From an uncultured Bacteroidota bacterium (GTDB lineage: Bacteria > Bacteroidota > Bacteroidia > Flavobacteriales > Flavobacteriaceae), in the NCBI GenBank assembly GCA_902560045.1, contig CACEKJ010000001.1:1-64000 (forward strand): 64,000 bases of DNA, written 5' to 3'. Made by a program: the position numbers and the translations under genes. Below are positions 1 to 64,000 of the stretch, one piece after another. The notes under the pieces are model-generated. The model had not been told where the DNA came from. It did no database searches and worked only from the letters and a program-made list of their open reading frames with translations. The first letter of the stretch is position 1. Every line of letters begins with the position of its first letter.

Positions 1-1
1 T

Positions 2-1093
2 ACTCTTTTAAAAAAACTTCAAGTTTTAGGAGGTGTTATTAACACGTCCAATACGATACCCGTTTTAGATCACTTTCTATTTGAGCTCAATAATTCCAAA
101 CTTACTATTACCTCTAGTGATCTTGAAACTACTATGATCTCCTCGATTGATGTAGACAGCACAAGCAAAGGTGAGGTAGCTATTCCATCAAAATTATTAA
201 TTGATACTTTAAAAACATTTCCGGAACAACCTTTAACATTTACGGTTGAAGAAAATAACACGGTTGAAATAAGTTCTAACCATGGAAAATATGCTCTTGC
301 CTATACTGAAGGTGAACAATTTCCAAAAACCATAACATTAGATAATCCTTCAAGTACTAAGATATCTAGCGAGATTTTAGCAAAAGCGATAAATTCGACA
401 ATATTTGCCTCAGGCAATGATGACCTTAGACCTGTAATGAGTGGAGTATTCTTTCAATTGACATCTGAAAACTTAACATTTGTTGCTACGGATGCTCATA
501 AACTTGTAAAGTACAAGAGAAATGATATAAAGGCATCTACTTTGGCTGAATTTATTATGCCAAAAAAACCCCTAAATCTTTTAAAAAATATTATTGATAA
601 TGATCATGAAATAACAATTGAATACAACAATTCAAATGCAAAATTTGAAATGGATGGCTTAACAGTGATCTGTAGACTTATTGACGGTCAATACCCAAAC
701 TACGAAGCTGTTATTCCAAATGAAAACCCTAATGTATTAACCATTGATAGATCATTACTTTTAAGTTCATTGAAAAGAGTGTCAATCTTCTCAAATAAAA
801 CTACGCATCAAGTAAGATTAAAAATTGCTGGTGCAGAATTAAATATCTCTGCTGAGGATGTTGATTTTAGCAATAAAGCAGAAGAAAGATTAACTTGTGA
901 TTATAAAGGTGAAGACATAGAAATTGGGTTTAATTCAAGATTTTTAATTGAAATGACTAACAACTTAGAGTGTAAAGAAGTTAAATTAGAAATGAGCCTT
1001 CCTAACAGAGCAGGAATCTTAAGACCTCTAGATGGTTATTCTAAGGATGAAGAGTTGACCATGCTGGTTATGCCTGTTATGCTAAATAACTAA
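2..1093 (+). CDS. dnaN: DNA polymerase III beta subunit (sliding clamp), 5'-truncated by window edge
   Basis: This is the ring-shaped processivity clamp that tethers DNA polymerase III to DNA. The frame is open from the first bases of the window, and residues typical of the clamp N-terminus (LQVLGGVI, then SDLETTM) precede the first ATG at 134. The start codon therefore lies upstream of the window and only roughly 10-20 N-terminal residues are missing. Family hallmarks downstream are the second-domain run FASGNDDLRPVMSGV, the VATDAHKL motif and the C-terminal MLVMPVML tail, which in known clamps forms part of the partner-binding pocket. The TAA stop is one base from the stop of the convergent secreted-protein gene, with no hairpin terminator between them. 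The identification is secure; only the true start is unseen. Confidence 0.96.
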   Translation, partial: TLLKKLQVLGGVINTSNTIPVLDHFLFELNNSKLTITSSDLETTMISSIDVDSTSKGEVAIPSKLLIDTLKTFPEQPLTFTVEENNTVEISSNHGKYALAYTEGEQFPKTITLDNPSSTKISSEILAKAINSTIFASGNDDLRPVMSGVFFQLTSENLTFVATDAHKLVKYKRNDIKASTLAEFIMPKKPLNLLKNIIDNDHEITIEYNNSNAKFEMDGLTVICRLIDGQYPNYEAVIPNENPNVLTIDRSLLLSSLKRVSIFSNKTTHQVRLKIAGAELNISAEDVDFSNKAEERLTCDYKGEDIEIGFNSRFLIEMTNNLECKEVKLEMSLPNRAGILRPLDGYSKDEELTMLVMPVMLNN

Positions 1094-1094
1094 T

Positions 1095-1745
1095 CTACTT
1101 TTTAAAAACTACCAACTTTGCTTTAAAACCAGTTGAAATTGCCCATTTTTTATTGGAAAGCTCTTTACCAAACTCATCAAGCACTAACAATTGTGCGGTA
1201 TTGGGGCTTGAATCACCCTCATTTAAAGCAATAAAATCAATATTATTATACCCTTCATCTAAATCTACATCAACAACAAAGAACATTGAAGAAAGTAAGA
1301 TATTAGGGTGAATTATTGAACCATTCAAAATCAACCTTATTCTATCACCATCAACATATTCATGATCTCTGCATTTGATAATTATATATTTTGAATTTGT
1401 TTCTAGGTCTCCTAAATAATAATCTTTTCTAAATTTTGATTTGTTTCCGTTTCCTTCGTTAAAACTCTGTCTAATCACCCAAGTTGGTGTTACTAGATTT
1501 GTTTTACCAGTGATATCAATTTCTTTACGAGATCCGTTCAAATCAACATCTAGATTATAATTAAAATATTTTTTTGGTTCTTTATTGGTTAATCCAATTG
1601 GCTTTATTCTGTTTAAATTAAAGCTATTCATATTGACATTAGAAGTGTCTAAAGATTTTATATTCAGTGACTTAATAGCAGTTTCTTGTGAGAAGGATTC
1701 TGCAGTGAATAAAATAAAAAGAATAAATAATATATATAATCTCAT
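1095..1745 (-). CDS. Secreted protein of unknown function (SPI signal peptide, mature Gln)
   Basis: A 216-residue exported protein. A hydrophobic signal peptide (residues 4-14) ends in SFS-Q, so predicted signal peptidase I cleavage leaves Gln20 as the mature N-terminus. The last 100 residues contain a conserved-looking block with DGDRIRLILNG and later NEGDSSPNTAQ, then a strand-rich tail. I have an impression of a beta-sandwich domain found in other Bacteroidota secreted proteins but cannot name a family. There is no C-terminal T9SS sorting signal, so it is probably periplasmic. It converges on dnaN with a 1-nt gap and is divergent from the TauE-like gene across a 106-bp spacer in which I see no exact TAnnTTTG box. 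The function is unknown. Confidence 0.85.
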   Translation of the reverse strand: MRLYILFILFILFTAESFSQETAIKSLNIKSLDTSNVNMNSFNLNRIKPIGLTNKEPKKYFNYNLDVDLNGSRKEIDITGKTNLVTPTWVIRQSFNEGNGNKSKFRKDYYLGDLETNSKYIIIKCRDHEYVDGDRIRLILNGSIIHPNILLSSMFFVVDVDLDEGYNNIDFIALNEGDSSPNTAQLLVLDEFGKELSNKKWAISTGFKAKLVVFKK

Positions 1746-1851
1746 TTAAAAAATAAAAAGCTCGTGTAAAGATATTTAAAATGATTATCAGATTTTAAAA
1801 TATTAAACTTATCTTAACATAACTACAAAACAAACTAACTAAAAATATTTC

Positions 1852-2658
1852 TTGGAAACACTTGAAATTTTAGGATATATAGGAGCTTTTATTGTTGGAT
1901 TAATTTTAGGGTTAATTGGTAGTGGTGGTTCTATATTATCTGTTCCTATTTTGGTTTATCTATTTGGAATAAATCCCGTAACGGCTACAGCTTACTCCCT
2001 TTTTATTGTTGGTACTACTTCTTTGATCGGATCCATAAGAAATCTAAAAAATAAACTTATAGATTACAAAACTACATTACTTTTTTCTGTATCAGCTATC
2101 ATTTCAGTCTATATAACAAGAAGATATCTTATTAATTTGATTCCAGAAATTGTTATTGAAACCGATTTTATTGTAGTTTCTAAAGATCAATTAATTATGT
2201 TGTTGTTTGCTATATTAATGATTGCGGCTGGTATTTTAATGATTAACAAAACCCCTAAGACAATAGTTAAGATTAAACAAACAAAAACAATTGCTCCTAA
2301 TAAGCTATTGATTTTTTCTGAAGGTTCATTGATAGGTTTTTTGACTGGATTGATAGGTGCCGGTGGTGGATTCATAATCATTCCTATTCTTGTAATTCTC
2401 TCTGACTTGAGAATGAAAGCAGCTGTAGCTACTTCACTAGCAATTATTTCATTAAAATCACTCATTGGATTTATAGGAGATGTACAAAATTTAGAAATAA
2501 ACTGGAGTTTTCTTCTAATCTTTACCTTAATTTCAGTTCTGGGGATTTTTGTAGGACAAAAATATTCTCAAAACATTTCAGACAATACCCTCAAAATAAA
2601 TTTTGGAACTTTTGTTATCGCAATTGCTTTCCTGATAATATTTGTAGAAATTATTTAG
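1852..2658 (+). CDS. TauE/SafE-family membrane permease (sulfite/organosulfur anion exporter family)
   Basis: A 268-residue polytopic inner-membrane protein with about eight hydrophobic segments. Two glycine-rich repeats mark the inverted two-halves layout of the TauE/SafE (DUF81) family: GLIGSGGSILSVPIL near residues 21-35 and GLIGAGGGFIIIPIL near 165-180. Members export sulfite, sulfoacetate or related anions; the substrate cannot be read from sequence. Translation begins at TTG (1852), since no ATG lies near the conserved N-terminus. Its last 8 bases overlap, tail to tail, the end of a short minus-strand ORF. The neighbours do not reveal a sulfur pathway. Confidence 0.88.
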   Translation: METLEILGYIGAFIVGLILGLIGSGGSILSVPILVYLFGINPVTATAYSLFIVGTTSLIGSIRNLKNKLIDYKTTLLFSVSAIISVYITRRYLINLIPEIVIETDFIVVSKDQLIMLLFAILMIAAGILMINKTPKTIVKIKQTKTIAPNKLLIFSEGSLIGFLTGLIGAGGGFIIIPILVILSDLRMKAAVATSLAIISLKSLIGFIGDVQNLEINWSFLLIFTLISVLGIFVGQKYSQNISDNTLKINFGTFVIAIAFLIIFVEII

Positions 2659-2782
2659 TTTTTTTTAGGAATAATCCTAGAGGAAAAATAAGTAATAAGG
2701 CATATATTTTAAATAATAAACCCACAAGGGGTATTAAAATCATTAAAAAAACAAGAAAGCTTTTATTTTTAAAAAAACCCAT
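2651..2782 (-). CDS. Candidate 43-residue hydrophobic peptide coupled to the RidA-like gene
   Basis: A short open frame of 43 codons plus TAA. Its ATG (2782-2780) shares one base with the TAA stop of the upstream RidA-like gene (TAATG), the classic layout for termination-reinitiation. The product begins MGFFKNKSFLVF, has one long or two short hydrophobic segments (about residues 9-40), and ends in the basic tail FLKKTK. It fills the otherwise empty space between the RidA-like gene and the convergent TauE-like gene, overlapping the latter by 8 bases, the same overlap length seen at other convergent pairs in this window. It is supported only by coupling, hydrophobicity and packing. It could be chance in AT-rich DNA, and I recognise no homologue. 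Confidence 0.5.
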   Translation of the reverse strand: MGFFKNKSFLVFLMILIPLVGLLFKIYALLLIFPLGLFLKKTK

Positions 2783-3267
2783 TACTTTCTTTTGATCGCC
2801 ATACACTCAATCTCAAGTTTTGCTCCTAGCGCTAAACCACTTCCAGCAAAAGCACTTCTAGCAGGCAATTTATCAGTATTAAAAAACTTTTTATATTCCT
2901 GACTCATAAGGGGCCAATCTTTTATATCAGCTAACATACAAGTACATTTAAATATATCATCCATCGATCCTCCCATTTTTTCCAATCTGTTCTTAATGTT
3001 CATCATAGTCTGTCTAGTTTCTGCTACAATACCCCCAGAAACCACCGAACCATCAGGTAATGTACCAATTGCACCAGATAAATAAATTATCCCGTTTACC
3101 ACTGTAGCATCAGAAAAAGGGTATCCTTTTTCCTTTGTCTCATCTGAATTTACATATTGAATTTCATTTTGACTGCTTTGAGAATTTGATGCAACCTTTT
3201 TGTTTGCAACATTTAACGACAAACAAGACTGTAATAAAACGATAAAAAATAAAAATTTAACCCTCAT
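2782..3267 (-). CDS. RidA/YjgF-family protein with lipoprotein signal peptide
   Basis: A 161-residue protein. The C-terminal ~120 residues are a RidA (YjgF/UK114) domain: FSDATVVNGIIYLSGAIG, then KLPARSAFAGSGLALGAKLEIE, which keeps the Arg that in enamine/imine deaminases binds the substrate carboxylate. Cytosolic RidA hydrolyses reactive enamine intermediates from PLP enzymes. Here a lipobox (IVLLQSC, Cys15) and a linker of about 30 residues precede the domain, so it is predicted to be a periplasmic lipoprotein. The ATG at 3267 is chosen over an upstream in-frame Met because it places the hydrophobic core and lipobox correctly. It overlaps the preceding gene by 11 nt and is coupled to the 43-residue ORF downstream. 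Its substrate outside the cytoplasm is unknown. Confidence 0.85.
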   Translation of the reverse strand: MRVKFLFFIVLLQSCLSLNVANKKVASNSQSSQNEIQYVNSDETKEKGYPFSDATVVNGIIYLSGAIGTLPDGSVVSGGIVAETRQTMMNIKNRLEKMGGSMDDIFKCTCMLADIKDWPLMSQEYKKFFNTDKLPARSAFAGSGLALGAKLEIECMAIKRK

Positions 3268-3778
3268 GAGTATCAATTTTAGAATTTGAAACAATTAGAT
3301 AAACAAAAATCAAGGTAGATATGGTTCCCAAAATAAAAGATCCAGTATCGTATTTTAATATCAAAATGTCAGAGATCACATCAAAAGCTACAACAGCAAA
3401 AAATATATTGTTTCTTTGCTCATAAAATAACGCTGAAATTCTTTTGTAATAATTTGCCAATCCAAACCATATTATAGGCACAATACATACTATAAAAACT
3501 AGGATCCAAACAGCTGAAAATGAATTCATAAAATCATTTAGATAAAACTCAGGATTCTCAGCTATTTTTATAGCTAATTCATCTCCAAACTTTTGTATTT
3601 CCGTCTGATTTTCAACACTAGGATCTGAAATATCAAATTCACTTAAAGACATGAAGTAAGTAGTCCATTTAGCAATTGTAGCTATAATTAAAGGTATACA
3701 CATTACTATTATAAAAAGTGTTCTTAATAAGAATGTTTTACCGCTAATTGTTCCAGAAAAAGTAAAGAATTTTTTCAT
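3257..3778 (-). CDS. Membrane protein, DUF805-like
   Basis: A 173-residue protein with four predicted hydrophobic segments (about residues 15-35, 90-110, 125-140, 146-163). The N-terminal FFTFSGTISGKTFLLR and the later NYYKRISALFYEQRNN resemble the F-F-G-R-R and K-R-x-x-D landmarks of DUF805 proteins, but several consensus arginines are missing, so the family call is tentative. An extramembrane loop with many Asp and Glu lies between segments 1 and 2. It sits between an exported NTF2-like protein (1-nt gap) and the RidA-like lipoprotein (11-nt overlap), so these are probably co-transcribed. The function is unknown. Confidence 0.7.
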   Translation of the reverse strand: MKKFFTFSGTISGKTFLLRTLFIIVMCIPLIIATIAKWTTYFMSLSEFDISDPSVENQTEIQKFGDELAIKIAENPEFYLNDFMNSFSAVWILVFIVCIVPIIWFGLANYYKRISALFYEQRNNIFFAVVAFDVISDILILKYDTGSFILGTISTLIFVYLIVSNSKIDTHEG

Positions 3779-3779
3779 A

Positions 3780-4340
3780 TTATTTTTTGTTTTTATTTAG
3801 TTCAACCCCAGACATTGAAAACATCTTCCATGTTTTGTCTACTTTCTTGTACATATAAATTCCTCTACCAGTAAAAATTCTCTCGTAATTGGAATTAAAT
3901 CTAGAATATGTCGCGTCAACCATACAGATATCTTTTGAAATCCATATTACCCTGGATTTTTCTAACATACTATACTTATAACCCTCTTGAACCTCATTTC
4001 TAATTTTTTTGTACCAATTCATTAAATCTTTTTCATTATCAACTATTATGGGATCACCAAAAACTGATAAAGTGACTGGATATGTGAAGTATGTTTTAAT
4101 TTTTTCAAAATCTGAATATTCAAATGCTTTGCTATACTCCTCCCATCTGTTAATAATCCTGTTTTCAACCATCTTTTTTGTATTAAACGGATTAGAAGAA
4201 CGTTTATCCTTCATCTTGGATTTATTGGCAATCATTTTCTTTTTTATCATGGCTTGATTTGCCATTTTTTTGTTTTTCATTTGATTTTGAGAAAATCCAA
4301 ACATCGGCAACAAGATCAGAATTAATAATATTTTTTTCAT
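3780..4340 (-). CDS. Exported NTF2-like (SnoaL-type) protein
   Basis: A 186-residue protein with an SPI signal peptide ending GFS-Q (Gln18 as mature start). A very basic Lys/Met/Asn-rich linker follows (about residues 20-60). The C-terminal ~120 residues look like an NTF2-like cone fold: RWEEYSKAFEYSDFEKIKTYF, then KDICMVDATYSRFN and GRGIYMYKKVDKTWKM. Such domains are small ligand-binding or isomerase scaffolds, and no catalytic residues can be assigned. The gene lies 21 bp downstream of the DUF1295-type gene and 1 bp upstream of the DUF805-like gene, so it is probably in the same operon. Confidence 0.78.
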   Translation of the reverse strand: MKKILLILILLPMFGFSQNQMKNKKMANQAMIKKKMIANKSKMKDKRSSNPFNTKKMVENRIINRWEEYSKAFEYSDFEKIKTYFTYPVTLSVFGDPIIVDNEKDLMNWYKKIRNEVQEGYKYSMLEKSRVIWISKDICMVDATYSRFNSNYERIFTGRGIYMYKKVDKTWKMFSMSGVELNKNKK

Positions 4341-4361
4341 TGATAGTTTGTATTAAGTAAA

Positions 4362-5207
4362 TTAATTAAAAAGTTTAAAAAAAAGTCTAGGAGTATTCTT
4401 TATGTATTCTTTATAAGATTCAAGATGTCCCCACTTCTTTAAACCTTGATCTTCTAGAATTCTAACGCCAGAAATGTATACAAGTAAAATATAAACAAAC
4501 AATGGAGATATTAATGTTATGTATTGTAATCCCTCTAGAGAGGATATAGACATGACAGCGATTCCTGACCAAAGTAAAATTTCACCAAAATAGTTTGGAT
4601 GTCTAGACAATGCCCACAGACCCGTTGAAATAAATTTGTCCTTGTTTTCTGATTTTTTTCTAAAATTAGTTTTTTGACGATCAGCTATAATCTCAATTGC
4701 AAAACCTAAAATAAATATCAATAGACCAATGTAAAATACATTGTTGATAATTATTCCATTATATGAAGATAAAGCTGTTAAAACGCACAGTAAACACATA
4801 GAAACCCACATACCCTGCAAAGTCCATGTCATTAAGAATCTTGTAAAATTTGTCTTAATTGTCCTAAACCTTCTATCCTCACCTGCTTTATGAATTCTCA
4901 TAAATAAAAAAGATCCTAGTCTGATGGCCCAAACTGTAACACATCCAACGATAATATAGTCAGCAATTTTATCTGTTCCCGTAATATAAATGGTTGATAA
5001 AATTATTGATATGTAAGTAATACTACCTGTGAGGTCAAAGAATTTTTCTGTTTGAAAATAATATGCAGGAATAAAGCTGATCCACTGAATACAAAAGATC
5101 AGTATTACAAGGTTTTTGACTAATATTAAATCAGTTAGTAGAGCTAATTGAAAAGGAATATAAAAAGCAATTACTGATGACAAAAGATTAAAAAGATGAT
5201 TTTTCAT
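4362..5207 (-). CDS. DUF1295-family membrane protein (steroid 5-alpha-reductase / ICMT-like fold)
   Basis: A 281-residue polytopic membrane protein. The C-terminal segment GLWALSRHPNYFGEILLW is the signature of the DUF1295/steroid-5-alpha-reductase C-terminal and isoprenylcysteine methyltransferase-like families; in these the His-Pro-Asn-Tyr-Glu motif lines a nucleotide- or cofactor-binding site. There are about seven hydrophobic segments. The substrate is unknown; related bacterial genes are annotated only as membrane proteins or putative reductases. Its ATG overlaps the stop of the upstream 86-residue gene by 4 nt (ATGA), so the two are translationally coupled. Confidence 0.88.
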   Translation of the reverse strand: MKNHLFNLLSSVIAFYIPFQLALLTDLILVKNLVILIFCIQWISFIPAYYFQTEKFFDLTGSITYISIILSTIYITGTDKIADYIIVGCVTVWAIRLGSFLFMRIHKAGEDRRFRTIKTNFTRFLMTWTLQGMWVSMCLLCVLTALSSYNGIIINNVFYIGLLIFILGFAIEIIADRQKTNFRKKSENKDKFISTGLWALSRHPNYFGEILLWSGIAVMSISSLEGLQYITLISPLFVYILLVYISGVRILEDQGLKKWGHLESYKEYIKNTPRLFFKLFN

Positions 5208-5464
5208 TTAACGTTTATATAAGCGATGAATAACAATAGATATACCACTAGGTAAATTCTATACTGGTTTCTTGTTTTAATATAAAATTTATCCTCAGGA
5301 AATAAATTAAAAAATAAACCCCTTAACTCCTTTACAAATACGGGTTTAATATTAATTTTCCAGTCATTTGTCTGATAGACTATTTTTCTAAACTTATTTC
5401 TAAAATAAGTACTTGGAATTCCCCAAATAAATAGAATTAGTAATAGAATATTAGAATAACTCAT
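5204..5464 (-). CDS. Small two-TM membrane protein of unknown function
   Basis: An 86-residue protein with hydrophobic segments at about residues 5-19 and 69-84, separated by a basic and aromatic central region (FRNKFRKIVYQTNDWK). I recognise no family. The 4-nt overlap with the DUF1295-type gene suggests the two products work together, possibly as an accessory subunit. It starts at ATG 5464, 28 bp after the stop of the upstream lipoprotein gene. Confidence 0.72.
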   Translation of the reverse strand: MSYSNILLLILFIWGIPSTYFRNKFRKIVYQTNDWKINIKPVFVKELRGLFFNLFPEDKFYIKTRNQYRIYLVVYLLLFIAYINVK

Positions 5465-5492
5465 AAAGTCCTATTAATGTAAATAAAAACTT

Positions 5493-5975
5493 TTACTCAC
5501 CCATATTTGCTACGTACTCAGCAGAATCAAATATATAAGTTACTTCAGAAACCTTATCACCATCCCACTTAAACCAAGCATGAACTGGATTTCCTACAAC
5601 TACCTCTGACGACTTGCTTGTACCTTCCCAATCAAACCAAGTACTGGTATAAGTATCACCATCATCAAAAATAAATGTTGCTGTAGCTCTGTCAGAATTT
5701 TTAATATCATTGTAAAACTCTCTTCCACCCATAAAAGCAGCCATCATTTCAGCAGGTGACATTTCCTGACCATTCACGTTTGCAACTGCATCTTCTGTAA
5801 AAATAGCTTCTTGACCTGTCATATCGTTAGCAAGATATGCATCATTAAAAGCATCCATAACTAAAGATTTTGCATCTCCCCCTTCGATAATTCCAGTTTG
5901 AGATTCATTTTTAACCTCTGTATCGCATGATAAAAAAGTTAAAAGTAATGTTAGTGTAAAAAATATGTTTTTCAT
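5493..5975 (-). CDS. Lipoprotein with NTF2-like (SnoaL) domain
   Basis: A 160-residue predicted lipoprotein with lipobox LTFLSC (Cys17) followed by an acidic, Asn-rich stretch. The rest fits a SnoaL/NTF2-like domain: AFNDAYLANDMTGQEAIF, the acidic loop FIFDDGDTYTSTWFDWEG, then VHAWFKWDGDKVSEVTYIFD. It is markedly acidic, unlike the basic NTF2-like protein at 3780-4340, so they are not recent duplicates. It may be surface-exposed, because acidic residues close to the lipidated Cys resemble Bacteroidota lipoprotein export signals; that is inference. It lies 12 bp downstream of the DUF1028 gene. Confidence 0.8.
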   Translation of the reverse strand: MKNIFFTLTLLLTFLSCDTEVKNESQTGIIEGGDAKSLVMDAFNDAYLANDMTGQEAIFTEDAVANVNGQEMSPAEMMAAFMGGREFYNDIKNSDRATATFIFDDGDTYTSTWFDWEGTSKSSEVVVGNPVHAWFKWDGDKVSEVTYIFDSAEYVANMGE

Positions 5976-5987
5976 GTTTATTTAAAT

Positions 5988-6968
5988 TTAATTGATTATT
6001 AATTTTTTTGTTAAGATTTTATTTTCAGCTTCAACCTTTATGATATATGTTCCAGATTCTAATACTGAAACATCTAATTTACTAACATTTATATTTTTAT
6101 TCAAAACCAATTTTCCGTTAATATCAAAAATTTGAATATTCTTATTATTTTGATTGACAGAATTAATGTTTAATAATTGACCTTTTTCAAGTGGGTTTGG
6201 AATAAGCCTAATGTTTTCATTGTTAAAATTTTCTAGACTTAAAAATTCATTATATGATTCTTGTAATATGTCTATTGGCTCAATACCTGATTGCTGTGAA
6301 CCGATATTTATCTCTAAAGTAGGTTGATCAATTGAATCATTAGGGCCGTAAACAACTAAAAAAGCGGTTGCAGATGAGGTGCCGTATTGTAAACATCTAG
6401 AATCTGCTCCAGCTACATTAGCTCCTTGCATGGCGGCCATTAATTTATCAGAAAGTGAACCCTCTGTACTTAAGAAGTTATTTTCCATGTTGTCAATAAT
6501 GCTTTGATCAAGCAAAATATTTCCTTGTATACTATATGTTTCTCCTTGCCTGTCCTCTTTATAGTCATCAGCAAAATTTCCGGTGAAACCAGCAGTTCTT
6601 ACCTCACCAGTAGAATCAAAATCAACTATGCCGTATTGTCTGTATTGGAAATTTCCAGCGCTACATTGATCATTATTATTTAACCAGGTAATTATTTGTG
6701 AAGGTGTGTATCCTTGATCCATTAATGAAATAGCATTATTCATATTAACATTTGGAATACAAACATATGCTTGTGACAAAACCCCTCCCTTTCCAGGTAT
6801 TATCGAGGAAATTATGTCAATAATACCATCATTTTGCCCGAATAAACAGGTTGCTCCTGCAGCACCAACTTCTCCAGTTTCTGGATCAACTGCAATTATA
6901 GAAAAAGTGTCTTGTGAATACGATAAAGTGTTAAATAAAAAAATAAATGCAAACAAAAGTCTTTTCAT
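5988..6968 (-). CDS. DUF1028 (Ntn-hydrolase-like) protein secreted by T9SS
   Basis: A 326-residue protein. The signal peptide ends LSYS-Q (mature Gln19). Residues 20-225 form a DUF1028 domain: DTFSIIAVDPETGEVGAAGA at its start, GKGGVLSQAYV, then ADSRCLQYGTSSATAFLVV. As I recall, DUF1028 belongs to the Ntn-hydrolase clan. The C-terminal ~75 residues are a type A T9SS sorting domain (IRLIPNPLEKGQLLNI, FDINGKLVLN, GTYIIKVE, final KKLIIN), so the protein is sent across the outer membrane by T9SS and then anchored or released. If it is a true Ntn enzyme, its nucleophile should be N-terminal after processing, yet Thr21 lies two residues inside the predicted cleavage site. Confidence 0.88.
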   Translation of the reverse strand: MKRLLFAFIFLFNTLSYSQDTFSIIAVDPETGEVGAAGATCLFGQNDGIIDIISSIIPGKGGVLSQAYVCIPNVNMNNAISLMDQGYTPSQIITWLNNNDQCSAGNFQYRQYGIVDFDSTGEVRTAGFTGNFADDYKEDRQGETYSIQGNILLDQSIIDNMENNFLSTEGSLSDKLMAAMQGANVAGADSRCLQYGTSSATAFLVVYGPNDSIDQPTLEINIGSQQSGIEPIDILQESYNEFLSLENFNNENIRLIPNPLEKGQLLNINSVNQNNKNIQIFDINGKLVLNKNINVSKLDVSVLESGTYIIKVEAENKILTKKLIIN

Positions 6969-6994
6969 ACATACAATTTACAATTTTTTTAAAT

Positions 6995-7207
6995 CTAACA
7001 ACATCCACAGCTTTTTTGTGAGATATGGTCTTTTGGTTTTTTAATTTTGCAAGAATAAATCGGGAATTTAGCTAGAAACATCTCTCCTAATATTACGTTA
7101 GAAATATAATTCTCTCCTCCGAATTTATTTCTAATCGCCAATCCAAATTCTTCAATACTATATAATTTATTTTCTAAATCTAAAGGGTTGGAATTATCTT
7201 TTTTCAT
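6995..7207 (-). CDS. Small soluble hypothetical protein with C-terminal Cys cluster
   Basis: A 70-residue protein without signal peptide or membrane segment. It begins MKKDNSNPLDLENKLYSIEE, reads like a small helical domain, and ends in SQKSCGCC with a further Cys in YSCKIKK, which could bind a metal or form a thiol site. I recognise no family. An exact TAAATTTG box ends only four bases before the ATG, so transcription might start at or next to the AUG. It lies 26 bp upstream of the DUF1028 gene and may head that operon. A strong hairpin (7270-7301) separates it from the gene upstream. Confidence 0.68.
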   Translation of the reverse strand: MKKDNSNPLDLENKLYSIEEFGLAIRNKFGGENYISNVILGEMFLAKFPIYSCKIKKPKDHISQKSCGCC

Positions 7208-7211
7208 ATTT

Positions 7212-7219
7212 CAAATTTA
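7212..7219 (-). promoter_or_regulatory. Candidate -7 promoter box TAAATTTG
   Basis: An exact match to the Bacteroidota -7 consensus TAnnTTTG on the minus strand, four bases upstream of the ATG at 7207. No TTG is seen 17-23 bases further upstream. If used, the mRNA would start at or within about 1 base of the start codon. Confidence 0.4.
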
Positions 7220-7269
7220 CAAATATTATATAAGTAAAAGATAGATTAAAAATTAGTCTGTTTGTCAAC

Positions 7270-7301
7270 AAAAAAACCCTCAATTACTTGAGGGTTTTTT
7301 T
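7270..7301 (-). terminator. Rho-independent terminator after the VirB10-like gene
   Basis: A perfect hairpin with stem CCCTCAA/TTGAGGG and loop TTAC, flanked by runs of seven A and seven T that extend the pairing. On the minus strand it lies 18 bases past the stop of the gene at 7319-8023 and ends in a U-tract. It is symmetric enough to act in both directions. Confidence 0.9.
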
Positions 7302-7318
7302 GTGATAATTCTAAAGTT

Positions 7319-8023
7319 TTAATCTTGAATTTTTATTTTTTTATCTCCAACCACCAAAGCATTAAATACTTGACCTTCTTTTATAATAGCAGGCTTACCT
7401 TTAATAAGCAGTAACGGAGCAGCAACAACAGCACCAGCTGCAACAGCAACTCCTGTTTTTGATTGTCCAGCAAAATCATATTTTAAATTAACCGGTACTG
7501 ATTGACCGTCAACAGATTTTACAAAATCTACACTGAAAGATAACTTTCCCTTTGTTCCAGCTGCTTTTCTTTTAACCGAATTTGTAATGGTTCCGTTTAC
7601 CAATGTACCTTGTTTAACCAAAACATTTCCATCTATATCAGTAACGTCTGTTTGAACTCTTAATGAAATGACCTCACCAGTTTCAACTTTTCTACCACCT
7701 TTTTTGTCTGAAGAAATTGTTTCAGTCATAACAACAGCTATTCTAGTACCCGCGGTAAGCAAAACCGTTCCTGAATCGCCTTTTTTAGATGATTTTACGT
7801 CGCTAAATGTCATTCTCTCACCGTTTTCAAATGTGACTAGTAATACCTCACTTAAGTCAAGTGAAAAAGCAACAGAAAGACCTTGCTTCTTATATTTTAA
7901 AGTTGTATCAGAAATTTCTGTTATTTGAACATTTAATTCGGAACCGTCCTTTTTGATAATTTGATCTTGAGCATTGGTAATGAAACCAATTAGCATAAAA
8001 GATATAATTAATAATTTTTTCAT
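7319..8023 (-). CDS. Exported protein with VirB10-like barrel segment
   Basis: A 234-residue exported protein. The ATG at 8023 is preferred over a further upstream in-frame ATG because it directly starts a good signal peptide (MKKLLIISFMLIGFITNA-Q, mature Gln19). The region to residue ~75 is a small strand-rich domain (DQIIKKDGSELNVQITEISD). The second half reads VLLTAGTRIAVVMTETISSD, then GEVISLRVQTDVTDIDGNVL and KQGTLVNGTI. This is the rhythm of the VirB10/TrbI-type beta-barrel of type IV secretion proteins, but no other type IV genes are near. An Ala/Gly-rich stretch (GVAVAAGAVVAAPLLL) is the only later hydrophobic segment. The function is unknown. It ends at a strong hairpin terminator, so it is probably monocistronic. 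Confidence 0.75.
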   Translation of the reverse strand: MKKLLIISFMLIGFITNAQDQIIKKDGSELNVQITEISDTTLKYKKQGLSVAFSLDLSEVLLVTFENGERMTFSDVKSSKKGDSGTVLLTAGTRIAVVMTETISSDKKGGRKVETGEVISLRVQTDVTDIDGNVLVKQGTLVNGTITNSVKRKAAGTKGKLSFSVDFVKSVDGQSVPVNLKYDFAGQSKTGVAVAAGAVVAAPLLLIKGKPAIIKEGQVFNALVVGDKKIKIQD

Positions 8024-8149
8024 TTTCTTAATTTTTAGTTTGTTATGTTTATACAATATAGTCAATGAAAACAAAATATAAAAGCAATTAATTCTTATAT
8101 AAAAAAAATTAAGAGGGTTATAGCACTTATTTAAATGGTTGATTATGAA

Positions 8150-9535
8150 TTACTTTCCGATACAAAACTTAGAGAAGATATTGCCTAATATCTCGTCGTT
8201 TGAAATTTCACCAGTTAATTCACCTAGATAATAAATAGACTGTTTTATATCTATCGCTAATAAATCTGCTGAAACTTTATTATTAATAGCTGACTTAACC
8301 TTGTGAATTTCCTCATAGGTCTTATTTAACAAATCATAATGTCTTGAGTTTGATATTGTTGAATTATTTATTTGACTTGTCAGACTATTAATATGAGTTA
8401 TTATTTCTTCCTTTAGTGCTGAAATATTAATCTTGTTTTTTGCACTTATTGAAATTGGTTTAAATTTAGATAAACTATCTATTTCTACGTTTGATTTCTC
8501 ATCCTCTTTGTTTAGAACGAGAATTAATTTTTTTTCAGGAAACTCATCATTAATACCGTTAAGATAATCTATGTAATAATCCATATTTGACGAGTTTAAT
8601 TGCGAATAATCAATTAAGTAAATTATTATTTCAGCTTCCTTTATTTTTTTAAAGGTTCTTTCAATTCCAATACTCTCAATTTCATCTTTTGTAGATCTAA
8701 TCCCAGCAGTATCAATAAACCTACATATTACTCCGTTTAAATTTATTTGATCTTCAACAGTGTCTCTTGTTGTTCCTGGAATTGGACTGACAATTGCTCT
8801 TTCTTCATTCAATAAAGAATTTAAAAGAGTTGATTTGCCAGAGTTAGGTTCTCCAGCAATAACAACAGGAATACCATTTTTAATTACATTTCCTGTTTTA
8901 AATGAATCAATCAAAGTTTTGAGACTTAATGATATTCTATCCAATAAAGAAATTAATTCATTCATGTTAGCAAATTCTACATCTTCTTGTGAAAAATCAA
9001 GTTCTAATTCGATAAGAGATGCGAAATTGACTAATTCAGATCTAAGATCATTGATGTCATTTTTAAAACCACCCCTCATTTGATTCATTGCTAACGTGTG
9101 AGATGCTTTAGAATTACTAGAAATTAAATCAGCAACAGACTCAGCTTGACTTAAGTCCATTTTACCATTTAAAAAAGAACGCATCGTAAATTCACCTGCG
9201 TTGGCAATCCTACAATTTTTAGATAATAATAATTGAATTATCGATTGCTGAATAAATAAACTACCATGACAAGATATTTCAACTAAATCTTCTCCAGTAT
9301 AAGACTTAGGATTACGAAATACTGTAACTAAGACCTTATCAATTGTATTTTTTTTATCGTATATATATCCAAGTTGAACCTTACTGGATTGTTGATCTTT
9401 TAAACTCAATTTTTCTACACCTCGAAAAAAATTATCTACAATTTCTATGCTTTCTGGCCCAGAAATTCTAATAAGAGAAATTGCTCCTACTCCAGAGGGG
9501 GAAGCTAATGCAATTATGTTATCGTTATCTACCAA
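8150..9535 (-). CDS. mnmE: tRNA uridine-5-carboxymethylaminomethyl modification GTPase MnmE
   Basis: A 461-residue GTPase which with MnmG installs the cmnm5 group on the wobble uridine of several tRNAs. The N-terminal formyl-THF-binding domain spans about residues 1-120 (DNIIALASPSGVGAISLIRI). The G domain has the P-loop GEPNSGKST at 228-236, DTAGIR (switch II) and NKED (base recognition). The C-terminal helical domain ends in the diagnostic FCIGK, whose Cys is functionally important in the family. Translation starts at TTG (9535), inside the stop region of the upstream rhomboid gene (7-nt overlap), which implies coupling. Length is normal. Confidence 0.97.
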   Translation of the reverse strand: MVDNDNIIALASPSGVGAISLIRISGPESIEIVDNFFRGVEKLSLKDQQSSKVQLGYIYDKKNTIDKVLVTVFRNPKSYTGEDLVEISCHGSLFIQQSIIQLLLSKNCRIANAGEFTMRSFLNGKMDLSQAESVADLISSNSKASHTLAMNQMRGGFKNDINDLRSELVNFASLIELELDFSQEDVEFANMNELISLLDRISLSLKTLIDSFKTGNVIKNGIPVVIAGEPNSGKSTLLNSLLNEERAIVSPIPGTTRDTVEDQINLNGVICRFIDTAGIRSTKDEIESIGIERTFKKIKEAEIIIYLIDYSQLNSSNMDYYIDYLNGINDEFPEKKLILVLNKEDEKSNVEIDSLSKFKPISISAKNKINISALKEEIITHINSLTSQINNSTISNSRHYDLLNKTYEEIHKVKSAINNKVSADLLAIDIKQSIYYLGELTGEISNDEILGNIFSKFCIGK

Positions 9536-10194
9536 TTTCTACTAGTTTTAATGTAAAAATATACAATTGGTATCAATAGAACCGCTACTGTGAACATATT
9601 ATTAATTAATACAATTGGGGAAATAAGTAAAGTAGTAAAGAAACCAGCAATAGCTCCTCCCAAATGTGCTTCATGACCAATATTATCATTTCGTTTTTTC
9701 ATTGAATAAATTGAATAAAATAAATAACCAATTCCAAAAAGATAACCTGGCATTGGAATGATAAAAAAGAATAGCGTCATACTTGGGTTAAGTAATATAG
9801 ATGCATACACTATACCCATAACCGCGCCACTTGCGCCAACAGCGTTATAATTAAATTTGTTTTTATTTATCCTGTAAGTTAATATGTTACCAAATATTAG
9901 ACTTGCAAAATAAATAATCAAAAAATTCATTTCACCCACCCTGTAAATGACTGAATCAGCAAAAAAATAGAAAGTAAACATATTAACGATTAAGTGTGTA
10001 GTATCAACATGTAAAAACCCGGATGAAAGATATCTTATCCACTCACCTCTTTTTATGTAGGAAGGGTTGAATTTGTATTTGTTGAAAAAATTAATATCAT
10101 TAAAACCCTTGTATGAGAAATAAATATTTAGAATAATAAGAAGAATTGCTACAGAGTTCATAGATAATTTACTTAATCGTGTCAAATATAACAT
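9529..10194 (-). CDS. Rhomboid-family intramembrane serine protease
   Basis: A 221-residue protein with about six transmembrane helices. The catalytic dyad is visible: Ser122 in GASGAVMG and His177 in HEAHLGGAIAG, with the HLIVNMFTF helix upstream typical of the rhomboid oxyanion region. It would cleave transmembrane substrates within the inner membrane; the substrate is unknown. It is translated just upstream of mnmE with a 7-nt overlap. Its candidate -7 box TAAATTTG (10205-10212) interlocks with that of the divergent acyltransferase gene. Confidence 0.92.
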   Translation of the reverse strand: MLYLTRLSKLSMNSVAILLIILNIYFSYKGFNDINFFNKYKFNPSYIKRGEWIRYLSSGFLHVDTTHLIVNMFTFYFFADSVIYRVGEMNFLIIYFASLIFGNILTYRINKNKFNYNAVGASGAVMGIVYASILLNPSMTLFFFIIPMPGYLFGIGYLFYSIYSMKKRNDNIGHEAHLGGAIAGFFTTLLISPIVLINNMFTVAVLLIPIVYFYIKTSRNW

Positions 10195-10201
10195 ATATTT
10201 G
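10194..10201 (+). promoter_or_regulatory. Candidate -7 box TATATTTG for acyltransferase gene
   Basis: An exact TAnnTTTG match. Transcription would start near 10205, about 12 bases before the ATG at 10217. This argues against an in-frame TTG at 10199, which lies inside the box. No TTG -33 element is evident. Confidence 0.5.
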
Positions 10202-10204
10202 TCT

Positions 10205-10212
10205 CAAATTTA
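10205..10212 (-). promoter_or_regulatory. Candidate -7 box TAAATTTG for rhomboid-mnmE
   Basis: An exact TAnnTTTG match on the minus strand, ten bases upstream of the rhomboid ATG. It lies three bases from the opposing -7 box at 10194-10201, so RNA polymerase could not occupy both promoters at once. Confidence 0.5.
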
Positions 10213-10216
10213 TTTA

Positions 10217-11098
10217 ATGAATAGACTGGTATTCATCATTACTTACCCATTTATTTGGCTAATTTCTAAGCTGAACTTTTCGTCTATTTATATAGTTTCT
10301 GACCTTCTTTATTACCCTCTATATTACATCTTTTCGTACAGAAAAAAAGTGGTTAGAAAAAATCTAGAATTAGCATTTCCAAACAAATCCCTTAAAGAAA
10401 GAATAAAAATCGAAAAAAAGAACTTTAGAAACTTAACCGATATATTTTTAGAGACTTTTAAATCGACCAAGATGGAAGAGGATGAACTGAAGAAAAGATT
10501 TGTTTTTAAAAATCCTGAGGTTTTAGAAAAAATATATAATAATAAACAGGATGTTATTGTTATGTGCAGCCATTATTGTAGTTGGGAGTGGGTGTTTGGA
10601 GTAAGAAATATTACAAGTTTTAATATTAACGCTGTCTACAAGCAACTTTCAAATAAGTATTTTGATAAGTTGACAAAATCTAGAAGAAGTCAATATGGTG
10701 CAAACATGATCACAACAAAAGATACATTTAGGGAAATAAGTAGGTTGTCAAAGCTAGAGGGATTAAATTTTTATGGATTTGCATCAGATCAATCTCCAAA
10801 AAAGAGCAAAGCAGTATACTGGACTAATTTTTTAAACAATTATGTGCCGTTTCATATTGGAGCAGAGGTTATTGCAAAAAAATATAATATGGCATTAGTT
10901 TTTATGGATGTACAAAAAATTAAGAGGGGTTTTTATGAAGCTTCATTATCATTAATAACTGATAAACCTAATGACTTTAAAGACTATAAATTAACGGAAG
11001 AGTATATCAAACTAGTTGAAAAACAGGTTACAGAAAAACCGGAGTACTACACCTGGACTCATAAGAGATTTAAACACAGAAAAAATAAGGCTATTTAA
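10217..11098 (+). CDS. Lysophospholipid/lipid A acyltransferase (LpxL/HtrB family)
   Basis: A 293-residue membrane-anchored acyltransferase. One N-terminal hydrophobic segment is followed by the family catalytic box HYCSWEW (H-x4-E) near residue 120, and by a second conserved region around FASDQSPKKSKAVYW. LpxL-type enzymes add secondary acyl chains to lipid A precursors; Bacteroidota homologues may also serve other envelope lipids. I chose the ATG at 10217 because an in-frame TTG at 10199 overlaps a -7 box. Its last 8 bases overlap the end of glmM tail to tail. The exact substrate cannot be deduced. Confidence 0.9.
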   Translation: MNRLVFIITYPFIWLISKLNFSSIYIVSDLLYYPLYYIFSYRKKVVRKNLELAFPNKSLKERIKIEKKNFRNLTDIFLETFKSTKMEEDELKKRFVFKNPEVLEKIYNNKQDVIVMCSHYCSWEWVFGVRNITSFNINAVYKQLSNKYFDKLTKSRRSQYGANMITTKDTFREISRLSKLEGLNFYGFASDQSPKKSKAVYWTNFLNNYVPFHIGAEVIAKKYNMALVFMDVQKIKRGFYEASLSLITDKPNDFKDYKLTEEYIKLVEKQVTEKPEYYTWTHKRFKHRKNKAI

Positions 11099-12470
11099 TC
11101 ATATTGATTTCGTCAATAAACTTTGAAGATAACATATTAGCTTCTTCTTGAGATTTTGCTTCAGAATATACCCTAATTATTGGTTCTGTATTACTTTTTC
11201 GTAACTGAACCCATGAATTTTCAAAATCAATTTTTAAACCATCCTCATTGCTGATTTCTTGGTCAGAATATTTTTTCGAAATCTCATTTATTATTTTATC
11301 AACGTTAACAGTTTTATCAAGCATAATCTTATCCTTGCTCATAAAATAGCTGGGGTATTTTGACCTTAATTGAGAACATGAAATATTAAGATTAGATAAA
11401 TGACTTAAGAACAAAGCAATTCCAACCAATGCATCTCTACCATAATGTAGATCTGGAAGGATTATACCACCGTTTCCTTCACCACCAATAACAGCATTTT
11501 TTTTCTTCATTAACTCAACAACATTTACTTCCCCTACAGCACTAAAAAAATGATTACATCCATTTAAATCTGAAACATCTCTTAAAGCCCTAGATGAGCT
11601 TAAATTACTAACTGTATTACCAGGGTTGTGTTTTAAATAATAATCTGCACAGGCAACTAAAGTATATTCTTCACCAAAAACCTCACCATCTTCAGAAACA
11701 AATGCTAAACGATCAACATCAGGATCAACAACAATTCCTAAATCAGCAATCTCATTCACAACCAATTTGGATAAATCAGAAAGATTTTCCTTTAAGGGTT
11801 CAGGATTATGTGGGAACTCTCCGGTTGGATCACAATATAATTTAATGGTTTCAACTCCTAGTCTATCTAGTAATTTTGGAATTGCTATTCCACCAGTAGA
11901 ATTTACCGCATCAACAACTACTTTAAATTTTCTTCTTTTAATCGATTCTGAATCAATAAACGGTAATTTTAGTATTAAATCAATATGAGTATCAATATAA
12001 GAATCGTTAAATGTAACTGATCCTAAATTTATATTTTCATCAAAGGAAGGATTTGAATCTGCTATGTACATCAAATTTTTACCATCCTCTGCATTTATAA
12101 ACTCACCTTTATTATTCAGTAATTTTAACGCATTCCATTCTCTTGGGTTGTGACTTGCAGTAATTATAATACCTGCGTCAGCCTTTTCAATTGGAACGGC
12201 TATTTCGACGGTCGGCGTAGTGGAAAGCCCTAAACAAACAACGTCAAACCCCATTTTTGTTAGCGTTTCCAAAACTAATCCTTGAACCATTAATCCAGAA
12301 ACTCTAGCATCTCTTCCTACAACTATTTTATTTGATTTAACTCTATTTTCAGATTTAAGCCATAAGCCAAAAGACATAGTGTACAGAATAATATCATTCT
12401 TGGTTAGGTCTTCCCCTTCTCTATCTCCAATTGTACCTCTAATTCCTGAAATTGATTTTATTAATGGCAT
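11091..12470 (-). CDS. glmM: Phosphoglucosamine mutase (phosphohexomutase family)
   Basis: A 459-residue alpha-D-phosphohexomutase converting glucosamine-6-phosphate to glucosamine-1-phosphate, the route to UDP-GlcNAc. It opens MPLIKSISGIRGTIG. The catalytic phosphoserine is Ser106 in ITASHNPREWN, the metal-binding loop is DPDVDRLAF, the sugar-specificity loop is GGEGNGGII, and the phosphate-binding loop is RKSNTEPIIRVY. Gene identity rests on closeness to Bacteroidota GlmM proteins; another hexose phosphate could also be a substrate. The ATG at 12470 is preferred over an upstream TTG because that TTG lies inside an exact -7 box (12486-12493). Confidence 0.9.
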   Translation of the reverse strand: MPLIKSISGIRGTIGDREGEDLTKNDIILYTMSFGLWLKSENRVKSNKIVVGRDARVSGLMVQGLVLETLTKMGFDVVCLGLSTTPTVEIAVPIEKADAGIIITASHNPREWNALKLLNNKGEFINAEDGKNLMYIADSNPSFDENINLGSVTFNDSYIDTHIDLILKLPFIDSESIKRRKFKVVVDAVNSTGGIAIPKLLDRLGVETIKLYCDPTGEFPHNPEPLKENLSDLSKLVVNEIADLGIVVDPDVDRLAFVSEDGEVFGEEYTLVACADYYLKHNPGNTVSNLSSSRALRDVSDLNGCNHFFSAVGEVNVVELMKKKNAVIGGEGNGGIILPDLHYGRDALVGIALFLSHLSNLNISCSQLRSKYPSYFMSKDKIMLDKTVNVDKIINEISKKYSDQEISNEDGLKIDFENSWVQLRKSNTEPIIRVYSEAKSQEEANMLSSKFIDEINMIK

Positions 12471-12485
12471 TAAAATTGTTTTTTG

Positions 12486-12493
12486 CAAATATA
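12486..12493 (-). promoter_or_regulatory. Candidate -7 box TATATTTG for glmM
   Basis: An exact TAnnTTTG match on the minus strand, 15 bases upstream of the glmM ATG. It rules out the in-frame TTG at 12488 as a start if this promoter is used. No -33 TTG is seen at the usual distance. Confidence 0.5.
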
Positions 12494-12552
12494 CTTTTAT
12501 TTAAACTACAGTAAAATAATTTGAATTTGTAAATTCGGACAAAATATCAACA

Positions 12553-14223
12553 TTGAATAGAATCTTTAAAATTTTAATATTATTAATATTAATTACTTCT
12601 TGTAAGAAAAATAACCAGGGGGTAATTTCAGAAAATGCAATGGTTGTTTCCGCTAGATCAGAAGCAAGTCAAATTGGAATTGATATTTTAAAAAAAGGTG
12701 GTAATGCTTTTGACGCAATGGTAGCAACTGAGTTGGCTTTAGCTGTATGTTATCCATCAGCAGGAAATATTGGAGGTGGTGGTTTTATGATTTATAGAAA
12801 AAATGATGGTAAAGTTGGCGCATTAGACTACAGGGAAAAAGCTCCTAAAAAATCGTCAAGAGACATGTATCTTAACGATAAAGGAGAAATCATTGAAGGC
12901 TTGAGCATGATTGGAGGTTTATCAATTGGAGTCCCAGGCACGATTGCTGGAGTCTTTGAGGTTCATGACAAATTTGGAAGCCTTCCCATCGAAGAGCTAA
13001 TAAAACCTGCAATAGATCTTGCGAATAAAGGGGTTAATGTAACAAAAAAACAAAGCGAAAAAATAAACGAAAATCTTGAATACTTTAAGTTAGCAAACAA
13101 AGAACCCATTCTATTTAGCAACGGATTTAAAACCAATGATACAATTAAATACAAAAATTTAGCCTCCACATTAACCAGAATAATGTTAAACGGAAAGGAT
13201 GAGTTTTACAAGGGAGAAACTGCAAAAAAACTTGTTAAATATATACAGGAAAATGGCGGAATAATTTCCCTAAATGATTTAGAAGATTACAAACCTGTTT
13301 GGAGAGAACCTATAATTTTCAATTATGACAATTTAAAGATAATTTCTATGTCTCCTCCATCCAGTGGTGGAATATGTATCAGTCAAATTTTTAAAATGAT
13401 TGAGCCATATGATTTGAAATCTTACGGGCACAACTCACTTGATTACATAAAGCTATTAGTTGAAGCTGAAAGAAGGTCTTTCGCTGACAGAAGCCACTTT
13501 CTTGGGGATCCAGATTTTACCGATATACCCTTAAATGATATGTTAGATAAGGAATATTTAAAAGCAAGAATGGAAGATTTTTCATTTGACAAGCCAACTG
13601 ACTCTAACGAATTATCTCATGGTAATATCAATATTATAGAAAGTGATGAAACCACACACTATTCTATAGTTGACGAATTTGGAAACGCTATTGCTGCAAC
13701 GACAACTCTTAACGGTTCCTATGGATCTAAACTTTATTGTGAAGAGTTAGGTTTCTTTCTAAATAATGAAATGGATGACTTTTCCAGTAAACCAGGATTT
13801 CCAAACATGTATGGACTAATTGGAGGTGAAGCTAATAAAATTGAACCCGAAAAAAGAATGTTAAGTTCAATGACCCCTACAATTGTAGAAAAAAACAATA
13901 AACTCTTTATGACATTAGGTACACCAGGCGGATCAACAATAATCACTTCTGTAATACAAACTATACTTAATGTACATGAGTTTAAAATGGGCATGAATGA
14001 AGCAGTAAACTCTCCTAGATTTCATCATCAATGGATGCCTGATTCAATCAGAATTGAATCTAAAAGATTTGATAATAAAATAAAAAATGCATTGATAAAA
14101 TCTGGATATAAATTAAATGACAAGGGATCAATAGGAAGAGTTGACGGAATATTAATTAACTCACAAAACAAACTTGAAGGAGGAGCGGATAAAAGAGGTG
14201 ATGATACTGCTATTGGATATTAA
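12553..14223 (+). CDS. ggt: Gamma-glutamyltransferase (lipoprotein)
   Basis: A 556-residue Ntn-type enzyme that cleaves or transfers the gamma-glutamyl group of glutathione and related peptides. The lipobox ILITSC (Cys17) predicts a periplasmic lipoprotein. The N-terminal large-subunit region shows KKGGNAFDAMVATELAL and GNIGGGGFM. Autocleavage would occur before Thr367 in DETTHYSIVDEFGNA, giving the small subunit with its N-terminal nucleophile; GTPGGSTI follows later. Translation starts at TTG (12553), the only codon that gives a proper lipoprotein signal. It lies 5 bp upstream of uvrA and is likely the first gene of a ggt-uvrA-LOG operon. Confidence 0.93.
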   Translation: MNRIFKILILLILITSCKKNNQGVISENAMVVSARSEASQIGIDILKKGGNAFDAMVATELALAVCYPSAGNIGGGGFMIYRKNDGKVGALDYREKAPKKSSRDMYLNDKGEIIEGLSMIGGLSIGVPGTIAGVFEVHDKFGSLPIEELIKPAIDLANKGVNVTKKQSEKINENLEYFKLANKEPILFSNGFKTNDTIKYKNLASTLTRIMLNGKDEFYKGETAKKLVKYIQENGGIISLNDLEDYKPVWREPIIFNYDNLKIISMSPPSSGGICISQIFKMIEPYDLKSYGHNSLDYIKLLVEAERRSFADRSHFLGDPDFTDIPLNDMLDKEYLKARMEDFSFDKPTDSNELSHGNINIIESDETTHYSIVDEFGNAIAATTTLNGSYGSKLYCEELGFFLNNEMDDFSSKPGFPNMYGLIGGEANKIEPEKRMLSSMTPTIVEKNNKLFMTLGTPGGSTIITSVIQTILNVHEFKMGMNEAVNSPRFHHQWMPDSIRIESKRFDNKIKNALIKSGYKLNDKGSIGRVDGILINSQNKLEGGADKRGDDTAIGY

Positions 14224-14228
14224 AAATT

Positions 14229-17051
14229 ATGAGTGAAGAAGTAATTTCAATTTACGGAGCAAAATCCAATAATCTAAAAAATATAGATCTTAGAATTCCA
14301 AGAGATAGACTGGTTGTAATAACTGGTTTATCTGGAAGTGGTAAATCTTCATTAGCTTTTGATACACTTTATGCAGAGGGTCAAAGAAGATATATTGAAA
14401 CTTTTTCTGCATATGCTAGACAATTTCTTTCAAAACTTGAAAGACCTGATGTTGATAAAATTGAAGGTCTATCTCCAGTAATATCCATAGAACAAAAAAC
14501 TGTAAACAAATCACCTAGATCAACTGTTGGAACAACAACCGAAATATATGATTTTCTGAGATTACTATATTCGAGATGTTCAGAAGCATATAGTTACGTT
14601 TCCAATAAAAAAATGGTTAGCTATACAACCAAACAAATTTTAGAGCTTGTTGAGTCAATTTATAAAGGCAAGAAAATTATTTTGCTTGCTCCTGTTGTCA
14701 AATCTAGAAAGGGAAATTATCAAGATTTGTTTCAACAGATTATAAAAAAAGGATTTACCCAATGTAGAATTGACGGAAAAATCTGTGACATAAATAACAA
14801 TACCAGTTTAGAGAGATATAAAAATCATGATATTGAAATTGTTATTGATAAATTATTTCTAAAAAAAGGGAACTTTTCAAAAAAAAGACTAAAAGACAGT
14901 GTTGAGACATGTTTTTTTCACGGGAATGATTCAATTTTAATAATTGATAATGATTCAAATGATGCAAGATATTTTAGTTTGAATCTTATGTGTGAAGAAT
15001 CTGGAATTTCATACGAATTACCAGAGCCAAACAATTTCTCATTTAATTCACCTAGAGGTGCTTGTAAAAAATGTAAAGGGATTGGTGTGTTAAAAGAAGT
15101 TGATTTAAAAAAACTTATCCCAAATGATTCTTTGTCAATTGATAATGGCGGAATAGAGCTAATAAGTAATAAAAAATCCTGGGTTTATAAGCAGGTTAAA
15201 TTAATATCTAAAAAATTAAATTTCTCCCTAAGTGATCCTATCAAAAATATTTCGAAAAGCGGAATGAATGCAATTTTATATGGATTAAAAGATGAATTGA
15301 TTGTCGAGAACAAATCAATCGGAGTAAATATTGACTACTCGATCTCTTTTGAAGGGATATGCAACTTTATCACTGAACAATATAAAAATAACGAGTCAAC
15401 CCGATTAAAACGATGGGCAAGTAATTTCTTTAAAGATGTAAAATGTGATAGTTGCAATGGTTCAAGATTAAAAAAAGAGTCATTGTATTTTAAAATTGAT
15501 AACAAAAACATCAATGACATTGTTAATTTAGAAATTAAAGAACTACAAAAATGGTTTATTGGGCTGCCTAAAAAACTAAATAAGAAACAATTAATTATTT
15601 CAAATGAAATTGTAAAAGAAATAAATGAAAGATTGGCCTTTTTAGAAAATGTTGGATTAAGTTATTTAACACTAAACAGAACATCGAAATCTTTATCTGG
15701 TGGAGAAAGTCAAAGGATTAGATTGGCTTCACAAATTGGATCACAGTTAACCGGAGTTTTATACATACTTGATGAACCTAGTATTGGACTACATCAATCA
15801 GACAATAAAAGACTTATAAATTCCCTAATTAATTTAAAAGATATTGGAAATTCAATAATAGTTGTTGAACACGATAGGGATATGATATTAAATGCCGATC
15901 ATATTATTGATATTGGACCCTTTGCTGGAAAAGAAGGTGGTGAAATAATTTTTTCAGGAACAAAAAAAGAACTTTTAAAAAGCAAGTCTTTGACAGCTGA
16001 ATACATAAACAATAAATTAAAGATTGATAAACCAGAAAAAATTAGACCTGGAAATGGAAAGTTTATTGAATTAATTGGATGTACTGGCAACAATTTAAAA
16101 AATGTAGATTTAAAAATTGCTTTGAATACATTGACAGTTGTAACTGGTGTTTCTGGGAGTGGAAAATCAACATTAATTAATGAAACATTGTTTCCAATAA
16201 TCCATAATAAAATATACAAGGCTGAAAAAAATATTCATAGCTACAAGAAAATTGATGGACTTGAATCAATTAATAAAATTGTAAATATCAATCAATCACC
16301 AATAGGTAGAACACCTAGAAGCAACCCTGCTACCTACTGTGGAGTTTTTTCTGAAATAAGGAATTTGTTTTCTAAATTAAATGAGTCAATTATTAGAGGT
16401 TATAAAGCCGGAAGATTCAGTTTTAACGTAAGCGGTGGAAGATGCGAAGAATGTAAAGGAGCAGGTTTAAAATTAATTGAAATGAACTTTCTCCCTGATG
16501 TTTTCGTTGAATGTGAAGTTTGCATGTCTAAAAGATTCAACAGAGAAACTTTAGAAATAAAATACAAAGGGAAATCCATTAATGATGTACTTGAAATGAG
16601 TATAAATGAGGCAACAGAATTTTTTGAACACATTCCTAAAATATATCGCAAATTAAAAACTATAAAAGATGTTGGTTTAGGATACTTAACATTAGGACAA
16701 CAAAGTACTACCCTCTCCGGAGGTGAAGCTCAGAGGATAAAACTTGCAACTGAACTTAGTAAAAGAGATACGGGAAACACATTATATGTTTTGGATGAAC
16801 CAACCACTGGCTTACATTTTGAAGATATCAGAATTCTTTTGTCTGTAATAGAGTCATTAATATCAAAAGGAAATACTGTAATTATTATAGAACACAACAT
16901 GGATGTAATTAAAAGAGCTGATCATATAGTTGATTTAGGTCCTGAGGGAGGTAAAAATGGTGGAAATATTTTATTTCAAGGTAATATTAATGATTTTTTA
17001 AAATGTAAAAAAAGCTCTACAGCCAGTTTCCTAAAAAAAGAACTAACTTAG
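14229..17051 (+). CDS. uvrA: Excinuclease ABC subunit A
   Basis: A 940-residue damage-recognition ATPase of nucleotide excision repair. It has two ABC modules: Walker A GLSGSGKS at 33-40 and GVSGSGKST near 640, with signatures LSGGESQRIRLA and LSGGEAQRIKLA. Zinc-binding Cys pairs CKKC and CDSC flank the first insertion, and CEEC plus CEVC form the C-terminal zinc finger that contacts DNA. Length and domain order are normal. It lies 5 bp after ggt and 9 bp before the LOG-family gene. The coupling with ggt is positional only. Confidence 0.98.
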   Translation: MSEEVISIYGAKSNNLKNIDLRIPRDRLVVITGLSGSGKSSLAFDTLYAEGQRRYIETFSAYARQFLSKLERPDVDKIEGLSPVISIEQKTVNKSPRSTVGTTTEIYDFLRLLYSRCSEAYSYVSNKKMVSYTTKQILELVESIYKGKKIILLAPVVKSRKGNYQDLFQQIIKKGFTQCRIDGKICDINNNTSLERYKNHDIEIVIDKLFLKKGNFSKKRLKDSVETCFFHGNDSILIIDNDSNDARYFSLNLMCEESGISYELPEPNNFSFNSPRGACKKCKGIGVLKEVDLKKLIPNDSLSIDNGGIELISNKKSWVYKQVKLISKKLNFSLSDPIKNISKSGMNAILYGLKDELIVENKSIGVNIDYSISFEGICNFITEQYKNNESTRLKRWASNFFKDVKCDSCNGSRLKKESLYFKIDNKNINDIVNLEIKELQKWFIGLPKKLNKKQLIISNEIVKEINERLAFLENVGLSYLTLNRTSKSLSGGESQRIRLASQIGSQLTGVLYILDEPSIGLHQSDNKRLINSLINLKDIGNSIIVVEHDRDMILNADHIIDIGPFAGKEGGEIIFSGTKKELLKSKSLTAEYINNKLKIDKPEKIRPGNGKFIELIGCTGNNLKNVDLKIALNTLTVVTGVSGSGKSTLINETLFPIIHNKIYKAEKNIHSYKKIDGLESINKIVNINQSPIGRTPRSNPATYCGVFSEIRNLFSKLNESIIRGYKAGRFSFNVSGGRCEECKGAGLKLIEMNFLPDVFVECEVCMSKRFNRETLEIKYKGKSINDVLEMSINEATEFFEHIPKIYRKLKTIKDVGLGYLTLGQQSTTLSGGEAQRIKLATELSKRDTGNTLYVLDEPTTGLHFEDIRILLSVIESLISKGNTVIIIEHNMDVIKRADHIVDLGPEGGKNGGNILFQGNINDFLKCKKSSTASFLKKELT

Positions 17052-17060
17052 ATTAAAAAA

Positions 17061-17747
17061 ATGAGCGAGAGAAGAAACAAGAAATGGAATGAAACAAAAA
17101 CTAATGACTCCTGGTCAATTTTTAAAATCATGGGGGAATTTGTTGAAGGATATGAAAAGTTAAGTGCGATTGGACCTTGTATTTCTATTTTTGGATCAGC
17201 TAGAACAAATTCTAATCATAAATACTACAAGCTTACAGAGGATATTTCAAAAGCTATCGTTGAACGTGGCTATGGTATAATTTCAGGTGGTGGACCCGGT
17301 ATAATGGAAGCTGCAAATAAAGGTGCAAGTAGTGTCAAAGGAAAATCTGTTGGTCTTTGTATAAATTTACCTTTTGAAGACACAAATAACAAATACATTG
17401 ATAAGGACAAACAGCTAAAATTTGATTACTTTTTTGTAAGAAAAGTTATGTTTGTTAAATATGCACAAGGTTTTATTGTAATGCCTGGTGGTTTTGGAAC
17501 TTTAGACGAGCTTTTTGAAGCCATCACATTAATTCAGACATATAAAGCTGAAAAATTTCCTATTATTTTAGTGGGTAGTGAATTTTGGAATGGATTAATT
17601 GATTGGATGAAAAAAACATTACTTGCAGAAAATAAAAATATCAGTGAAAATGATCTTGATTTATTCCAAATTGCTGATACCAAGGAAGAAGTAATACAAA
17701 TCCTTGAAAAGTTCCATAACAACTATAATTTCAGTCCAAATTTTTAA
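17061..17747 (+). CDS. LOG-family protein (TIGR00730; nucleotide phosphoribohydrolase-like)
   Basis: A 228-residue Rossmann-like protein with both LOG motifs: GGGPGIMEAANKGA and PGGFGTLDELFEAIT. Plant LOG enzymes release free cytokinin from riboside monophosphate. Bacterial relatives hydrolyse AMP or related nucleotides to base and ribose-5-phosphate; the physiological role in Bacteroidota is unclear. It is the last gene of the ggt-uvrA run, followed by a 105-bp gap holding the promoter of the E1 gene and no hairpin. Confidence 0.93.
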   Translation: MSERRNKKWNETKTNDSWSIFKIMGEFVEGYEKLSAIGPCISIFGSARTNSNHKYYKLTEDISKAIVERGYGIISGGGPGIMEAANKGASSVKGKSVGLCINLPFEDTNNKYIDKDKQLKFDYFFVRKVMFVKYAQGFIVMPGGFGTLDELFEAITLIQTYKAEKFPIILVGSEFWNGLIDWMKKTLLAENKNISENDLDLFQIADTKEEVIQILEKFHNNYNFSPNF

Positions 17748-17799
17748 GGTTTTTTTCAGGTTATAATCTTCAAAATCCAACCAATTTCATGTAATTATA

Positions 17800-17830
17800 T
17801 TGCATATGCATGCATGTTTGAGTAAATTTG
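17800..17830 (+). promoter_or_regulatory. Promoter of the E1 fusion gene (TTG-N20-TAAATTTG) with TGCA-rich palindromes
   Basis: A TTG at 17800-17802, a 20-base spacer and an exact TAAATTTG at 17823-17830 match the Flavobacteriia promoter form TTG-N17-23-TAnnTTTG. The start would be near 17834, about 19 bases before the ATG at 17853. The spacer contains the overlapping palindromes TGCATATGCA (17801-17810) and ATGCATGCAT (17806-17815), and GCATGC recurs at 17830-17835. These look like operator half-sites for a repressor. Confidence 0.65.
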
Positions 17831-17852
17831 CATGCTGCTATCCTAGATTTCT

Positions 17853-20249
17853 ATGCAATTAAAAAATAACAAAAAGTCTATATCGTTCGAAGAATTTAAA
17901 GACGAGATACTCAATGACTATAGGTTAGCGTATACAAGTAGAGAATGTAGTATTATTGGAAGAAGAGAAGTTCTTACAGGTAAGGCTAGCTTTGGAATAT
18001 TTGGTGACGGAAAAGAATTGCCACAAATAGCCATGGCTAAGTTTTTTAGAAAAGGTGATTTTAGATCTGGTTATTATAGAGATCAAACTTTTATGTTCTC
18101 ATTAAATGAAGTCACTCCAACACAATTCTTTGCAGGTCTTTATGCTCATACTGATTTAGATCATGACCCAATGAGTGCTGGTAGACAGATGGGAAGTTCT
18201 TTTTCAACACATAGTTTAGATGAAAAATATGAATGGAAAGACTTAACAAAACAATTTAACTCTAGTGCAGACCTTTCCCCAACTGGAAGTCAAATGCCAA
18301 GACTACTTGGTTTAGCTCAAGCCTCAAAAATATATAAAAATGTAAAAATTTCTAACTCAGAAAAGTTTTCTGATAATGGTAATGAAATTGCATGGGGTAC
18401 AATCGGAGATGCCTCAACTAGTGAGGGTCATTTTTTTGAAAGCATTAATGCCGCAGGAGTTATGCAAATTCCTATGATTATAAGCATTTGGGATGACAAT
18501 TATGGTATTTCCGTTTCTTCAGAATACCAAACAACGAAAGGTGACATTTCAGAAGTGTTAAAAGGATTTCAAAAAGATAAGAATAGTAATGGATTTGAGA
18601 TATTTAAGGTAAAAGGATGGGATTATGTTGAACTGATGAAAACTTACCAAAAAGCAGAAGAAATTTGCAGAAAAAATCATACTCCTGTAATTATACATGT
18701 TAATGAATTAACACAACCCTTAGGTCACTCTACCTCTGGGTCTCACGAAAGATACAAATCAAAAGATAGACTTAAATGGGAAAAAGAATATGATTGTATT
18801 CTTAAAATGAGGGAATGGATTCTTGAAAATAAATTAATAACCAAGAACGAATTAGAAAAAATTGAATCTGAAAGCAAGGATGAAGTTAGAAAAGCAAGAA
18901 GTAATGCAAAATCTAATTCATTGGAGGAAACTATCGTAAACATTAAAAATTTTAATAAATTTTTTAAAGAAAATATTGATTTTAAAAATCAAAATATAAG
19001 TAACATTTTAAATTCTTTAAATGAAATAAAAGAGCCTTCTAAAAAAGATCTTTTTAGTTCTGTAAATAAAATCTACAGAGAAATGTTATTAAATAAACGT
19101 CAAAAATCTTCATTGATTAATGACTGGCTAATTAAATTAAAAGAAAAAATTCAGTATGACTATAGTTCACATTTGTACAGTGAATCTTTATATAGTCCTA
19201 AAAATATTCAAGCTGTAAATCCAACTTATGATGATAAACATGAGCTTGCAGACGGCAGAATTATTCTCAGGGATAATTTTGACAAAATTCTTGAAAAAAA
19301 TCATAATGTAGTAATTTTTGGTGAAGATGCTGGTTTGATAGGTGGCGTAAACCAAGCTTTAGAAGGTCTTCAAGAAAAATACGGTGAGTATAGGGTTTTT
19401 GACACTGGAATTAGGGAGGCAACAATTATTGGACAAGGAATTGGATTGGCCCTAAGGGGATTAAGGCCAATAGCTGAAATCCAATATTTAGATTATTTAT
19501 TGTATGCAATACAAATAATGAGTGATGATTTGGCAACTTTACACTACAGAACTAGGGGGAAACAAAAAGCACCTCTCATTATAAGAACAAGAGGTCATAG
19601 ATTAGAAGGGATATGGCATGCAGGTTCACCTATGGGTGGAATGATCAATTTATTAAGGGGAATTTATTTGCTAGTTCCAAGAAATATGACAATTGCAGCT
19701 GGGTTTTATAACACATTACTTTCCAGCGATCAACCTGCTGTAGTGGTTGAATGTTTAAATGGTTACAGGACTAAGGAAAAAAAACCAAACAACATGGGTG
19801 ATTTCAAAATTCCTATTGGAAAAATTGATACTGTCAAAGAAGGTAAGGATATTACAGTGGTTTCATATGGATCAACGTTAAAGCTTGTTGAGGATGCTTC
19901 AAAAGAACTTGAAAAGCTTAATATAGATTGTGAAATAATTGACTGTCAGTCTTTGATTCCTTTTGATCTTGATCATGAAATAAAATTAAGTCTAGAAAAA
20001 ACAAACAGGTTATTAATTGTTGATGAAGATTTTTCAGCAGGTGCAAGCGCATATATCTTAGATAGACTTATTAATGATCAAAATATTTATGATTTATTGG
20101 ATAGCAAACCCTCAACTCTTTCCGCCAAAGACCACAGAACAGCATATGGAACCGATGGAGATTATTTTTCAAAACCGTCAATTGACGACATCTTCAATAA
20201 GATATATTCAATAATGAATGAATCTAATCCTGAAAAGTTTTCTTACTAG
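17853..20249 (+). CDS. 2-oxo acid dehydrogenase E1 component, fused alpha and beta subunits
   Basis: A 798-residue fusion. The N-terminal half (to about residue 430) is the E1 alpha, thiamine-diphosphate-binding domain with the GDG-type motif GDASTSEG near 185-192 and DDNYGIS downstream. The C-terminal half (about 460-795) is E1 beta: VIFGEDAGLIGGVNQA, FDTGIREATIIGQGIG, IAEIQYLDYLLYA and a transketolase C-terminal domain. It decarboxylates a 2-oxo acid (branched-chain acids or pyruvate) and passes the acyl group to an E2 lipoyl enzyme encoded elsewhere. Such fusions are usual in Bacteroidota, so this is not a local event. Its stop shares CTAG with the holA stop. Confidence 0.93.
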   Translation: MQLKNNKKSISFEEFKDEILNDYRLAYTSRECSIIGRREVLTGKASFGIFGDGKELPQIAMAKFFRKGDFRSGYYRDQTFMFSLNEVTPTQFFAGLYAHTDLDHDPMSAGRQMGSSFSTHSLDEKYEWKDLTKQFNSSADLSPTGSQMPRLLGLAQASKIYKNVKISNSEKFSDNGNEIAWGTIGDASTSEGHFFESINAAGVMQIPMIISIWDDNYGISVSSEYQTTKGDISEVLKGFQKDKNSNGFEIFKVKGWDYVELMKTYQKAEEICRKNHTPVIIHVNELTQPLGHSTSGSHERYKSKDRLKWEKEYDCILKMREWILENKLITKNELEKIESESKDEVRKARSNAKSNSLEETIVNIKNFNKFFKENIDFKNQNISNILNSLNEIKEPSKKDLFSSVNKIYREMLLNKRQKSSLINDWLIKLKEKIQYDYSSHLYSESLYSPKNIQAVNPTYDDKHELADGRIILRDNFDKILEKNHNVVIFGEDAGLIGGVNQALEGLQEKYGEYRVFDTGIREATIIGQGIGLALRGLRPIAEIQYLDYLLYAIQIMSDDLATLHYRTRGKQKAPLIIRTRGHRLEGIWHAGSPMGGMINLLRGIYLLVPRNMTIAAGFYNTLLSSDQPAVVVECLNGYRTKEKKPNNMGDFKIPIGKIDTVKEGKDITVVSYGSTLKLVEDASKELEKLNIDCEIIDCQSLIPFDLDHEIKLSLEKTNRLLIVDEDFSAGASAYILDRLINDQNIYDLLDSKPSTLSAKDHRTAYGTDGDYFSKPSIDDIFNKIYSIMNESNPEKFSY

Positions 20250-21253
20250 TTTACGTCAACTATTTTACTTATTAATTCATTTAACAACTCAGGAGTAGCC
20301 TTTTTAATCTTTACACCCTTTGAATACATATCATAGTCTCTAATTATTGAAATTATCTTAACCACTCCTCTAAGACTATAATTTTTTGAAGCTATGGAAT
20401 ATTCATTTAAAAAATAAGGGTTTACTCCTAACAAAGAAGCCATTCTTTTCTGATCTACTGAGGGATTAGCGTGATAAACTAAAAGATTGTTGAAAAAGTT
20501 AAAAATTGTAGAAATAGTCACCACTAAAGGATTAGAGTTTGGGTTATCAGAAAAATATTTAGATATCTGTAACGCTTTAACATATTTTTTTTCACCAATT
20601 GCTCTTCTTAACTCAAAATTGTTAAACTCTTTTGAGATTCCAATATGCATTTCAATGTCGTCAGAGATGATATTTTTATCATCTTTTTTTATAGTTTTTA
20701 ATTTCTCAATTTCATTATCAATTTTACTTAGGTTGTTTCCAAGATGTTCATTGATAAGGATAATTGATTTTCTGTCAATATTATAACCGCTACTAGTTAA
20801 TTTTTCTGAAATCCAATTTTGAACCTGATTATCATAAAGTCTTTTAGATTCAAAAACTTTTCCAATTTTAGAAATTTCTTTAAATAATGCCTTTCTTTTA
20901 TCAATTGTTTTGTGCTTATAATTAAGTATTAAAATAGTAGAGTTAAGAGGGTTCTTAATGTAAGAAATCAAGCTGTCAATAGATCTGGATAAGTCTTGCG
21001 CCTCCTTAATTAAAACAATTTGAAAAGGTGACATTAAGGGATATTTTTTACAAATTGATATGATTTGATCAACCGAAGTATCTTTACCATATAAAATGTT
21101 TAAATTAAACTCTTTCTCATCATCAGATAAAATATTTTGAATAAATAAATTGGTTATATTGTCAATGAAAAATTCCTCCTCACCCATTAACAAATAGACA
21201 GGAGATAGTTTTTTTAATTTTATATCGTTTTTAATTTCAGAAATACTAGTCAC
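20246..21253 (-). CDS. holA: DNA polymerase III delta subunit
   Basis: A 335-residue clamp-loader wrench subunit that opens the beta clamp. The N-terminus SPVYLLMGEEEFFIDNI, the region PFQIVLIKEAQDL, and the C-terminal helical collar domain match HolA. Translation starts at GTG (21253); no ATG suits the conserved N-terminus. It is divergent from the HsdR-N-domain gene with only 13 bases between the starts, so the promoters must overlap coding sequence. It ends tail to tail with the E1 gene with a 4-nt shared stop (CTAG). Confidence 0.93.
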   Translation of the reverse strand: MTSISEIKNDIKLKKLSPVYLLMGEEEFFIDNITNLFIQNILSDDEKEFNLNILYGKDTSVDQIISICKKYPLMSPFQIVLIKEAQDLSRSIDSLISYIKNPLNSTILILNYKHKTIDKRKALFKEISKIGKVFESKRLYDNQVQNWISEKLTSSGYNIDRKSIILINEHLGNNLSKIDNEIEKLKTIKKDDKNIISDDIEMHIGISKEFNNFELRRAIGEKKYVKALQISKYFSDNPNSNPLVVTISTIFNFFNNLLVYHANPSVDQKRMASLLGVNPYFLNEYSIASKNYSLRGVVKIISIIRDYDMYSKGVKIKKATPELLNELISKIVDVN

Positions 21254-21266
21254 AAATTAAATTTAA

Positions 21267-21710
21267 ATGTTAAAATTATCATTCCCAAATTATGAATTTA
21301 GATTAAAAAAAATTGATGAAAAGAGATTTATTTTTGACGAAATTAGAAAAAAATATTTCGAATTAACCCCTGAAGAATGGGTAAGACAAAACTGTATAAA
21401 ATTTCTGATAAATGAAAAAAAATATAAAAGTCAATTAATCGCTGTTGAAAAAAAAATAATTCTCAATAACTTGACCAAGAGGTTTGATATTATTGCATAT
21501 GATAACAATGGTGATCCAAATTTACTCGTTGAGTGCAAAGCGCCTAATATTGCTATTAGACAGGAAACATTTGATCAAATTCTTAGTTACAACAAAGTTA
21601 TAAATTCAAATTATCTTATGATTACAAATGGAATTATTCATTATTATTGTAAAATTGACAATATTGATAATAAAATCAATTTTTTAAAAGATATACCAAA
21701 TTACAAATGA
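21267..21710 (+). CDS. Single-domain HsdR-N-like protein (PD-(D/E)XK nuclease fold)
   Basis: A 147-residue protein that resembles only the N-terminal nuclease domain of type I restriction HsdR. Landmarks are LTPEEWVRQNCIKFLI, then Asp74 in KRFDIIAYDN and Glu89-x-Lys91 in LLVECKAP, which together form a complete PD-(D/E)XK site, and a conserved Gln in the helix FDQILSYN. There are no helicase, HsdM or HsdS genes nearby. I recall this gene next to holA in many Bacteroidota, so it is probably a conserved housekeeping or repair nuclease rather than a relic. Its stop overlaps the next ATG by 4 nt. Confidence 0.85.
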   Translation: MLKLSFPNYEFRLKKIDEKRFIFDEIRKKYFELTPEEWVRQNCIKFLINEKKYKSQLIAVEKKIILNNLTKRFDIIAYDNNGDPNLLVECKAPNIAIRQETFDQILSYNKVINSNYLMITNGIIHYYCKIDNIDNKINFLKDIPNYK

Positions 21711-22696
21711 AGTTAGGCGTCGTCATATTAAATTGGAATGGTAAAGAACTACTCGAAAAATTTATTCCTAGTATACTAAAATATACTCCAAAAGAACATA
21801 GTGTTTATGTAGTTGATAATGGATCTGACGACCGATCAATAGAATTTGTAAAAAACACATTTAGTGATATTAAGATTATTCAATTGGATAAAAACTATGG
21901 CTTTGCTAAAGGTTACAACTTAGGTTTAAGCAAAGTGGAAGAAGAAATCATATGTTTACTCAATAACGACGTAGAAGTTACTGCAAGCTGGACAGAAAGT
22001 ATATTAAAACAATTTAAAACTGAATCAAATACCGCAGTCATTCAACCAAAAATGCTTAATTATAATAATAAAAGTTGTTTTGATTACGCAGGTGCCGCAG
22101 GCGGATATTTAGATAAATACGGCTATCCATATTGTCGTGGTAGAGTTTATGACAAAATAGAAAAAGACAATTGTCAGTATGACAAAGAAAATGTAGACAT
22201 TTTTTGGGCCTGTGGAGCTTGTTTTTTTATAAGAAATTCAGTCTTTAAAGAAATGAATGGATTTGATGAGCTATTTTGGGCACATATGGAAGAAATTGAC
22301 TTATGTTGGAGAATTAAAAACAAAGGGTTTTCGATAAAATATAACCCAGATTCAAAAGTTTATCACGTTAATGCAGCTACATTAAACCACGACAACCCAG
22401 AAAAAACATTTTTAAACTTTAGAAATAAGTTATTTATGTTGAGTAAAAACAGCAGAGGTAATTTATTTTTTCTGATGGTTCAAACGCTTATAATTGATAT
22501 TATAGTCTCAATTTTTTATCTGTTTAACAAGGGGTTAAAGCACTTTTCTGCAATAATTAAAGCATATTTATCGTTTTATAAACATATTAACCAGTTAATG
22601 GATTTTAGAAATAAAAACGAAAGAAAAATAAAACATTATAAGATTTATTCAATAATGTTTAAATATTTAGGATTAAAAAGAGTAAAATCTCTCTGA
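21707..22696 (+). CDS. Family 2 glycosyltransferase
   Basis: A 329-residue GT-A enzyme: MKLGVVILNWNGKELLEKF at the N-terminus, the nucleotide-binding VVDNGSDD, the metal site LLNNDVEV, and the acceptor region FDELFWAHMEEIDLCWR. This pattern is typical of rhamnosyl-type and related transferases (wbbL-like). Hydrophobic segments near residues 250-270 anchor it to the membrane. The sugar and acceptor are unknown. It is coupled to the HsdR-N-like gene by an ATGA overlap. Confidence 0.9.
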   Translation: MKLGVVILNWNGKELLEKFIPSILKYTPKEHSVYVVDNGSDDRSIEFVKNTFSDIKIIQLDKNYGFAKGYNLGLSKVEEEIICLLNNDVEVTASWTESILKQFKTESNTAVIQPKMLNYNNKSCFDYAGAAGGYLDKYGYPYCRGRVYDKIEKDNCQYDKENVDIFWACGACFFIRNSVFKEMNGFDELFWAHMEEIDLCWRIKNKGFSIKYNPDSKVYHVNAATLNHDNPEKTFLNFRNKLFMLSKNSRGNLFFLMVQTLIIDIIVSIFYLFNKGLKHFSAIIKAYLSFYKHINQLMDFRNKNERKIKHYKIYSIMFKYLGLKRVKSL

Positions 22697-22752
22697 ATTA
22701 AATTTTCTTTTTCCTAATTTTACTAATATCAATTAACCATAAATATTTTAAA

Positions 22753-23604
22753 ATGAAAAAAACATTTTTTTTAAGCTTGATTACACTTTTTATAATGTCT
22801 TCATGTGTGAGTAAAAAAGAATTTACGTCTTTAGAGAACAGACACAAAAAAACACAAGATCTGTTAAACACAGCTACAGTAAAATTGAATGCATGTTTGG
22901 AAGAAAAAACAACTTCTGAAACATTAGCCAACGCATACAAAGATCAGCTATCTGACCTCAAAAGAAGAAATGACCAATTATTTGTTCAAAGTCAAGACTA
23001 TTTAGAGTTAACAGCTAAAGGAGCTGAAAATCTAGAAAAAACTTTAGAAAGTATTAAAGAAAAGGATTTAAAAATTACGCGTATTCAAGATGCCCTTAAT
23101 AGAAAAGACAGCGTTACTTTTGCTCTTGTTACGAGTCTTAAAAAAGAAATTGGCATAAATGATCCTGATATTGAGGTTAATGTTGATAAAGCTGTAGTAT
23201 TTATTTCTCTTTCAGATAAACTACTTTTTAAATCAGGAAGCTACGAAGTATCTCAAAGAGCTAAAGAGGTTCTTGGAAAAGTTGCTACAGTTGTAAACGG
23301 AAAACCTGACTTTGAGTGTATGGTTGAGGGTCACACTGACAGTAGATCATATAATGGTGGAGTTTTAATTGATAATTGGGATTTAAGTGTAAAAAGAGCA
23401 ACTTCAATTGTAAGAGTTCTTGAAGATTTAGATGTTAATTCTGGAAGGTTAATCGCAGCAGGTAGAAGTTATTATGATCCTCTTGTTGATAACGATACTG
23501 CTGAAAACAGATCGATCAATAGGAGAACTAGAATTATTATTATGCCTAAAATTGATCAGTTTTATGATATGATTGAAAAAGAAATGCAGAGTTTAGCAAA
23601 CTAA
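22753..23604 (+). CDS. OmpA-family lipoprotein with coiled coil
   Basis: A 283-residue outer-membrane lipoprotein with lipobox FIMSSC (Cys18). Residues about 25-125 are a charged coiled coil. The C-terminal OmpA domain (about 145-275) contains LLFKSGSYEVSQRAKEVL, the peptidoglycan-binding VEGHTDSRSYNGG, the NWDLSVKRATSIV helix and NRSINRRTRIII. It should link the outer membrane to peptidoglycan (Pal-like role). The gene is 56 bp after the glycosyltransferase and ends at a strong bidirectional terminator. Confidence 0.93.
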   Translation: MKKTFFLSLITLFIMSSCVSKKEFTSLENRHKKTQDLLNTATVKLNACLEEKTTSETLANAYKDQLSDLKRRNDQLFVQSQDYLELTAKGAENLEKTLESIKEKDLKITRIQDALNRKDSVTFALVTSLKKEIGINDPDIEVNVDKAVVFISLSDKLLFKSGSYEVSQRAKEVLGKVATVVNGKPDFECMVEGHTDSRSYNGGVLIDNWDLSVKRATSIVRVLEDLDVNSGRLIAAGRSYYDPLVDNDTAENRSINRRTRIIIMPKIDQFYDMIEKEMQSLAN

Positions 23605-23627
23605 TTTAATAGGTTATTAAACTTTAT

Positions 23628-23657
23628 AAAAAAACCCGCGTTAATGCGGGTTTTTTT
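23628..23657. terminator. Bidirectional Rho-independent terminator between ompA-like and uvrD genes
   Basis: The hairpin CCCGC-GTTAAT-GCGGG is flanked by seven A and seven T, symmetric on both strands. It serves the plus-strand OmpA gene and the minus-strand helicase gene, and its T-run overlaps the helicase stop codon (23656-23658). Confidence 0.93.
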
Positions 23658-25911
23658 ATGCTATAATTTTAAGTTTAGAAAACCTCAAGAGCAACTTTTT
23701 TGTTCCAGCTTTTTCGAATAGTATTTCTGCTTTTTGATTATCAGATACCCCTTCAATATAAATCACTTTACCTTTTCCAAATCTATCATGAATAACGATA
23801 TTTCCTACAGATAGTTTGTTGTCAAATAGATTTGAATTAATCGAACTTTTCTTAATTTTTACAAAGTTCTTAGGAGGTCTTGTCTCTGGTTTTTTATATC
23901 TAATTCCTACTTTATTAAAACTAGGCTTGTTGGAAAAAGGAAAATTAGAGGATTTTTGAATAATATTTCTTTGAATATATTCATCTTTAATTTCATTTAT
24001 AAACCTACTTTGCTCAGAATCAACAAGCTTTCCCCATCGATACCTGGACAAAACATAAGAAAGAAATACTTTTTTTTCAGCTCTTGTTAAGGCTACGTAA
24101 AAAAGTCTTCTCTCCTCCTCAAGTTCGTTTCTGGAATTAAGGTTCATTGCACTAGGAAATAAGTTTTCTTCTAATCCAACAATGTAAACGTAAGGAAATT
24201 CTAGTCCTTTTGCTAAATGTATTGTCATTAGAGAAACTTTATTTCTATCATCATCCTCATTATCCTGATCTGTTGCCAATGCAATATTTTGTAAAAAAGA
24301 AGAAACACTCTTATCTTCAAATTCATTGTTATCTACAAAATCTTTTATACCGTTCAATAATTCTTCAATATTTTGAATTCTATTAACCCCTTCTAATGAT
24401 TCATCTTTTTTATACAACTTATATAAACCCGATTGTTTTAAAACTTCTTTAGTAATATCAAAAACATTCAAGCTTTCTGTGTTCACCTTCAAGCTTTCAA
24501 GCATTATAACAAAATCAAGTAATTTATTTTTTGTGGAACTATTTAATATTTCTGTTGATTTTGAAAAATCTTTAATAAAACCATAATCAGAAACATTTAA
24601 CTTTTTGGCTTCAATGGTTATTTTGTTAAGAGTCGTCTGGCCAATTCCTCTTGCAGGAAAATTAATTATTCGTTTAAAAGCCTGTTCATCCTCGGAATTT
24701 ATTAGCAATCTTAAATAAGCTAATACGTCTTTTATCTCCTTTCTTTGATAAAAAGAAAGACCTCCATATACTCTATAAGGTATATTTTTCTTTCTCAGCG
24801 CATCTTCAAAAGATCTAGATTGAGCATTGGTTCTATACAATATTGCAAAATCTTTATTATTTAGTTGATTTTGCATTTTAGTTTCAAAAATTGAACTAGC
24901 TACAAACCTTCCCTCCTCACCGTCTGTTAATAATTTATTTACGCTAATTTTTTCACCGGATTCATTTTCAGTCCAAACACTTTTTTTAAGTCTTTTCTGA
25001 TTATTTTCAATTAAACTATTTGCTGCGTTCACAATATTTTTTGTGGATCGATAATTCTGCTCCAGTCTAAAAAGTTTTGAATCAGGAAAGTCTTTTTGAA
25101 AATTTAAAATATTATTGATATTTGCTCCTCTAAAACTATAAATACTTTGAGCATCATCTCCTACAACACATATGTTTTGGAATTTATCAGAAAGAGCTTT
25201 AATAATTAAATATTGAGAATGATTCGTGTCCTGATATTCATCAACCAATATATATTTAAAAATATTTTGGTATTTAGCTAATGTTTCTGGATACTTAGAA
25301 AGCAGTTCGTTGGTTTTTAACAGCAAATCATCAAAATCCATAGCACCTGCTTTAAAACACCTGACAACATACTCTTTATAGATTTGATTAAAACTTGGTC
25401 TATTTGAAATCTTATCTGAAAGTAATAATTCATCATCATTGATATAACTTTCAGCTGAAATAAAATTATTTTTCATTGATGATATTCTAGAAAATATCGA
25501 TTTATATTTATAATTGTCTTTATCTAAATTTAATTCCTTTATAATTCTACCGACAAGCTTTTGTGAATCATCAGTATCATAAATTGTAAAATTAGAAGTG
25601 TAGCCAATTTTATGTGCTTCAATTCTTAAAATTCTTGCAAAAACAGAGTGAAAAGTTCCCATCCATAAATTTCTTGCTTCACCTCCAACAATATTAGCAA
25701 TCCTTTCTTTCATTTCTTTGGCAGCTTTATTTGTAAAAGTCAGTGCTAAAATATTGAATGGGTCTACACCCTCTGTCATTAGATAAGCGATCTTATAAGT
25801 AAGAACTCTTGTTTTACCTGATCCAGCTCCGGCAATTACAATCATTGGTCCGTCCTTTTGAAGGGTAGATTCAAGTTGTGATTTGTTTAAATTTTTAAGG
25901 AAATTTTCCAA
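23656..25911 (-). CDS. UvrD/PcrA/Rep-family DNA helicase
   Basis: A 751-residue superfamily 1A 3'-5' helicase used in repair and fork restart. Walker A is AGAGSGKT at 27-34. Motifs Ia (LTFTNKAAKEMKER), II (VDEYQDTNHSQY), III (VVGDDAQSIYSFRGA), IV (EQNYRST), V (LMTIHLAKGLEFPYV) and VI (EERRLFYVALTRAEK) are all present. The C-terminus (VGNIVIHDRFGKGKVI) is the Tudor-like tail typical of PcrA/UvrD, so it is nearer to these than to Rep. Translation starts at TTG (25911). It is divergent from recG across a 114-bp spacer with no exact -7 match. Confidence 0.95.
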   Translation of the reverse strand: MENFLKNLNKSQLESTLQKDGPMIVIAGAGSGKTRVLTYKIAYLMTEGVDPFNILALTFTNKAAKEMKERIANIVGGEARNLWMGTFHSVFARILRIEAHKIGYTSNFTIYDTDDSQKLVGRIIKELNLDKDNYKYKSIFSRISSMKNNFISAESYINDDELLLSDKISNRPSFNQIYKEYVVRCFKAGAMDFDDLLLKTNELLSKYPETLAKYQNIFKYILVDEYQDTNHSQYLIIKALSDKFQNICVVGDDAQSIYSFRGANINNILNFQKDFPDSKLFRLEQNYRSTKNIVNAANSLIENNQKRLKKSVWTENESGEKISVNKLLTDGEEGRFVASSIFETKMQNQLNNKDFAILYRTNAQSRSFEDALRKKNIPYRVYGGLSFYQRKEIKDVLAYLRLLINSEDEQAFKRIINFPARGIGQTTLNKITIEAKKLNVSDYGFIKDFSKSTEILNSSTKNKLLDFVIMLESLKVNTESLNVFDITKEVLKQSGLYKLYKKDESLEGVNRIQNIEELLNGIKDFVDNNEFEDKSVSSFLQNIALATDQDNEDDDRNKVSLMTIHLAKGLEFPYVYIVGLEENLFPSAMNLNSRNELEEERRLFYVALTRAEKKVFLSYVLSRYRWGKLVDSEQSRFINEIKDEYIQRNIIQKSSNFPFSNKPSFNKVGIRYKKPETRPPKNFVKIKKSSINSNLFDNKLSVGNIVIHDRFGKGKVIYIEGVSDNQKAEILFEKAGTKKLLLRFSKLKIIA

Positions 25912-26025
25912 TAGAAATAATTTGGAGTTAAATTAAATATTGTTAGACATATTTGAGGTTTATATTAAACTTATTTATAAACAAATTTTAATCTTTTTGT
26001 AATTAAAAATATTAAATTTAATCTG

Positions 26026-28131
26026 ATGAATAGTGATATTTTAAATACTTCGATAGAATTTTTAAAAGGTGTTGGTCCAAACAGAGCAAAACTACTTAAT
26101 AGTGAACTAAAAATTTCAACATTTAAAGATTTACTTTTTCAATTTCCTTTTAGATATATTGATAAAACCTCATACCACAAAATATCAGAAATTCAATCCA
26201 TCAATTCTGAAATTCAGATTATCGGTAAAATCTCTGATTTAAAAGAGGTGGGAATCGGTAAAAAGAAAAGACTTGTAGCTAAATTTATTGATGATACCGG
26301 GAGTATTGATCTTGTATGGTTTAAAACCAATAGATGGTTAATTGATTCCATCAAATTAAACACTGAGTACATCGCTTATGGAAAGCTTAATTCTTATAAC
26401 GGTAAACATTCAATTGCTCACCCCGAACTTGAATTATACAACAATGAAAACGTTAAAAAAAGAACAAAATTAACTGCTGTTTATCCGTCTACAGAATTAT
26501 TAAATAGAAGAGGTATTACAAATAAGGTCATACTTAATTTGATCGAAGAATTATTAATAACATTAAATAATAAGATTGATGAGAATTTACCCACTTATCT
26601 TAAGCAGAAGTTTAATCTGTTAGCTAGAAGAGAAGCTTTAATTATAATTCACAAACCAAGAAATCTAGATGAATTAAAAAAAGCTATTTATAGATTAAAG
26701 TTTGAAGAAATATTTTTTCTCCAAATCAGATTAATCAAAAAAAATATTAACAGAAAAGAAAAAATAAAAGGATATAAATTTAATGTAATCGGGAAAGAAT
26801 TTGACAAGTTTTTCAAAGATCATCTTTCTTTTGAATTAACAAACGCACAAAAAAGAGTTTTAAAAGAAATTAGAAGAGATTTAGGAAGCGGAGCACAGAT
26901 GAATAGATTGTTACAAGGAGATGTAGGTTCTGGAAAAACAATTGTTGCATTTATGTCCGCTTTGATAGCTATTGGAAACGGTTTTCAAGCCTGTATAATG
27001 ACCCCAACAGAGATTTTGTCGCACCAACATTATAATAAGTTTAAAGATATATGTAAGTTATTGAATATCAATGTAAAAACACTAACTGGATCAAGTAAAG
27101 CTAGATATAAAAAAGAGGTTAAAGAAAGCTTAATTAAAGGAGAAATTGATTTATTAATAGGTACACATGCTTTAATTTATGACGGAGTAGATTTCAAGAA
27201 CTTAGGAATAGCAATAATTGATGAACAACATAAGTTTGGTGTAGCGCAGAGAAGTAAACTCTGGCATAAAAATAAATTACCTCCACATGTTTTAATTATG
27301 ACAGCTACTCCGATTCCAAGGACACTTGCCATGTCTGCATATGGAGATCTAGATATGTCTGTAATAAATGAATTACCGCCAGGAAGAAAAGACATAAAAA
27401 CAATACATCAATCCAACAGAGATAGACTTAGGTTAATTGACTTTTTAAAAGATGAAATTAACAAAGGAAGGCAGATATATGTTGTCTATCCGTTAATAAA
27501 GGAGAGTGAAAAATTAGATTTTAAAGATCTATTGGATGGGTATGAAAGTTTTTCTAGAGATTTTCCAATGCCAAAATACCAATTATCAATTGTTCATGGA
27601 AAAATGAAGAATGAAGATAAAGACTATGAAATGCAGAGGTTTATCGAAAACAAAACACAGATATTAGTCTCAACAACTGTTATCGAGGTAGGAGTTGACA
27701 TACCAAATGCAACAGTTATGGTTATAGAAAGTGCTGAAAGATTTGGACTTTCCCAACTACATCAACTCAGAGGTCGAGTTGGCAGGGGTACACATAAAAG
27801 TTACTGTTTTTTGATTACTGGAAATAAACAAACAAAAGAAAGTAAAATCAGAATGGAAACAATGGTTTCAACTAATGATGGTTTTATAATTGCTGAAAAA
27901 GATTTAGAATTGAGAGGGCCTGGAAACATAATGGGCACACAACAAAGTGGAGAAATGCCATTAAGGATAACAAATTTAATTGGAGACTCTAAATTAATTC
28001 AGCAAATAAGACTTCTTGCTGAGAAAATTTTAGAAAAAGACCCTAAACTAACAAACCCTAATAATAGCTTGATTTTAAGCTATTTAAAACAAATTATAGA
28101 TAAGAAAAATATATGGGAATATATTAGTTAA
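26026..28131 (+). CDS. recG: ATP-dependent DNA helicase RecG
   Basis: A 701-residue superfamily 2 helicase that regresses stalled forks and processes D- and R-loops. The N-terminal wedge OB domain spans about residues 1-170, then come GDVGSGKT (Walker A, near 302), DEQHKFG (motif II, near 400), MTATPIPRTLAM, STTVIEVGVDIPNA and QLRGRVGRG. The family-specific C-terminus DLELRGPGNIMGTQQSG is present. Length is normal. It overlaps the end of the convergent TlpA-like gene by 8 nt. Confidence 0.97.
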   Translation: MNSDILNTSIEFLKGVGPNRAKLLNSELKISTFKDLLFQFPFRYIDKTSYHKISEIQSINSEIQIIGKISDLKEVGIGKKKRLVAKFIDDTGSIDLVWFKTNRWLIDSIKLNTEYIAYGKLNSYNGKHSIAHPELELYNNENVKKRTKLTAVYPSTELLNRRGITNKVILNLIEELLITLNNKIDENLPTYLKQKFNLLARREALIIIHKPRNLDELKKAIYRLKFEEIFFLQIRLIKKNINRKEKIKGYKFNVIGKEFDKFFKDHLSFELTNAQKRVLKEIRRDLGSGAQMNRLLQGDVGSGKTIVAFMSALIAIGNGFQACIMTPTEILSHQHYNKFKDICKLLNINVKTLTGSSKARYKKEVKESLIKGEIDLLIGTHALIYDGVDFKNLGIAIIDEQHKFGVAQRSKLWHKNKLPPHVLIMTATPIPRTLAMSAYGDLDMSVINELPPGRKDIKTIHQSNRDRLRLIDFLKDEINKGRQIYVVYPLIKESEKLDFKDLLDGYESFSRDFPMPKYQLSIVHGKMKNEDKDYEMQRFIENKTQILVSTTVIEVGVDIPNATVMVIESAERFGLSQLHQLRGRVGRGTHKSYCFLITGNKQTKESKIRMETMVSTNDGFIIAEKDLELRGPGNIMGTQQSGEMPLRITNLIGDSKLIQQIRLLAEKILEKDPKLTNPNNSLILSYLKQIIDKKNIWEYIS

Positions 28132-29317
28132 TACTTAATGAAACAATTAGCTCTTCAAAATCTTTCTTAAACTCCTCATACTTTATCCCTGTTGCAGGCC
28201 CATTAAAGCCTGTGTGAATTCTCCTTACTTTTTTATTTTTATCTACCACTATCAAGGTTGGGTATGAGATTAGCGTGTCTAATGACTCAAGTTTTTCTAA
28301 AGCAATAGATTTGTCACTTGACCCATATTGAGCTAAAAGCAAATCATAATTAATATTTAAACGGTTTTTTAATTTTTTTAAATTATTCAAAGCCTGTTCT
28401 TTATTTTTAGCAAATTCAAAAGCAATTGAAACCAGCATAATATCATCAAACTTTTCTACTAGTTTTGATAAATATCGAGACTCGTCCAAACAGTTTGGAC
28501 ACCATGAACCCATTAACTGGATTAGCATTATCTTTTTATCAAATTTCTTATCTGAATTAGAAACGATTTGACCTTCTATATTTTCAAAACTAAATTTAAA
28601 CTCATTATAACCGTCTTTCATTTTTGTCAATCCATAAGGGTCGGGTAATTCAAAACCAGCATCCTTAAACCCCTTAAATGGAACTGCATTATAATTTCCC
28701 GTATATAAATAACCTCTTAAAGTGTCCTTATTCAAATACCCATCCATCATATAGGCTCTATATCCGTTAAAATTTGACATACTAAATCTATTACCCCTTA
28801 CAACCCCCTCCATATAGCCATAATCACCTGTCTCGGTTCGAACTGTTCCATTAATATTTTGTGATTTTTGATTTATCATCATTTGAGAATCAAAAATATT
28901 TTTCTCATCTGGATTGAATACGATATGCCAATTCCCAGAAAAATTATCATAAATATCATCGTTGTCAATCACAAACCTGTCTTTTCCTAAAAATGCAGAA
29001 AAAGATGCTCTTCTGTTTAAACTTTCATTGTAATATACCCCTTTAATTGAATCACTATAGTCTTTGTACATGATAAAATCTTCAAAAATAAAAGAGGATA
29101 ACTTAGAGGAGTCACCTGCAACTGAATTAATTTGTAGAGCGACCTTTTCCGTTGCATTGGTAATATGAATCAATGAATCGTTTAAGGAAAAATTAAACGG
29201 AATATTAATAGAATCATTGGCTTTAAGAAAACCTACATATTTGTCATCAACAGTTGTGTTATTCACACAACTAAATACTAAAAATAAAATTGAAAAATAA
29301 ATGATGTTTCTAAACAC
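28124..29317 (-). CDS. TlpA-like thioredoxin-fold lipoprotein
   Basis: A 397-residue lipoprotein (lipobox FLVFSC, Cys17). The N-terminal ~230 residues form a strand-rich domain resembling DUF4369-type or lipocalin-like regions of Bacteroidota disulfide reductases, though I cannot confirm the family. The C-terminal ~145 residues are a thioredoxin/TlpA fold with the active site SWCPNC (Cys273, Cys276) and the cis-Pro region ISYPTLIVVD. It probably reduces or exchanges disulfides in the periplasm. The start is GTG (29317); an ATG two bases further upstream is out of frame. It converges with recG by an 8-nt overlap. Confidence 0.88.
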   Translation of the reverse strand: MFRNIIYFSILFLVFSCVNNTTVDDKYVGFLKANDSINIPFNFSLNDSLIHITNATEKVALQINSVAGDSSKLSSFIFEDFIMYKDYSDSIKGVYYNESLNRRASFSAFLGKDRFVIDNDDIYDNFSGNWHIVFNPDEKNIFDSQMMINQKSQNINGTVRTETGDYGYMEGVVRGNRFSMSNFNGYRAYMMDGYLNKDTLRGYLYTGNYNAVPFKGFKDAGFELPDPYGLTKMKDGYNEFKFSFENIEGQIVSNSDKKFDKKIMLIQLMGSWCPNCLDESRYLSKLVEKFDDIMLVSIAFEFAKNKEQALNNLKKLKNRLNINYDLLLAQYGSSDKSIALEKLESLDTLISYPTLIVVDKNKKVRRIHTGFNGPATGIKYEEFKKDFEELIVSLSIN

Positions 29318-29386
29318 ATGCTAAATATCCGCAAAATATAATTATTAAAAAAAACTTTTTGATTTCATTAGACTGCTAGTATTATA

Positions 29387-29394
29387 TATATTTG
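29387..29394 (+). promoter_or_regulatory. Candidate -7 box TATATTTG for pheT
   Basis: An exact TAnnTTTG match 22 bases upstream of the pheT ATG (29417). The nearest upstream TTG is about 25 bases away, slightly too far for the usual -33 spacing. Confidence 0.5.
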
Positions 29395-29416
29395 CTACTA
29401 ACTCATAATTTTTCTA

Positions 29417-31843
29417 ATGAAAATATCATATAATTGGTTAAAAGAGTATCTTGATATTAAAGACAACCATGAATTGGTTGGTGAAAAGTTAACTGATCTC
29501 GGTTTAGAAGTTGAAGGAATAATTAAATACGAGTCCATTCCAGGTGGTTTAGAAGGAGTTGTTATTGGTAAAACTAAGTCAATAAGGAAACATCCAAACG
29601 CAGATAGATTAAACATAACCACTGTGGATATAGGTGATGACAAAGATCTTCAAATTGTTTGCGGAGCACCCAATGTTGACAAAAATCAAACAGTTGCCGT
29701 TGCAACTTGCGGAACAACACTTTTTCCAAATAACGAGAAATTAAAGATTAAAAAAAGTAAAATAAGAGGAGAGGAAAGTAATGGTATGATATGTGGGCAA
29801 GATGAATTAAATCTTGGAGAATATGACGATGGTATTATGATACTTGACGATAAATATAAAGCCGGTACCCCTCTTAAGAATATTTTCGATATGGAAAGTG
29901 ACTGGATCTACGAAATAGGTCTTACTCCGAATAGAGCTGATGCTATGAGTCATTATGGAGTTGCTAGAGACTTAAGAGCTCGCTTGTTGCACGAAGGAAT
30001 GAAGATTGAACTTAAAACTCCCTCAGTTAGTAATTTTAATGTAGATAAAAGAACCAAAAATATTAAAGTTAATATTGAGGATGAATCCATAACTAAAAGA
30101 TATTGCGGCATTATCATGGAAAATATTTCTGTTGAAGATTCTCCAAAATGGCTTCAAAACAGATTAACATCTATTGGGATAACTCCGATAAACAACATTG
30201 TAGATGTTACGAATTTTGTAATGCATGATATAGGACAACCTCTTCATGCATTTGATTATGATAAAATTGAAGGAAATTCCATAAACATTAAAAGGAATAA
30301 AAAAGAAATAACATTTACCACCCTTGACGAAGTTGAACGTAAGCTAACTAAAAATGATCTAACGATCTCTGACGGAAAAAAACCAATGTGTTTGGCGGGT
30401 ATATATGGAGGTATTCATTCTGGTGTTTCAAATGAAACATCAACGATTTTTTTAGAAAGTGCTTATTTTGATTCAATTACTGTTAGAAAAAGCGCAAAGC
30501 ATCATAATATTAATTCAGATTCTTCCTACAGATTTGAAAGAGGAATTGATCCAAATACAACTAAGTATGCGTTAAAAAGAGCTGCTTTATTAATTAAAGA
30601 AATTTGTAAAGGATCATTAATATCATGTGATGTAATTGATCTTTACCCTAAAATTGAGGAAGATACCCAGATAATCCTTGGTTTCAATAAAATTGAAAAA
30701 ACAATTGGACAAAAGATCGAAAAAGAAATTATTAAAAAGATTATAACCTCATTAGATATTAAAATAAACAGCATCACAGAGTCGAACCTTGGCTTATCTA
30801 TACCTCCCTTTAGAAATGATGTAACCAGAGAGGCAGATGTAATCGAGGAAATACTAAGAATTTACGGATATAATAATATCAAATCTTCATCAAAAATCAA
30901 TCAATCAGTAAGACTTGAAAAAGTCAACTTAAAAGAAAAGTTATCCAACTCTATTGCCAACCACCTAGTCTCGTTGGGTTTTCATGAAATAATGACCAAC
31001 TCATTAATATCAAATAAGGAAAACGGATTAAATAAAGATGAGTTAGAATATAAAAATGTAGATATTATTAATTACTCAAGTATTGAACAATCTCAATTAA
31101 GGAACTCTTTAATCTTTTGTGGTTTAAACGCTATCAAACATAATATAAACAGAAAAAATAGTGATTTAAAATTGTTTGAGTTTGGTAAAGAATATTTTTC
31201 GAACAAAGAATCTTATATTGAAAATGAAAAACTAGTAATTTTTATACACGGAAATAAAAATAAAAATAACTGGAATTCAAACGAGGTGAAATCAGATTTT
31301 TATTTTCTTAAAGGAGTAGTCAAATCAATAACTGATAAAATTGGATTTTCTAATCTAAAAAATAAACCAATTTCTTCAAATAATATTCAAGAGGGAGAAA
31401 GTTTATTTTTTAATAAGTCTGAGATAGTTAAATACGGCATTTTAAATAGCACCATTTGCAATCAACTTGAAATTGAATCCAGCGTATATTATGCAGAATT
31501 TGATATGAATAATATTTTAAAAAACTCTTTTAACAAACCAATTTTATATAAGAAGATTTCTAAATTTCCAGTAGTTTCAAGAGACTTATCAATTTTAATC
31601 GACGATAATATTAAATATGAAAAAATTCATAATGCTGTAAGACAGATTAACATGAAGTTGATTAAAGAAGTGTCATTATTTGATGTTTACAAGGGAGATA
31701 AATTACCTGAAAATAAAAAAAGCTATGGTTTAGCATTTAAAATTCTTGACAACGAGAAAACTTTATCTGAGGAAATAATTGAAGATTTAATGGATAAAAT
31801 TATTTCTAAATTGAAAAAAGAATTTAAAGCAGAGCTACGATAA
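29417..31843 (+). CDS. pheT: Phenylalanyl-tRNA synthetase beta subunit
   Basis: An 808-residue subunit of the alpha2-beta2 PheRS. Domains in order: N-terminal region (MKISYNWLKEYLDI), tRNA-binding EMAP-like OB domain (about 40-150), B3/B4 editing domain (about 210-390), B5 DNA-binding-like domain, catalytic-like core, and the C-terminal ferredoxin-fold anticodon-binding domain (about 715-806, FPVVSRDLSILIDD). pheS is not adjacent, as is common in this phylum. It abuts the ABC-F gene stop to stop with no gap. Confidence 0.97.
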   Translation: MKISYNWLKEYLDIKDNHELVGEKLTDLGLEVEGIIKYESIPGGLEGVVIGKTKSIRKHPNADRLNITTVDIGDDKDLQIVCGAPNVDKNQTVAVATCGTTLFPNNEKLKIKKSKIRGEESNGMICGQDELNLGEYDDGIMILDDKYKAGTPLKNIFDMESDWIYEIGLTPNRADAMSHYGVARDLRARLLHEGMKIELKTPSVSNFNVDKRTKNIKVNIEDESITKRYCGIIMENISVEDSPKWLQNRLTSIGITPINNIVDVTNFVMHDIGQPLHAFDYDKIEGNSINIKRNKKEITFTTLDEVERKLTKNDLTISDGKKPMCLAGIYGGIHSGVSNETSTIFLESAYFDSITVRKSAKHHNINSDSSYRFERGIDPNTTKYALKRAALLIKEICKGSLISCDVIDLYPKIEEDTQIILGFNKIEKTIGQKIEKEIIKKIITSLDIKINSITESNLGLSIPPFRNDVTREADVIEEILRIYGYNNIKSSSKINQSVRLEKVNLKEKLSNSIANHLVSLGFHEIMTNSLISNKENGLNKDELEYKNVDIINYSSIEQSQLRNSLIFCGLNAIKHNINRKNSDLKLFEFGKEYFSNKESYIENEKLVIFIHGNKNKNNWNSNEVKSDFYFLKGVVKSITDKIGFSNLKNKPISSNNIQEGESLFFNKSEIVKYGILNSTICNQLEIESSVYYAEFDMNNILKNSFNKPILYKKISKFPVVSRDLSILIDDNIKYEKIHNAVRQINMKLIKEVSLFDVYKGDKLPENKKSYGLAFKILDNEKTLSEEIIEDLMDKIISKLKKEFKAELR

Positions 31844-33457
31844 TTAATACATTGACTGTCTTAACTCTTTGATCTTATCACTACTCATATATTCGTCAAA
31901 ACTCATGTACCTATCTATCACTCCTTTAGGGGTAAGTTCTACTACCCTATTAGCTATTGTTTGAGCAAACTGGTGATCGTGAGTAGATAAAAGAACAGTG
32001 CCTTTAAATTTATTTAAAGAGTTATTAAAAGCTGTTATACTTTCTAAATCTAAGTGATTTGTGGGTTCGTCCAGGATCAAAACATTAGCTTTTTTCATCA
32101 TCATTCTTGAAATCATACACCTAACCTTTTCACCACCAGACAAAACGGTGCACTTTTTAAGAGCCTCTTCACCAGAGAAAATCATTTTTCCTAAAAAACC
32201 TCTTAAATAAACCTCTTCTCTTTCCTCCTCGGTTTTTGCATAATTTCTTAACCAATCAACCAATGAAATATTTTTACTAAAAAATTCACTATTATCTAAT
32301 GGTAAGTATGATTGATTTGTTGTTACACCCCAGTTAAATTTACCTGTGTCTGATTTTAAATTATTATTGATAATTTGAAAGAAACTGGTAGTTGCTCTAG
32401 AATCTTTAGAATATAATAAGACTTTATCACCCTTAGCTAAATTCAAATCTATTTTACTAAAAAGTAATTCATTTTCAATGGATATCGATAAATCTTCAAC
32501 ATTTAGAATTTGATCACCTGCTACTCTTTCCCTTTCAAAAATGATTGCAGGATACCTTCTACTTGATGGCTTAATTTCATGAATATTAAGCTTCTCAATC
32601 ATTTTTTTTCTACTAGTAGCTTGTTTACTTTTAGCTACATTAGCACTAAATCTAGCTATAAACTCCTCTAATTCTTTCTTTTTTTCTTCTGCTTTTTTGT
32701 TTTGCTGTGCTCTTTGTCTAGCAGCTAATTGTGAGGATTCATACCAAAAAGTATAATTACCAGAATAATGATTGATTTTACCAAAATCAATATCAGAAAT
32801 ATGGGTGCAAACTGAATCAAGAAAATGTCTATCGTGTGATACAACTATTATACAATTATCAAAATTTGCAAGGTACTCTTCAAGCCACGTAATGGTTTCA
32901 TAATCAAGATCATTTGTAGGTTCATCCATGACTAAAACATCAGGATTCCCAAACAAAGATTTTGCTAAAAGTACCCTAACCTTAAGTTTAGGATCAATAT
33001 CGGTCATTTTTAGTGAATGTAGAGATTCTTTTACTCCCAAATTTGACAATAAAGAGGCAGCATTACTTTCTGCATTCCAGCCATCCATTTCTTCAAACTT
33101 TACCTGTAAGGATCCGATTTTATCAGCATTTTCGTCGGAGTAATTTTCATACAAACCGTCAATTTCTTTTTTAATTTTATAAAGTGATAAGTTTCCCATT
33201 ATCACTGTTTCAAGAACAGAATTATCATCAAATAATGTATGATCCTGCTCAAGCACTGACATCCTTTTTCCAGGCTCAAGATGAACATGACCAGATGTAG
33301 CATCCATTTTTCCGCTTAATATTTTTAGAAACGTCGACTTACCAGCTCCATTCGCCCCAATAATACCATAACAGTTTCCGTTATTAAAAGTTGTGTTTAC
33401 GTTATCGAAAAGAACTCTCTTTCCAAATTGAATAGATAGATTAGAAACTGAAAGCAT
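31844..33457 (-). CDS. ABC-F family ATP-binding protein (YbiT-like)
   Basis: A 537-residue soluble twin-ATPase with no membrane segment. Walker A is GANGAGKS at 34-41, the Walker B boxes are DEPTNDLD and DEPTNHLD, and the second-module signature is LSGGEKVRC. Between the modules lies the charged P-site interaction motif region (RQRAQQNKKAEEKKKELEEF). ABC-F proteins bind the ribosomal E site and relieve stalls; this one is closest to the YbiT/Uup housekeeping group rather than antibiotic-resistance types. The second Walker A is degenerate (LLYSKDSRAT), which would impair ATP binding in module 2. Its -7 box lies 20 bases upstream, beside a palindrome. Confidence 0.93.
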   Translation of the reverse strand: MLSVSNLSIQFGKRVLFDNVNTTFNNGNCYGIIGANGAGKSTFLKILSGKMDATSGHVHLEPGKRMSVLEQDHTLFDDNSVLETVIMGNLSLYKIKKEIDGLYENYSDENADKIGSLQVKFEEMDGWNAESNAASLLSNLGVKESLHSLKMTDIDPKLKVRVLLAKSLFGNPDVLVMDEPTNDLDYETITWLEEYLANFDNCIIVVSHDRHFLDSVCTHISDIDFGKINHYSGNYTFWYESSQLAARQRAQQNKKAEEKKKELEEFIARFSANVAKSKQATSRKKMIEKLNIHEIKPSSRRYPAIIFERERVAGDQILNVEDLSISIENELLFSKIDLNLAKGDKVLLYSKDSRATTSFFQIINNNLKSDTGKFNWGVTTNQSYLPLDNSEFFSKNISLVDWLRNYAKTEEEREEVYLRGFLGKMIFSGEEALKKCTVLSGGEKVRCMISRMMMKKANVLILDEPTNHLDLESITAFNNSLNKFKGTVLLSTHDHQFAQTIANRVVELTPKGVIDRYMSFDEYMSSDKIKELRQSMY

Positions 33458-33470
33458 GTTAGATTTTTAA

Positions 33471-33482
33471 TTTTGCGCAAAA
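33471..33482. promoter_or_regulatory. Perfect palindrome TTTTGCGCAAAA in the ABC-F promoter
   Basis: A 12-bp perfect inverted repeat overlapping the -7 box (33478-33485) and the expected transcription start of the ABC-F gene. Its location suits a repressor site, but no regulator is known. Confidence 0.35.
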
Positions 33483-33485
33483 ATA
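33478..33485 (-). promoter_or_regulatory. Candidate -7 box TATTTTTG for the ABC-F gene
   Basis: An exact TAnnTTTG match on the minus strand, 20 bases before the ATG at 33457, in the 32-bp gap after the aldolase gene. It suggests the ABC-F gene has its own promoter. No -33 TTG is seen. Confidence 0.45.
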
Positions 33486-33489
33486 GAAA

Positions 33490-34143
33490 TTAATTCCCTT
33501 TTTTATGATCTTTTAAAAATTTATCTAAACCTATATCTGTCAAAGGATGCTTTAATAAGCCTGTGATGGAAGATAATGGAGAGGTTATTACATCAGCACC
33601 GATTTTAGCACAATCTATGATATGCATTGTATGCCTAATTGAAGCAGCAAGAATTTCCGTTTCAAAACCGTAATTATCATAAATATCTCTGATTTCGGAG
33701 ATTAAATTTAAACCATCAGTAGATATATCGTCCAACCTGCCTAAAAATGGAGAAACGTATGTGGCACCTGCTTTCGCAGCTAACAAGGCTTGACCGGCAG
33801 AAAAAACAAGAGTGACATTGGTTTTAATTCCTTTGTTAGAAAAATATTTAGCTGCTTTTACACCGTCTTTAATCATTGGGAGTTTTACAACAATTTGATC
33901 ATTTAATGAAGCTAACTCCTCACCTTCCTTAACCATATTAGTGAAATCTGTAGCAATAACTTCTGCTGAAACATCCCCATCGACAATTTTACAGATATCT
34001 TTGTAATGTTTTAAAATATTTTCTTTCCCGGTAATTCCCTCTTTGGCCATCAATGATGGATTTGTAGTTACCCCGTCTAAAATACCAAGATCTTGAGCCT
34101 CTTTAATTTGTTCTAGATTAGCAGTGTCAATAAAAAATTTCAT
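33490..34143 (-). CDS. fsa: Fructose-6-phosphate aldolase / transaldolase-like protein
   Basis: A 217-residue class I aldolase of the small transaldolase group. It has [27 protein letters not shown], and the Schiff-base Lys87 in QIVVKLPM (aligned by eye with Lys85 of E. coli FsaA), then [14 protein letters not shown] and ILAASIRH. Members either cleave fructose-6-phosphate or act as transaldolase in the pentose phosphate pathway; in Bacteroidota the latter is likely. It has its own -7 box TAAATTTG 14 bases upstream of the ATG. Confidence 0.93.
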
Positions 34144-34157
34144 AAGGATTGTTTTAC

Positions 34158-34165
34158 CAAATTTA
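34158..34165 (-). promoter_or_regulatory. Candidate -7 box TAAATTTG for fsa
   Basis: An exact TAnnTTTG match on the minus strand, 14 bases upstream of the ATG at 34143. No -33 TTG is seen at the usual spacing. Confidence 0.5.
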
Positions 34166-34206
34166 CAACAAAATGAATAAGAAAAATATGATAATTTTAT
34201 TAAAAT

Positions 34207-35007
34207 TTAAAAAAGTTTCAACACCAAATATTCAAAGACTTTTTGAGGTAAAATAAATTTTAAAATAATGCCAAATCTTTCTAAAAAAGAACCTGAAATA
34301 TATTTTATTTTTGGTTTATCTGTGTTAATTATCTTATAGATTAATTTAGCTACTTTAATCGGGTCTGCTCCTTTTTTAATATTGTCATTCATTTTATCAA
34401 GTGATGATTTATAACTAGTCTCATAACTTGAACCCTTAATAATTGGTGAATGAAATCTGCCCTTTGATATATTTGTCAAATAATCTCCAGGTGCAACACA
34501 GACAATATTTATGTTAAAATCTTTGACCTCCATGTTTAGTGTTTCTGAGATGATATCAAGAGAAGATTTACCTGCACTATATATTGATCTAAATGGAGTT
34601 CCAATATGACCGGCAATTGAAGTAATATTTATAATTAATCCTGAATTGTTTTTTCTCATGTGAGGGAGAACTTTTTTCATAATATTAATCGGTCCATATA
34701 AATTAGTTTTGAAATGTTTTTCAATTTCTTCGTTTGGTGTTTCTTCCATAGGACCGGTAATTCCTACCCCCGCATTGTTAATTAAGACATCTAACTTTCC
34801 ATGCTTTGAAATCACTCTATCAATACATACGTTAATGGAGTCAATCGAGGTTACATCCAACTGTATTAGATTAAAATTAAGATTTTTGTGATTTTCAATA
34901 TTTCTACTTGTTCCGTATACTATATAATCATCTTTGGAACTCAGAAAAGATGCAATTGCCCTACCAATTCCAGATGAACCTCCAGTAATTAAAATAATTT
35001 TTGACAT
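34207..35007 (-). CDS. Short-chain dehydrogenase/reductase
   Basis: A 266-residue classical SDR. It has the cofactor loop TGGSSGIG (8-15), NNAG (77-80), a catalytic Ser near 130 and Tyr143-x3-Lys147 (YSAGK). The C-terminus carries a hydrophobic segment (FGIILKFILPQKVFEYLVL) that could sit on a membrane. The substrate is unknown. Its ATG lies only 12 bases after the 3' end of the SRP RNA on the same strand, so it has no room for its own promoter outside the RNA gene and may depend on read-through. Confidence 0.92.
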   Translation of the reverse strand: MSKIILITGGSSGIGRAIASFLSSKDDYIVYGTSRNIENHKNLNFNLIQLDVTSIDSINVCIDRVISKHGKLDVLINNAGVGITGPMEETPNEEIEKHFKTNLYGPINIMKKVLPHMRKNNSGLIINITSIAGHIGTPFRSIYSAGKSSLDIISETLNMEVKDFNINIVCVAPGDYLTNISKGRFHSPIIKGSSYETSYKSSLDKMNDNIKKGADPIKVAKLIYKIINTDKPKIKYISGSFLERFGIILKFILPQKVFEYLVLKLF

Positions 35008-35019
35008 ATTAATAAAAAA

Positions 35020-35117
35020 ATGGCAAGCTATCTACATCACACTGCTACAACCGAATACCTTTGCTGTGTTCCCACCCTGGAGGATTAATCAGGAGCTAGT
35101 TGTGTAGGACTTGCCAT
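35020..35117 (-). ncRNA. ffs: Bacterial small signal recognition particle RNA (4.5S-type)
   Basis: On the minus strand the ends ATGGCAAG and CTTGCCAT pair to close a long hairpin of about 98 nt, and CCTACACA pairs with TGTGATGTAG further in. The tip reads CAGGGTG-GGAA-CACAGCAAAGG, which matches the conserved SRP domain IV pattern CAGG-x3-GGAA-x3-AGCA...AAGG: a GGAA tetraloop with the symmetric and asymmetric internal loops that bind Ffh. A T-run follows directly (35013-35019). The upstream promoter matches both consensus elements and places the start at the RNA end. It works with Ffh and FtsY in co-translational membrane targeting. Confidence 0.88.
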
Positions 35118-35119
35118 TT

Positions 35120-35151
35120 CAAATATACAATTAAATAAAATTAGAGAACAA
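35120..35151 (-). promoter_or_regulatory. Promoter of the SRP RNA gene (TTG-N21-TATATTTG)
   Basis: On the minus strand a TTG at 35151-35149, a 21-base spacer and an exact TATATTTG at 35127-35120 stand just before the SRP RNA. The predicted RNA 5' end (35115-35117) lies 3-5 bases after the final G, which gives an internal calibration for start sites at the other -7 boxes. Confidence 0.8.
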
Positions 35152-35157
35152 TAAATT

Positions 35158-35189
35158 TTGAGTATGTTTAAAAATATAGCTTAAATTTG
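35158..35189 (+). promoter_or_regulatory. Promoter of the glutaminyl cyclase gene (TTG-N21-TAAATTTG)
   Basis: A TTG at 35158-35160, a 21-base spacer and an exact TAAATTTG at 35182-35189, eight bases before the ATG at 35198. Its -33 element is only six bases from the -33 element of the divergent SRP RNA promoter, so the two are back to back. Confidence 0.75.
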
Positions 35190-35197
35190 AGGTTGTA

Positions 35198-36283
35198 ATG
35201 AAAGTTTTTAAAACATATATATTTATAGTATTACCAATTGTTCTTATTACAATTATATCCTGTAATGGGGTTGACCAAAGTGCTGCTATTTCAATTTCTC
35301 ATAATATTATAAGCGGAAAAATTAAATTAGATGATACCTTAAAAATCAAAGTAAATTTTTTAAAAACTAAAAATTTTAAAAATAATGATTTGAATGATTT
35401 AATGTTTGACTTGAAATCTAACGATAATAATTACGAATTAAAACCATCTTTTTACAACAAAGAAACTAACGAATATTGTTTTCTTTTAAATGAATTTACA
35501 TTAGGTAAAAAAGAGCTCAAAATCTCGTTAAATAACATTTATGAAAGATTGAATTTTACGGTACTTAATGATGTTCGTCCCCTAATATATAATTATGAAA
35601 TTATAAATATTTTTAATAGAAAAAGAAATAATTACACCCAGGGCTTCGAATTTTATAACGACACTCTTTATGAAAGTGTTGGTCAGTATGGTAAGTCAAA
35701 ACTGATTAAGGTTGATTTCAAAAATGGAAAACACCTAAAAGAGTTAAAATTACCAGCTAAATATTTTGCAGAAGGAATTACCATTTTAAATAATAAAATA
35801 CATTTATTAACCTGGAAAGAAAAGGTTGGATTTATTTATAATCTCGACAATTTTAATCAAATTAAAACATTTGAGTACAATGAGAGTAAAGAAGGTTGGG
35901 GTTTCTGTAATGACGGAAATTCATTATATAAGAGTGACGGCACTGAAAAAATATGGATGTTGGATAAAGAAACTTATGAGGAGCAAAATTTTATTGAGAT
36001 ATACACTAATAAAAACAAGGTCGTTGGCTTGAATGAACTAGAATGGATAGAAGGTAAAATATTTGCAAATAGATATCTTTTCAATGGGTTGGCTATTATT
36101 AATCCAAAAAATGGAGCTGTTCAAGGAGTTATTAACTTATCTGATCTCAAAAATAAAGTTACTCAACATGAAAATTTAGATGTGATTAACGGAGTTGCAT
36201 ATAACCCAAAAAGAAAAACAATTTTTGTCACCGGTAAAATGTGGGATAAAATTTTTGAAATTAAAATTTTAGAAAATGAATAA
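35198..36283 (+). CDS. Glutaminyl-peptide cyclotransferase (lipoprotein)
   Basis: A 361-residue lipoprotein (Cys22 in IISC). After an N-terminal Ig-like region (about 25-135), the C-terminal ~220 residues form a five-bladed-propeller glutamine cyclotransferase (plant/bacterial type): NNYTQGFEFYNDTLYESVGQYGKS, FAEGITILNNKIHLLTWKEK, EGWGFCNDG, LNELEWIEGKIFANRY and NGVAYNPKRKTIFVTGK. The enzyme turns an N-terminal Gln of exported proteins into pyroglutamate. This fits the finding that every SPI-exported protein in the window has Gln as predicted mature N-terminus. It overlaps the next gene by 8 nt. Confidence 0.92.
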   Translation: MKVFKTYIFIVLPIVLITIISCNGVDQSAAISISHNIISGKIKLDDTLKIKVNFLKTKNFKNNDLNDLMFDLKSNDNNYELKPSFYNKETNEYCFLLNEFTLGKKELKISLNNIYERLNFTVLNDVRPLIYNYEIINIFNRKRNNYTQGFEFYNDTLYESVGQYGKSKLIKVDFKNGKHLKELKLPAKYFAEGITILNNKIHLLTWKEKVGFIYNLDNFNQIKTFEYNESKEGWGFCNDGNSLYKSDGTEKIWMLDKETYEEQNFIEIYTNKNKVVGLNELEWIEGKIFANRYLFNGLAIINPKNGAVQGVINLSDLKNKVTQHENLDVINGVAYNPKRKTIFVTGKMWDKIFEIKILENE

Positions 36284-37874
36284 TTTTTATCAATTTATTT
36301 TAAAAACTTCATTCATTATAATAATCCTTTCTTTTTGGAATAGCTGTAATGATGAAATCAATTTTGAATTAAACGAAAATTTATTAGAATTTTCAAAGGA
36401 TACAGTATATCTAGACACTGTATTTACTAATATAGGATCTAGCACATATAATCTAAAAGTTTATAACAATTCAAGTGACAATATTATAATCCCTGAAATT
36501 AAGTTAGCAAATGGTCAGGGCTCATATTACAGGCTAAATGTTGACGGAATATATAACCAAAATGATGAAAATGGAAAAAGGTTTGAAAACATTGAGCTTT
36601 TAGCTAACGATAGCTTATACATATTTGTTGAAACCACAATAGATATAAACGAAATAAACAATCTTCAACAATCCTTTTTATATCAGGACAAAATTGAATT
36701 TTTAAATCTTAATAATACACAATATGTTGAATTGGTTACTTTGGTTAAAGACGCTGTTTTTATATATCCTGAAAGGTATGAAGACAATCAGGATTATACA
36801 TACGAAACGCTTTCAATTGATTTTAACGGAGACGGGGTAAACGAAGAAACCAATATTAGAGGTAGGTTTTTAACAAATGAAGAGCTTAATTTCACCAACG
36901 AAAAACCCTATGTGATTTACGGCTATGCTGCTGTGAATAGCGGAGATGAATTGATTATTGAAAAGGGATCAAGAATACATTTTCATGAAAATTCTGGAAT
37001 TATTGTTACAGAAGGAGCTAGTATAAAAACATATGGAGAAATTAGTTTAGATTCTGAATTATATGAAAATGAAGTGATTTTTGAAGGTGATAGGCTTGAA
37101 CCATCATTTGAGGATATTCCTGGTCAATGGGGTGCGATCTGGTTGTTAAATGGTAGTATAGAAAACGAATTTAATTACACTACAATTAAAAATAGCTCTA
37201 TAGGAATATACACTGTTGGAGGTCAAAATGATTCTGAATATCAGTTGAGCTTGAAAAATGTAAAAATATTCAATTCTAGTAATTTTGGGGTTCTTGCAAG
37301 ATCCTCGTCTATTTTTGCAGAAAACACCATTATCAACAAATCTGGTCAATCATCATTTGCAGCTACTTACGGAGGGAATTATGATTTAAACCATTGTACA
37401 ATTTCTAATTATTGGAATTTAGGATTAAGACAATATCCATCTTTATTGGCAAATAATTTTTTTATTGACTCTGACGAAAATGAATTTGTAAACGAAAATT
37501 TTCAGTTGTCAATAAGTAATTCAATAATATCTGGTAATCAAAATATTGAATTTCTAATCGAACAACTTGGAAACCAAAATCTTGATTTTAATTTTATTAA
37601 CTCTTTAATAAAATTTAACGATGTAAGTGATTACTTTTCTGATGAAATCAATTATGATTTTTCAAATTCAGAAAAGTACAATAATATCTATCTAAATTTA
37701 AACTCAAGTTTTATCGAACCCTTTGAAAATGATTTAAGAATTGATCAAAATTCTGAAATAATAGGTTTAGGAAGTATTGAATTTGCTGAAATTACACCGT
37801 TTGACATTCTAAATACTAATAGATTAAATTCTCCAGATCTTGGAGCTTATCAGCATATAATTATAGAAGATTAA
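36276..37874 (+). CDS. Lipoprotein with predicted right-handed parallel beta-helix
   Basis: A 532-residue lipoprotein (Cys24 in WNSC, followed by the acidic NDEINFE). Residues ~30-160 resemble an Ig-like domain ([20 protein letters not shown]). Residues ~200-450 contain short strand repeats with Asn/Ser turns ([56 protein letters not shown]) typical of pectate-lyase-like beta-helices. There is no recognisable catalytic triad. The 8-nt overlap with glutaminyl cyclase implies co-expression. The acidic residues after Cys resemble Bacteroidota surface-export signals; this is inference. The function is unknown. Confidence 0.82.
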
Positions 37875-39145
37875 CAAGCAAAAAGTGGTCTTTTTTTCAT
37901 AAAATCAATGACTTGAGAACCGATTTTATGCAAGGAGTCCAAATCGTTGTGATTAATGATTGCTCTGTCAATAAAATCTACAATTACACCCATATCCTCC
38001 TCTTTTAATCCTCTAGTAGTTATCGCAGCAGTACCTACTCTAATTCCTGATGTTACAAAAGGGGATTTATCATCAAACGGAACCATATTTTTGTTTACAG
38101 TGATCTCAGCAGTACCTAATATAGCCTCTGCATCTTTTCCTGTAATATTTTTATTTCTTAAGTCAATTAGCATCATGTGATTGTCCGTACCTCCAGAAAT
38201 AATATTATACCCCCTTTTTAAAAATTCATCAGACATTACCTTTGCATTTTTTTTGACCTGAAGAATATAATGTAAAAACTCTTCTGAAAGAGCTTCTTTG
38301 AAGGCAACAGCCTTAGCAGCAACAACATGTTCTAGGGGCCCACCCTGATTTCCTGGAAAGATTGCTGAATCTAAAAGCGATGACATCTTCCTTAAATTGC
38401 CATTTTTGAGTCTTTTACCAAATGGATTATCAAAATCATTACCCATTAAAATTAAACCACCCCTAGGGCCTCTTAAGGTTTTATGGGTTGTAGTGGTTAC
38501 AATATGACAATGTGGAATTGGATCATTTAAAATACCTTTTGCTATCAAACCTGAGGGATGTGAAATATCTGCTAATAGGAGAGCATTAACAGAATCGGCA
38601 ATTTTTCTGAATCTTTTGAAATCAATATCTCTGGAATATGCTGAAGCCCCTGCGATAATCATCTTAGGCATTTCTTCTTTTGCAATTCTTTCAATATCAT
38701 CGTAATCTAGCATTCCTGTATTCTTATCTACACCATAAAAGACAGGATTGTATAATTTACCAGAAAAGTTTACACTAGATCCGTGGGTTAAATGACCACC
38801 GTGTGACAAATCAAATCCTAATATCTTATCCCCTGGATTTAGACAAGCGAAAAAGACAGCAGAATTTGCTTGACTTCCAGAATGTGGCTGGACATTAGCC
38901 CAGCAAGCACCAAATAACTCCATGGCTCTTGAAATAGCTAAGGATTCAATTTCGTCTACAACCTGACAACCACCATAATATCGTTTACCTGGATAACCCT
39001 CAGCATATTTGTTGGTTAAAATTGAACCTGTAGCAGACATTACCTGATCACTTGTAAAGTTTTCAGATGCAATTAATTCAATTCCTTCAATTTGACGTTT
39101 TTTTTCATCATCAATTAAACTAAATATCTCCTTATCTTTTTGCAT
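37871..39145 (-). CDS. glyA: Serine hydroxymethyltransferase
   Basis: A 424-residue PLP enzyme interconverting serine plus THF with glycine plus methylene-THF. It has [28 protein letters not shown], the PLP Lys222 in [15 protein letters not shown], and NHMMLIDLR. Length is normal. Its stop shares TTAA with the beta-helix gene stop. A -7 box (39170-39177) lies about 25 bases upstream of the ATG. Confidence 0.98.
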
Positions 39146-39169
39146 ATTTGTATATATAATTAATTAATA

Positions 39170-39177
39170 CAAAATTA
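39170..39177 (-). promoter_or_regulatory. Candidate -7 box TAATTTTG for glyA
   Basis: An exact TAnnTTTG match on the minus strand in the 103-bp divergent spacer between glyA and the lipoprotein gene. No TTG is at the usual -33 distance. The rest of the spacer is AT-rich with short self-complementary runs and nothing else I can assign. Confidence 0.45.
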
Positions 39178-39248
39178 ATCAATTGATAAAAAAAAATATT
39201 AGAATTAATAACATTAATACATTACTTATTAATACTTAATTAACAGCT

Positions 39249-40409
39249 ATGAAACTCAAACATATAATAATATTATTCCTTTCAATATGCTTTAGCTGCA
39301 GTCCTGTAAAAAAAATAAATGAAAATGTTATTTCTGGAGAATTTGACAAAGCAATTAATAAAACTATTGATCAATTAAAAAAAACAAAAAACAAAAAGAA
39401 AAAGGATCAATATGAATTAATCCTTAAAGATATTTTTAGTAGATCAGTGATTAAGTCTCAAAATAAAATTTCCAGTTTAAAAAAAGACAGAAACCCTGAA
39501 TTTTATTATGAAATTTATCTTGAATATCAAAAGTTAATTGATAGACAAAATAAATTAATGAATATTTCGTCAAACAGTTTAAGATTTGATTTTAAAAATT
39601 ACGATAATGATCATATAGAATTTAGATATAAAACATCGGATTATTATTTGGAGCTATCAAAATCACTAATTTCAAAAAATGATAAGATAGCCTACAGAAA
39701 TGCCTACGATTATTTATTTATAATAGAATCCATAAATCCAAATTATCTGGAAACTAGATCGTTAATTAATTTATGCTTATCAAAAGGAAAAGATCATATT
39801 TTATTAAATGTTCTGAACGAATCAAATTCAGTCATTTACAAAGAACTTCAAAAAGATATTTTAAACATTAACGGTTATGATATAAATTCTAAATGGAAAT
39901 CTTTTCACAGTACAAAAGATGATTATAACGGAAATATAGATTTTTATATTGATTTGGCATTTAAAGCATTTATCATCTCCCCCGAAAGGATTCTTGAAAA
40001 AGAAAATGTAAAAGAAAAAAATATTAAAGATGGTTATACTTATCAATTAGATGATAACGGAAATGTAATGAAGGATAGTTTAGGAAATGATATTAAAATT
40101 GATAAAATTGTTACAATTTTGGCTAAGACCAAAGAATTCAGTCAATCAAAATCTGCTAAAGTTATTGCTGAGGTAAGATATTATGATAACAAAAAGAATT
40201 TAATCGAAAAATTCCCACTTGAAAGTGAATTTTGGTTTAGAAACATATATCTTGAATTTTCAGGTGATAAAAGAGTTTTAAGCAAAAAAGACAAAAGACT
40301 TCTTAAAGGAGGGTTTTTACCTTTTCCACCAGATGAAGTTTTACTATTTAATAATTCTGAAAACATCAAACAAAAATTAAAATATATAATATATAATTCA
40401 ACAGAATAA
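39249..40409 (+). CDS. Lipoprotein of unknown function, possibly TPR-like N-terminus
   Basis: A 386-residue lipoprotein with lipobox SICFSC (Cys17). The first ~230 residues are helical and very rich in Lys and Asn, with hints of helical repeats (FDKAINKTIDQLKKTKNKKK, YEIYLEYQKLIDRQNK, AYRNAYDYLFIIESINPNYL). The last ~120 residues look strand-rich (KVIAEVRYYDNKKNLIEKFP) and could form a compact beta domain. I recognise no named family. It lies 6 bp upstream of smpB, so it is probably co-transcribed. Confidence 0.78.
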   Translation: MKLKHIIILFLSICFSCSPVKKINENVISGEFDKAINKTIDQLKKTKNKKKKDQYELILKDIFSRSVIKSQNKISSLKKDRNPEFYYEIYLEYQKLIDRQNKLMNISSNSLRFDFKNYDNDHIEFRYKTSDYYLELSKSLISKNDKIAYRNAYDYLFIIESINPNYLETRSLINLCLSKGKDHILLNVLNESNSVIYKELQKDILNINGYDINSKWKSFHSTKDDYNGNIDFYIDLAFKAFIISPERILEKENVKEKNIKDGYTYQLDDNGNVMKDSLGNDIKIDKIVTILAKTKEFSQSKSAKVIAEVRYYDNKKNLIEKFPLESEFWFRNIYLEFSGDKRVLSKKDKRLLKGGFLPFPPDEVLLFNNSENIKQKLKYIIYNSTE

Positions 40410-40415
40410 TATATC

Positions 40416-40871
40416 ATGAAAAATAAGGTTCATATAATAAACAAGAAAGCAAAATTTGAATACATTCTAAATGATTCGTTTATTTCTGGTATTGTATTAA
40501 CCGGATCTGAGATTAAATCTATCAGAAATAACAAAGTTTCAATAAGAGAAGGATTCTGTAAATTTTTAGAAGATGAACTATTTATAATTAATATGAATAT
40601 TGAAAAATATGAATTTTCTAATGATGAAGTTTATAACCCAAAGAGACAAAGAAAATTATTGTTAAATAAAAAAGAGTTGGGTAAACTTAAAAAATCTGTT
40701 GAACAAAAAGGCACCTCGATTATTCCTTATCGATTATTTATAAATGATAAGGGATTTGCAAAGATTGAAATATTCACAGCTACAGGTAAAAAATTATTTG
40801 ACAAAAGATCTTCTATAAAAGAAAGAGACAATAAAAGAAGCTTAGAAAAAATAAACAAAAAAAGGAGTTAA
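40416..40871 (+). CDS. smpB: SsrA-binding protein SmpB
   Basis: A 151-residue tmRNA-binding protein needed for trans-translation of stalled ribosomes. It has NKKAKFEYILNDSFISGIVL, GSEIKSIRNNKVSIREGFC, the ILTGSEIKS-type barrel core, and the basic C-terminal tail (DKRSSIKERDNKRSLEK) that enters the mRNA channel. The tmRNA gene is not in this window. It abuts pcm stop to stop with no gap. Confidence 0.97.
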   Translation: MKNKVHIINKKAKFEYILNDSFISGIVLTGSEIKSIRNNKVSIREGFCKFLEDELFIINMNIEKYEFSNDEVYNPKRQRKLLLNKKELGKLKKSVEQKGTSIIPYRLFINDKGFAKIEIFTATGKKLFDKRSSIKERDNKRSLEKINKKRS

Positions 40872-41513
40872 TTATTTTATATTTTTTAACATAGGAACAA
40901 ACTGAAAATCACCAAAAATTTTAGTTTCAAAATCTGATTCAGATATTTTAATCACTAATTTCATTTTTTGAACCTCTTCCCCTACTGGAATTACCATTCT
41001 GCCTCCAATTTTTAATTGATTGATTAATTTTTCTGGTATTTCAGATGCACCTGCAGTAACAATAATTGAATCGTATGGTGCTTCTTCGGAATATCCAAGA
41101 TAACCATCGCCATAGATCATTTTTTTTGGACGGTAATTAATAGATGGCAAAAAAACAGAAGTTTTTCTAAAGAGTTCTTTTATTCTTTCTATAGTATAAA
41201 CTTTTGCACCCATATGACATAGTATAGCAGCCTGATATCCACTTCCTGTACCAATTTCTAGTATTTTATGATCTTTTTTAACATTTAATAACTCTGTTTG
41301 AAAAGCTACAGTAAATGGCTGAGATATTGTTTGTCCTGATGCAATGGGAAATGCTTTGTCTTGGTATGCGTGATCCAAAAATCCTGAATCCATAAATAAA
41401 TGTCTTGGAACACTTTTTACGGCTTCTAAAACAGAATCATCTTTAATTCCTTTTGTTTTTAAATCTAAAACAAGTTTGTTTCTTAGCCCTTTGTGTTTAA
41501 AAGAATCCTGCAT
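40872..41513 (-). CDS. pcm: Protein-L-isoaspartate O-methyltransferase
   Basis: A 213-residue SAM-dependent enzyme that repairs isoaspartyl residues. It has VPRHLFM, AFPIASGQTISQPFTVAFQTELL, the SAM loop EIGTGSGYQAAIL, and IIVTAGASEIPEKLINQLK followed by GGRMVIPVG. Length is normal. It starts at ATG 41513 and is divergent from the Gfo/Idh gene across 64 bp. There is no intergenic base between its stop and that of smpB. Confidence 0.96.
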   Translation of the reverse strand: MQDSFKHKGLRNKLVLDLKTKGIKDDSVLEAVKSVPRHLFMDSGFLDHAYQDKAFPIASGQTISQPFTVAFQTELLNVKKDHKILEIGTGSGYQAAILCHMGAKVYTIERIKELFRKTSVFLPSINYRPKKMIYGDGYLGYSEEAPYDSIIVTAGASEIPEKLINQLKIGGRMVIPVGEEVQKMKLVIKISESDFETKIFGDFQFVPMLKNIK

Positions 41514-41558
41514 TCAATATTTTAAAATTAAATTTAAAACATATTAGTATCAAAATAT

Positions 41559-41566
41559 TAAATTTG
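41559..41566 (+). promoter_or_regulatory. Candidate -7 box TAAATTTG for the Gfo/Idh operon
   Basis: An exact TAnnTTTG match 11 bases upstream of the ATG at 41578. It would drive the five-gene run to miaA. No -33 TTG is evident. Confidence 0.5.
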
Positions 41567-41577
41567 TAAAAAAAAAT

Positions 41578-42534
41578 ATGCTAAAAGTAGGGGTTGTTGG
41601 TTGTGGCCATTTAGGAAAAATTCATACTAAACTTTTATCTCAATCTGAAAATTATAAACTGATCGGTATATACGATAAAGATAATGAGGAGTCGATTCGA
41701 GTTTCTAATGAATTCAAATGCACATCCTTTGAAAGTTTTGATTCACTTTTAGATTCAGTAGATGTTATAGATATTGTTGCACCAACTCCTTTTCATTTCA
41801 ATTATGCGAAACAAGCCATTAATAAAAACAAGCATGTGTTCATAGAAAAACCTGTCTGCACCACATCTAAAGAATCAGAAGAACTTATAAAATTAGGAGA
41901 TTTAAAAAATGTCAAGATACAAGTTGGACATGTTGAAAGGTTCAATCCTGCATTCACTAAAGTTGAGAGTGAAATTAGTAAACCGATGTTTATAGAATCT
42001 CATAGACTTGCAAAGTTTAACCCAAGAGGTACTGATGTTTCTGTGGTTTTAGATTTAATGATTCACGACATAGATATAATTTTAAAAACTGTTGATTCAA
42101 AAGTCAAAGATATTTTATCAAGTGGAGTTTCTGTTATCAGTGAAACCCCTGATATAGCAAACGCTAGGATTGAATTTGAAAACGGATGTGTGGCTAATCT
42201 TACTGCAAGCAGGGTTTCATTAAAAAATATGAGAAAAACCAGATTTTTTCAAAGTGGGAAATACATTTCAGTTGATTTTTTAAATAAAGAATCTGAAGTA
42301 GTTGAAATTGATTCAGATAATAATGCTATTCCTATAATGACACTTGAATTAGCAAACGGAATCAAAAAAAATATTGTCTTTAATAAACCTAAAATAAAAG
42401 AGAATAATGCGATATTAGATGAGCTGAATAGTTTTGCTGAATCTATTAATAAAAATAAAGTTCCAAAAGTTAATATTACTGATGGTCACAATGCATTAGA
42501 TATAGCTCTAAAAATAATTGCAAATTTTAAATAA
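41578..42534 (+). CDS. Gfo/Idh/MocA-family oxidoreductase
   Basis: A 318-residue NAD(P)-dependent oxidoreductase. The Rossmann loop is KVGVVGCGHLGKIHTKLL, the conserved HVFIEKPVCTT carries the EKP motif, and MIHDIDI with the catalytic-type His follows. The substrate is probably a sugar or sugar-like compound but cannot be specified. It is the first gene of a plus-strand operon, with 1 nt before the 3-hydroxyacyl-CoA dehydrogenase gene. Confidence 0.92.
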   Translation: MLKVGVVGCGHLGKIHTKLLSQSENYKLIGIYDKDNEESIRVSNEFKCTSFESFDSLLDSVDVIDIVAPTPFHFNYAKQAINKNKHVFIEKPVCTTSKESEELIKLGDLKNVKIQVGHVERFNPAFTKVESEISKPMFIESHRLAKFNPRGTDVSVVLDLMIHDIDIILKTVDSKVKDILSSGVSVISETPDIANARIEFENGCVANLTASRVSLKNMRKTRFFQSGKYISVDFLNKESEVVEIDSDNNAIPIMTLELANGIKKNIVFNKPKIKENNAILDELNSFAESINKNKVPKVNITDGHNALDIALKIIANFK

Positions 42535-42535
42535 A

Positions 42536-43420
42536 ATGAAAAATATCTCTGTCATAGGTTGTGGTACAATGGGTAATGGTATCGCACAAACATTTGCTCA
42601 GTATAATTACAATGTTATCCTATATGATATAAGCAAAGAAGCTTTAGACAAAGCAATGCTTGTAATTAATAAAAATCTTGGAAGAATGGTCATAAAAGAT
42701 GTTATTTCCGAAGAAAAAAAGAATATTACCCTAAAAAACATAATTACAACTACAGATTTTAACATGATAAAGAAGTCTGATTTGGTTATTGAAGCAGTAA
42801 GTGAAAACCTAGATTTAAAAAAATCAATTTTTAAAAAATTAGATTTAGAATGTGGTAAAGACACAATCCTAGCTTCCAATACCTCCTCAATTTCTATAAC
42901 CGAATTAGCAGAATCTACTAATAGAAAGGATAAAGTAATAGGAATGCATTTCATGAATCCAGTACCTATTATGAGCCTAGTGGAAATAATAAACTCGAAG
43001 CATACAAGTACAACTACAACGGAAACTATTATTGAAATTTCTGAAAAACTAGGTAAAATTCCGTTAACTGTCAATGATTATCCTGGTTTCATATCTAACA
43101 GAATCCTGATGCCAATGATTAATGAAGCAATCGAGGCATTGGAAGATGGGGTATCAACTGTTAAGAACATTGATGGAATTATGAAACTAGGTATGGGTCA
43201 TCCAATGGGACCTTTACAATTAGCTGATTTAATAGGTTTAGATGTTTGTAAATCTATATTAGAGGTTATGTTTAAAGGAATTAATAAAAACAAATATGTG
43301 CCAAATAAATTACTAATTGAACTTGTAGAAGATGGAAAGCTTGGGGTTAAATCTGGAGAAGGTTTTTATGATTACAGTAACTCTAAAAAAGCTGAAATAG
43401 TTTCAAAAAGATTTTGTTAA
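42536..43420 (+). CDS. 3-hydroxybutyryl-CoA dehydrogenase family protein
   Basis: A 294-residue NAD-dependent enzyme that oxidises 3-hydroxyacyl-CoA. It has SVIGCGTMGNGIAQTFAQ, ASNTSSISITELA, the catalytic-His region GMHFMNPVPIM, NDYPGFISNRILMPMINEA and MKLGMGHPMGPLQLADLIGL. The ATG at 42536 is chosen because it starts directly at the Rossmann strand; an in-frame TTG upstream would overlap the previous gene. Its stop overlaps the yggS ATG by one base (TAATG). The chain-length preference (butyryl type) is inferred from size. Confidence 0.93.
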   Translation: MKNISVIGCGTMGNGIAQTFAQYNYNVILYDISKEALDKAMLVINKNLGRMVIKDVISEEKKNITLKNIITTTDFNMIKKSDLVIEAVSENLDLKKSIFKKLDLECGKDTILASNTSSISITELAESTNRKDKVIGMHFMNPVPIMSLVEIINSKHTSTTTTETIIEISEKLGKIPLTVNDYPGFISNRILMPMINEAIEALEDGVSTVKNIDGIMKLGMGHPMGPLQLADLIGLDVCKSILEVMFKGINKNKYVPNKLLIELVEDGKLGVKSGEGFYDYSNSKKAEIVSKRFC

Positions 43421-44070
43421 TGATTACAGAAAGTTTAAATAAAATTATCAACGAAATACCCTCAAACGTAAAATTAATTGCTATTTCAAAAACCAAGTCT
43501 AAAGAAGAGATTTTAGAAGCTTACGGTCACGGTCAAAGAATATTCGGTGAAAATAAAGTTCAAGAAATGACCGAAAAATACAGTTCGCTTCCTAAAGATA
43601 TTAAATGGCATATGGTAGGTCATGTTCAAAGTAATAAAATTAAATATATGGCCCCGTATGTGGACTTGATTCATGGGATTGATTCTTTTAAATCAATAAG
43701 GACAATTAATAAAGAAGGTGAAAAAAATAATAGGATTATAAAATGCCTATTACAGCTAAAAATATCAAGTGAATCAACAAAATTTGGTTTAGAAATTGAC
43801 GAATTAGAAAAAATCATTCAATCACCAGAATATAAAAAATTATCATTTGTAAAAGTATGCGGTATAATGGCAATGGCAAGTTTTACTACTGATTTAGAAT
43901 TAGTAAGAGAAGAATTTAATATTGCGAGTAAATTATATAATAGAATAAAAAAAGTCAATAGTGATTTTCAGATATTATCTATGGGAATGAGTAATGATTA
44001 CAAAATAGCTATTGAAGCTGGAAGCAATATGATTAGAATTGGAAGTTTAATTTTTGGTTCAAGAAATTAA
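43420..44070 (+). CDS. YggS-family PLP homeostasis protein
   Basis: A 216-residue alanine-racemase-fold protein (PLPBP). The PLP-binding Lys24 is in AISKTKS; then RIFGENKVQEMTEKY, WHMVGHVQSNKIKYM, the SMGMSNDYKIAIEAGSNMIR phosphate site and RIGSLIFG. It regulates PLP and amino-acid balance and has no known catalysis. The ATG at 43420 overlaps the stop of the upstream gene by one base. Its stop lies 5 nt before the proposed ATT start of the exonuclease. Confidence 0.94.
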   Translation: MITESLNKIINEIPSNVKLIAISKTKSKEEILEAYGHGQRIFGENKVQEMTEKYSSLPKDIKWHMVGHVQSNKIKYMAPYVDLIHGIDSFKSIRTINKEGEKNNRIIKCLLQLKISSESTKFGLEIDELEKIIQSPEYKKLSFVKVCGIMAMASFTTDLELVREEFNIASKLYNRIKKVNSDFQILSMGMSNDYKIAIEAGSNMIRIGSLIFGSRN

Positions 44071-44075
44071 TAAAT

Positions 44076-44609
44076 ATTTACACGGTAGTAGACATAGAGA
44101 CAACAGGTGGCAAATTCAGTGAAGAGAGAATCACTGAAATAGCCATATATAAAATGGATGAAAATGAAAATATATCTAAATTTCATAAACTTATTAATCC
44201 TCAAAAAAAAATTCAACCTTTTGTTAAAAAACTAACAGGCATTACGGATGAGATGCTTTACGATAAGCCCCTGTTTTCTGATTTTGCAAAGCAAATAGAT
44301 GATTTTACAAAAAACAGCATATTTATCGCCCATAATGTAAATTTTGATTACCGAGTTTTAAAAGAGGAATTTAAAAGAATTGGTTTAAACTTTAAAAGAA
44401 AATCTCTGTGTACAATAGAATTATCTAAATCCGTTTTTCCGGATGAAAAATCGTATAGTTTGGGAAAACTTGTTTCTAGTCTAGGTATTGAAATTAAAAA
44501 TAGACATAGAGCAGATGGAGATGCAATGGCAACTTTAAAACTTTTTAAAAAAATATGTTTAAACCTTAATAAAAAACAGTTGTCAAAATTTATTAAAATT
44601 AATCAATGA
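44076..44609 (+). CDS. DEDDh 3'-5' exonuclease (PolC/DnaQ-like), non-AUG start
   Basis: A 177-residue exonuclease of the DnaQ epsilon-like group. Motif Exo I is VVDIETTGG (residues ~4-12), Exo II is AHNVNFDYR, and Exo III is HRADGDA, so all DEDDh acidic residues and the His are present. The first ATG is at 44154, after Exo I, and would give an inactive product. The frame has no ATG, GTG or TTG between its last stop (44034) and 44154. ATT at 44076 yields M-Y-T-V-V-D-I-E, as in relatives that begin MYAIVDIE; ATA at 44070 is the alternative. Its stop overlaps the miaA start (ATGA). Confidence 0.85.
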   Translation: MYTVVDIETTGGKFSEERITEIAIYKMDENENISKFHKLINPQKKIQPFVKKLTGITDEMLYDKPLFSDFAKQIDDFTKNSIFIAHNVNFDYRVLKEEFKRIGLNFKRKSLCTIELSKSVFPDEKSYSLGKLVSSLGIEIKNRHRADGDAMATLKLFKKICLNLNKKQLSKFIKINQ

Positions 44610-45505
44610 AAAAGCAATTAATAACTATTGTTGGCCCTACCGCAGTAGGAAAAACTGAATTAGCTATTAATTTAGCCAATCATTTCAATACGGAAATAGT
44701 TTCTGCTGATTCAAGACAATTTTATAAAGAATTAAATATAGGTACGGCCAAACCTACTAAAAAAGAATTAGAGTCAAACAAACATCACTTAATCGATAAT
44801 ATTTCTATATCCCAGGACTATAATATTTCTCAATTTGAAAAAGATGCTGACACACTTATAAATAAAATTTTTTTAAAAAACAATTACGCAATCCTTGTTG
44901 GAGGTTCTGGATTATATATAGATGCAGTTCTTTATGGGATAGACAATATTCCTGAAGTAGACCCCTCTGTAAGAAAAAAATTAAATGAAGAATTTGAAAA
45001 AAAAGGAATAGATGAATTACTATCAAAATTATCTATACTAGATAATGAAAGTCTAAAAACAATTGATGTTAATAATCCTCGTAGGATTATACGGGCATTA
45101 GAAGTTACCATATCAACTAAAAAACCATATTCAACATTTCTAAAATCAAAAAACAGGAAATCAAAATACAATAATATAATAATTGGCCTAAATAGAAATC
45201 GATCTGAGCTACATGAAATAATAAATAAAAGAGTAGATAAAATGATAAAAAAAGGTCTAATTGATGAGGTAAGCTCTCTAACTGATTTTAAAGAGCTTAA
45301 TTCTTTAAACACAATTGGTTACTCAGAGATTTTCAAATATTTAAGTCAGGAATACTCTTATGAAAAAGCAATTGAAAAAATCAAAACTAATTCTAGAAGA
45401 TATGCAAAAAGGCAATTAACCTGGTTTAACTCAAACAAATCAATAAATTGGTTTATTGATAAATACGATATAAGTGAGATTATTAAACTTATAGAAACTA
45501 CTTAA
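44606..45505 (+). CDS. miaA: tRNA dimethylallyltransferase
   Basis: A 299-residue enzyme that adds the dimethylallyl group to A37 of tRNAs reading UNN codons. The P-loop is GPTAVGKT at 10-17; then SADSRQFYKELNIGTAKPT, the LVGGSGLYIDAVLYG motif, NPRRIIRALEV and RRYAKRQLTWF. Length is normal. It is coupled to the exonuclease by a 4-nt overlap and ends tail to tail with the response-regulator gene, sharing 8 bases. Confidence 0.97.
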   Translation: MKKQLITIVGPTAVGKTELAINLANHFNTEIVSADSRQFYKELNIGTAKPTKKELESNKHHLIDNISISQDYNISQFEKDADTLINKIFLKNNYAILVGGSGLYIDAVLYGIDNIPEVDPSVRKKLNEEFEKKGIDELLSKLSILDNESLKTIDVNNPRRIIRALEVTISTKKPYSTFLKSKNRKSKYNNIIIGLNRNRSELHEIINKRVDKMIKKGLIDEVSSLTDFKELNSLNTIGYSEIFKYLSQEYSYEKAIEKIKTNSRRYAKRQLTWFNSNKSINWFIDKYDISEIIKLIETT

Positions 45506-46196
45506 CGATCAGTCTAAACCCTTCACCGTGAATATTATTTATGGTAACATTAGGATCCTTTTGTAACTGTTTCCTAAGTTTTGCAATATATACATCCATA
45601 CTTCTTGAGGTGAAATAATTATCATCATGCCAAATCCTAGTTAATGCTAATTCTCTAGGCATTAAATCATTTTTATGAATTAACAATAGCTTAAGCAACA
45701 TGTTTTCCTTTGGTGACAACTTAACTTCTTTCTCTTTATTATATGATAAATGACGTAATTTAGAATTAAAGTGAAAAGAACTGAAACTAAATTCTGTTTC
45801 TTCAGATTCAATTATTGATGACAGTTTATTCCTTTTAAGTATAGCCTTTATTTTAAATAAAAGCACATCGCTATCAAAGGGTTTTTTCAAATAATCATCT
45901 GCTCCAACCTTATAACCTTTTAAAACATCTTCTTTCATTGACTTGGCCGTTAAAAAGATAATTGGCATATCAGGCGATAAACCTTTTATTTCTGAGGCTA
46001 ATGTAAAACCATCTTTATATGGCATCATTACATCCAAAATGCAAAGATTAAATTCAAATTTTTTAAATTTTTCAAAACCTTCCATTCCATTTTTGGCTAA
46101 AATAACATCATATTCATTCATTTTTAAAAAATCCCTTAATATGATACCAAAATTTGGATCATCTTCCACCAATAAAATTCTTTTTTTATTATTCAT
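45498..46196 (-). CDS. OmpR/PhoB-type response regulator
   Basis: A 232-residue two-component regulator. The receiver domain has the acidic pair at residues 11-12, the phosphoacceptor Asp55 in LCILDVMMP, and Lys in DDYLKKPF. The C-terminal winged helix (about 135-230) reads LSPKENMLLKLLLIHKND and the recognition region SRSMDVYIAKLRKQL. It is 6 bp downstream of its histidine kinase, so the two form a cognate pair. It resembles the RprY type of Bacteroidota, but this is by gestalt only. Target genes are unknown. Confidence 0.94.
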   Translation of the reverse strand: MNNKKRILLVEDDPNFGIILRDFLKMNEYDVILAKNGMEGFEKFKKFEFNLCILDVMMPYKDGFTLASEIKGLSPDMPIIFLTAKSMKEDVLKGYKVGADDYLKKPFDSDVLLFKIKAILKRNKLSSIIESEETEFSFSSFHFNSKLRHLSYNKEKEVKLSPKENMLLKLLLIHKNDLMPRELALTRIWHDDNYFTSRSMDVYIAKLRKQLQKDPNVTINNIHGEGFRLIVK

Positions 46197-46202
46197 AATT
46201 AT

Positions 46203-47795
46203 TTATTTAAATAAACCCAATTGAATTGAAAAAACACTTCCTTTCCCTAAGGTACTTTCAACATTTATATTTCCATTATGGAAATCTATAATTTTTTTAA
46301 CATATGCTAAGCCCAAACCATGCCCCTTAACATCGTGTACATCACCAGTTTGTTTTCTATAAAATTTATCAAAAATCTTTGACTGAACCGATTTTGTCAT
46401 CCCAATTCCGTTGTCTTCAATATCTATAATTACTTTGTCGTTTATATTTTTTGTTTTGATCAAAATTTGAGGTCTATTATTATTATATTTTGCCGCATTA
46501 TCAAGAATATTAACAAAAACATTTATCAAATGAGTCTCGTTTCCAACAATTTGAGTATTATCTGCTTGATTATCAAAGCTAATTTTACCATTTTTACTTT
46601 CCACAATTAGACTTAAATGTGAGATGGCCAAATTTATTATGTCATTTAAATCATGCCTACTCTTTTCAATATTCAATTCGTTTTTTTCTAAGTGACTTAT
46701 CATCAATACATTCTCAACTTGATCATGCATACGATTATTTTCATCATAGATCATTTTAAGATACTTTTTCACTTTTTTCTTATCAATAATAGTTTTTGGG
46801 TTTTTAATAGCTGAGAGGGCTAAATTTATTGTAGCAATCGGTGTTTTGAATTCATGGGTCATGTTATTTATAAAATCCGTCTTTATTCTGGAAATCTGTC
46901 TTTGCCTTAGAAGTAAAAGAATAGTAGTTATGTATGCAATAATTATTATTGATGTAAAAATTACCGAAGTAATAATTAAAGAAATTACCGAAGAAAGTAA
47001 AAACGGTGTTTTATCTGGAAAAGCTACTCTTAATGTATAATCACTGAGATTATTTTCGTCTTTGAAAATTACGGACTTATACTGTGAATTCGGGTTTTCA
47101 AAATTAAGTGACTTAATATTCGTTATACTATCCTTATTGAAAATAGCATATTCAAAATCTAAATCAATATTCATTTTTTTAAAATTAGAATCTAATAGAA
47201 ATCTAAACTTCTCATTGTCACCAATCCTATCTTCAATTGAATTTCTTTTGGCCAAATCATTATAAGCGGTTTCAAATAGAACTTCTTTGCTCTTGGAAAT
47301 ACGACCAACTTTCATTAAAAACTCCTCTGGACTTAGAGAGTTATTATCTAATTTTTGATTACTAAATAACTTTTCCTCTCTCTCATTAGATAATCTAGTT
47401 ATCGAAATATTATCCTTGTCAGTGATAATATTAAAAAAATCATCATAATAATTGTTAGTTTTTGGAATTACTATATTTTCTTCAATTACACCATTTCTGT
47501 ATACTATAGTCTCTCTGTTTTTAGGGTCCTCATTAATTATATAAAGGTTTTTAATGCTTGTGGTATCAACTGTAGATTCACTACTAATTAAATCCCTAAA
47601 CTTTCTAACATATCTTCTAAACTCGGATCTTTCAGCCATCGAAGATGTTTGATTTAATACATAATTAACGTTTGAAGTAAACTGACTATTATTCCCTTCA
47701 TAGTTCTGAATAATAAAATAGGATTGAATGAATATAATTCCAATCAAGGAAATACTCATCATAAATAATAAAAAGATAAAAACTCTTTTACTCAT
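46203..47795 (-). CDS. Sensor histidine kinase
   Basis: A 530-residue membrane kinase. TM1 lies at about residues 6-28, a ~235-residue extracytoplasmic sensor region follows, and TM2 lies at 265-297, with no HAMP domain. The HisKA phosphoacceptor is His314 in MTHEFKTPIATINLAL. The ATPase domain has DNAAKYN (N box), DNGIGMTKS (G1) and KGHGLGLAYVKKII (G2). The partner is the adjacent response regulator. A TAAATTTG box ends four bases before the ATG, so its mRNA may be leaderless. The signal is unknown; the sensor region has no Cys or recognisable fold. Confidence 0.94.
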   Translation of the reverse strand: MSKRVFIFLLFMMSISLIGIIFIQSYFIIQNYEGNNSQFTSNVNYVLNQTSSMAERSEFRRYVRKFRDLISSESTVDTTSIKNLYIINEDPKNRETIVYRNGVIEENIVIPKTNNYYDDFFNIITDKDNISITRLSNEREEKLFSNQKLDNNSLSPEEFLMKVGRISKSKEVLFETAYNDLAKRNSIEDRIGDNEKFRFLLDSNFKKMNIDLDFEYAIFNKDSITNIKSLNFENPNSQYKSVIFKDENNLSDYTLRVAFPDKTPFLLSSVISLIITSVIFTSIIIIAYITTILLLLRQRQISRIKTDFINNMTHEFKTPIATINLALSAIKNPKTIIDKKKVKKYLKMIYDENNRMHDQVENVLMISHLEKNELNIEKSRHDLNDIINLAISHLSLIVESKNGKISFDNQADNTQIVGNETHLINVFVNILDNAAKYNNNRPQILIKTKNINDKVIIDIEDNGIGMTKSVQSKIFDKFYRKQTGDVHDVKGHGLGLAYVKKIIDFHNGNINVESTLGKGSVFSIQLGLFK

Positions 47796-47799
47796 GCAT

Positions 47800-47807
47800 C
47801 AAATTTA
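47800..47807 (-). promoter_or_regulatory. Candidate -7 box TAAATTTG for the kinase-regulator pair
   Basis: An exact TAnnTTTG match on the minus strand, four bases before the ATG at 47795. By the spacing seen at the SRP RNA promoter, transcription would begin at the AUG itself or one or two bases from it. No -33 TTG is seen at the usual spacing. Confidence 0.45.
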
Positions 47808-47858
47808 TTATTAAATAAAATAGAAAATTGATATTTAATAAAAGATTAACAATAAAAA

Positions 47859-48434
47859 TCAAACGTATGTTGAGTGGATTTCTAATAATTTTTTTTCTAG
47901 CTCCTTAAATGTGCTGTTTTTTATACAATAATCTGATTTTGAACATTTTACATCTTGATCAATTTGACTATTTAAAATTAAATCAACTTTGTATTTAGAA
48001 TAATTTATTCTTGACTCTAACCTTCTATGAATTTCATCTATAGGTGTTCTAATACATATGATTTTATCAAAATCTGATTCTGACTTATTTTCAAAAATTA
48101 AAGCTGCCTCATAGACACAATAATTAAAATCTTGCTTTTTTAGCCATTTAGCATATTCTTCTCTGACCTTAGGATGAACAAGGTTATTTATTGATGTTAA
48201 TATTTTTTCATCTTTAAATATTATATCAGAAATATATTTTGTGTTTAATTTATTTTTAACAAATGCTTTATCTCCGATAATTTTAATTATTTCAGATTTT
48301 AAAATCTCGTCTTCAGTCATCAATTTTTTAGCAGACTCATCAGCAATAAAAACAGGCACACCTAAAGATGAAAAATATTTGATTGCAGTTGTTTTTCCGC
48401 TACCTATTACCCCAGTTAAACCTATTTTAATCAT
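47859..48434 (-). CDS. coaE: Dephospho-CoA kinase
   Basis: A 191-residue kinase for the last step of CoA synthesis. The P-loop is GVIGSGKT at 8-15; then VPVFIADESAKKLM, LVHPKVREEYAKWL, and the CoA-domain region VYEAALIFENKSESDFDKII with CIRTPIDEIHRRLESR. Length is normal. It overlaps the YbbR-like gene by 4 nt. coaBC of the same pathway lies 8 kb away in another operon. Confidence 0.95.
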   Translation of the reverse strand: MIKIGLTGVIGSGKTTAIKYFSSLGVPVFIADESAKKLMTEDEILKSEIIKIIGDKAFVKNKLNTKYISDIIFKDEKILTSINNLVHPKVREEYAKWLKKQDFNYCVYEAALIFENKSESDFDKIICIRTPIDEIHRRLESRINYSKYKVDLILNSQIDQDVKCSKSDYCIKNSTFKELEKKLLEIHSTYV

Positions 48435-49363
48435 TCTAAAATTATTATTTGAATTTGATCAGTATTTAAACGAACATTTTTCACAAATGATGGTTTTTTA
48501 CTTATTTCAGCTTTTGAAATATTGTTTGGGCTATTAGAGTCATAAACACATTCAATTTTAAAGTCCATAGGATTCACTTCAATGTAATCATTTATGCTAA
48601 TGTTATATTTGACACTTAGTTCCTTAGGGTAGTAATTGAACTTAGAATTGTCAGAGTTGAATAAAACATTTACAGGAACCTTTATGGTTTCTTCTGTATA
48701 CTGATCAACTTCTAATAAATATTCAAGTGAATTATCTGAAAAAATCAAATTGTCTAAATCTGGATTAATAAGGTTTAAATTGAACTTAATATCACTGTTA
48801 ATTTTTTCAAAATTAACAGAATCAGTTTCTAAATATTTTAAATCTGACAGTAATTCTTTGGGGCCGGTAACTACAACAGAGTCAGGAATTAGAACGGGAA
48901 TTTTAAAATTCTCATATCCAGATTCAAAATTTACATTAACATTTTCTTTAACAGGGATTTTTTTTGAAACGTATTGATCAAAAAAGAATAATATCGAATC
49001 TTCTGAAATTGATAATAACTCAACAGATGAACCAAAATTTAGTTTTGTATCTGAAAAATTTTCCTTCTGATTCCACAAAAAATAATTTTTAATTTCTTTT
49101 AATTTTTTTACTGAAATTTTCATTTCCGGTTTGCTGAAATAATATTTAGCCAAGTTAAAACCATTGGCTCTTAATTTAAGTACAACACTGTCATGGGATT
49201 GATTGTAAATAATTTTATCAGTCGGAAAATCAACAGGTGTTAAATTAAAGGTTATATCCCTATCATATTCAGAACTTAACTTACCCACAACAGATGTGGT
49301 TATCGCTAATAACAAAAAAGCTATATAAACATTTAACTTACCCTTATTTGAAAAAAACTTCAT
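48431..49363 (-). CDS. YbbR-like (CdaR-type) domain protein
   Basis: A 310-residue protein with one N-terminal membrane anchor (YIAFLLLAITTSVVG) and an extracytoplasmic region with YbbR-like strand repeats (NVNFESGYENFKIPVLIPDS with VVTGPKELL is the clearest; a second repeat is ETIKVPVNVLFNSDN). In Firmicutes CdaR regulates the diadenylate cyclase CdaA. No cyclase gene is near here; in Flavobacteriia this gene typically sits beside coaE as it does here. Its role is unknown. Confidence 0.85.
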   Translation of the reverse strand: MKFFSNKGKLNVYIAFLLLAITTSVVGKLSSEYDRDITFNLTPVDFPTDKIIYNQSHDSVVLKLRANGFNLAKYYFSKPEMKISVKKLKEIKNYFLWNQKENFSDTKLNFGSSVELLSISEDSILFFFDQYVSKKIPVKENVNVNFESGYENFKIPVLIPDSVVVTGPKELLSDLKYLETDSVNFEKINSDIKFNLNLINPDLDNLIFSDNSLEYLLEVDQYTEETIKVPVNVLFNSDNSKFNYYPKELSVKYNISINDYIEVNPMDFKIECVYDSNSPNNISKAEISKKPSFVKNVRLNTDQIQIIILE

Positions 49364-49366
49364 TAT

Positions 49367-50371
49367 TTAATTAAAAAACATATTAGGGAAAACCTTCTCA
49401 ACATCTTTATTTCTATATAATTTAAGCATTAAATATGACTTTAAAAACCCATATCCATATCCAAAAAACTGTATAATAGTTGTTAAGATTGACAATAGAC
49501 CTACAATTGGATTGTTTTTAACTGAGGATAAAAGAAAAATTAATGAAAAATAAAGCGTAAAAATAGAAATTAAAACATAGTCTAATCCTAAACTAGTTAA
49601 TACCATTGAAATCAATAAAGTGAAACAAAATAAGGTAGGGAACCAATACATAATCTTTTTGGTTTTTTTATGCCATAAGTTCAAAATAGAGCGAGCAACA
49701 CCAAACTTATAAACTTGTTTGAAAAAACTAGCAACGGAAATCCTTCTTTTATGAAACACCTTTACATCAATGTATAGTCCTGTTGTGAAACCCATATCGT
49801 TTAATCGTATTGACAGATCAGGGTCTTCACCAGGGTGAATTTTACCAAACCCTCCACTTTTATTAAAAGCAACTTTTGAAATCCCCATATTAAAACTTCG
49901 GGGTTGAAAATTTTTAGACTTATGCCCTCCTCTTATATGTCCTGTAGTAATAAATGATGTCATTGAAAAGCTAACCGCTTTTTGAAAATCACTAAATGAT
50001 TTGTGAGAATCATCTATCCCTCCAAAACAATCCATGTAATTGTTTTTCAAATTACTTATTAAACAAAGCATATAATCTTTTGGAAGAATGCAATCTGAAT
50101 CAAGGATAATAAAATAATTTCCTTTGGCTTTTCTCATACCATAATTTCTAGAATCTCCAGGGCCTGAATTATCTTTGAAATAGTAGTTAATGTTTAATTT
50201 ATCCTTGAAAAAACCTACAATATTCTTACAGTCTAAATTTGAACCATCTTCAATGATTACAATTTCAAAATCTTTTGATCCTAGTAAATTATCAAAACTA
50301 ATAAGTAGCTCATTAATTTCATTCGGTCTATTGTAAACAGGAATTATAAAAGAAATATCTTTGGACTGCAT
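49367..50371 (-). CDS. Family 2 glycosyltransferase with C-terminal membrane segments
   Basis: A 334-residue enzyme. The GT-A fold reads ISFIIPVYNRPNEINELL, IVIIEDGSNLD, the DxD-type metal site ILDSDCILP, and HPGEDPDLSIRLNDMGF as acceptor motif. Residues ~240-320 contain three hydrophobic segments ending FGYGYGFLKSYLML, so it is membrane-bound. The substrate is unknown; an envelope polysaccharide or glycolipid is likely. It lies 3 bp upstream of the YbbR-like gene and starts the minus-strand operon after a terminator. Confidence 0.9.
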   Translation of the reverse strand: MQSKDISFIIPVYNRPNEINELLISFDNLLGSKDFEIVIIEDGSNLDCKNIVGFFKDKLNINYYFKDNSGPGDSRNYGMRKAKGNYFIILDSDCILPKDYMLCLISNLKNNYMDCFGGIDDSHKSFSDFQKAVSFSMTSFITTGHIRGGHKSKNFQPRSFNMGISKVAFNKSGGFGKIHPGEDPDLSIRLNDMGFTTGLYIDVKVFHKRRISVASFFKQVYKFGVARSILNLWHKKTKKIMYWFPTLFCFTLLISMVLTSLGLDYVLISIFTLYFSLIFLLSSVKNNPIVGLLSILTTIIQFFGYGYGFLKSYLMLKLYRNKDVEKVFPNMFFN

Positions 50372-50393
50372 CTTGTAAAATTAAGCAATAAAT

Positions 50394-50427
50394 AAAAAAA
50401 GGGTTTAGAAAACTAAACCCTTTTTTT
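50394..50427 (-). terminator. Rho-independent terminator after the T9SS adhesin gene
   Basis: The perfect hairpin GGGTTTAG-AAAA-CTAAACCC is flanked by seven A and seven T, 17 bases past the adhesin stop on the minus strand. It separates that gene from the glycosyltransferase operon. Confidence 0.92.
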
Positions 50428-50444
50428 AATCTGGCAAGTTTAAT

Positions 50445-53360
50445 TTATTTGACAATCAATTTAGACACACTTGTCTTACCATCAATTGTTACTCTAGTAG
50501 TGTAAAAACCGCTTACAAGGTTAGATACATCTAAATCATCATTAAATATTGTAGTTGAAATAACTTTTCTTCCATTGATATCAAAAACTTCAACAAATTT
50601 ATCTCCAGAAACGGATGAAAGAATAGTTACTGTATTCCCATCAACTGGATTAGGATAAATTCTAAGGTTTAAAAGATCAACATCAGAAATTCCTAACGTA
50701 CCAGAAATGTTCATAGTAAACGCTCCATTAGCACTTGAATAACCTTCAACCATTATGTAATAAGTTGTAGTTCCATCTGAAGTAAATGTAATTTCTGACT
50801 GCAGACCACAAGAATCATCATTATAATAAATTTGTTCACCAGTACATGAGTCAAAAATTCTTAAATAAGTATCATAAGAACTTCCACATAATGAAACAGT
50901 AACATCCTCTTGAACTCCATCTCCAGTGAAAGAATACCATAGATCATTTGATGGATTGTTTCCAGAATCTGTAGCATTAGTTGTATCACCGGAAATTGTG
51001 TCGCCTAGGCTTAATGCAGTTGCACCTGAACACTCATCATTACAAATATTACTCAGAGCAAATGTGAGATCACAGTTAGGATCCTCACCTACAACAGTAA
51101 CTACTGGACTTGAAGTGCTTTCATATGGGCCAAATGTCAATATTCCAGTCTCCTGAGCATATTGTACATTTCCTAAATCATCTGTAAAAGTTAATAATTC
51201 AGCACTACCCATGTCAGATAAGTCAAATTCAACAGAAAAGGTGCTATCCGAACAATCAACGTTTGATGTTACTATAGTCGGAGTTGCACACGTGTTTTCT
51301 GTTATAGTCAAATCATAGCCAGTGGTATATGGGGATGGCCAGGTTGATACAACTATGTAATATGTCATTTCCGCAGAAACATTCATTTCAAATGATAAGT
51401 CATTCGTTGAAGAACCATTTAATGCAGCTGCATAACATTGTACCCCAATGTTTTCACATGAATCATAAGCAAAAATTCCAGCGTAGGTGTTTTCAGGACT
51501 CATAGAAACAGTTATTGCAGTATCACTGGTTGCAGTGTATGAATAAACAACATCATTTCCACCTAAATAACTATAAATAGTATCTGCACAACCATCACCT
51601 GGAAGACCATTATAATTATTTGAATAATTAGCGGTATCGTCAGCAGTGTTATAAGGTAATCCATCAATCTGAATGGGTGCAGCACAGTTATCTCCTAAGG
51701 CAACTGTTGAGAAATCACCTCCAAATGAAGTATATAGACTGTAGACACCTTCCGAACAAACAGCTCTAACATAAAAAGTGTAGTCTGTACTAGACTCTAA
51801 GTCATCTAAAACAAGTTCAGTAGTCTCAACAACTGTACCTTGACCAGTAGGTGGATCTAGCTCAGCTAACTGAACAACGTATTCCCATTGAGTTTCTTCA
51901 CTAAAACCAGCGTCCCAAACTATATTTGCACCATTAAGTGATTCATTTGAAACAGAAATATTTATCGGAATGTCACAATCTGGCATTTCCTCAACAACTA
52001 TTGAATCAACATACATCGCATAACCTTCAGAATCTGTAGAGGGAACATGAAACGCGATGAATGCCGGTCCAGAATAAGCAGATAAATCTACATTAACTTG
52101 TGTCCAATCACCTGAGTATTCGGTCGTTTCACTCAAAGTTATGGTGAAGTCTTCTGGATTTGATGTTGTCGTAGACATTAATACTGCCATAGAATTGTTT
52201 GGCTCATCATTTCCGAATGATTTTGCTGCAAATTTAAGTCTGTCATTACCAGATAAATTAAACCTAGGAGAAATTAAATAATCATCATTTTTACCTTGGT
52301 TTGCATACGTGTATAAATAGGCTGCTTGACTTCCCTCAAAAGCATTGCTAACATTAGTATTCCATGAGGAATTATTAGGTGCTTCTTCAGGGCTTAAATC
52401 AATAATTGTCCAGCAAATTTCGTTTTCTGAATCTGGTTCAAAACTTTCTGAGAAAGGCAGTTCAAATAAATCAGCACAACCTGTTGTAAATGCGTAACTT
52501 ACAACACCACTATTCTCTCCATCACATGTAGATCGAATATGTAAAACATAATTTGTTAAGGGATCAAGACCTGAAATTGATACTGAATTTTCAGTAATAG
52601 TGGTTCCAGATTCAAATTCTTCTCCCGCAGGTAAAACAGCATATTCAAACCCTGCAACGTTTTCACCAGATGATGACCAAGTAAAGTCTGCAGAAGTACC
52701 TAAGATATTAGAAACACTAATGTCCGTAGGATTTGGACATTGTTGTGAGATTCCCTCAAAAACTATATTTGCATATCTCAGTAAGGCATCATAAGGTGTT
52801 GGGGGTGCTAGCCCGTCAATTGGGGTTGAATCATTGTACGAAACCAGTGCTATTCTAGATGTGCCATCATAAAGAGAAGCATAAAAATCATCTCCAGAAC
52901 CGTCGTATGAACCTGTGTCCATCGTATCATGACCTGCAACAATTAGATTTTGAGTTCCATTGTAATCAAATGGTGTATCCAAAGTTATCGTGACTATCTG
53001 GTCTACGACTTCAACAGAACCACTAAAAACAAGGGTTAATTCGGACGGGGCTATATAGGAATATGCTCCATCTTCATTTTGTGGATGCTCATTTAAATCT
53101 GTATGGGCCATATAAATATCCCATGTTCCAGTATTTTCCAAATCGGTTGTTGGAGTTGCAAAATATTTTAGTCCGGTTATCTGACCAGATGCATTAATCA
53201 AATTTGCATTATATATTGTTTGACTGTAAGAGTATTCATAATATGGCTCCACAGGCTGGCTCTGATTTGTCCATTCCTCGCTTCCGACAGAAACTTGTGA
53301 AAATGAGAAAGTTGAAAAAAGAAAAATCGTAATTATTGAAAATAAGTAGTTTTTTGTCAT
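50445..53360 (-). CDS. Large T9SS-secreted adhesin-like protein with fibronectin type III and cleaved-adhesin domains
   Basis: A 971-residue secreted protein. The signal peptide ends FSFS-Q (mature Gln22). The order is: an N-terminal strand-rich region; a first Fn3 (about 210-290, CPNPTDISVSNILGTSADFT); a MAM/cleaved-adhesin-like module (about 300-455, PFSESFEPD then DDYLISPRFNLSGNDRLKFA); a second Fn3 (about 460-550); two PPC-like pre-peptidase domains (about 555-680 and 775-890); and the T9SS sorting domain (LRIYPNPVDGNTVTIL, FDINGRKVIST, final VSKLIVK). No protease catalytic motif is visible, so adhesion or surface binding is the best guess. It is flanked by its own 90-bp upstream region and a strong terminator, so it is monocistronic. 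Confidence 0.9.
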   Translation of the reverse strand: MTKNYLFSIITIFLFSTFSFSQVSVGSEEWTNQSQPVEPYYEYSYSQTIYNANLINASGQITGLKYFATPTTDLENTGTWDIYMAHTDLNEHPQNEDGAYSYIAPSELTLVFSGSVEVVDQIVTITLDTPFDYNGTQNLIVAGHDTMDTGSYDGSGDDFYASLYDGTSRIALVSYNDSTPIDGLAPPTPYDALLRYANIVFEGISQQCPNPTDISVSNILGTSADFTWSSSGENVAGFEYAVLPAGEEFESGTTITENSVSISGLDPLTNYVLHIRSTCDGENSGVVSYAFTTGCADLFELPFSESFEPDSENEICWTIIDLSPEEAPNNSSWNTNVSNAFEGSQAAYLYTYANQGKNDDYLISPRFNLSGNDRLKFAAKSFGNDEPNNSMAVLMSTTTSNPEDFTITLSETTEYSGDWTQVNVDLSAYSGPAFIAFHVPSTDSEGYAMYVDSIVVEEMPDCDIPINISVSNESLNGANIVWDAGFSEETQWEYVVQLAELDPPTGQGTVVETTELVLDDLESSTDYTFYVRAVCSEGVYSLYTSFGGDFSTVALGDNCAAPIQIDGLPYNTADDTANYSNNYNGLPGDGCADTIYSYLGGNDVVYSYTATSDTAITVSMSPENTYAGIFAYDSCENIGVQCYAAALNGSSTNDLSFEMNVSAEMTYYIVVSTWPSPYTTGYDLTITENTCATPTIVTSNVDCSDSTFSVEFDLSDMGSAELLTFTDDLGNVQYAQETGILTFGPYESTSSPVVTVVGEDPNCDLTFALSNICNDECSGATALSLGDTISGDTTNATDSGNNPSNDLWYSFTGDGVQEDVTVSLCGSSYDTYLRIFDSCTGEQIYYNDDSCGLQSEITFTSDGTTTYYIMVEGYSSANGAFTMNISGTLGISDVDLLNLRIYPNPVDGNTVTILSSVSGDKFVEVFDINGRKVISTTIFNDDLDVSNLVSGFYTTRVTIDGKTSVSKLIVK

Positions 53361-53450
53361 GACATTTTAATTTATTGATACTACAATTTATTAAAAAACA
53401 GTCAATTATAAAAACCTAAAAAACGCTTATTGTGTGATACTAATTTAGAA

Positions 53451-54266
53451 TCACTGATTTTCAATTATGTCCATAATACTGTCACTAACACCCATGTTAC
53501 TAAACCCACCATCATTATATAAGTTTTGAAGAGTAACTCTTTTTGTTAAATCACTAAAAAGGGTAATGGTGTAATTAGCACAGTCCATTGCAGTGGCGTT
53601 GCCCAAGGGTGACATTTTATCTGCGTATTTAATAAAACCATCAAAACCTTTGACACCTTTACCAGCAGTGGTGGGTGTTGGAGATTGAGAAATTGTATTT
53701 ACTCTTACTTTTTTATCTTTTCCAAAGAAATAACCAAAACTCCTTGCGACACTTTCTAAATAGGCCTTATTATCAGCCATGTCATTATAATCTGGAAAAA
53801 CTCGCTGAGCAGCCATGTAGGATAGAGCTACAATACTACCCCACTCATTCATAGCGTCATTTTTATAAAGTGTTTGCATGACTCTATGGAAAGACATAGC
53901 AGATACATCCAATCCTTTATGTGTCCAATCATAATTTTGATCTGTATAAGATTTACCTTTTCTTACATTAATAGACATCCCAATTGAATGCAGAACAAAA
54001 TCTAATTTACCCCCCAATATATTCATGGAATCTGAAACCAATTTTTCCAAATCTTCTAGGGATGTTGCATCGGCAGGAATTACTTTGGATTTTGTTTTTT
54101 CTGCTAGTTCGTTAATTTGGCCCATTCTCATTGCCACTGGTGCATTGGTTAAAACAAATGTTCCCCCTTCTTCAAAAACCCGTTCAGCGGTTATCCACGC
54201 AATTGAATTTGGATCTAACGCTCCGAAAATGATACCTTTCTTTCCTTTAAGTAAACCGTGTGACAT
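53451..54266 (-). CDS. fabI: Enoyl-[acyl-carrier-protein] reductase FabI
   Basis: A 271-residue NADH-dependent reductase for the last step of fatty acid elongation. It starts MSHGLLKGKKGIIFGALDPN. The catalytic pair is Tyr160-x6-Lys167 in PDYNDMADNKAYLE, and SQSPTPTTAGKGVKGF forms the substrate loop. The ATG at 54266 is preferred; an in-frame upstream ATG would add 26 non-conserved residues running into the recN 3' end. An imperfect box TATATTTA lies about 20 bases upstream, so it may have its own promoter. Confidence 0.95.
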   Translation of the reverse strand: MSHGLLKGKKGIIFGALDPNSIAWITAERVFEEGGTFVLTNAPVAMRMGQINELAEKTKSKVIPADATSLEDLEKLVSDSMNILGGKLDFVLHSIGMSINVRKGKSYTDQNYDWTHKGLDVSAMSFHRVMQTLYKNDAMNEWGSIVALSYMAAQRVFPDYNDMADNKAYLESVARSFGYFFGKDKKVRVNTISQSPTPTTAGKGVKGFDGFIKYADKMSPLGNATAMDCANYTITLFSDLTKRVTLQNLYNDGGFSNMGVSDSIMDIIENQ

Positions 54267-54297
54267 ATAAATATTTTTAATTTTAGTAAATATAAGA

Positions 54298-55950
54298 TTA
54301 ATTAAGTAACTGTTTTGCATGAATAAATGCAGATTCTGAAGCATTATTACCCTCTAACATTTTTGCTATCTCAACAATTCTGTCATTTTCGTTTAATTTC
54401 AACATCATTGTTTTAGTAAATCCTTCCTCATCGGATTTATAGATTTTAAAATGAGATTCACCCATGGCAGCAATCTGCGGTAAATGAGTGATAGAAAAGG
54501 TTTGGAGTTTAGAGCCAAGGTTCTTCATAATTATTCCCATCTTTTTAGAAATTTCCCCTGAAACACCTGTGTCAATTTCATCAAAAATAATTGATGGCAA
54601 CTGATTATAATTTGCCATTATGGACTTAATAGCGAGCATAATTCTTGACATTTCTCCTCCAGATGCGGCCTCTTTTATTTTTTTAAAGTCATACCCTTTA
54701 TTAGCTTTAAATAAAAATTGAATTTCATCCATTCCTTTTTTATAAAAATTTTCAGAAGGCACTAAATCTATTTTAAATTTAGAATTTTTCATTCCTAAAT
54801 CTGTTAAAACATTTTCGATACGACTAATAAAGTCCGGAATAACCAAAAGTCTATTCTCATGTATTTTTTGGGCAACTTCTTTTAATTTATCTTTTAATAA
54901 CAAACATTCCTTTTTAAGAAAAGATATTTTCTGATCTATATTTTCAGTCGACTCAACCTTTTGGGCTAATTTGTCTCTGAATTCAACTAGATCTTCTATA
55001 GTTGATATTGAATGTTTTCTAAATAAGTTATTTATAGAATCAATTTTAGCAATAACAGTATTTAATTTATCTGGATTTTGTTCAAGTGAATTTAAAATAG
55101 AATCGATATCAGAAGCTATATCATCTGTTTCAATTTTTAAGGAGATAATTCTATCTAAAATAGATTTATATTTTTCAGAATTCTCAGAAATTTTTGAAAT
55201 AGAATTTTTAAGTTTTAACAGATTAGATGAAATACCTAAATCCTCATTATTAATTAATTGACTACTAAAGTTTAGTTCACTTGAAATCTCTTCAAAATTT
55301 GAAAGAGAACTCTGTATGTTTTCTAGATCTTCTAAATTCTCATTTAATACATTGGAACTGTCAATTTCATCAAGAATAAATCGATTATAATCGATAGATT
55401 GAATTAAATTTTTTCTTTCATCAACAAGAAAATCTAAATCCCTTTTTTTTGTTTTATAAGAGTTAAGTAAATTTTCATATTCTAGAACATTGTTGCTGTT
55501 ATTAGAAATAATATCTAAAATATTAAATTGAAAATCGTCTTCTAATATTTCTAAATTTTGATATTGTGAATGGATGTCTATAATCTTGGAGCCTATAGCA
55601 GATAATTGACCCAAATTTACAGGACTATCATTAATAAATGCTCTCGATTTTCCAGATGATGATATTTCTCTTCTCAAGATGGTTTCAGTATCATAATCTA
55701 ACTCCTGTTTGTCAAATATGGATTTTAAATTATATGAACCAATATCAAAAACTCCTTCGATAATACACTTTTGTGACTTGTCTCTGTTAACAGACAAGTC
55801 TGCCCTTTTACCTAAAATTAGTGAAATACCACCAACCAATATTGATTTTCCAGCACCTGTCTCACCAGTAATCACTGTGAAACCATTATTAAAAGAAACA
55901 GAAAGTTCATCAATTAATAAGTAGTTCTTAATGGATAAGGATTTTAACAT
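54298..55950 (-). CDS. recN: DNA repair protein RecN
   Basis: A 550-residue SMC-like ATPase of double-strand break repair. The N-terminal Walker A is GETGAGKSILVGGISLIL. The central ~300 residues are a long coiled coil. The C-terminal half has SGGEMSRIMLAIKSIMA (signature) and IIFDEIDTGVSGEISKKMG (Walker B). Length is normal. It is the fifth gene of the bamD-rpoZ-coaBC-porD-recN run, 43 bp downstream of porD. Confidence 0.97.
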   Translation of the reverse strand: MLKSLSIKNYLLIDELSVSFNNGFTVITGETGAGKSILVGGISLILGKRADLSVNRDKSQKCIIEGVFDIGSYNLKSIFDKQELDYDTETILRREISSSGKSRAFINDSPVNLGQLSAIGSKIIDIHSQYQNLEILEDDFQFNILDIISNNSNNVLEYENLLNSYKTKKRDLDFLVDERKNLIQSIDYNRFILDEIDSSNVLNENLEDLENIQSSLSNFEEISSELNFSSQLINNEDLGISSNLLKLKNSISKISENSEKYKSILDRIISLKIETDDIASDIDSILNSLEQNPDKLNTVIAKIDSINNLFRKHSISTIEDLVEFRDKLAQKVESTENIDQKISFLKKECLLLKDKLKEVAQKIHENRLLVIPDFISRIENVLTDLGMKNSKFKIDLVPSENFYKKGMDEIQFLFKANKGYDFKKIKEAASGGEMSRIMLAIKSIMANYNQLPSIIFDEIDTGVSGEISKKMGIIMKNLGSKLQTFSITHLPQIAAMGESHFKIYKSDEEGFTKTMMLKLNENDRIVEIAKMLEGNNASESAFIHAKQLLN

Positions 55951-55993
55951 TTAAGAAGTTTAATGATTATTAAAATTAACAATTGTATTTTAA

Positions 55994-56884
55994 TTAGAAA
56001 CTAATATTTCTCCATTTATCAGAATGATTTGAAGCAATTTTACTCAATGTGGAGATTAGGTTTGTAACTGGAACCTTTGGTCCTGCACTAAAAATATCTA
56101 AAATTTCATCGGCTTTTGTATCAAAAAAAACTCTCATAATATATGAATTTGGCCTTCTTCTATCCATTTGGCCTAATAACATGATGGATTCAGCTATTGA
56201 TTCTTTAGCGGCTTTTGGTTGAGTTGCCATTATATCTAAACCTTTTATGTGATAATCATACATGGTTTTTCTGTATTCTTTATAGGTAGTTGATAAAATA
56301 TTATCTATTAAATAATAACGGGACTGAAGTCCATCACTCGGACCCCATCCCCGAAAACCTTTTTGCTGCGAAAAATCTAATATTTTTTGAGCTTTATTGA
56401 AATATTGAGTTCCGGAATTTAGTTCAAAAGTATCTGAATCTACTCCTAGAATCATATTGATATGAAAAGCAATTACTGAAACTAAATTGTTTTCAAATTG
56501 GTTCTCGTTAAAAGAAAGATTTTGGTACTCTTGATATCTAAATGAGAAATTTCTATCATTAAAATTGTAAACCAAGGAATTATAAGATGAATTGTATATT
56601 GGTCTGGATGACTGAATTTGAATTGTGCCTTGAAAAATATCATTTTCATAGGAATTAATATTAATGAACATTGAACAGTCAATTTTTTCATTAGGTCTAA
56701 CCAATTTACCTGTCCAACTGTTGTTATTTACAAATTCTGATAATTGTGTTTCTAAAGTTTTAAAAACTTGAAGGTTTTCATCACCTGTTTGTCTAGCGTC
56801 AATTATAATATCACAATTTAATTCTTGAGAGTATAAATGTGAGAAACTCACTACAAATAATAAATAAAAAAATTGTCTCAACAT
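55994..56884 (-). CDS. porD: DUF4835 family protein (T9SS-associated PorD)
   Basis: A 296-residue exported protein. The signal peptide ends HLYS-Q (mature Gln20). The domain carries ELNCDIIIDARQTGDENL, FRYQEYQNLSFNENQFENNL, the MILGVDSDTFELNSGTQYFN region and QKGFRGWGPSDG. This is the DUF4835 family, which I recall being named PorD and linked with T9SS in Porphyromonas; its precise role is not settled. It lies between coaBC and recN, an order I believe is common in Flavobacteriia. The window has two T9SS cargo proteins. Confidence 0.88.
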   Translation of the reverse strand: MLRQFFYLLFVVSFSHLYSQELNCDIIIDARQTGDENLQVFKTLETQLSEFVNNNSWTGKLVRPNEKIDCSMFININSYENDIFQGTIQIQSSRPIYNSSYNSLVYNFNDRNFSFRYQEYQNLSFNENQFENNLVSVIAFHINMILGVDSDTFELNSGTQYFNKAQKILDFSQQKGFRGWGPSDGLQSRYYLIDNILSTTYKEYRKTMYDYHIKGLDIMATQPKAAKESIAESIMLLGQMDRRRPNSYIMRVFFDTKADEILDIFSAGPKVPVTNLISTLSKIASNHSDKWRNISF

Positions 56885-56886
56885 AT

Positions 56887-58080
56887 CTATATTATATGAT
56901 TAAAAATATCCTTTGCAACAGCTGATTTTTTCTTTAAATCATAGTTAAAAACTTCATTTTTTGAATTTATAACACTAACCTTGTTTGTATCATATCCAAA
57001 ACCTGCCCCCTCATCGTTTAGTGAATTCAGAACAATAAGATCTAAGTTTTTATTGATAATCTTTTTTTTGGCATTTTCAAGCTCATTTTCATTTTCTAAT
57101 GCAAAACCAACTAAAAACTGGTTGGATTTAATTTTTCCTAACTCAAAAAGTATATCCTTTGTCTTTTTAAACTTTACATTTAATTCTTTATTGTCTTTTT
57201 TTAGTTTTTTTTCTGAAAACTCTAAAGGTTTGTAGTCACTAACTGCTGCAGACATAATAACTATGTCCGAGTTGTCAAAAAAACTCAATGTTTTTTGTAA
57301 CATTTCATCGCTTGTCTTAATTTTTATCAATTTTATTTTATCTGAGGGTAAATTAATTTTACTAGGTCCACTGATTAAAGTTACATTTGCTCCTAAATTG
57401 ATTGCCTCTTGAGCAAGCGAATAACCCATCTTTCCCGTTGAATGATTTGAAATAAATCTTACGGGATCAATTTCCTCTATTGTTGGACCAGCGGTAATTA
57501 AGACGTTTTTATTTTTCAAAGGTAATTGACTAGAAAAATGATCAATTACAAAGTCAATAATTTCTTTTGGTTCAGGAAGTCGGCCTTCCCCGACCAAGCC
57601 ACTTGCTAATTCTCCGACTGAAGGAGGAATTAATACATTTCCGAAAGATTGTAGTTGAGATATTGATTTCTTGGTAGATTCATGCTTGTACATGTCTAAA
57701 TCCATAGCTGGAGCAAAAAATACTTTAGATTTGCATGATAAATAAACCGCAATTAAAAGGTTATCACAATTCCCATTAGACATCTTAAATAAAGTGTTAG
57801 CTGTAGCGGGACATACTATCATAAAATCACACCATAATCCGAGATCAACATGATTGTTCCATACACCATCTTCATCTTCAGATTTAAAAGTTGAATAAAC
57901 AGGGTTATTTGATACAGTTGATAAGGACAGTGGAGTGACAAAGTCTTTTGCACTTTCGGTCATCACTACTTTGACATTCGCACCCTCTTTTATAAAGGCT
58001 CGTACTATATTAGGACTCTTATATGCAGCGATACCACCAGAAATACCAAGAAGGACATTTTTACCGCTTAAAACTGACAT
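56887..58080 (-). CDS. coaBC: Bifunctional phosphopantothenoylcysteine decarboxylase / synthetase
   Basis: A 397-residue fusion for CoA synthesis. The N-terminal flavin-dependent CoaC domain (about 1-180) has LLGISGGIAAYKSPNIV, the catalytic-type His in NNHVDLG, and FAPAMDLDMYKH. The C-terminal CoaB domain (about 190-397) has VLITAGPTIEEIDPVRFISN, the SAAVSDYKP motif, and KKTKDILFELG. It lies 3 bp after rpoZ and 2 bp before porD. Confidence 0.97.
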   Translation of the reverse strand: MSVLSGKNVLLGISGGIAAYKSPNIVRAFIKEGANVKVVMTESAKDFVTPLSLSTVSNNPVYSTFKSEDEDGVWNNHVDLGLWCDFMIVCPATANTLFKMSNGNCDNLLIAVYLSCKSKVFFAPAMDLDMYKHESTKKSISQLQSFGNVLIPPSVGELASGLVGEGRLPEPKEIIDFVIDHFSSQLPLKNKNVLITAGPTIEEIDPVRFISNHSTGKMGYSLAQEAINLGANVTLISGPSKINLPSDKIKLIKIKTSDEMLQKTLSFFDNSDIVIMSAAVSDYKPLEFSEKKLKKDNKELNVKFKKTKDILFELGKIKSNQFLVGFALENENELENAKKKIINKNLDLIVLNSLNDEGAGFGYDTNKVSVINSKNEVFNYDLKKKSAVAKDIFNHII

Positions 58081-58083
58081 TAT

Positions 58084-58413
58084 TTATTCTTCAATTTCCT
58101 CTTTGCTATCTCTATGATAAACTTTATCATCTAACCATTCTTGAATGGCAACAGCGTGAGGTTTAGGAAGCTTTTCATAAAATTTAGAAACTTCAATCTG
58201 CTCCTTATTTTCGAAGATTTCTTCAAGACTATCATTGTAAGTTGCAAATTCCTCTAGTTTTTCAATAAGCTCTTTTTTGACATCTCCCTTAATCTGCTCA
58301 GCTCTTTTAGAAATAATCGAAATAGCCTCATATATATTATCAGTCTGACTTTCAATTTCGTTACGATTATAAGTTTTTGTTGTTTGAGCTGCTTTTGAAT
58401 TTTTAATATCCAT
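58084..58413 (-). CDS. rpoZ: DNA-directed RNA polymerase omega subunit (Rpb6-like)
   Basis: A 109-residue RNA polymerase subunit that stabilises beta-prime. TDNIYEAISIISKRAEQI matches the Rpb6/omega core helix seen in Bacteroidota omega, which is longer and more Rpb6-like than that of E. coli. The C-terminal half is acidic (EEIFENKEQIEVSKFYE). The location upstream of coaBC is the usual context for rpoZ in many bacteria. Confidence 0.92.
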   Translation of the reverse strand: MDIKNSKAAQTTKTYNRNEIESQTDNIYEAISIISKRAEQIKGDVKKELIEKLEEFATYNDSLEEIFENKEQIEVSKFYEKLPKPHAVAIQEWLDDKVYHRDSKEEIEE

Positions 58414-58423
58414 TGTTTTTAGA

Positions 58424-59209
58424 TTAAATATTATTAAGTTTTACTAATTCCTCCATTTTGGTTTCCATTTCTTTCAAAAATTCAGAATCTTTATAATTAT
58501 TTTTAAAAGAATTGAAATAGTTAACTACATTTCCAATTCTTTCTTCCTGTTTCCACACAACACTATTGATAGCCAGCTTGTATGCTGAATCAAATCTGTA
58601 ATACAATGCTTTTTCCCTCAAATCAGATCCTGGAAAATCAATAAGAAAATTATCAAATGATTTTATAGATGCTTGATAGTCAGTTAAAACATTGTACTGA
58701 AGTGCAATGTTAAATTCTTTAAACTCCAATCTGTAGTCTAATTCAAAAATTAATTCGTTGGCGTCATTAATTAATTCTGACTCAGGGTATGAATTTATAA
58801 ATTCTTGTAGTTTATCAATGGCTATTTTAATATTCTCGGGATCTTTTGAGAATACAGGAGCCATTAAGTAATAACTTTTAGCACCAAGGAATGCAACCTC
58901 CTCAACTTTTTCACTATCTGGATAAGAATTAACAAATCTTTCCATTTGATAAGAAGCACTATTATAGTCTTTGGTGTTATAAAAGCACATTGCTTGCATG
59001 TAAGTAAGCTTTTGGGCTTGGGGTTTACCTCTGTATTGAGGTAAAATTTGAGCAAAAAGTCGTGAAGCTTTTGAAAACTTTTCGTTATCATACAACTCTG
59101 TACCAAGATTAAATTTTACTGAAATCTCATCAGTAGTCAACGCTTTTTGATATTCACTACAGGAAAGAGTGAACATAATTATCAATAAAGTGTATATAAC
59201 TTTTCTCAT
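58424..59209 (-). CDS. bamD: Outer membrane protein assembly factor BamD
   Basis: A 261-residue lipoprotein (lipobox MFTLSC, Cys17). TPR-like helical repeats include GTELYDNEKFSKASRLFAQI, DYNSASYQMERFVNSYPDSE and NIKIAIDKLQEFINSYPESE. BamD is the essential docking partner of BamA in outer-membrane beta-barrel insertion. It is the first gene of the minus-strand operon; a TAATTTTG box lies 13 bases upstream of the ATG. Confidence 0.95.
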   Translation of the reverse strand: MRKVIYTLLIIMFTLSCSEYQKALTTDEISVKFNLGTELYDNEKFSKASRLFAQILPQYRGKPQAQKLTYMQAMCFYNTKDYNSASYQMERFVNSYPDSEKVEEVAFLGAKSYYLMAPVFSKDPENIKIAIDKLQEFINSYPESELINDANELIFELDYRLEFKEFNIALQYNVLTDYQASIKSFDNFLIDFPGSDLREKALYYRFDSAYKLAINSVVWKQEERIGNVVNYFNSFKNNYKDSEFLKEMETKMEELVKLNNI

Positions 59210-59222
59210 ATTTTAGGGTGTT

Positions 59223-59230
59223 CAAAATTA
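59223..59230 (-). promoter_or_regulatory. Candidate -7 box TAATTTTG for the bamD operon
   Basis: An exact TAnnTTTG match on the minus strand, giving a start about 9 bases before the bamD ATG (59209). It would drive bamD-rpoZ-coaBC-porD-recN. No -33 TTG is seen. Confidence 0.5.
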
Positions 59231-59258
59231 TGAATTAATTATGGATAAAAAAACATAC

Positions 59259-59780
59259 TTAATCAATCTTATTTAATCCTTTCAAATATTTTTTCAATTC
59301 TTTGCCAAAAATATCAACAAAATTAGGATTGATATCTATTATAAAATCATTCAAATTTTGATCGAAATCGGAAAGACCTATTTTAAAAAATGACTTTGAA
59401 CAAGCAGTTGCATAATTAAGTTCTAAATTATCGTTTTTATAATAGCTGATTAATGCGTCAAACTCCGAGTCAATAAATTCTTGCAAATCTAGATTTTTTA
59501 TAACACCATTCCATCCAAAATCTTTTGATTCAAAATAAGAATCCCAATGATTTAGTTTTGTATCAACATCTGATAAATAAGTAATGAATTTTATCTTATT
59601 CTCATTTATTCCGTAGTCTTTGAGAATATTTATCAATTTGTCATATTGCTTAAACTCACCGATATTTACAATAACCCCAACAGATTCAATTTTTTTATTT
59701 TCTGCAGATTGAACTCTAGATTCAATTGCTCTTTTTATGAATTTTCTATTGGATCTGTTTTTAAGGAATTTTATAAACAT
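59259..59780 (-). CDS. Hypothetical protein (DUF6913-like)
   Basis: A 173-residue soluble protein without signal peptide. The basic N-terminus (FLKNRSNRKFIKRAIE) precedes an alpha/beta region (ESVGVIVNIGEFKQYDKLIN, SDFDALISYYKNDNLELNYA, ACSKSFFKIGLSDFDQNLND). It resembles a small flavobacterial family I recall as DUF6913 near bamD; I am not certain of the number. No catalytic motif is visible. It has its own -7 box (59799-59806) and lies 49 bp upstream of bamD. Confidence 0.75.
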   Translation of the reverse strand: MFIKFLKNRSNRKFIKRAIESRVQSAENKKIESVGVIVNIGEFKQYDKLINILKDYGINENKIKFITYLSDVDTKLNHWDSYFESKDFGWNGVIKNLDLQEFIDSEFDALISYYKNDNLELNYATACSKSFFKIGLSDFDQNLNDFIIDINPNFVDIFGKELKKYLKGLNKID

Positions 59781-59798
59781 ATTTTAGTTTAATTAAAA

Positions 59799-59806
59799 CA
59801 AAAATA
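59799..59806 (-). promoter_or_regulatory. Candidate -7 box TATTTTTG for the hypothetical gene
   Basis: An exact TAnnTTTG match on the minus strand, 18 bases upstream of the ATG at 59780, in the short divergent spacer shared with the 5'-nucleotidase gene. No -33 TTG is seen. Confidence 0.45.
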
Positions 59807-59831
59807 ACTAATTTAACTATGTTTTTTTAAT

Positions 59832-60584
59832 ATGAGAATATTTTCATTTTACTTATTATTTATTTCTCTACTTTTTCAGGGTTGCTTTGAAACAAATAAC
59901 AATTCCTTTGATGGTAAAAACATTTCTATTAACTCTGAAATTAAAGTTGATTCAAGTATTATAAATTTTTACCTGCCCTACAAATCTAAACTTCAAGATG
60001 GATTAATGAATAAGCCCATCTCCTACTCATTAAAAACGTATAAGAAAAATGATGGTATTTTAAATAGTTCATTAGGAAATATGTTTGCTGATGCAACATA
60101 TGATTTAATAAATCCAATTTTTAAAGATAAAACTGGGAATTCCATAGATGTTGTTTTGTTAAATAATGGAGGAATAAGATCGATTATTTCTCAGGGGCCA
60201 GTAAGTGAAAAAACTGCCTTTGAATTAATGCCTTTTGAAAATAGTATTGTAATTGTAAAATTAGACGGAAATTCAATTAAAAAAATGGTTGATTATTTAG
60301 TAAAAGTTAGACTTCCTCACCCGATTAAGGGACTTGAGATTATTTTAAACAAAGATTATAGTGTTGAATCCGTTTTACTAAATAACAATCCGATAGATGA
60401 AAATAAAAACTATTTTGTAGCTACAACCGATTATCTTCTTGATGGTGGAGATAAAATGTACTTTTTAGCTGAATCAAAAGAAACTACAATAATAGATTAC
60501 AAAATGAGGGATGTGTTGATTGATTATTTTATTAAAACAGACACCCTAAAACTTAAAACAGATAACAGGTTTATAATTAATTAA
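59832..60584 (+). CDS. 5'-nucleotidase C-terminal domain lipoprotein
   Basis: A 250-residue lipoprotein (lipobox LFQGC, Cys18) that consists only of the substrate-binding C-terminal domain of UshA-like 5'-nucleotidases. LGNMFADATYDLINP and the LLNNGGIRS motif bind the nucleoside in full-length enzymes; GPVSEKTAFELMPFENSIV and TTDYLLDGGDKM follow. It has no metal site and needs the partner encoded directly downstream (0-nt gap). The two genes are in the reverse order of the domains of UshA. Confidence 0.9.
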   Translation: MRIFSFYLLFISLLFQGCFETNNNSFDGKNISINSEIKVDSSIINFYLPYKSKLQDGLMNKPISYSLKTYKKNDGILNSSLGNMFADATYDLINPIFKDKTGNSIDVVLLNNGGIRSIISQGPVSEKTAFELMPFENSIVIVKLDGNSIKKMVDYLVKVRLPHPIKGLEIILNKDYSVESVLLNNNPIDENKNYFVATTDYLLDGGDKMYFLAESKETTIIDYKMRDVLIDYFIKTDTLKLKTDNRFIIN

Positions 60585-61496
60585 ATGGATAGGAGAAAGT
60601 TTTTAAAGAATTCTGTATTTGGGTCCTTAGCCTTGGGGTCTACAATACATAATTACAGTTGTGAAACTAGTGATTTAAAAAAAATTACCATTCTTCATAC
60701 AAATGACGTTCATAGTCATATTGAGCCTTTTTCGTCAGAACATTCTGAATTTCCGAATCAAGGAGGTTTTGAAAGAAGATCAACCCTAGTTAATTCGATT
60801 AGAAACAACAACCCAAATACGTTGTTGTTTGACGCAGGAGATATCTTTCAGGGAACCCCTTATTTTAATTTTTTTAACGGAGAGTTAGAGTTTAAATTAA
60901 TGAGTTTACTTAAATATGATGCTGTGACCATTGGAAATCATGATTTTGATAACGGAATCACTGGATTGTATGAGCAAATGCCAAAAGCATCTTTTGATTT
61001 TTTAATATCAAATTATGATTTCTCAAACACTGTTTTAGAAGGTAAAACCAGAAATTATAAAATCTATAATAAATTTGGAATTAAAATTGGAGTTTTTGGA
61101 CTTGGAATTGAACTAGAAGGTTTGGTAACTAAAGAGCTTTACAAGGAGACTAAATATTTAGATCCCATAGAAATATCAAGAGATATTTCCAACAGATTAA
61201 AATTTGAAGAAAATTGTGACTTGATCATCTGCCTGTCACATTTAGGTTATAAATATGACAACCTTCCTGAAAGAGTATGTGATTATAATCTTGCTAAAAA
61301 ATCAAATCATATTGACCTGATAATTGGAGGACATACACATACTTTTATGGATAAACCAATTGTTTTAAAAAATGAAAAAGGGAATGATGTTATTATAAAT
61401 CAAGTTGGATGTTTCGGTCTGTATCTAGGACAAATTGACTTTTTCTTTGACCGTAATAATAAAAGGTCATTTAGGTCATCCGTACTTAAAATATAG
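60585..61496 (+). CDS. 5'-nucleotidase metallophosphatase domain protein with twin-arginine-like signal
   Basis: A 303-residue protein with the dimetal catalytic domain of UshA-type enzymes: LHTNDVHSHIEPF, NTLLFDAGDIFQGTPYF, IGNHDFDNG, and IIGGHTHTFMDKP. The N-terminus MDRRKFLKNSVFGSLALGS is a Tat-type signal (RRKFLK); a Cys in NYSC follows and could be lipidated, though the box is not ideal. It presumably pairs with the substrate-binding half encoded immediately upstream to hydrolyse nucleotides in the periplasm. It ends 2 nt from the convergent DUF2892 gene. Confidence 0.92.
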   Translation: MDRRKFLKNSVFGSLALGSTIHNYSCETSDLKKITILHTNDVHSHIEPFSSEHSEFPNQGGFERRSTLVNSIRNNNPNTLLFDAGDIFQGTPYFNFFNGELEFKLMSLLKYDAVTIGNHDFDNGITGLYEQMPKASFDFLISNYDFSNTVLEGKTRNYKIYNKFGIKIGVFGLGIELEGLVTKELYKETKYLDPIEISRDISNRLKFEENCDLIICLSHLGYKYDNLPERVCDYNLAKKSNHIDLIIGGHTHTFMDKPIVLKNEKGNDVIINQVGCFGLYLGQIDFFFDRNNKRSFRSSVLKI

Positions 61497-61498
61497 TA

Positions 61499-61723
61499 CT
61501 ATTTTCCGTTTTGGATAGGGTTTGAATCAGGCATTACCTTATTCAATATAGTGTAAACAGGACAAAATTTTGTAAAAGGACTTATTATCTGTAATACCGC
61601 AACTCCAACAGCTACCCAAATCCAGTCTAAACCAAACTGATTAGCTAAGGCTATTGAACCTAAATATAACAACCCTACTATCCCATCGTGTACTCTTACT
61701 TTTATAATATCTTTTTGATTCAT
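61499..61723 (-). CDS. DUF2892 family small membrane protein
   Basis: A 74-residue protein with two transmembrane segments (about residues 15-27 and 33-46), followed by SPFTKFCPVYTIL, the conserved Cys-Pro-Tyr motif of the DUF2892 (YgaP-like) family. Family members are often linked with rhodanese or sulfur proteins, but none is adjacent. It lies 23 bp downstream of ligA and is probably co-transcribed. Confidence 0.9.
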   Translation of the reverse strand: MNQKDIIKVRVHDGIVGLLYLGSIALANQFGLDWIWVAVGVAVLQIISPFTKFCPVYTILNKVMPDSNPIQNGK

Positions 61724-61746
61724 GATAAGTTTAATTTTAATTGTTT

Positions 61747-63753
61747 CTAAAATAATAAATTTTGACCAGAAACTAAGTTGGTTAGTTCATTTTCAGAGAT
61801 AATATTTATATTGAGTTTTTCAGCTTTTAGCTTTTTACTAGGTCCCATATTTGCTCCTGCAACTAAATAACTTGTTTTTGATGATAAAGAAGATGATATT
61901 TTACCTCCGTTTGTTTCAATAAATCTTTTCAATTCATCCCTAGAAAAATTTGAAAAAACTCCAGAAATGACAAAAGATTTTCCCGCCAATATTGAAGATA
62001 CGTTTTTATCTGAATCATCAATTTCAAACCTAACACCGTTTTTCTTTAACTTATTAATAATTTGAATGTTATCATTATCTAAAGCAAATTCTAGTATACT
62101 ATTTGCAATCTTTTCACCAATTTCATCAACCAATATTAACTCGTCAAAACTGCTATTTAACATATTGTCGATGCTTTCAAAATGTTTTGCCAGCTTTTTA
62201 GCAACGGTTTCTCCAACATATCTAATACCTAATCCATATAAAACCCTCTCAAATGGAATTTTTTTGGACTCAATAATTCCCTCTAACAAATTGTTAGCGC
62301 TTTTATCAGCCATACGATCTAAATGAACTACTTGGTCAAATTTCAAATCATAGAGATCTGAACAATTCTTGATTAAATTTGCATTAACTAGCAGAGCTAC
62401 AGTTTCTTGACCTAAGCCTTCAATATCCAAAGCTTTCCTAGAGATATAATGTTGTATTCTACCTATAATTTGAGGTTTACATCCGTTATAATTTAGACAG
62501 TAGTGATTGGCTTCCCCTTCCAACCTGTGTAGTTTTGAACCACATTCAGGACAATATTCTGGAAATTCAAATTTCTTGGAATCCACTGCTCTTTTTGACT
62601 TATCAACATTTGTAATTTTTGGTATAATATCTCCACCCTTTTCAACATAAACAAAATCTCCAACTCTAATATCCATAGATTCAATAAAATCAGCATTATG
62701 AAGTGATGCGCGTTTTACAATTGTTCCTGCTAAATTTACAGGCTCTAAATTAGCGACAGGCGTTATTGAACCTGTTCTTCCAACCTGAAAAGAAATATTA
62801 TTTAAGCTAGTACCAGTATTTTCAGGCTTAAACTTGTAGGCCATTGCCCATCTTGGAAACTTTGAGGTAAAACCAAGAATTTCCCTCTGATAAAAATCAT
62901 TCACTTTTAAAACAACCCCGTCTATTTCAAATGGTAATTCAGATCTATTTTTTTCCCAGTGTTGTATAAATTCAAATATTTCTTCAATTGAATCACTATG
63001 CATATGATTTTGAAAAACATTGAACCCTATATTTTTGGCTTTTTCTAAAAAATCAATTTGACTTTTAAATAAATTAGGATTTTCAACAGAATAAAGCAGA
63101 CATTCTAATGGTCTTGTTGAAACCTCCTTACTATCTTGTAATTTTAAACTACCAGAGGCTGTATTTCTTGGATTTTTGAAAGGTTCCTCACCATTATGAA
63201 TTCTTAACTTATTTAGCTCATTAAAGCCTTCAATAGGCATTACAACCTCGCCTCTGGCTTCAAAATTATTTGAGAAATTACCAATTAACTTAAGTGGGAC
63301 CGTAGGGATGGTTTTTATATTAGCTGTTACGTCGTCTCCTTTCACTCCGTCTCCTCTGGTTACTGCTTTTATCAATTCACCGTTGCTATACAGTAAATTA
63401 ATAGAAACACCGTCAAATTTTAATTCACAAGTATATTGAACAGGCTCTTCTATTATCTTTTTAATTCTTTTCTCCCAATCTTTTAAATCTTCTAGGGAGT
63501 AAGAGTTATCTAGGGAGTACATTGGGGTTTCATGAACAGATGTGTTAAAAGATTTTGTAACCTCACCACCTACTCTTTGAGTTGGAGAGTTTTTATCAAA
63601 AAAATCAGGATTTGATTTTTCCAAGTCATTTAACTCCTTGAGCATCATATCAAATTCATAATCAGAAATCAGAGGGTCATCAAGAACATAATACCTATAA
63701 TTATGATCATGAAGTTTTTTCCTAAGACTAAAAATTTTTTCTGATATATTCAT
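61747..63753 (-). CDS. ligA: NAD-dependent DNA ligase
   Basis: A 668-residue ligase that seals nicks in replication and repair. Domain Ia has NYRYYVLDDPLISDYEFDMM; the adenylated Lys112 is in ELKFDGVSI; the OB fold is followed by a four-Cys zinc finger (CPECGSKL then CLNYNGC), helix-hairpin-helix repeats (DIEGLGQETVALL, LGIRYVGETVAKKLA), and a C-terminal BRCT domain (AGKSFVISGVFSNFSRDELK). The ATG at 63753 fits the family start; an in-frame TTG upstream is rejected. A 13-bp palindrome lies upstream. Confidence 0.97.
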   Translation of the reverse strand: MNISEKIFSLRKKLHDHNYRYYVLDDPLISDYEFDMMLKELNDLEKSNPDFFDKNSPTQRVGGEVTKSFNTSVHETPMYSLDNSYSLEDLKDWEKRIKKIIEEPVQYTCELKFDGVSINLLYSNGELIKAVTRGDGVKGDDVTANIKTIPTVPLKLIGNFSNNFEARGEVVMPIEGFNELNKLRIHNGEEPFKNPRNTASGSLKLQDSKEVSTRPLECLLYSVENPNLFKSQIDFLEKAKNIGFNVFQNHMHSDSIEEIFEFIQHWEKNRSELPFEIDGVVLKVNDFYQREILGFTSKFPRWAMAYKFKPENTGTSLNNISFQVGRTGSITPVANLEPVNLAGTIVKRASLHNADFIESMDIRVGDFVYVEKGGDIIPKITNVDKSKRAVDSKKFEFPEYCPECGSKLHRLEGEANHYCLNYNGCKPQIIGRIQHYISRKALDIEGLGQETVALLVNANLIKNCSDLYDLKFDQVVHLDRMADKSANNLLEGIIESKKIPFERVLYGLGIRYVGETVAKKLAKHFESIDNMLNSSFDELILVDEIGEKIANSILEFALDNDNIQIINKLKKNGVRFEIDDSDKNVSSILAGKSFVISGVFSNFSRDELKRFIETNGGKISSSLSSKTSYLVAGANMGPSKKLKAEKLNINIISENELTNLVSGQNLLF

Positions 63754-63765
63754 TACATTTATCAA

Positions 63766-63778
63766 GTTACATTGTAAC
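63766..63778. promoter_or_regulatory. Operator-like palindrome GTTACATTGTAAC
   Basis: Inverted repeat GTTACA-T-TGTAAC with 6-bp perfect arms, in the 59-bp divergent spacer between ligA (ATG 63753) and the plus-strand gene (ATG 63813). No regulator is identified and no exact -7 box is found in this spacer. Confidence 0.35.
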
Positions 63779-63812
63779 AAAAAAACTACTCTAAGATAGT
63801 AAATTGAAGCTC

Positions 63813-64000
63813 ATGAATGCACTTAAAATAACTGTTTTTTTTATATTTTTTTCCCATATAAACATTCATTTTTCTCAAAATAATAAGATCATTCCTGAAC
63901 CCTATGAACAAACCATTAAACAAGGGGTTTTTTATTCGATTGAAAGTCCAGATATTATTACAGAATCTGATTTTAATTCTGCTGCTACTCTTCTAAAAGA
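63813..64000 (+). CDS. Secreted protein, N-terminus of probable GH20 beta-N-acetylhexosaminidase, 3'-truncated by window edge
   Basis: The first 62 codons of a plus-strand gene. The signal peptide (about residues 4-21) ends HFS-Q (mature Gln22). The following NNKIIPEPYEQTIKQGVF and ITESDFNSAATLLK resemble the opening of the GH20 N-terminal domain (IIPKPxxxxxxxGxF, then a helix with A-x-x-L). The catalytic domain is outside the window, so the enzyme call is tentative. The family releases GlcNAc or GalNAc from chitin, glycans or peptidoglycan fragments. Confidence 0.6.
   Translation, partial: MNALKITVFFIFFSHINIHFSQNNKIIPEPYEQTIKQGVFYSIESPDIITESDFNSAATLLK

Follow-up and report, generated by a model that had tools for sequence, protein, structure and literature searches.

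A few bacterial genes that begin with a codon of the AUU type are known. infC, encoding IF3, is autoregulated by means of its non-AUG start, and Binns and Masters are said to have found in 2002 an AUU start in E. coli pcnB, the gene of poly(A) polymerase. In S. aureus, conserved non-canonical starts of cvfC1 (AUU) and ccpN (AUA) lower the yield of the products, according to passages of PMC13009471. Beyond infC, conserved AUU-type starts appear to be few in the open-licence PMC literature, as far as its relevant passages go. For the Cho+Exo proteins, belonging to the UvrC/Cho GIY-YIG family, a role in nucleotide excision repair has been proposed in parts of PMC1564403.

The gene described here lies in a stretch of 64,000 nucleotides (the window) from the genome of an uncultured member of the Flavobacteriaceae (contig CACEKJ010000001.1, assembly GCA_902560045.1). 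A sequence-only reading of this DNA had placed motif I of an exonuclease before the first in-frame ATG, had described the frame as open back to a stop at 44034 and devoid of ATG, GTG and TTG, and had named the ATT 5 nt past the yggS stop as the likeliest start. All of this was borne out: DIETTGG occupies 44091-44111 and the ATG 44154, the codons from 44037 to 44075 hold zero ATG, GTG or TTG in the exonuclease frame, and the ATT at 44076 aligned with the starts of relatives. In the window, ATG, GTG and TTG are absent between −20 and +31 around this ATT. The yggS gene ends with TAA (44068-44070) and the exonuclease gene with TGA (44607-44609); the flanking genes are presumably yggS and miaA, names which we take from their proteins. 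The features are collected in Table 1.

Table 1. Features of the exonuclease locus, in window coordinates.
Feature	Position	Strand	Basis or remark
Exonuclease gene	44076..44609	+	177 aa from ATT; predicted DEDDh 3'-5' exonuclease domain protein; Pfam RNase_T and conserved N-terminus in relatives
ATT start codon	44076..44078	+	Aligns with ATG, TTG, GTG, ATA and ATC starts of relatives
T at position −1	44075..44075	+	T at −1 common among weak-start relatives
Codons 2-9	44079..44102	+	Few out-of-frame start triplets here in weak-start relatives
Motif I DIETTGG (D6, E8)	44091..44111	+	Codons 6-12; alignment with DinG exonuclease 8zef and PolC exonuclease 2p1j
Motif II Asp (D91 in HNVNFDYR)	44346..44348	+	Alignment with 8zef and 2p1j
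Motif III H-x4-D (H144 to D149)	44505..44522	+	Alignment with 8zef and 2p1j
First ATG in frame (Met27, internal), not accepted as start	44154..44156	+	Met in 2/15 same-genus copies
In-frame upstream stop TAG	44034..44036	+	Sequence
In-frame ATA overlapping the yggS stop, rival start	44070..44072	+	Sequence; shared with G003 (L004), not seen here in the 13 remaining same-genus copies
yggS-like gene just upstream	43420..44070	+	Match upstream in 86/90 and 78/80 loci
miaA	44606..45505	+	Overlaps the exonuclease stop (ATGA)

It is likely, in our assessment, that AUU at 44076 initiates a complete DEDDh exonuclease, that the family keeps this gene mostly on weak codons (AUU, AUC, AUA, UUG, GUG), and that the start is marked by its context and serves a low dose of the enzyme. 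The position of the start is strongly supported by sequence comparison; we infer the throttling, the control by IF3 and the benefit.

Translated from the ATT, the window protein matched Pfam RNase_T with an E value of 2.9e-37 over residues 4-157, covering nearly the whole profile (positions 2-164). The catalytic role of D6, E8, D91, H144 and D149 is presumed from family membership. All five residues aligned with the solved exonucleases of DinG (8zef) and PolC (2p1j). The Asp of motif II and the His-x4-Asp of motif III are both in place, and the Asp and Glu of the DEDDh (DnaQ-like) motif I are present only if the gene is read from ATT or from farther upstream. It had been predicted that a gene caller restricted to ATG, GTG and TTG would truncate this gene and lose the active site. 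The mechanical ORF list indeed gave a protein of 151 aa from 44154, and its RNase_T match started at profile position 29 rather than 2. Annotations made with only these three start codons may lose the nuclease active site in many genomes.

The two full-length relatives tested combined RNase_T with GIY-YIG, and one of them also resembled excinuclease Cho. No GIY-YIG match was found in the 177-aa window protein, which is not a Cho+Exo fusion. The 15 same-genus copies comprise 176-178 codons and most relatives about 440-460, some about 360; one genome elsewhere (L090) has a short form too, of 181 codons. The second half of a relative, searched against 21 genomes of the genus, gave matches in 16, to the GIY-YIG part only and in frames of mostly 605-613 aa, which were read as UvrC; the window's own genome contributed a single GIY-YIG match, in a frame of 607 codons. 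A detached Cho half was not found among these 21 genomes, which are 56-86 % complete. In genomes of such completeness it appears, short of proof, that the window genus keeps the exonuclease half and that the GIY-YIG half is gone.

The protein was searched for in 149 genomes, among them that of the window, and matched in 136. The best match was read in 90 of them (L003-L092), the remainder being 45 genomes of the order's other families plus the genus member G010, whose match was weak (1.7e-6). The second set consisted of 80 named loci, the best 80 among the matches listed, which lean to close relatives since the query alignment was headed by an ATT-start protein. They include Flavobacterium, Kordia, Winogradskyella, Tamlana, Algibacter and Olleya. 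Two loci labelled Candidatus Nitrotoga (L163) and Sphingobacterium thalpophilum (L172) look flavobacterial, so these bins are possibly mislabelled. Two of the named loci match loci from the same family without a difference over 500 nt, an indication that they are Flavobacteriaceae. After removal of L144 and L148, duplicates of L047 and L058, 168 loci remained. No similar sequence was found in phage records.

The gene starts with ATT at 46 of the 168 loci, ATC at 6, ATA at 4, TTG at 74, GTG at 2 and ATG at 36. ATG occupies codon 1 in 33 cases; in the other three (L088, L089, L090) codon 1 is no start and an ATG stands 1-3 codons upstream, and these were counted as ATG among the 168 and excluded from the base and tree counts. 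Grouped, there are 56 copies of the ATT/ATC/ATA class and 76 of the TTG/GTG class, giving 132 weak starts, and the AUU/AUC/AUA class accounts for 15/15 copies read within the genus. At 45 loci ATG, GTG and TTG are absent within 15 codons, and in the first set a canonical start before motif I is missing from all 20 ATT copies of other genera. An in-frame stop precedes the start with at most three codons between in 22/56 ATT/ATC/ATA copies, directly before ATT in L167. ATG was read in L086, L091 and L092, whose families are more distant within the order, and TTG in L034, L037 and L076, from one other family. Judging from the aligned loci, weak starts are the rule for the exonuclease gene in the sampled family. 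One amendment to the sequence-only reading is that the non-AUG start, which is real, is not peculiar to the window genome, as ATG is the minority among the sampled loci. In eight loci with ATG starts (L121, L125, L126, L138, L157, L174, L177 and L189) tandem in-frame TTG-NNN repeats stand right before codon 1; in six of these eight, yggS was found 509-650 nt upstream.

Neighbouring and related genes were used as controls. Under a lenient rule, which accepts any ATG in frame and no more than 15 codons away, yggS has ATG at 157 of the 158 assessable loci (of 168), and the same rule yields ATG for the exonuclease in only the 36 cases given above. Of 68 miaA genes found, 51 had ATG, 15 TTG only and 2 neither; in the last two (L155, L185) no canonical start occurs within 15 codons of the aligned N-terminus and ATC is a possible start. 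Paralogues of the exonuclease, fetched as second matches from 20 of the genomes, had a canonical start in 20/20 cases (15 ATG, 4 TTG, 1 GTG). Since yggS and the paralogues are canonical, the weak start belongs to the exonuclease gene and not to these genomes generally. Three of the four TTG-start paralogues (L097, L098, L100, L106) have GAC at codon 6 like weak-start orthologues, and the orthologues in these four genomes start with ATG.

Of 55 infC matches 30 were fetched (L193-L222) and 27 loci were read, the gene not being found in L199, L201 and L213. ATG, GTG and TTG were absent in 26/27 copies across the order and in 15/15 within the family; the likely starts are ATA or ATC, and CTG in three. 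infC of the window genome (G000:C1:81996-82496, L219) probably starts with ATA. Since infC is also non-canonical, a machinery accepting such starts seems to be present.

In the reading that we prefer, the weak start would give low output, and IF3 would reject part of the complexes formed on AUU, AUC or AUA. The review PMC4611024 sets these triplets, in the passages concerned, apart from those ending in G. The purpose may be to keep the dose of a possibly harmful repair nuclease low, and a weak start would be explained most simply by the need to limit a nuclease able to attack the cell's own DNA. A strong start is evidently tolerated in many lineages, since the gene begins with ATG at 36 loci, and this counts against throttling. 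The weakness might instead be unselected: if little protein is needed, the codon may drift among usable triplets and the context may only keep initiation in place. The tree of 165 rows requires 20 or more changes between ATG and weak starts and at least 43 changes of class; this and the ATG loci themselves speak for such drift. Against it, yggS keeps its ATG, the paralogues are canonical, and ATG occurs in none of the 15 copies of the genus although the third base varies between T, A and C, these copies being close kin. Taken together, we regard drift as unlikely.

Shine-Dalgarno sites are lacking in these bacteria, so that local context would mark the start; SD-like GGAG, GAGG or AGGA was found in 1/56 ATT/ATC/ATA copies. 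The marks would be U at −1, a leader rich in A for the AUU/AUC/AUA class, a weakly structured start region and the clearing of nearby rival start triplets. The initiator tRNA may read AUU with the aid of U at −1 pairing with A37, an extended codon-anticodon contact of the kind reportedly described by Esposito et al. in 2003. T at −1 was present in 84/117 weak-start copies outside the genus and 12/15 within it, in comparison to 5/33 ATG copies and 37/143 yggS starts. In 13 independent supported pairs, T at −1 went with the weak start in 9.0 and in the opposite direction in 0.8 (median p 0.016, range 0.0005-0.29). Statistically, U at −1 is the only start-context signal that holds after correction for ancestry. 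In the same kind of pairs the start class had no significant link with GAC at codon 6, with a codon 3 ending in A or with the avoidance of triplets (median p 0.25, 0.625 and 0.625, respectively), so the codon-side associations are perhaps partly inherited; raw counts ignoring kinship were 38/46 weak-start against 3/23 ATG copies for GAC at codon 6. A occupies positions −11 to −13 in 88, 73 and 78 % of the ATT/ATC/ATA class and in 55, 38 and 43 % of the TTG class.

In the weak-start copies (n=117) codon bias is strongest, among 278 columns, at codons 7, 3, 6, 4 and 2. In the ATG copies (n=33) codon 6 ranks 178 of 208, and codons 7, 5 and 4 are still among the ten most biased. Out-of-frame ATG, GTG and TTG triplets within codons 2-9 numbered 6 against 61.7 expected in the ATT/ATC/ATA class outside the genus (n=41) and 17 against 113.6 in the TTG/GTG class (n=76), a depletion of about 7- to 10-fold. 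The ATG class (n=33) was depleted too, far less (28 against 45.9), and the depletion in the genus was weaker (10 against 22.3). Out-of-frame ATT, ATC and ATA in the same codons were seen 14 times against 39.3 expected in the ATT/ATC/ATA class, 26 against 70.8 in the TTG/GTG class, 12 against 23.1 in the genus and 24 against 28.5 in the ATG class. Much of the early codon bias in weak-start copies is due to the removal of competing starts. In yggS the ratios of observed to expected were 0.57 for ATG/GTG/TTG and 0.91 for ATT/ATC/ATA, and ATG by itself, uncommon in that gene, gave 1.18; some avoidance of start triplets is therefore general. AUG avoidance in Bacteroidetes has been reported in passages of PMC6847099.

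Codons 2-9 could also form a specific RNA structure or a protein-binding site that controls translation. The concentration of bias in codons 2, 3, 4, 6 and 7 would agree with this, as would GCA at codon 3 and the preference for ATA over ATC at codon 7, for which triplet avoidance provides no explanation. Start regions are, however, less structured than their synonymous variants (mean z +1.25 for 60 of the 117 weak-start copies, +0.59 for 33 ATG copies), and a conserved upstream pairing partner was not seen by eye in the locus sequences, which makes such an element quite improbable. A candidate hairpin, TTG-TACG-CAA with a UNCG loop, was rejected, as folding against synonymous variants gave less structure, not more.

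A start a few codons upstream, used by termination-reinitiation or overlap, was also considered. A match was present in 16 genomes of the genus, the window's own included, and the starts in the 15 copies read were ATT in 11, ATA in 2, ATC in 2 and ATG in none; in three copies (L015-L017) the start codon lies one place upstream. The sequence-only reading had advised looking for ATG at this place in close relatives, and none of these 15 copies has it. The nearest, 97 % identical and belonging to a different genome, carries ATA and not ATG; a sequencing error would therefore explain the ATT poorly, and the refutation proposed with that reading does not apply. Upstream initiation could use the in-frame ATA at 44070, shared by the window and G003, the second ATT that many genus members have at codon −1, or the in-frame TTG or GTG that 10/15 genus copies have 7-8 codons upstream, inside yggS. 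We regard the latter as incidental to the yggS sequence, since five of the 15 copies, including the window's, do without them. Furthermore, a stop stands 0 or 1 codon before codon 1 at 10 loci, nine of which are left without another start-like codon, and the distance to yggS, 3 to 6 nt in the genus, varies from −1 to 1146 nt elsewhere. These data leave an upstream start very improbable.

Initiation at ATG 44154, giving an inactive or different product, is what mechanical ORF calling returns. It was anticipated that relatives starting there and lacking motif I would speak against the ATT; Met27 is present in just two of the 15 genus copies. Codons 2-26, which precede the first ATG, show constraint at the protein level: pN/pS was 0.27, 0, 0 and 0.09 in four same-genus comparisons, with few changes. 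A point against the ATT reading is that in the window's own pair the ratio was higher before the ATG (0.27) than after it (0.07). As a control, 53 non-overlapping window frames matching stretches of three same-genus relatives were screened for conservation that sets in over 6 codons ahead of the first canonical start. A looser version had flagged 29/66 frames, antisense frames and conserved non-coding DNA being matched, and the non-overlapping frames were used instead. Twelve of the 53 were flagged; inspection showed that in ten a Met lines up with one in at least one relative, that another has TTG, and that only the exonuclease has neither. At 12520-14220 of the window a lipoprotein-like gene has TTG as its sole early canonical start and its first ATG 40 codons in. 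With motif I lost as well and the relatives contradicting it, a start at 44154 is hardly credible. Equally so is a frameshift, a readthrough fusion with YggS or an assembly error: the very tight yggS spacing in the genus would suit it, but frame and distance to yggS differ among relatives and the corresponding codon in an independent genome is ATA.

A broader view, built on the preferred weak AUU start, is offered as tentative: the Flavobacteriaceae would have both a repair nuclease and IF3 on non-AUG starts, the dose of the nuclease would follow the state of IF3 and the ribosome, and an extended codon together with cleared triplets would define the start where Shine-Dalgarno sites are lacking.

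A paper naming this exonuclease as a weak-start case was not found within the open-licence PMC literature. Compared with known proteins, the exonuclease has the domain and the aligned catalytic residues of the DinG- and PolC-type DEDDh exonucleases (8zef, 2p1j), here with no helicase or polymerase attached. The RNase_T plus GIY-YIG arrangement of Cho+Exo, as given in parts of PMC1564403, recurs in the two relatives tested, and the window genus has the exonuclease half only. infC had been put forward as the known example of an ATT start. The comparison holds in that infC is non-AUG in these bacteria too and the conserved non-AUG start is common to both genes, but the exonuclease is not IF3, so any effect of IF3 would be in trans. 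The closer analogue is E. coli pcnB, likewise encoding a nucleic-acid enzyme limited by AUU, there poly(A) polymerase; here, unlike in pcnB, SD-like motifs are almost absent and the start codon varies among relatives. The S. aureus genes cvfC1 and ccpN rely, according to passages of PMC13009471, on extended Shine-Dalgarno pairing, which is absent here. Conserved AUU or AUA starts with lowered yield are already known from infC, pcnB, cvfC1 and ccpN, in so far as the cited passages cover them. What appears to be new is one more gene of this kind, in a version without Shine-Dalgarno support and with five weak codons interchanging over the family. Since switching among weak codons has occurred repeatedly in this family, whose phylum is without SD sites, these loci provide natural replicates of how a weak start may be found without SD pairing.
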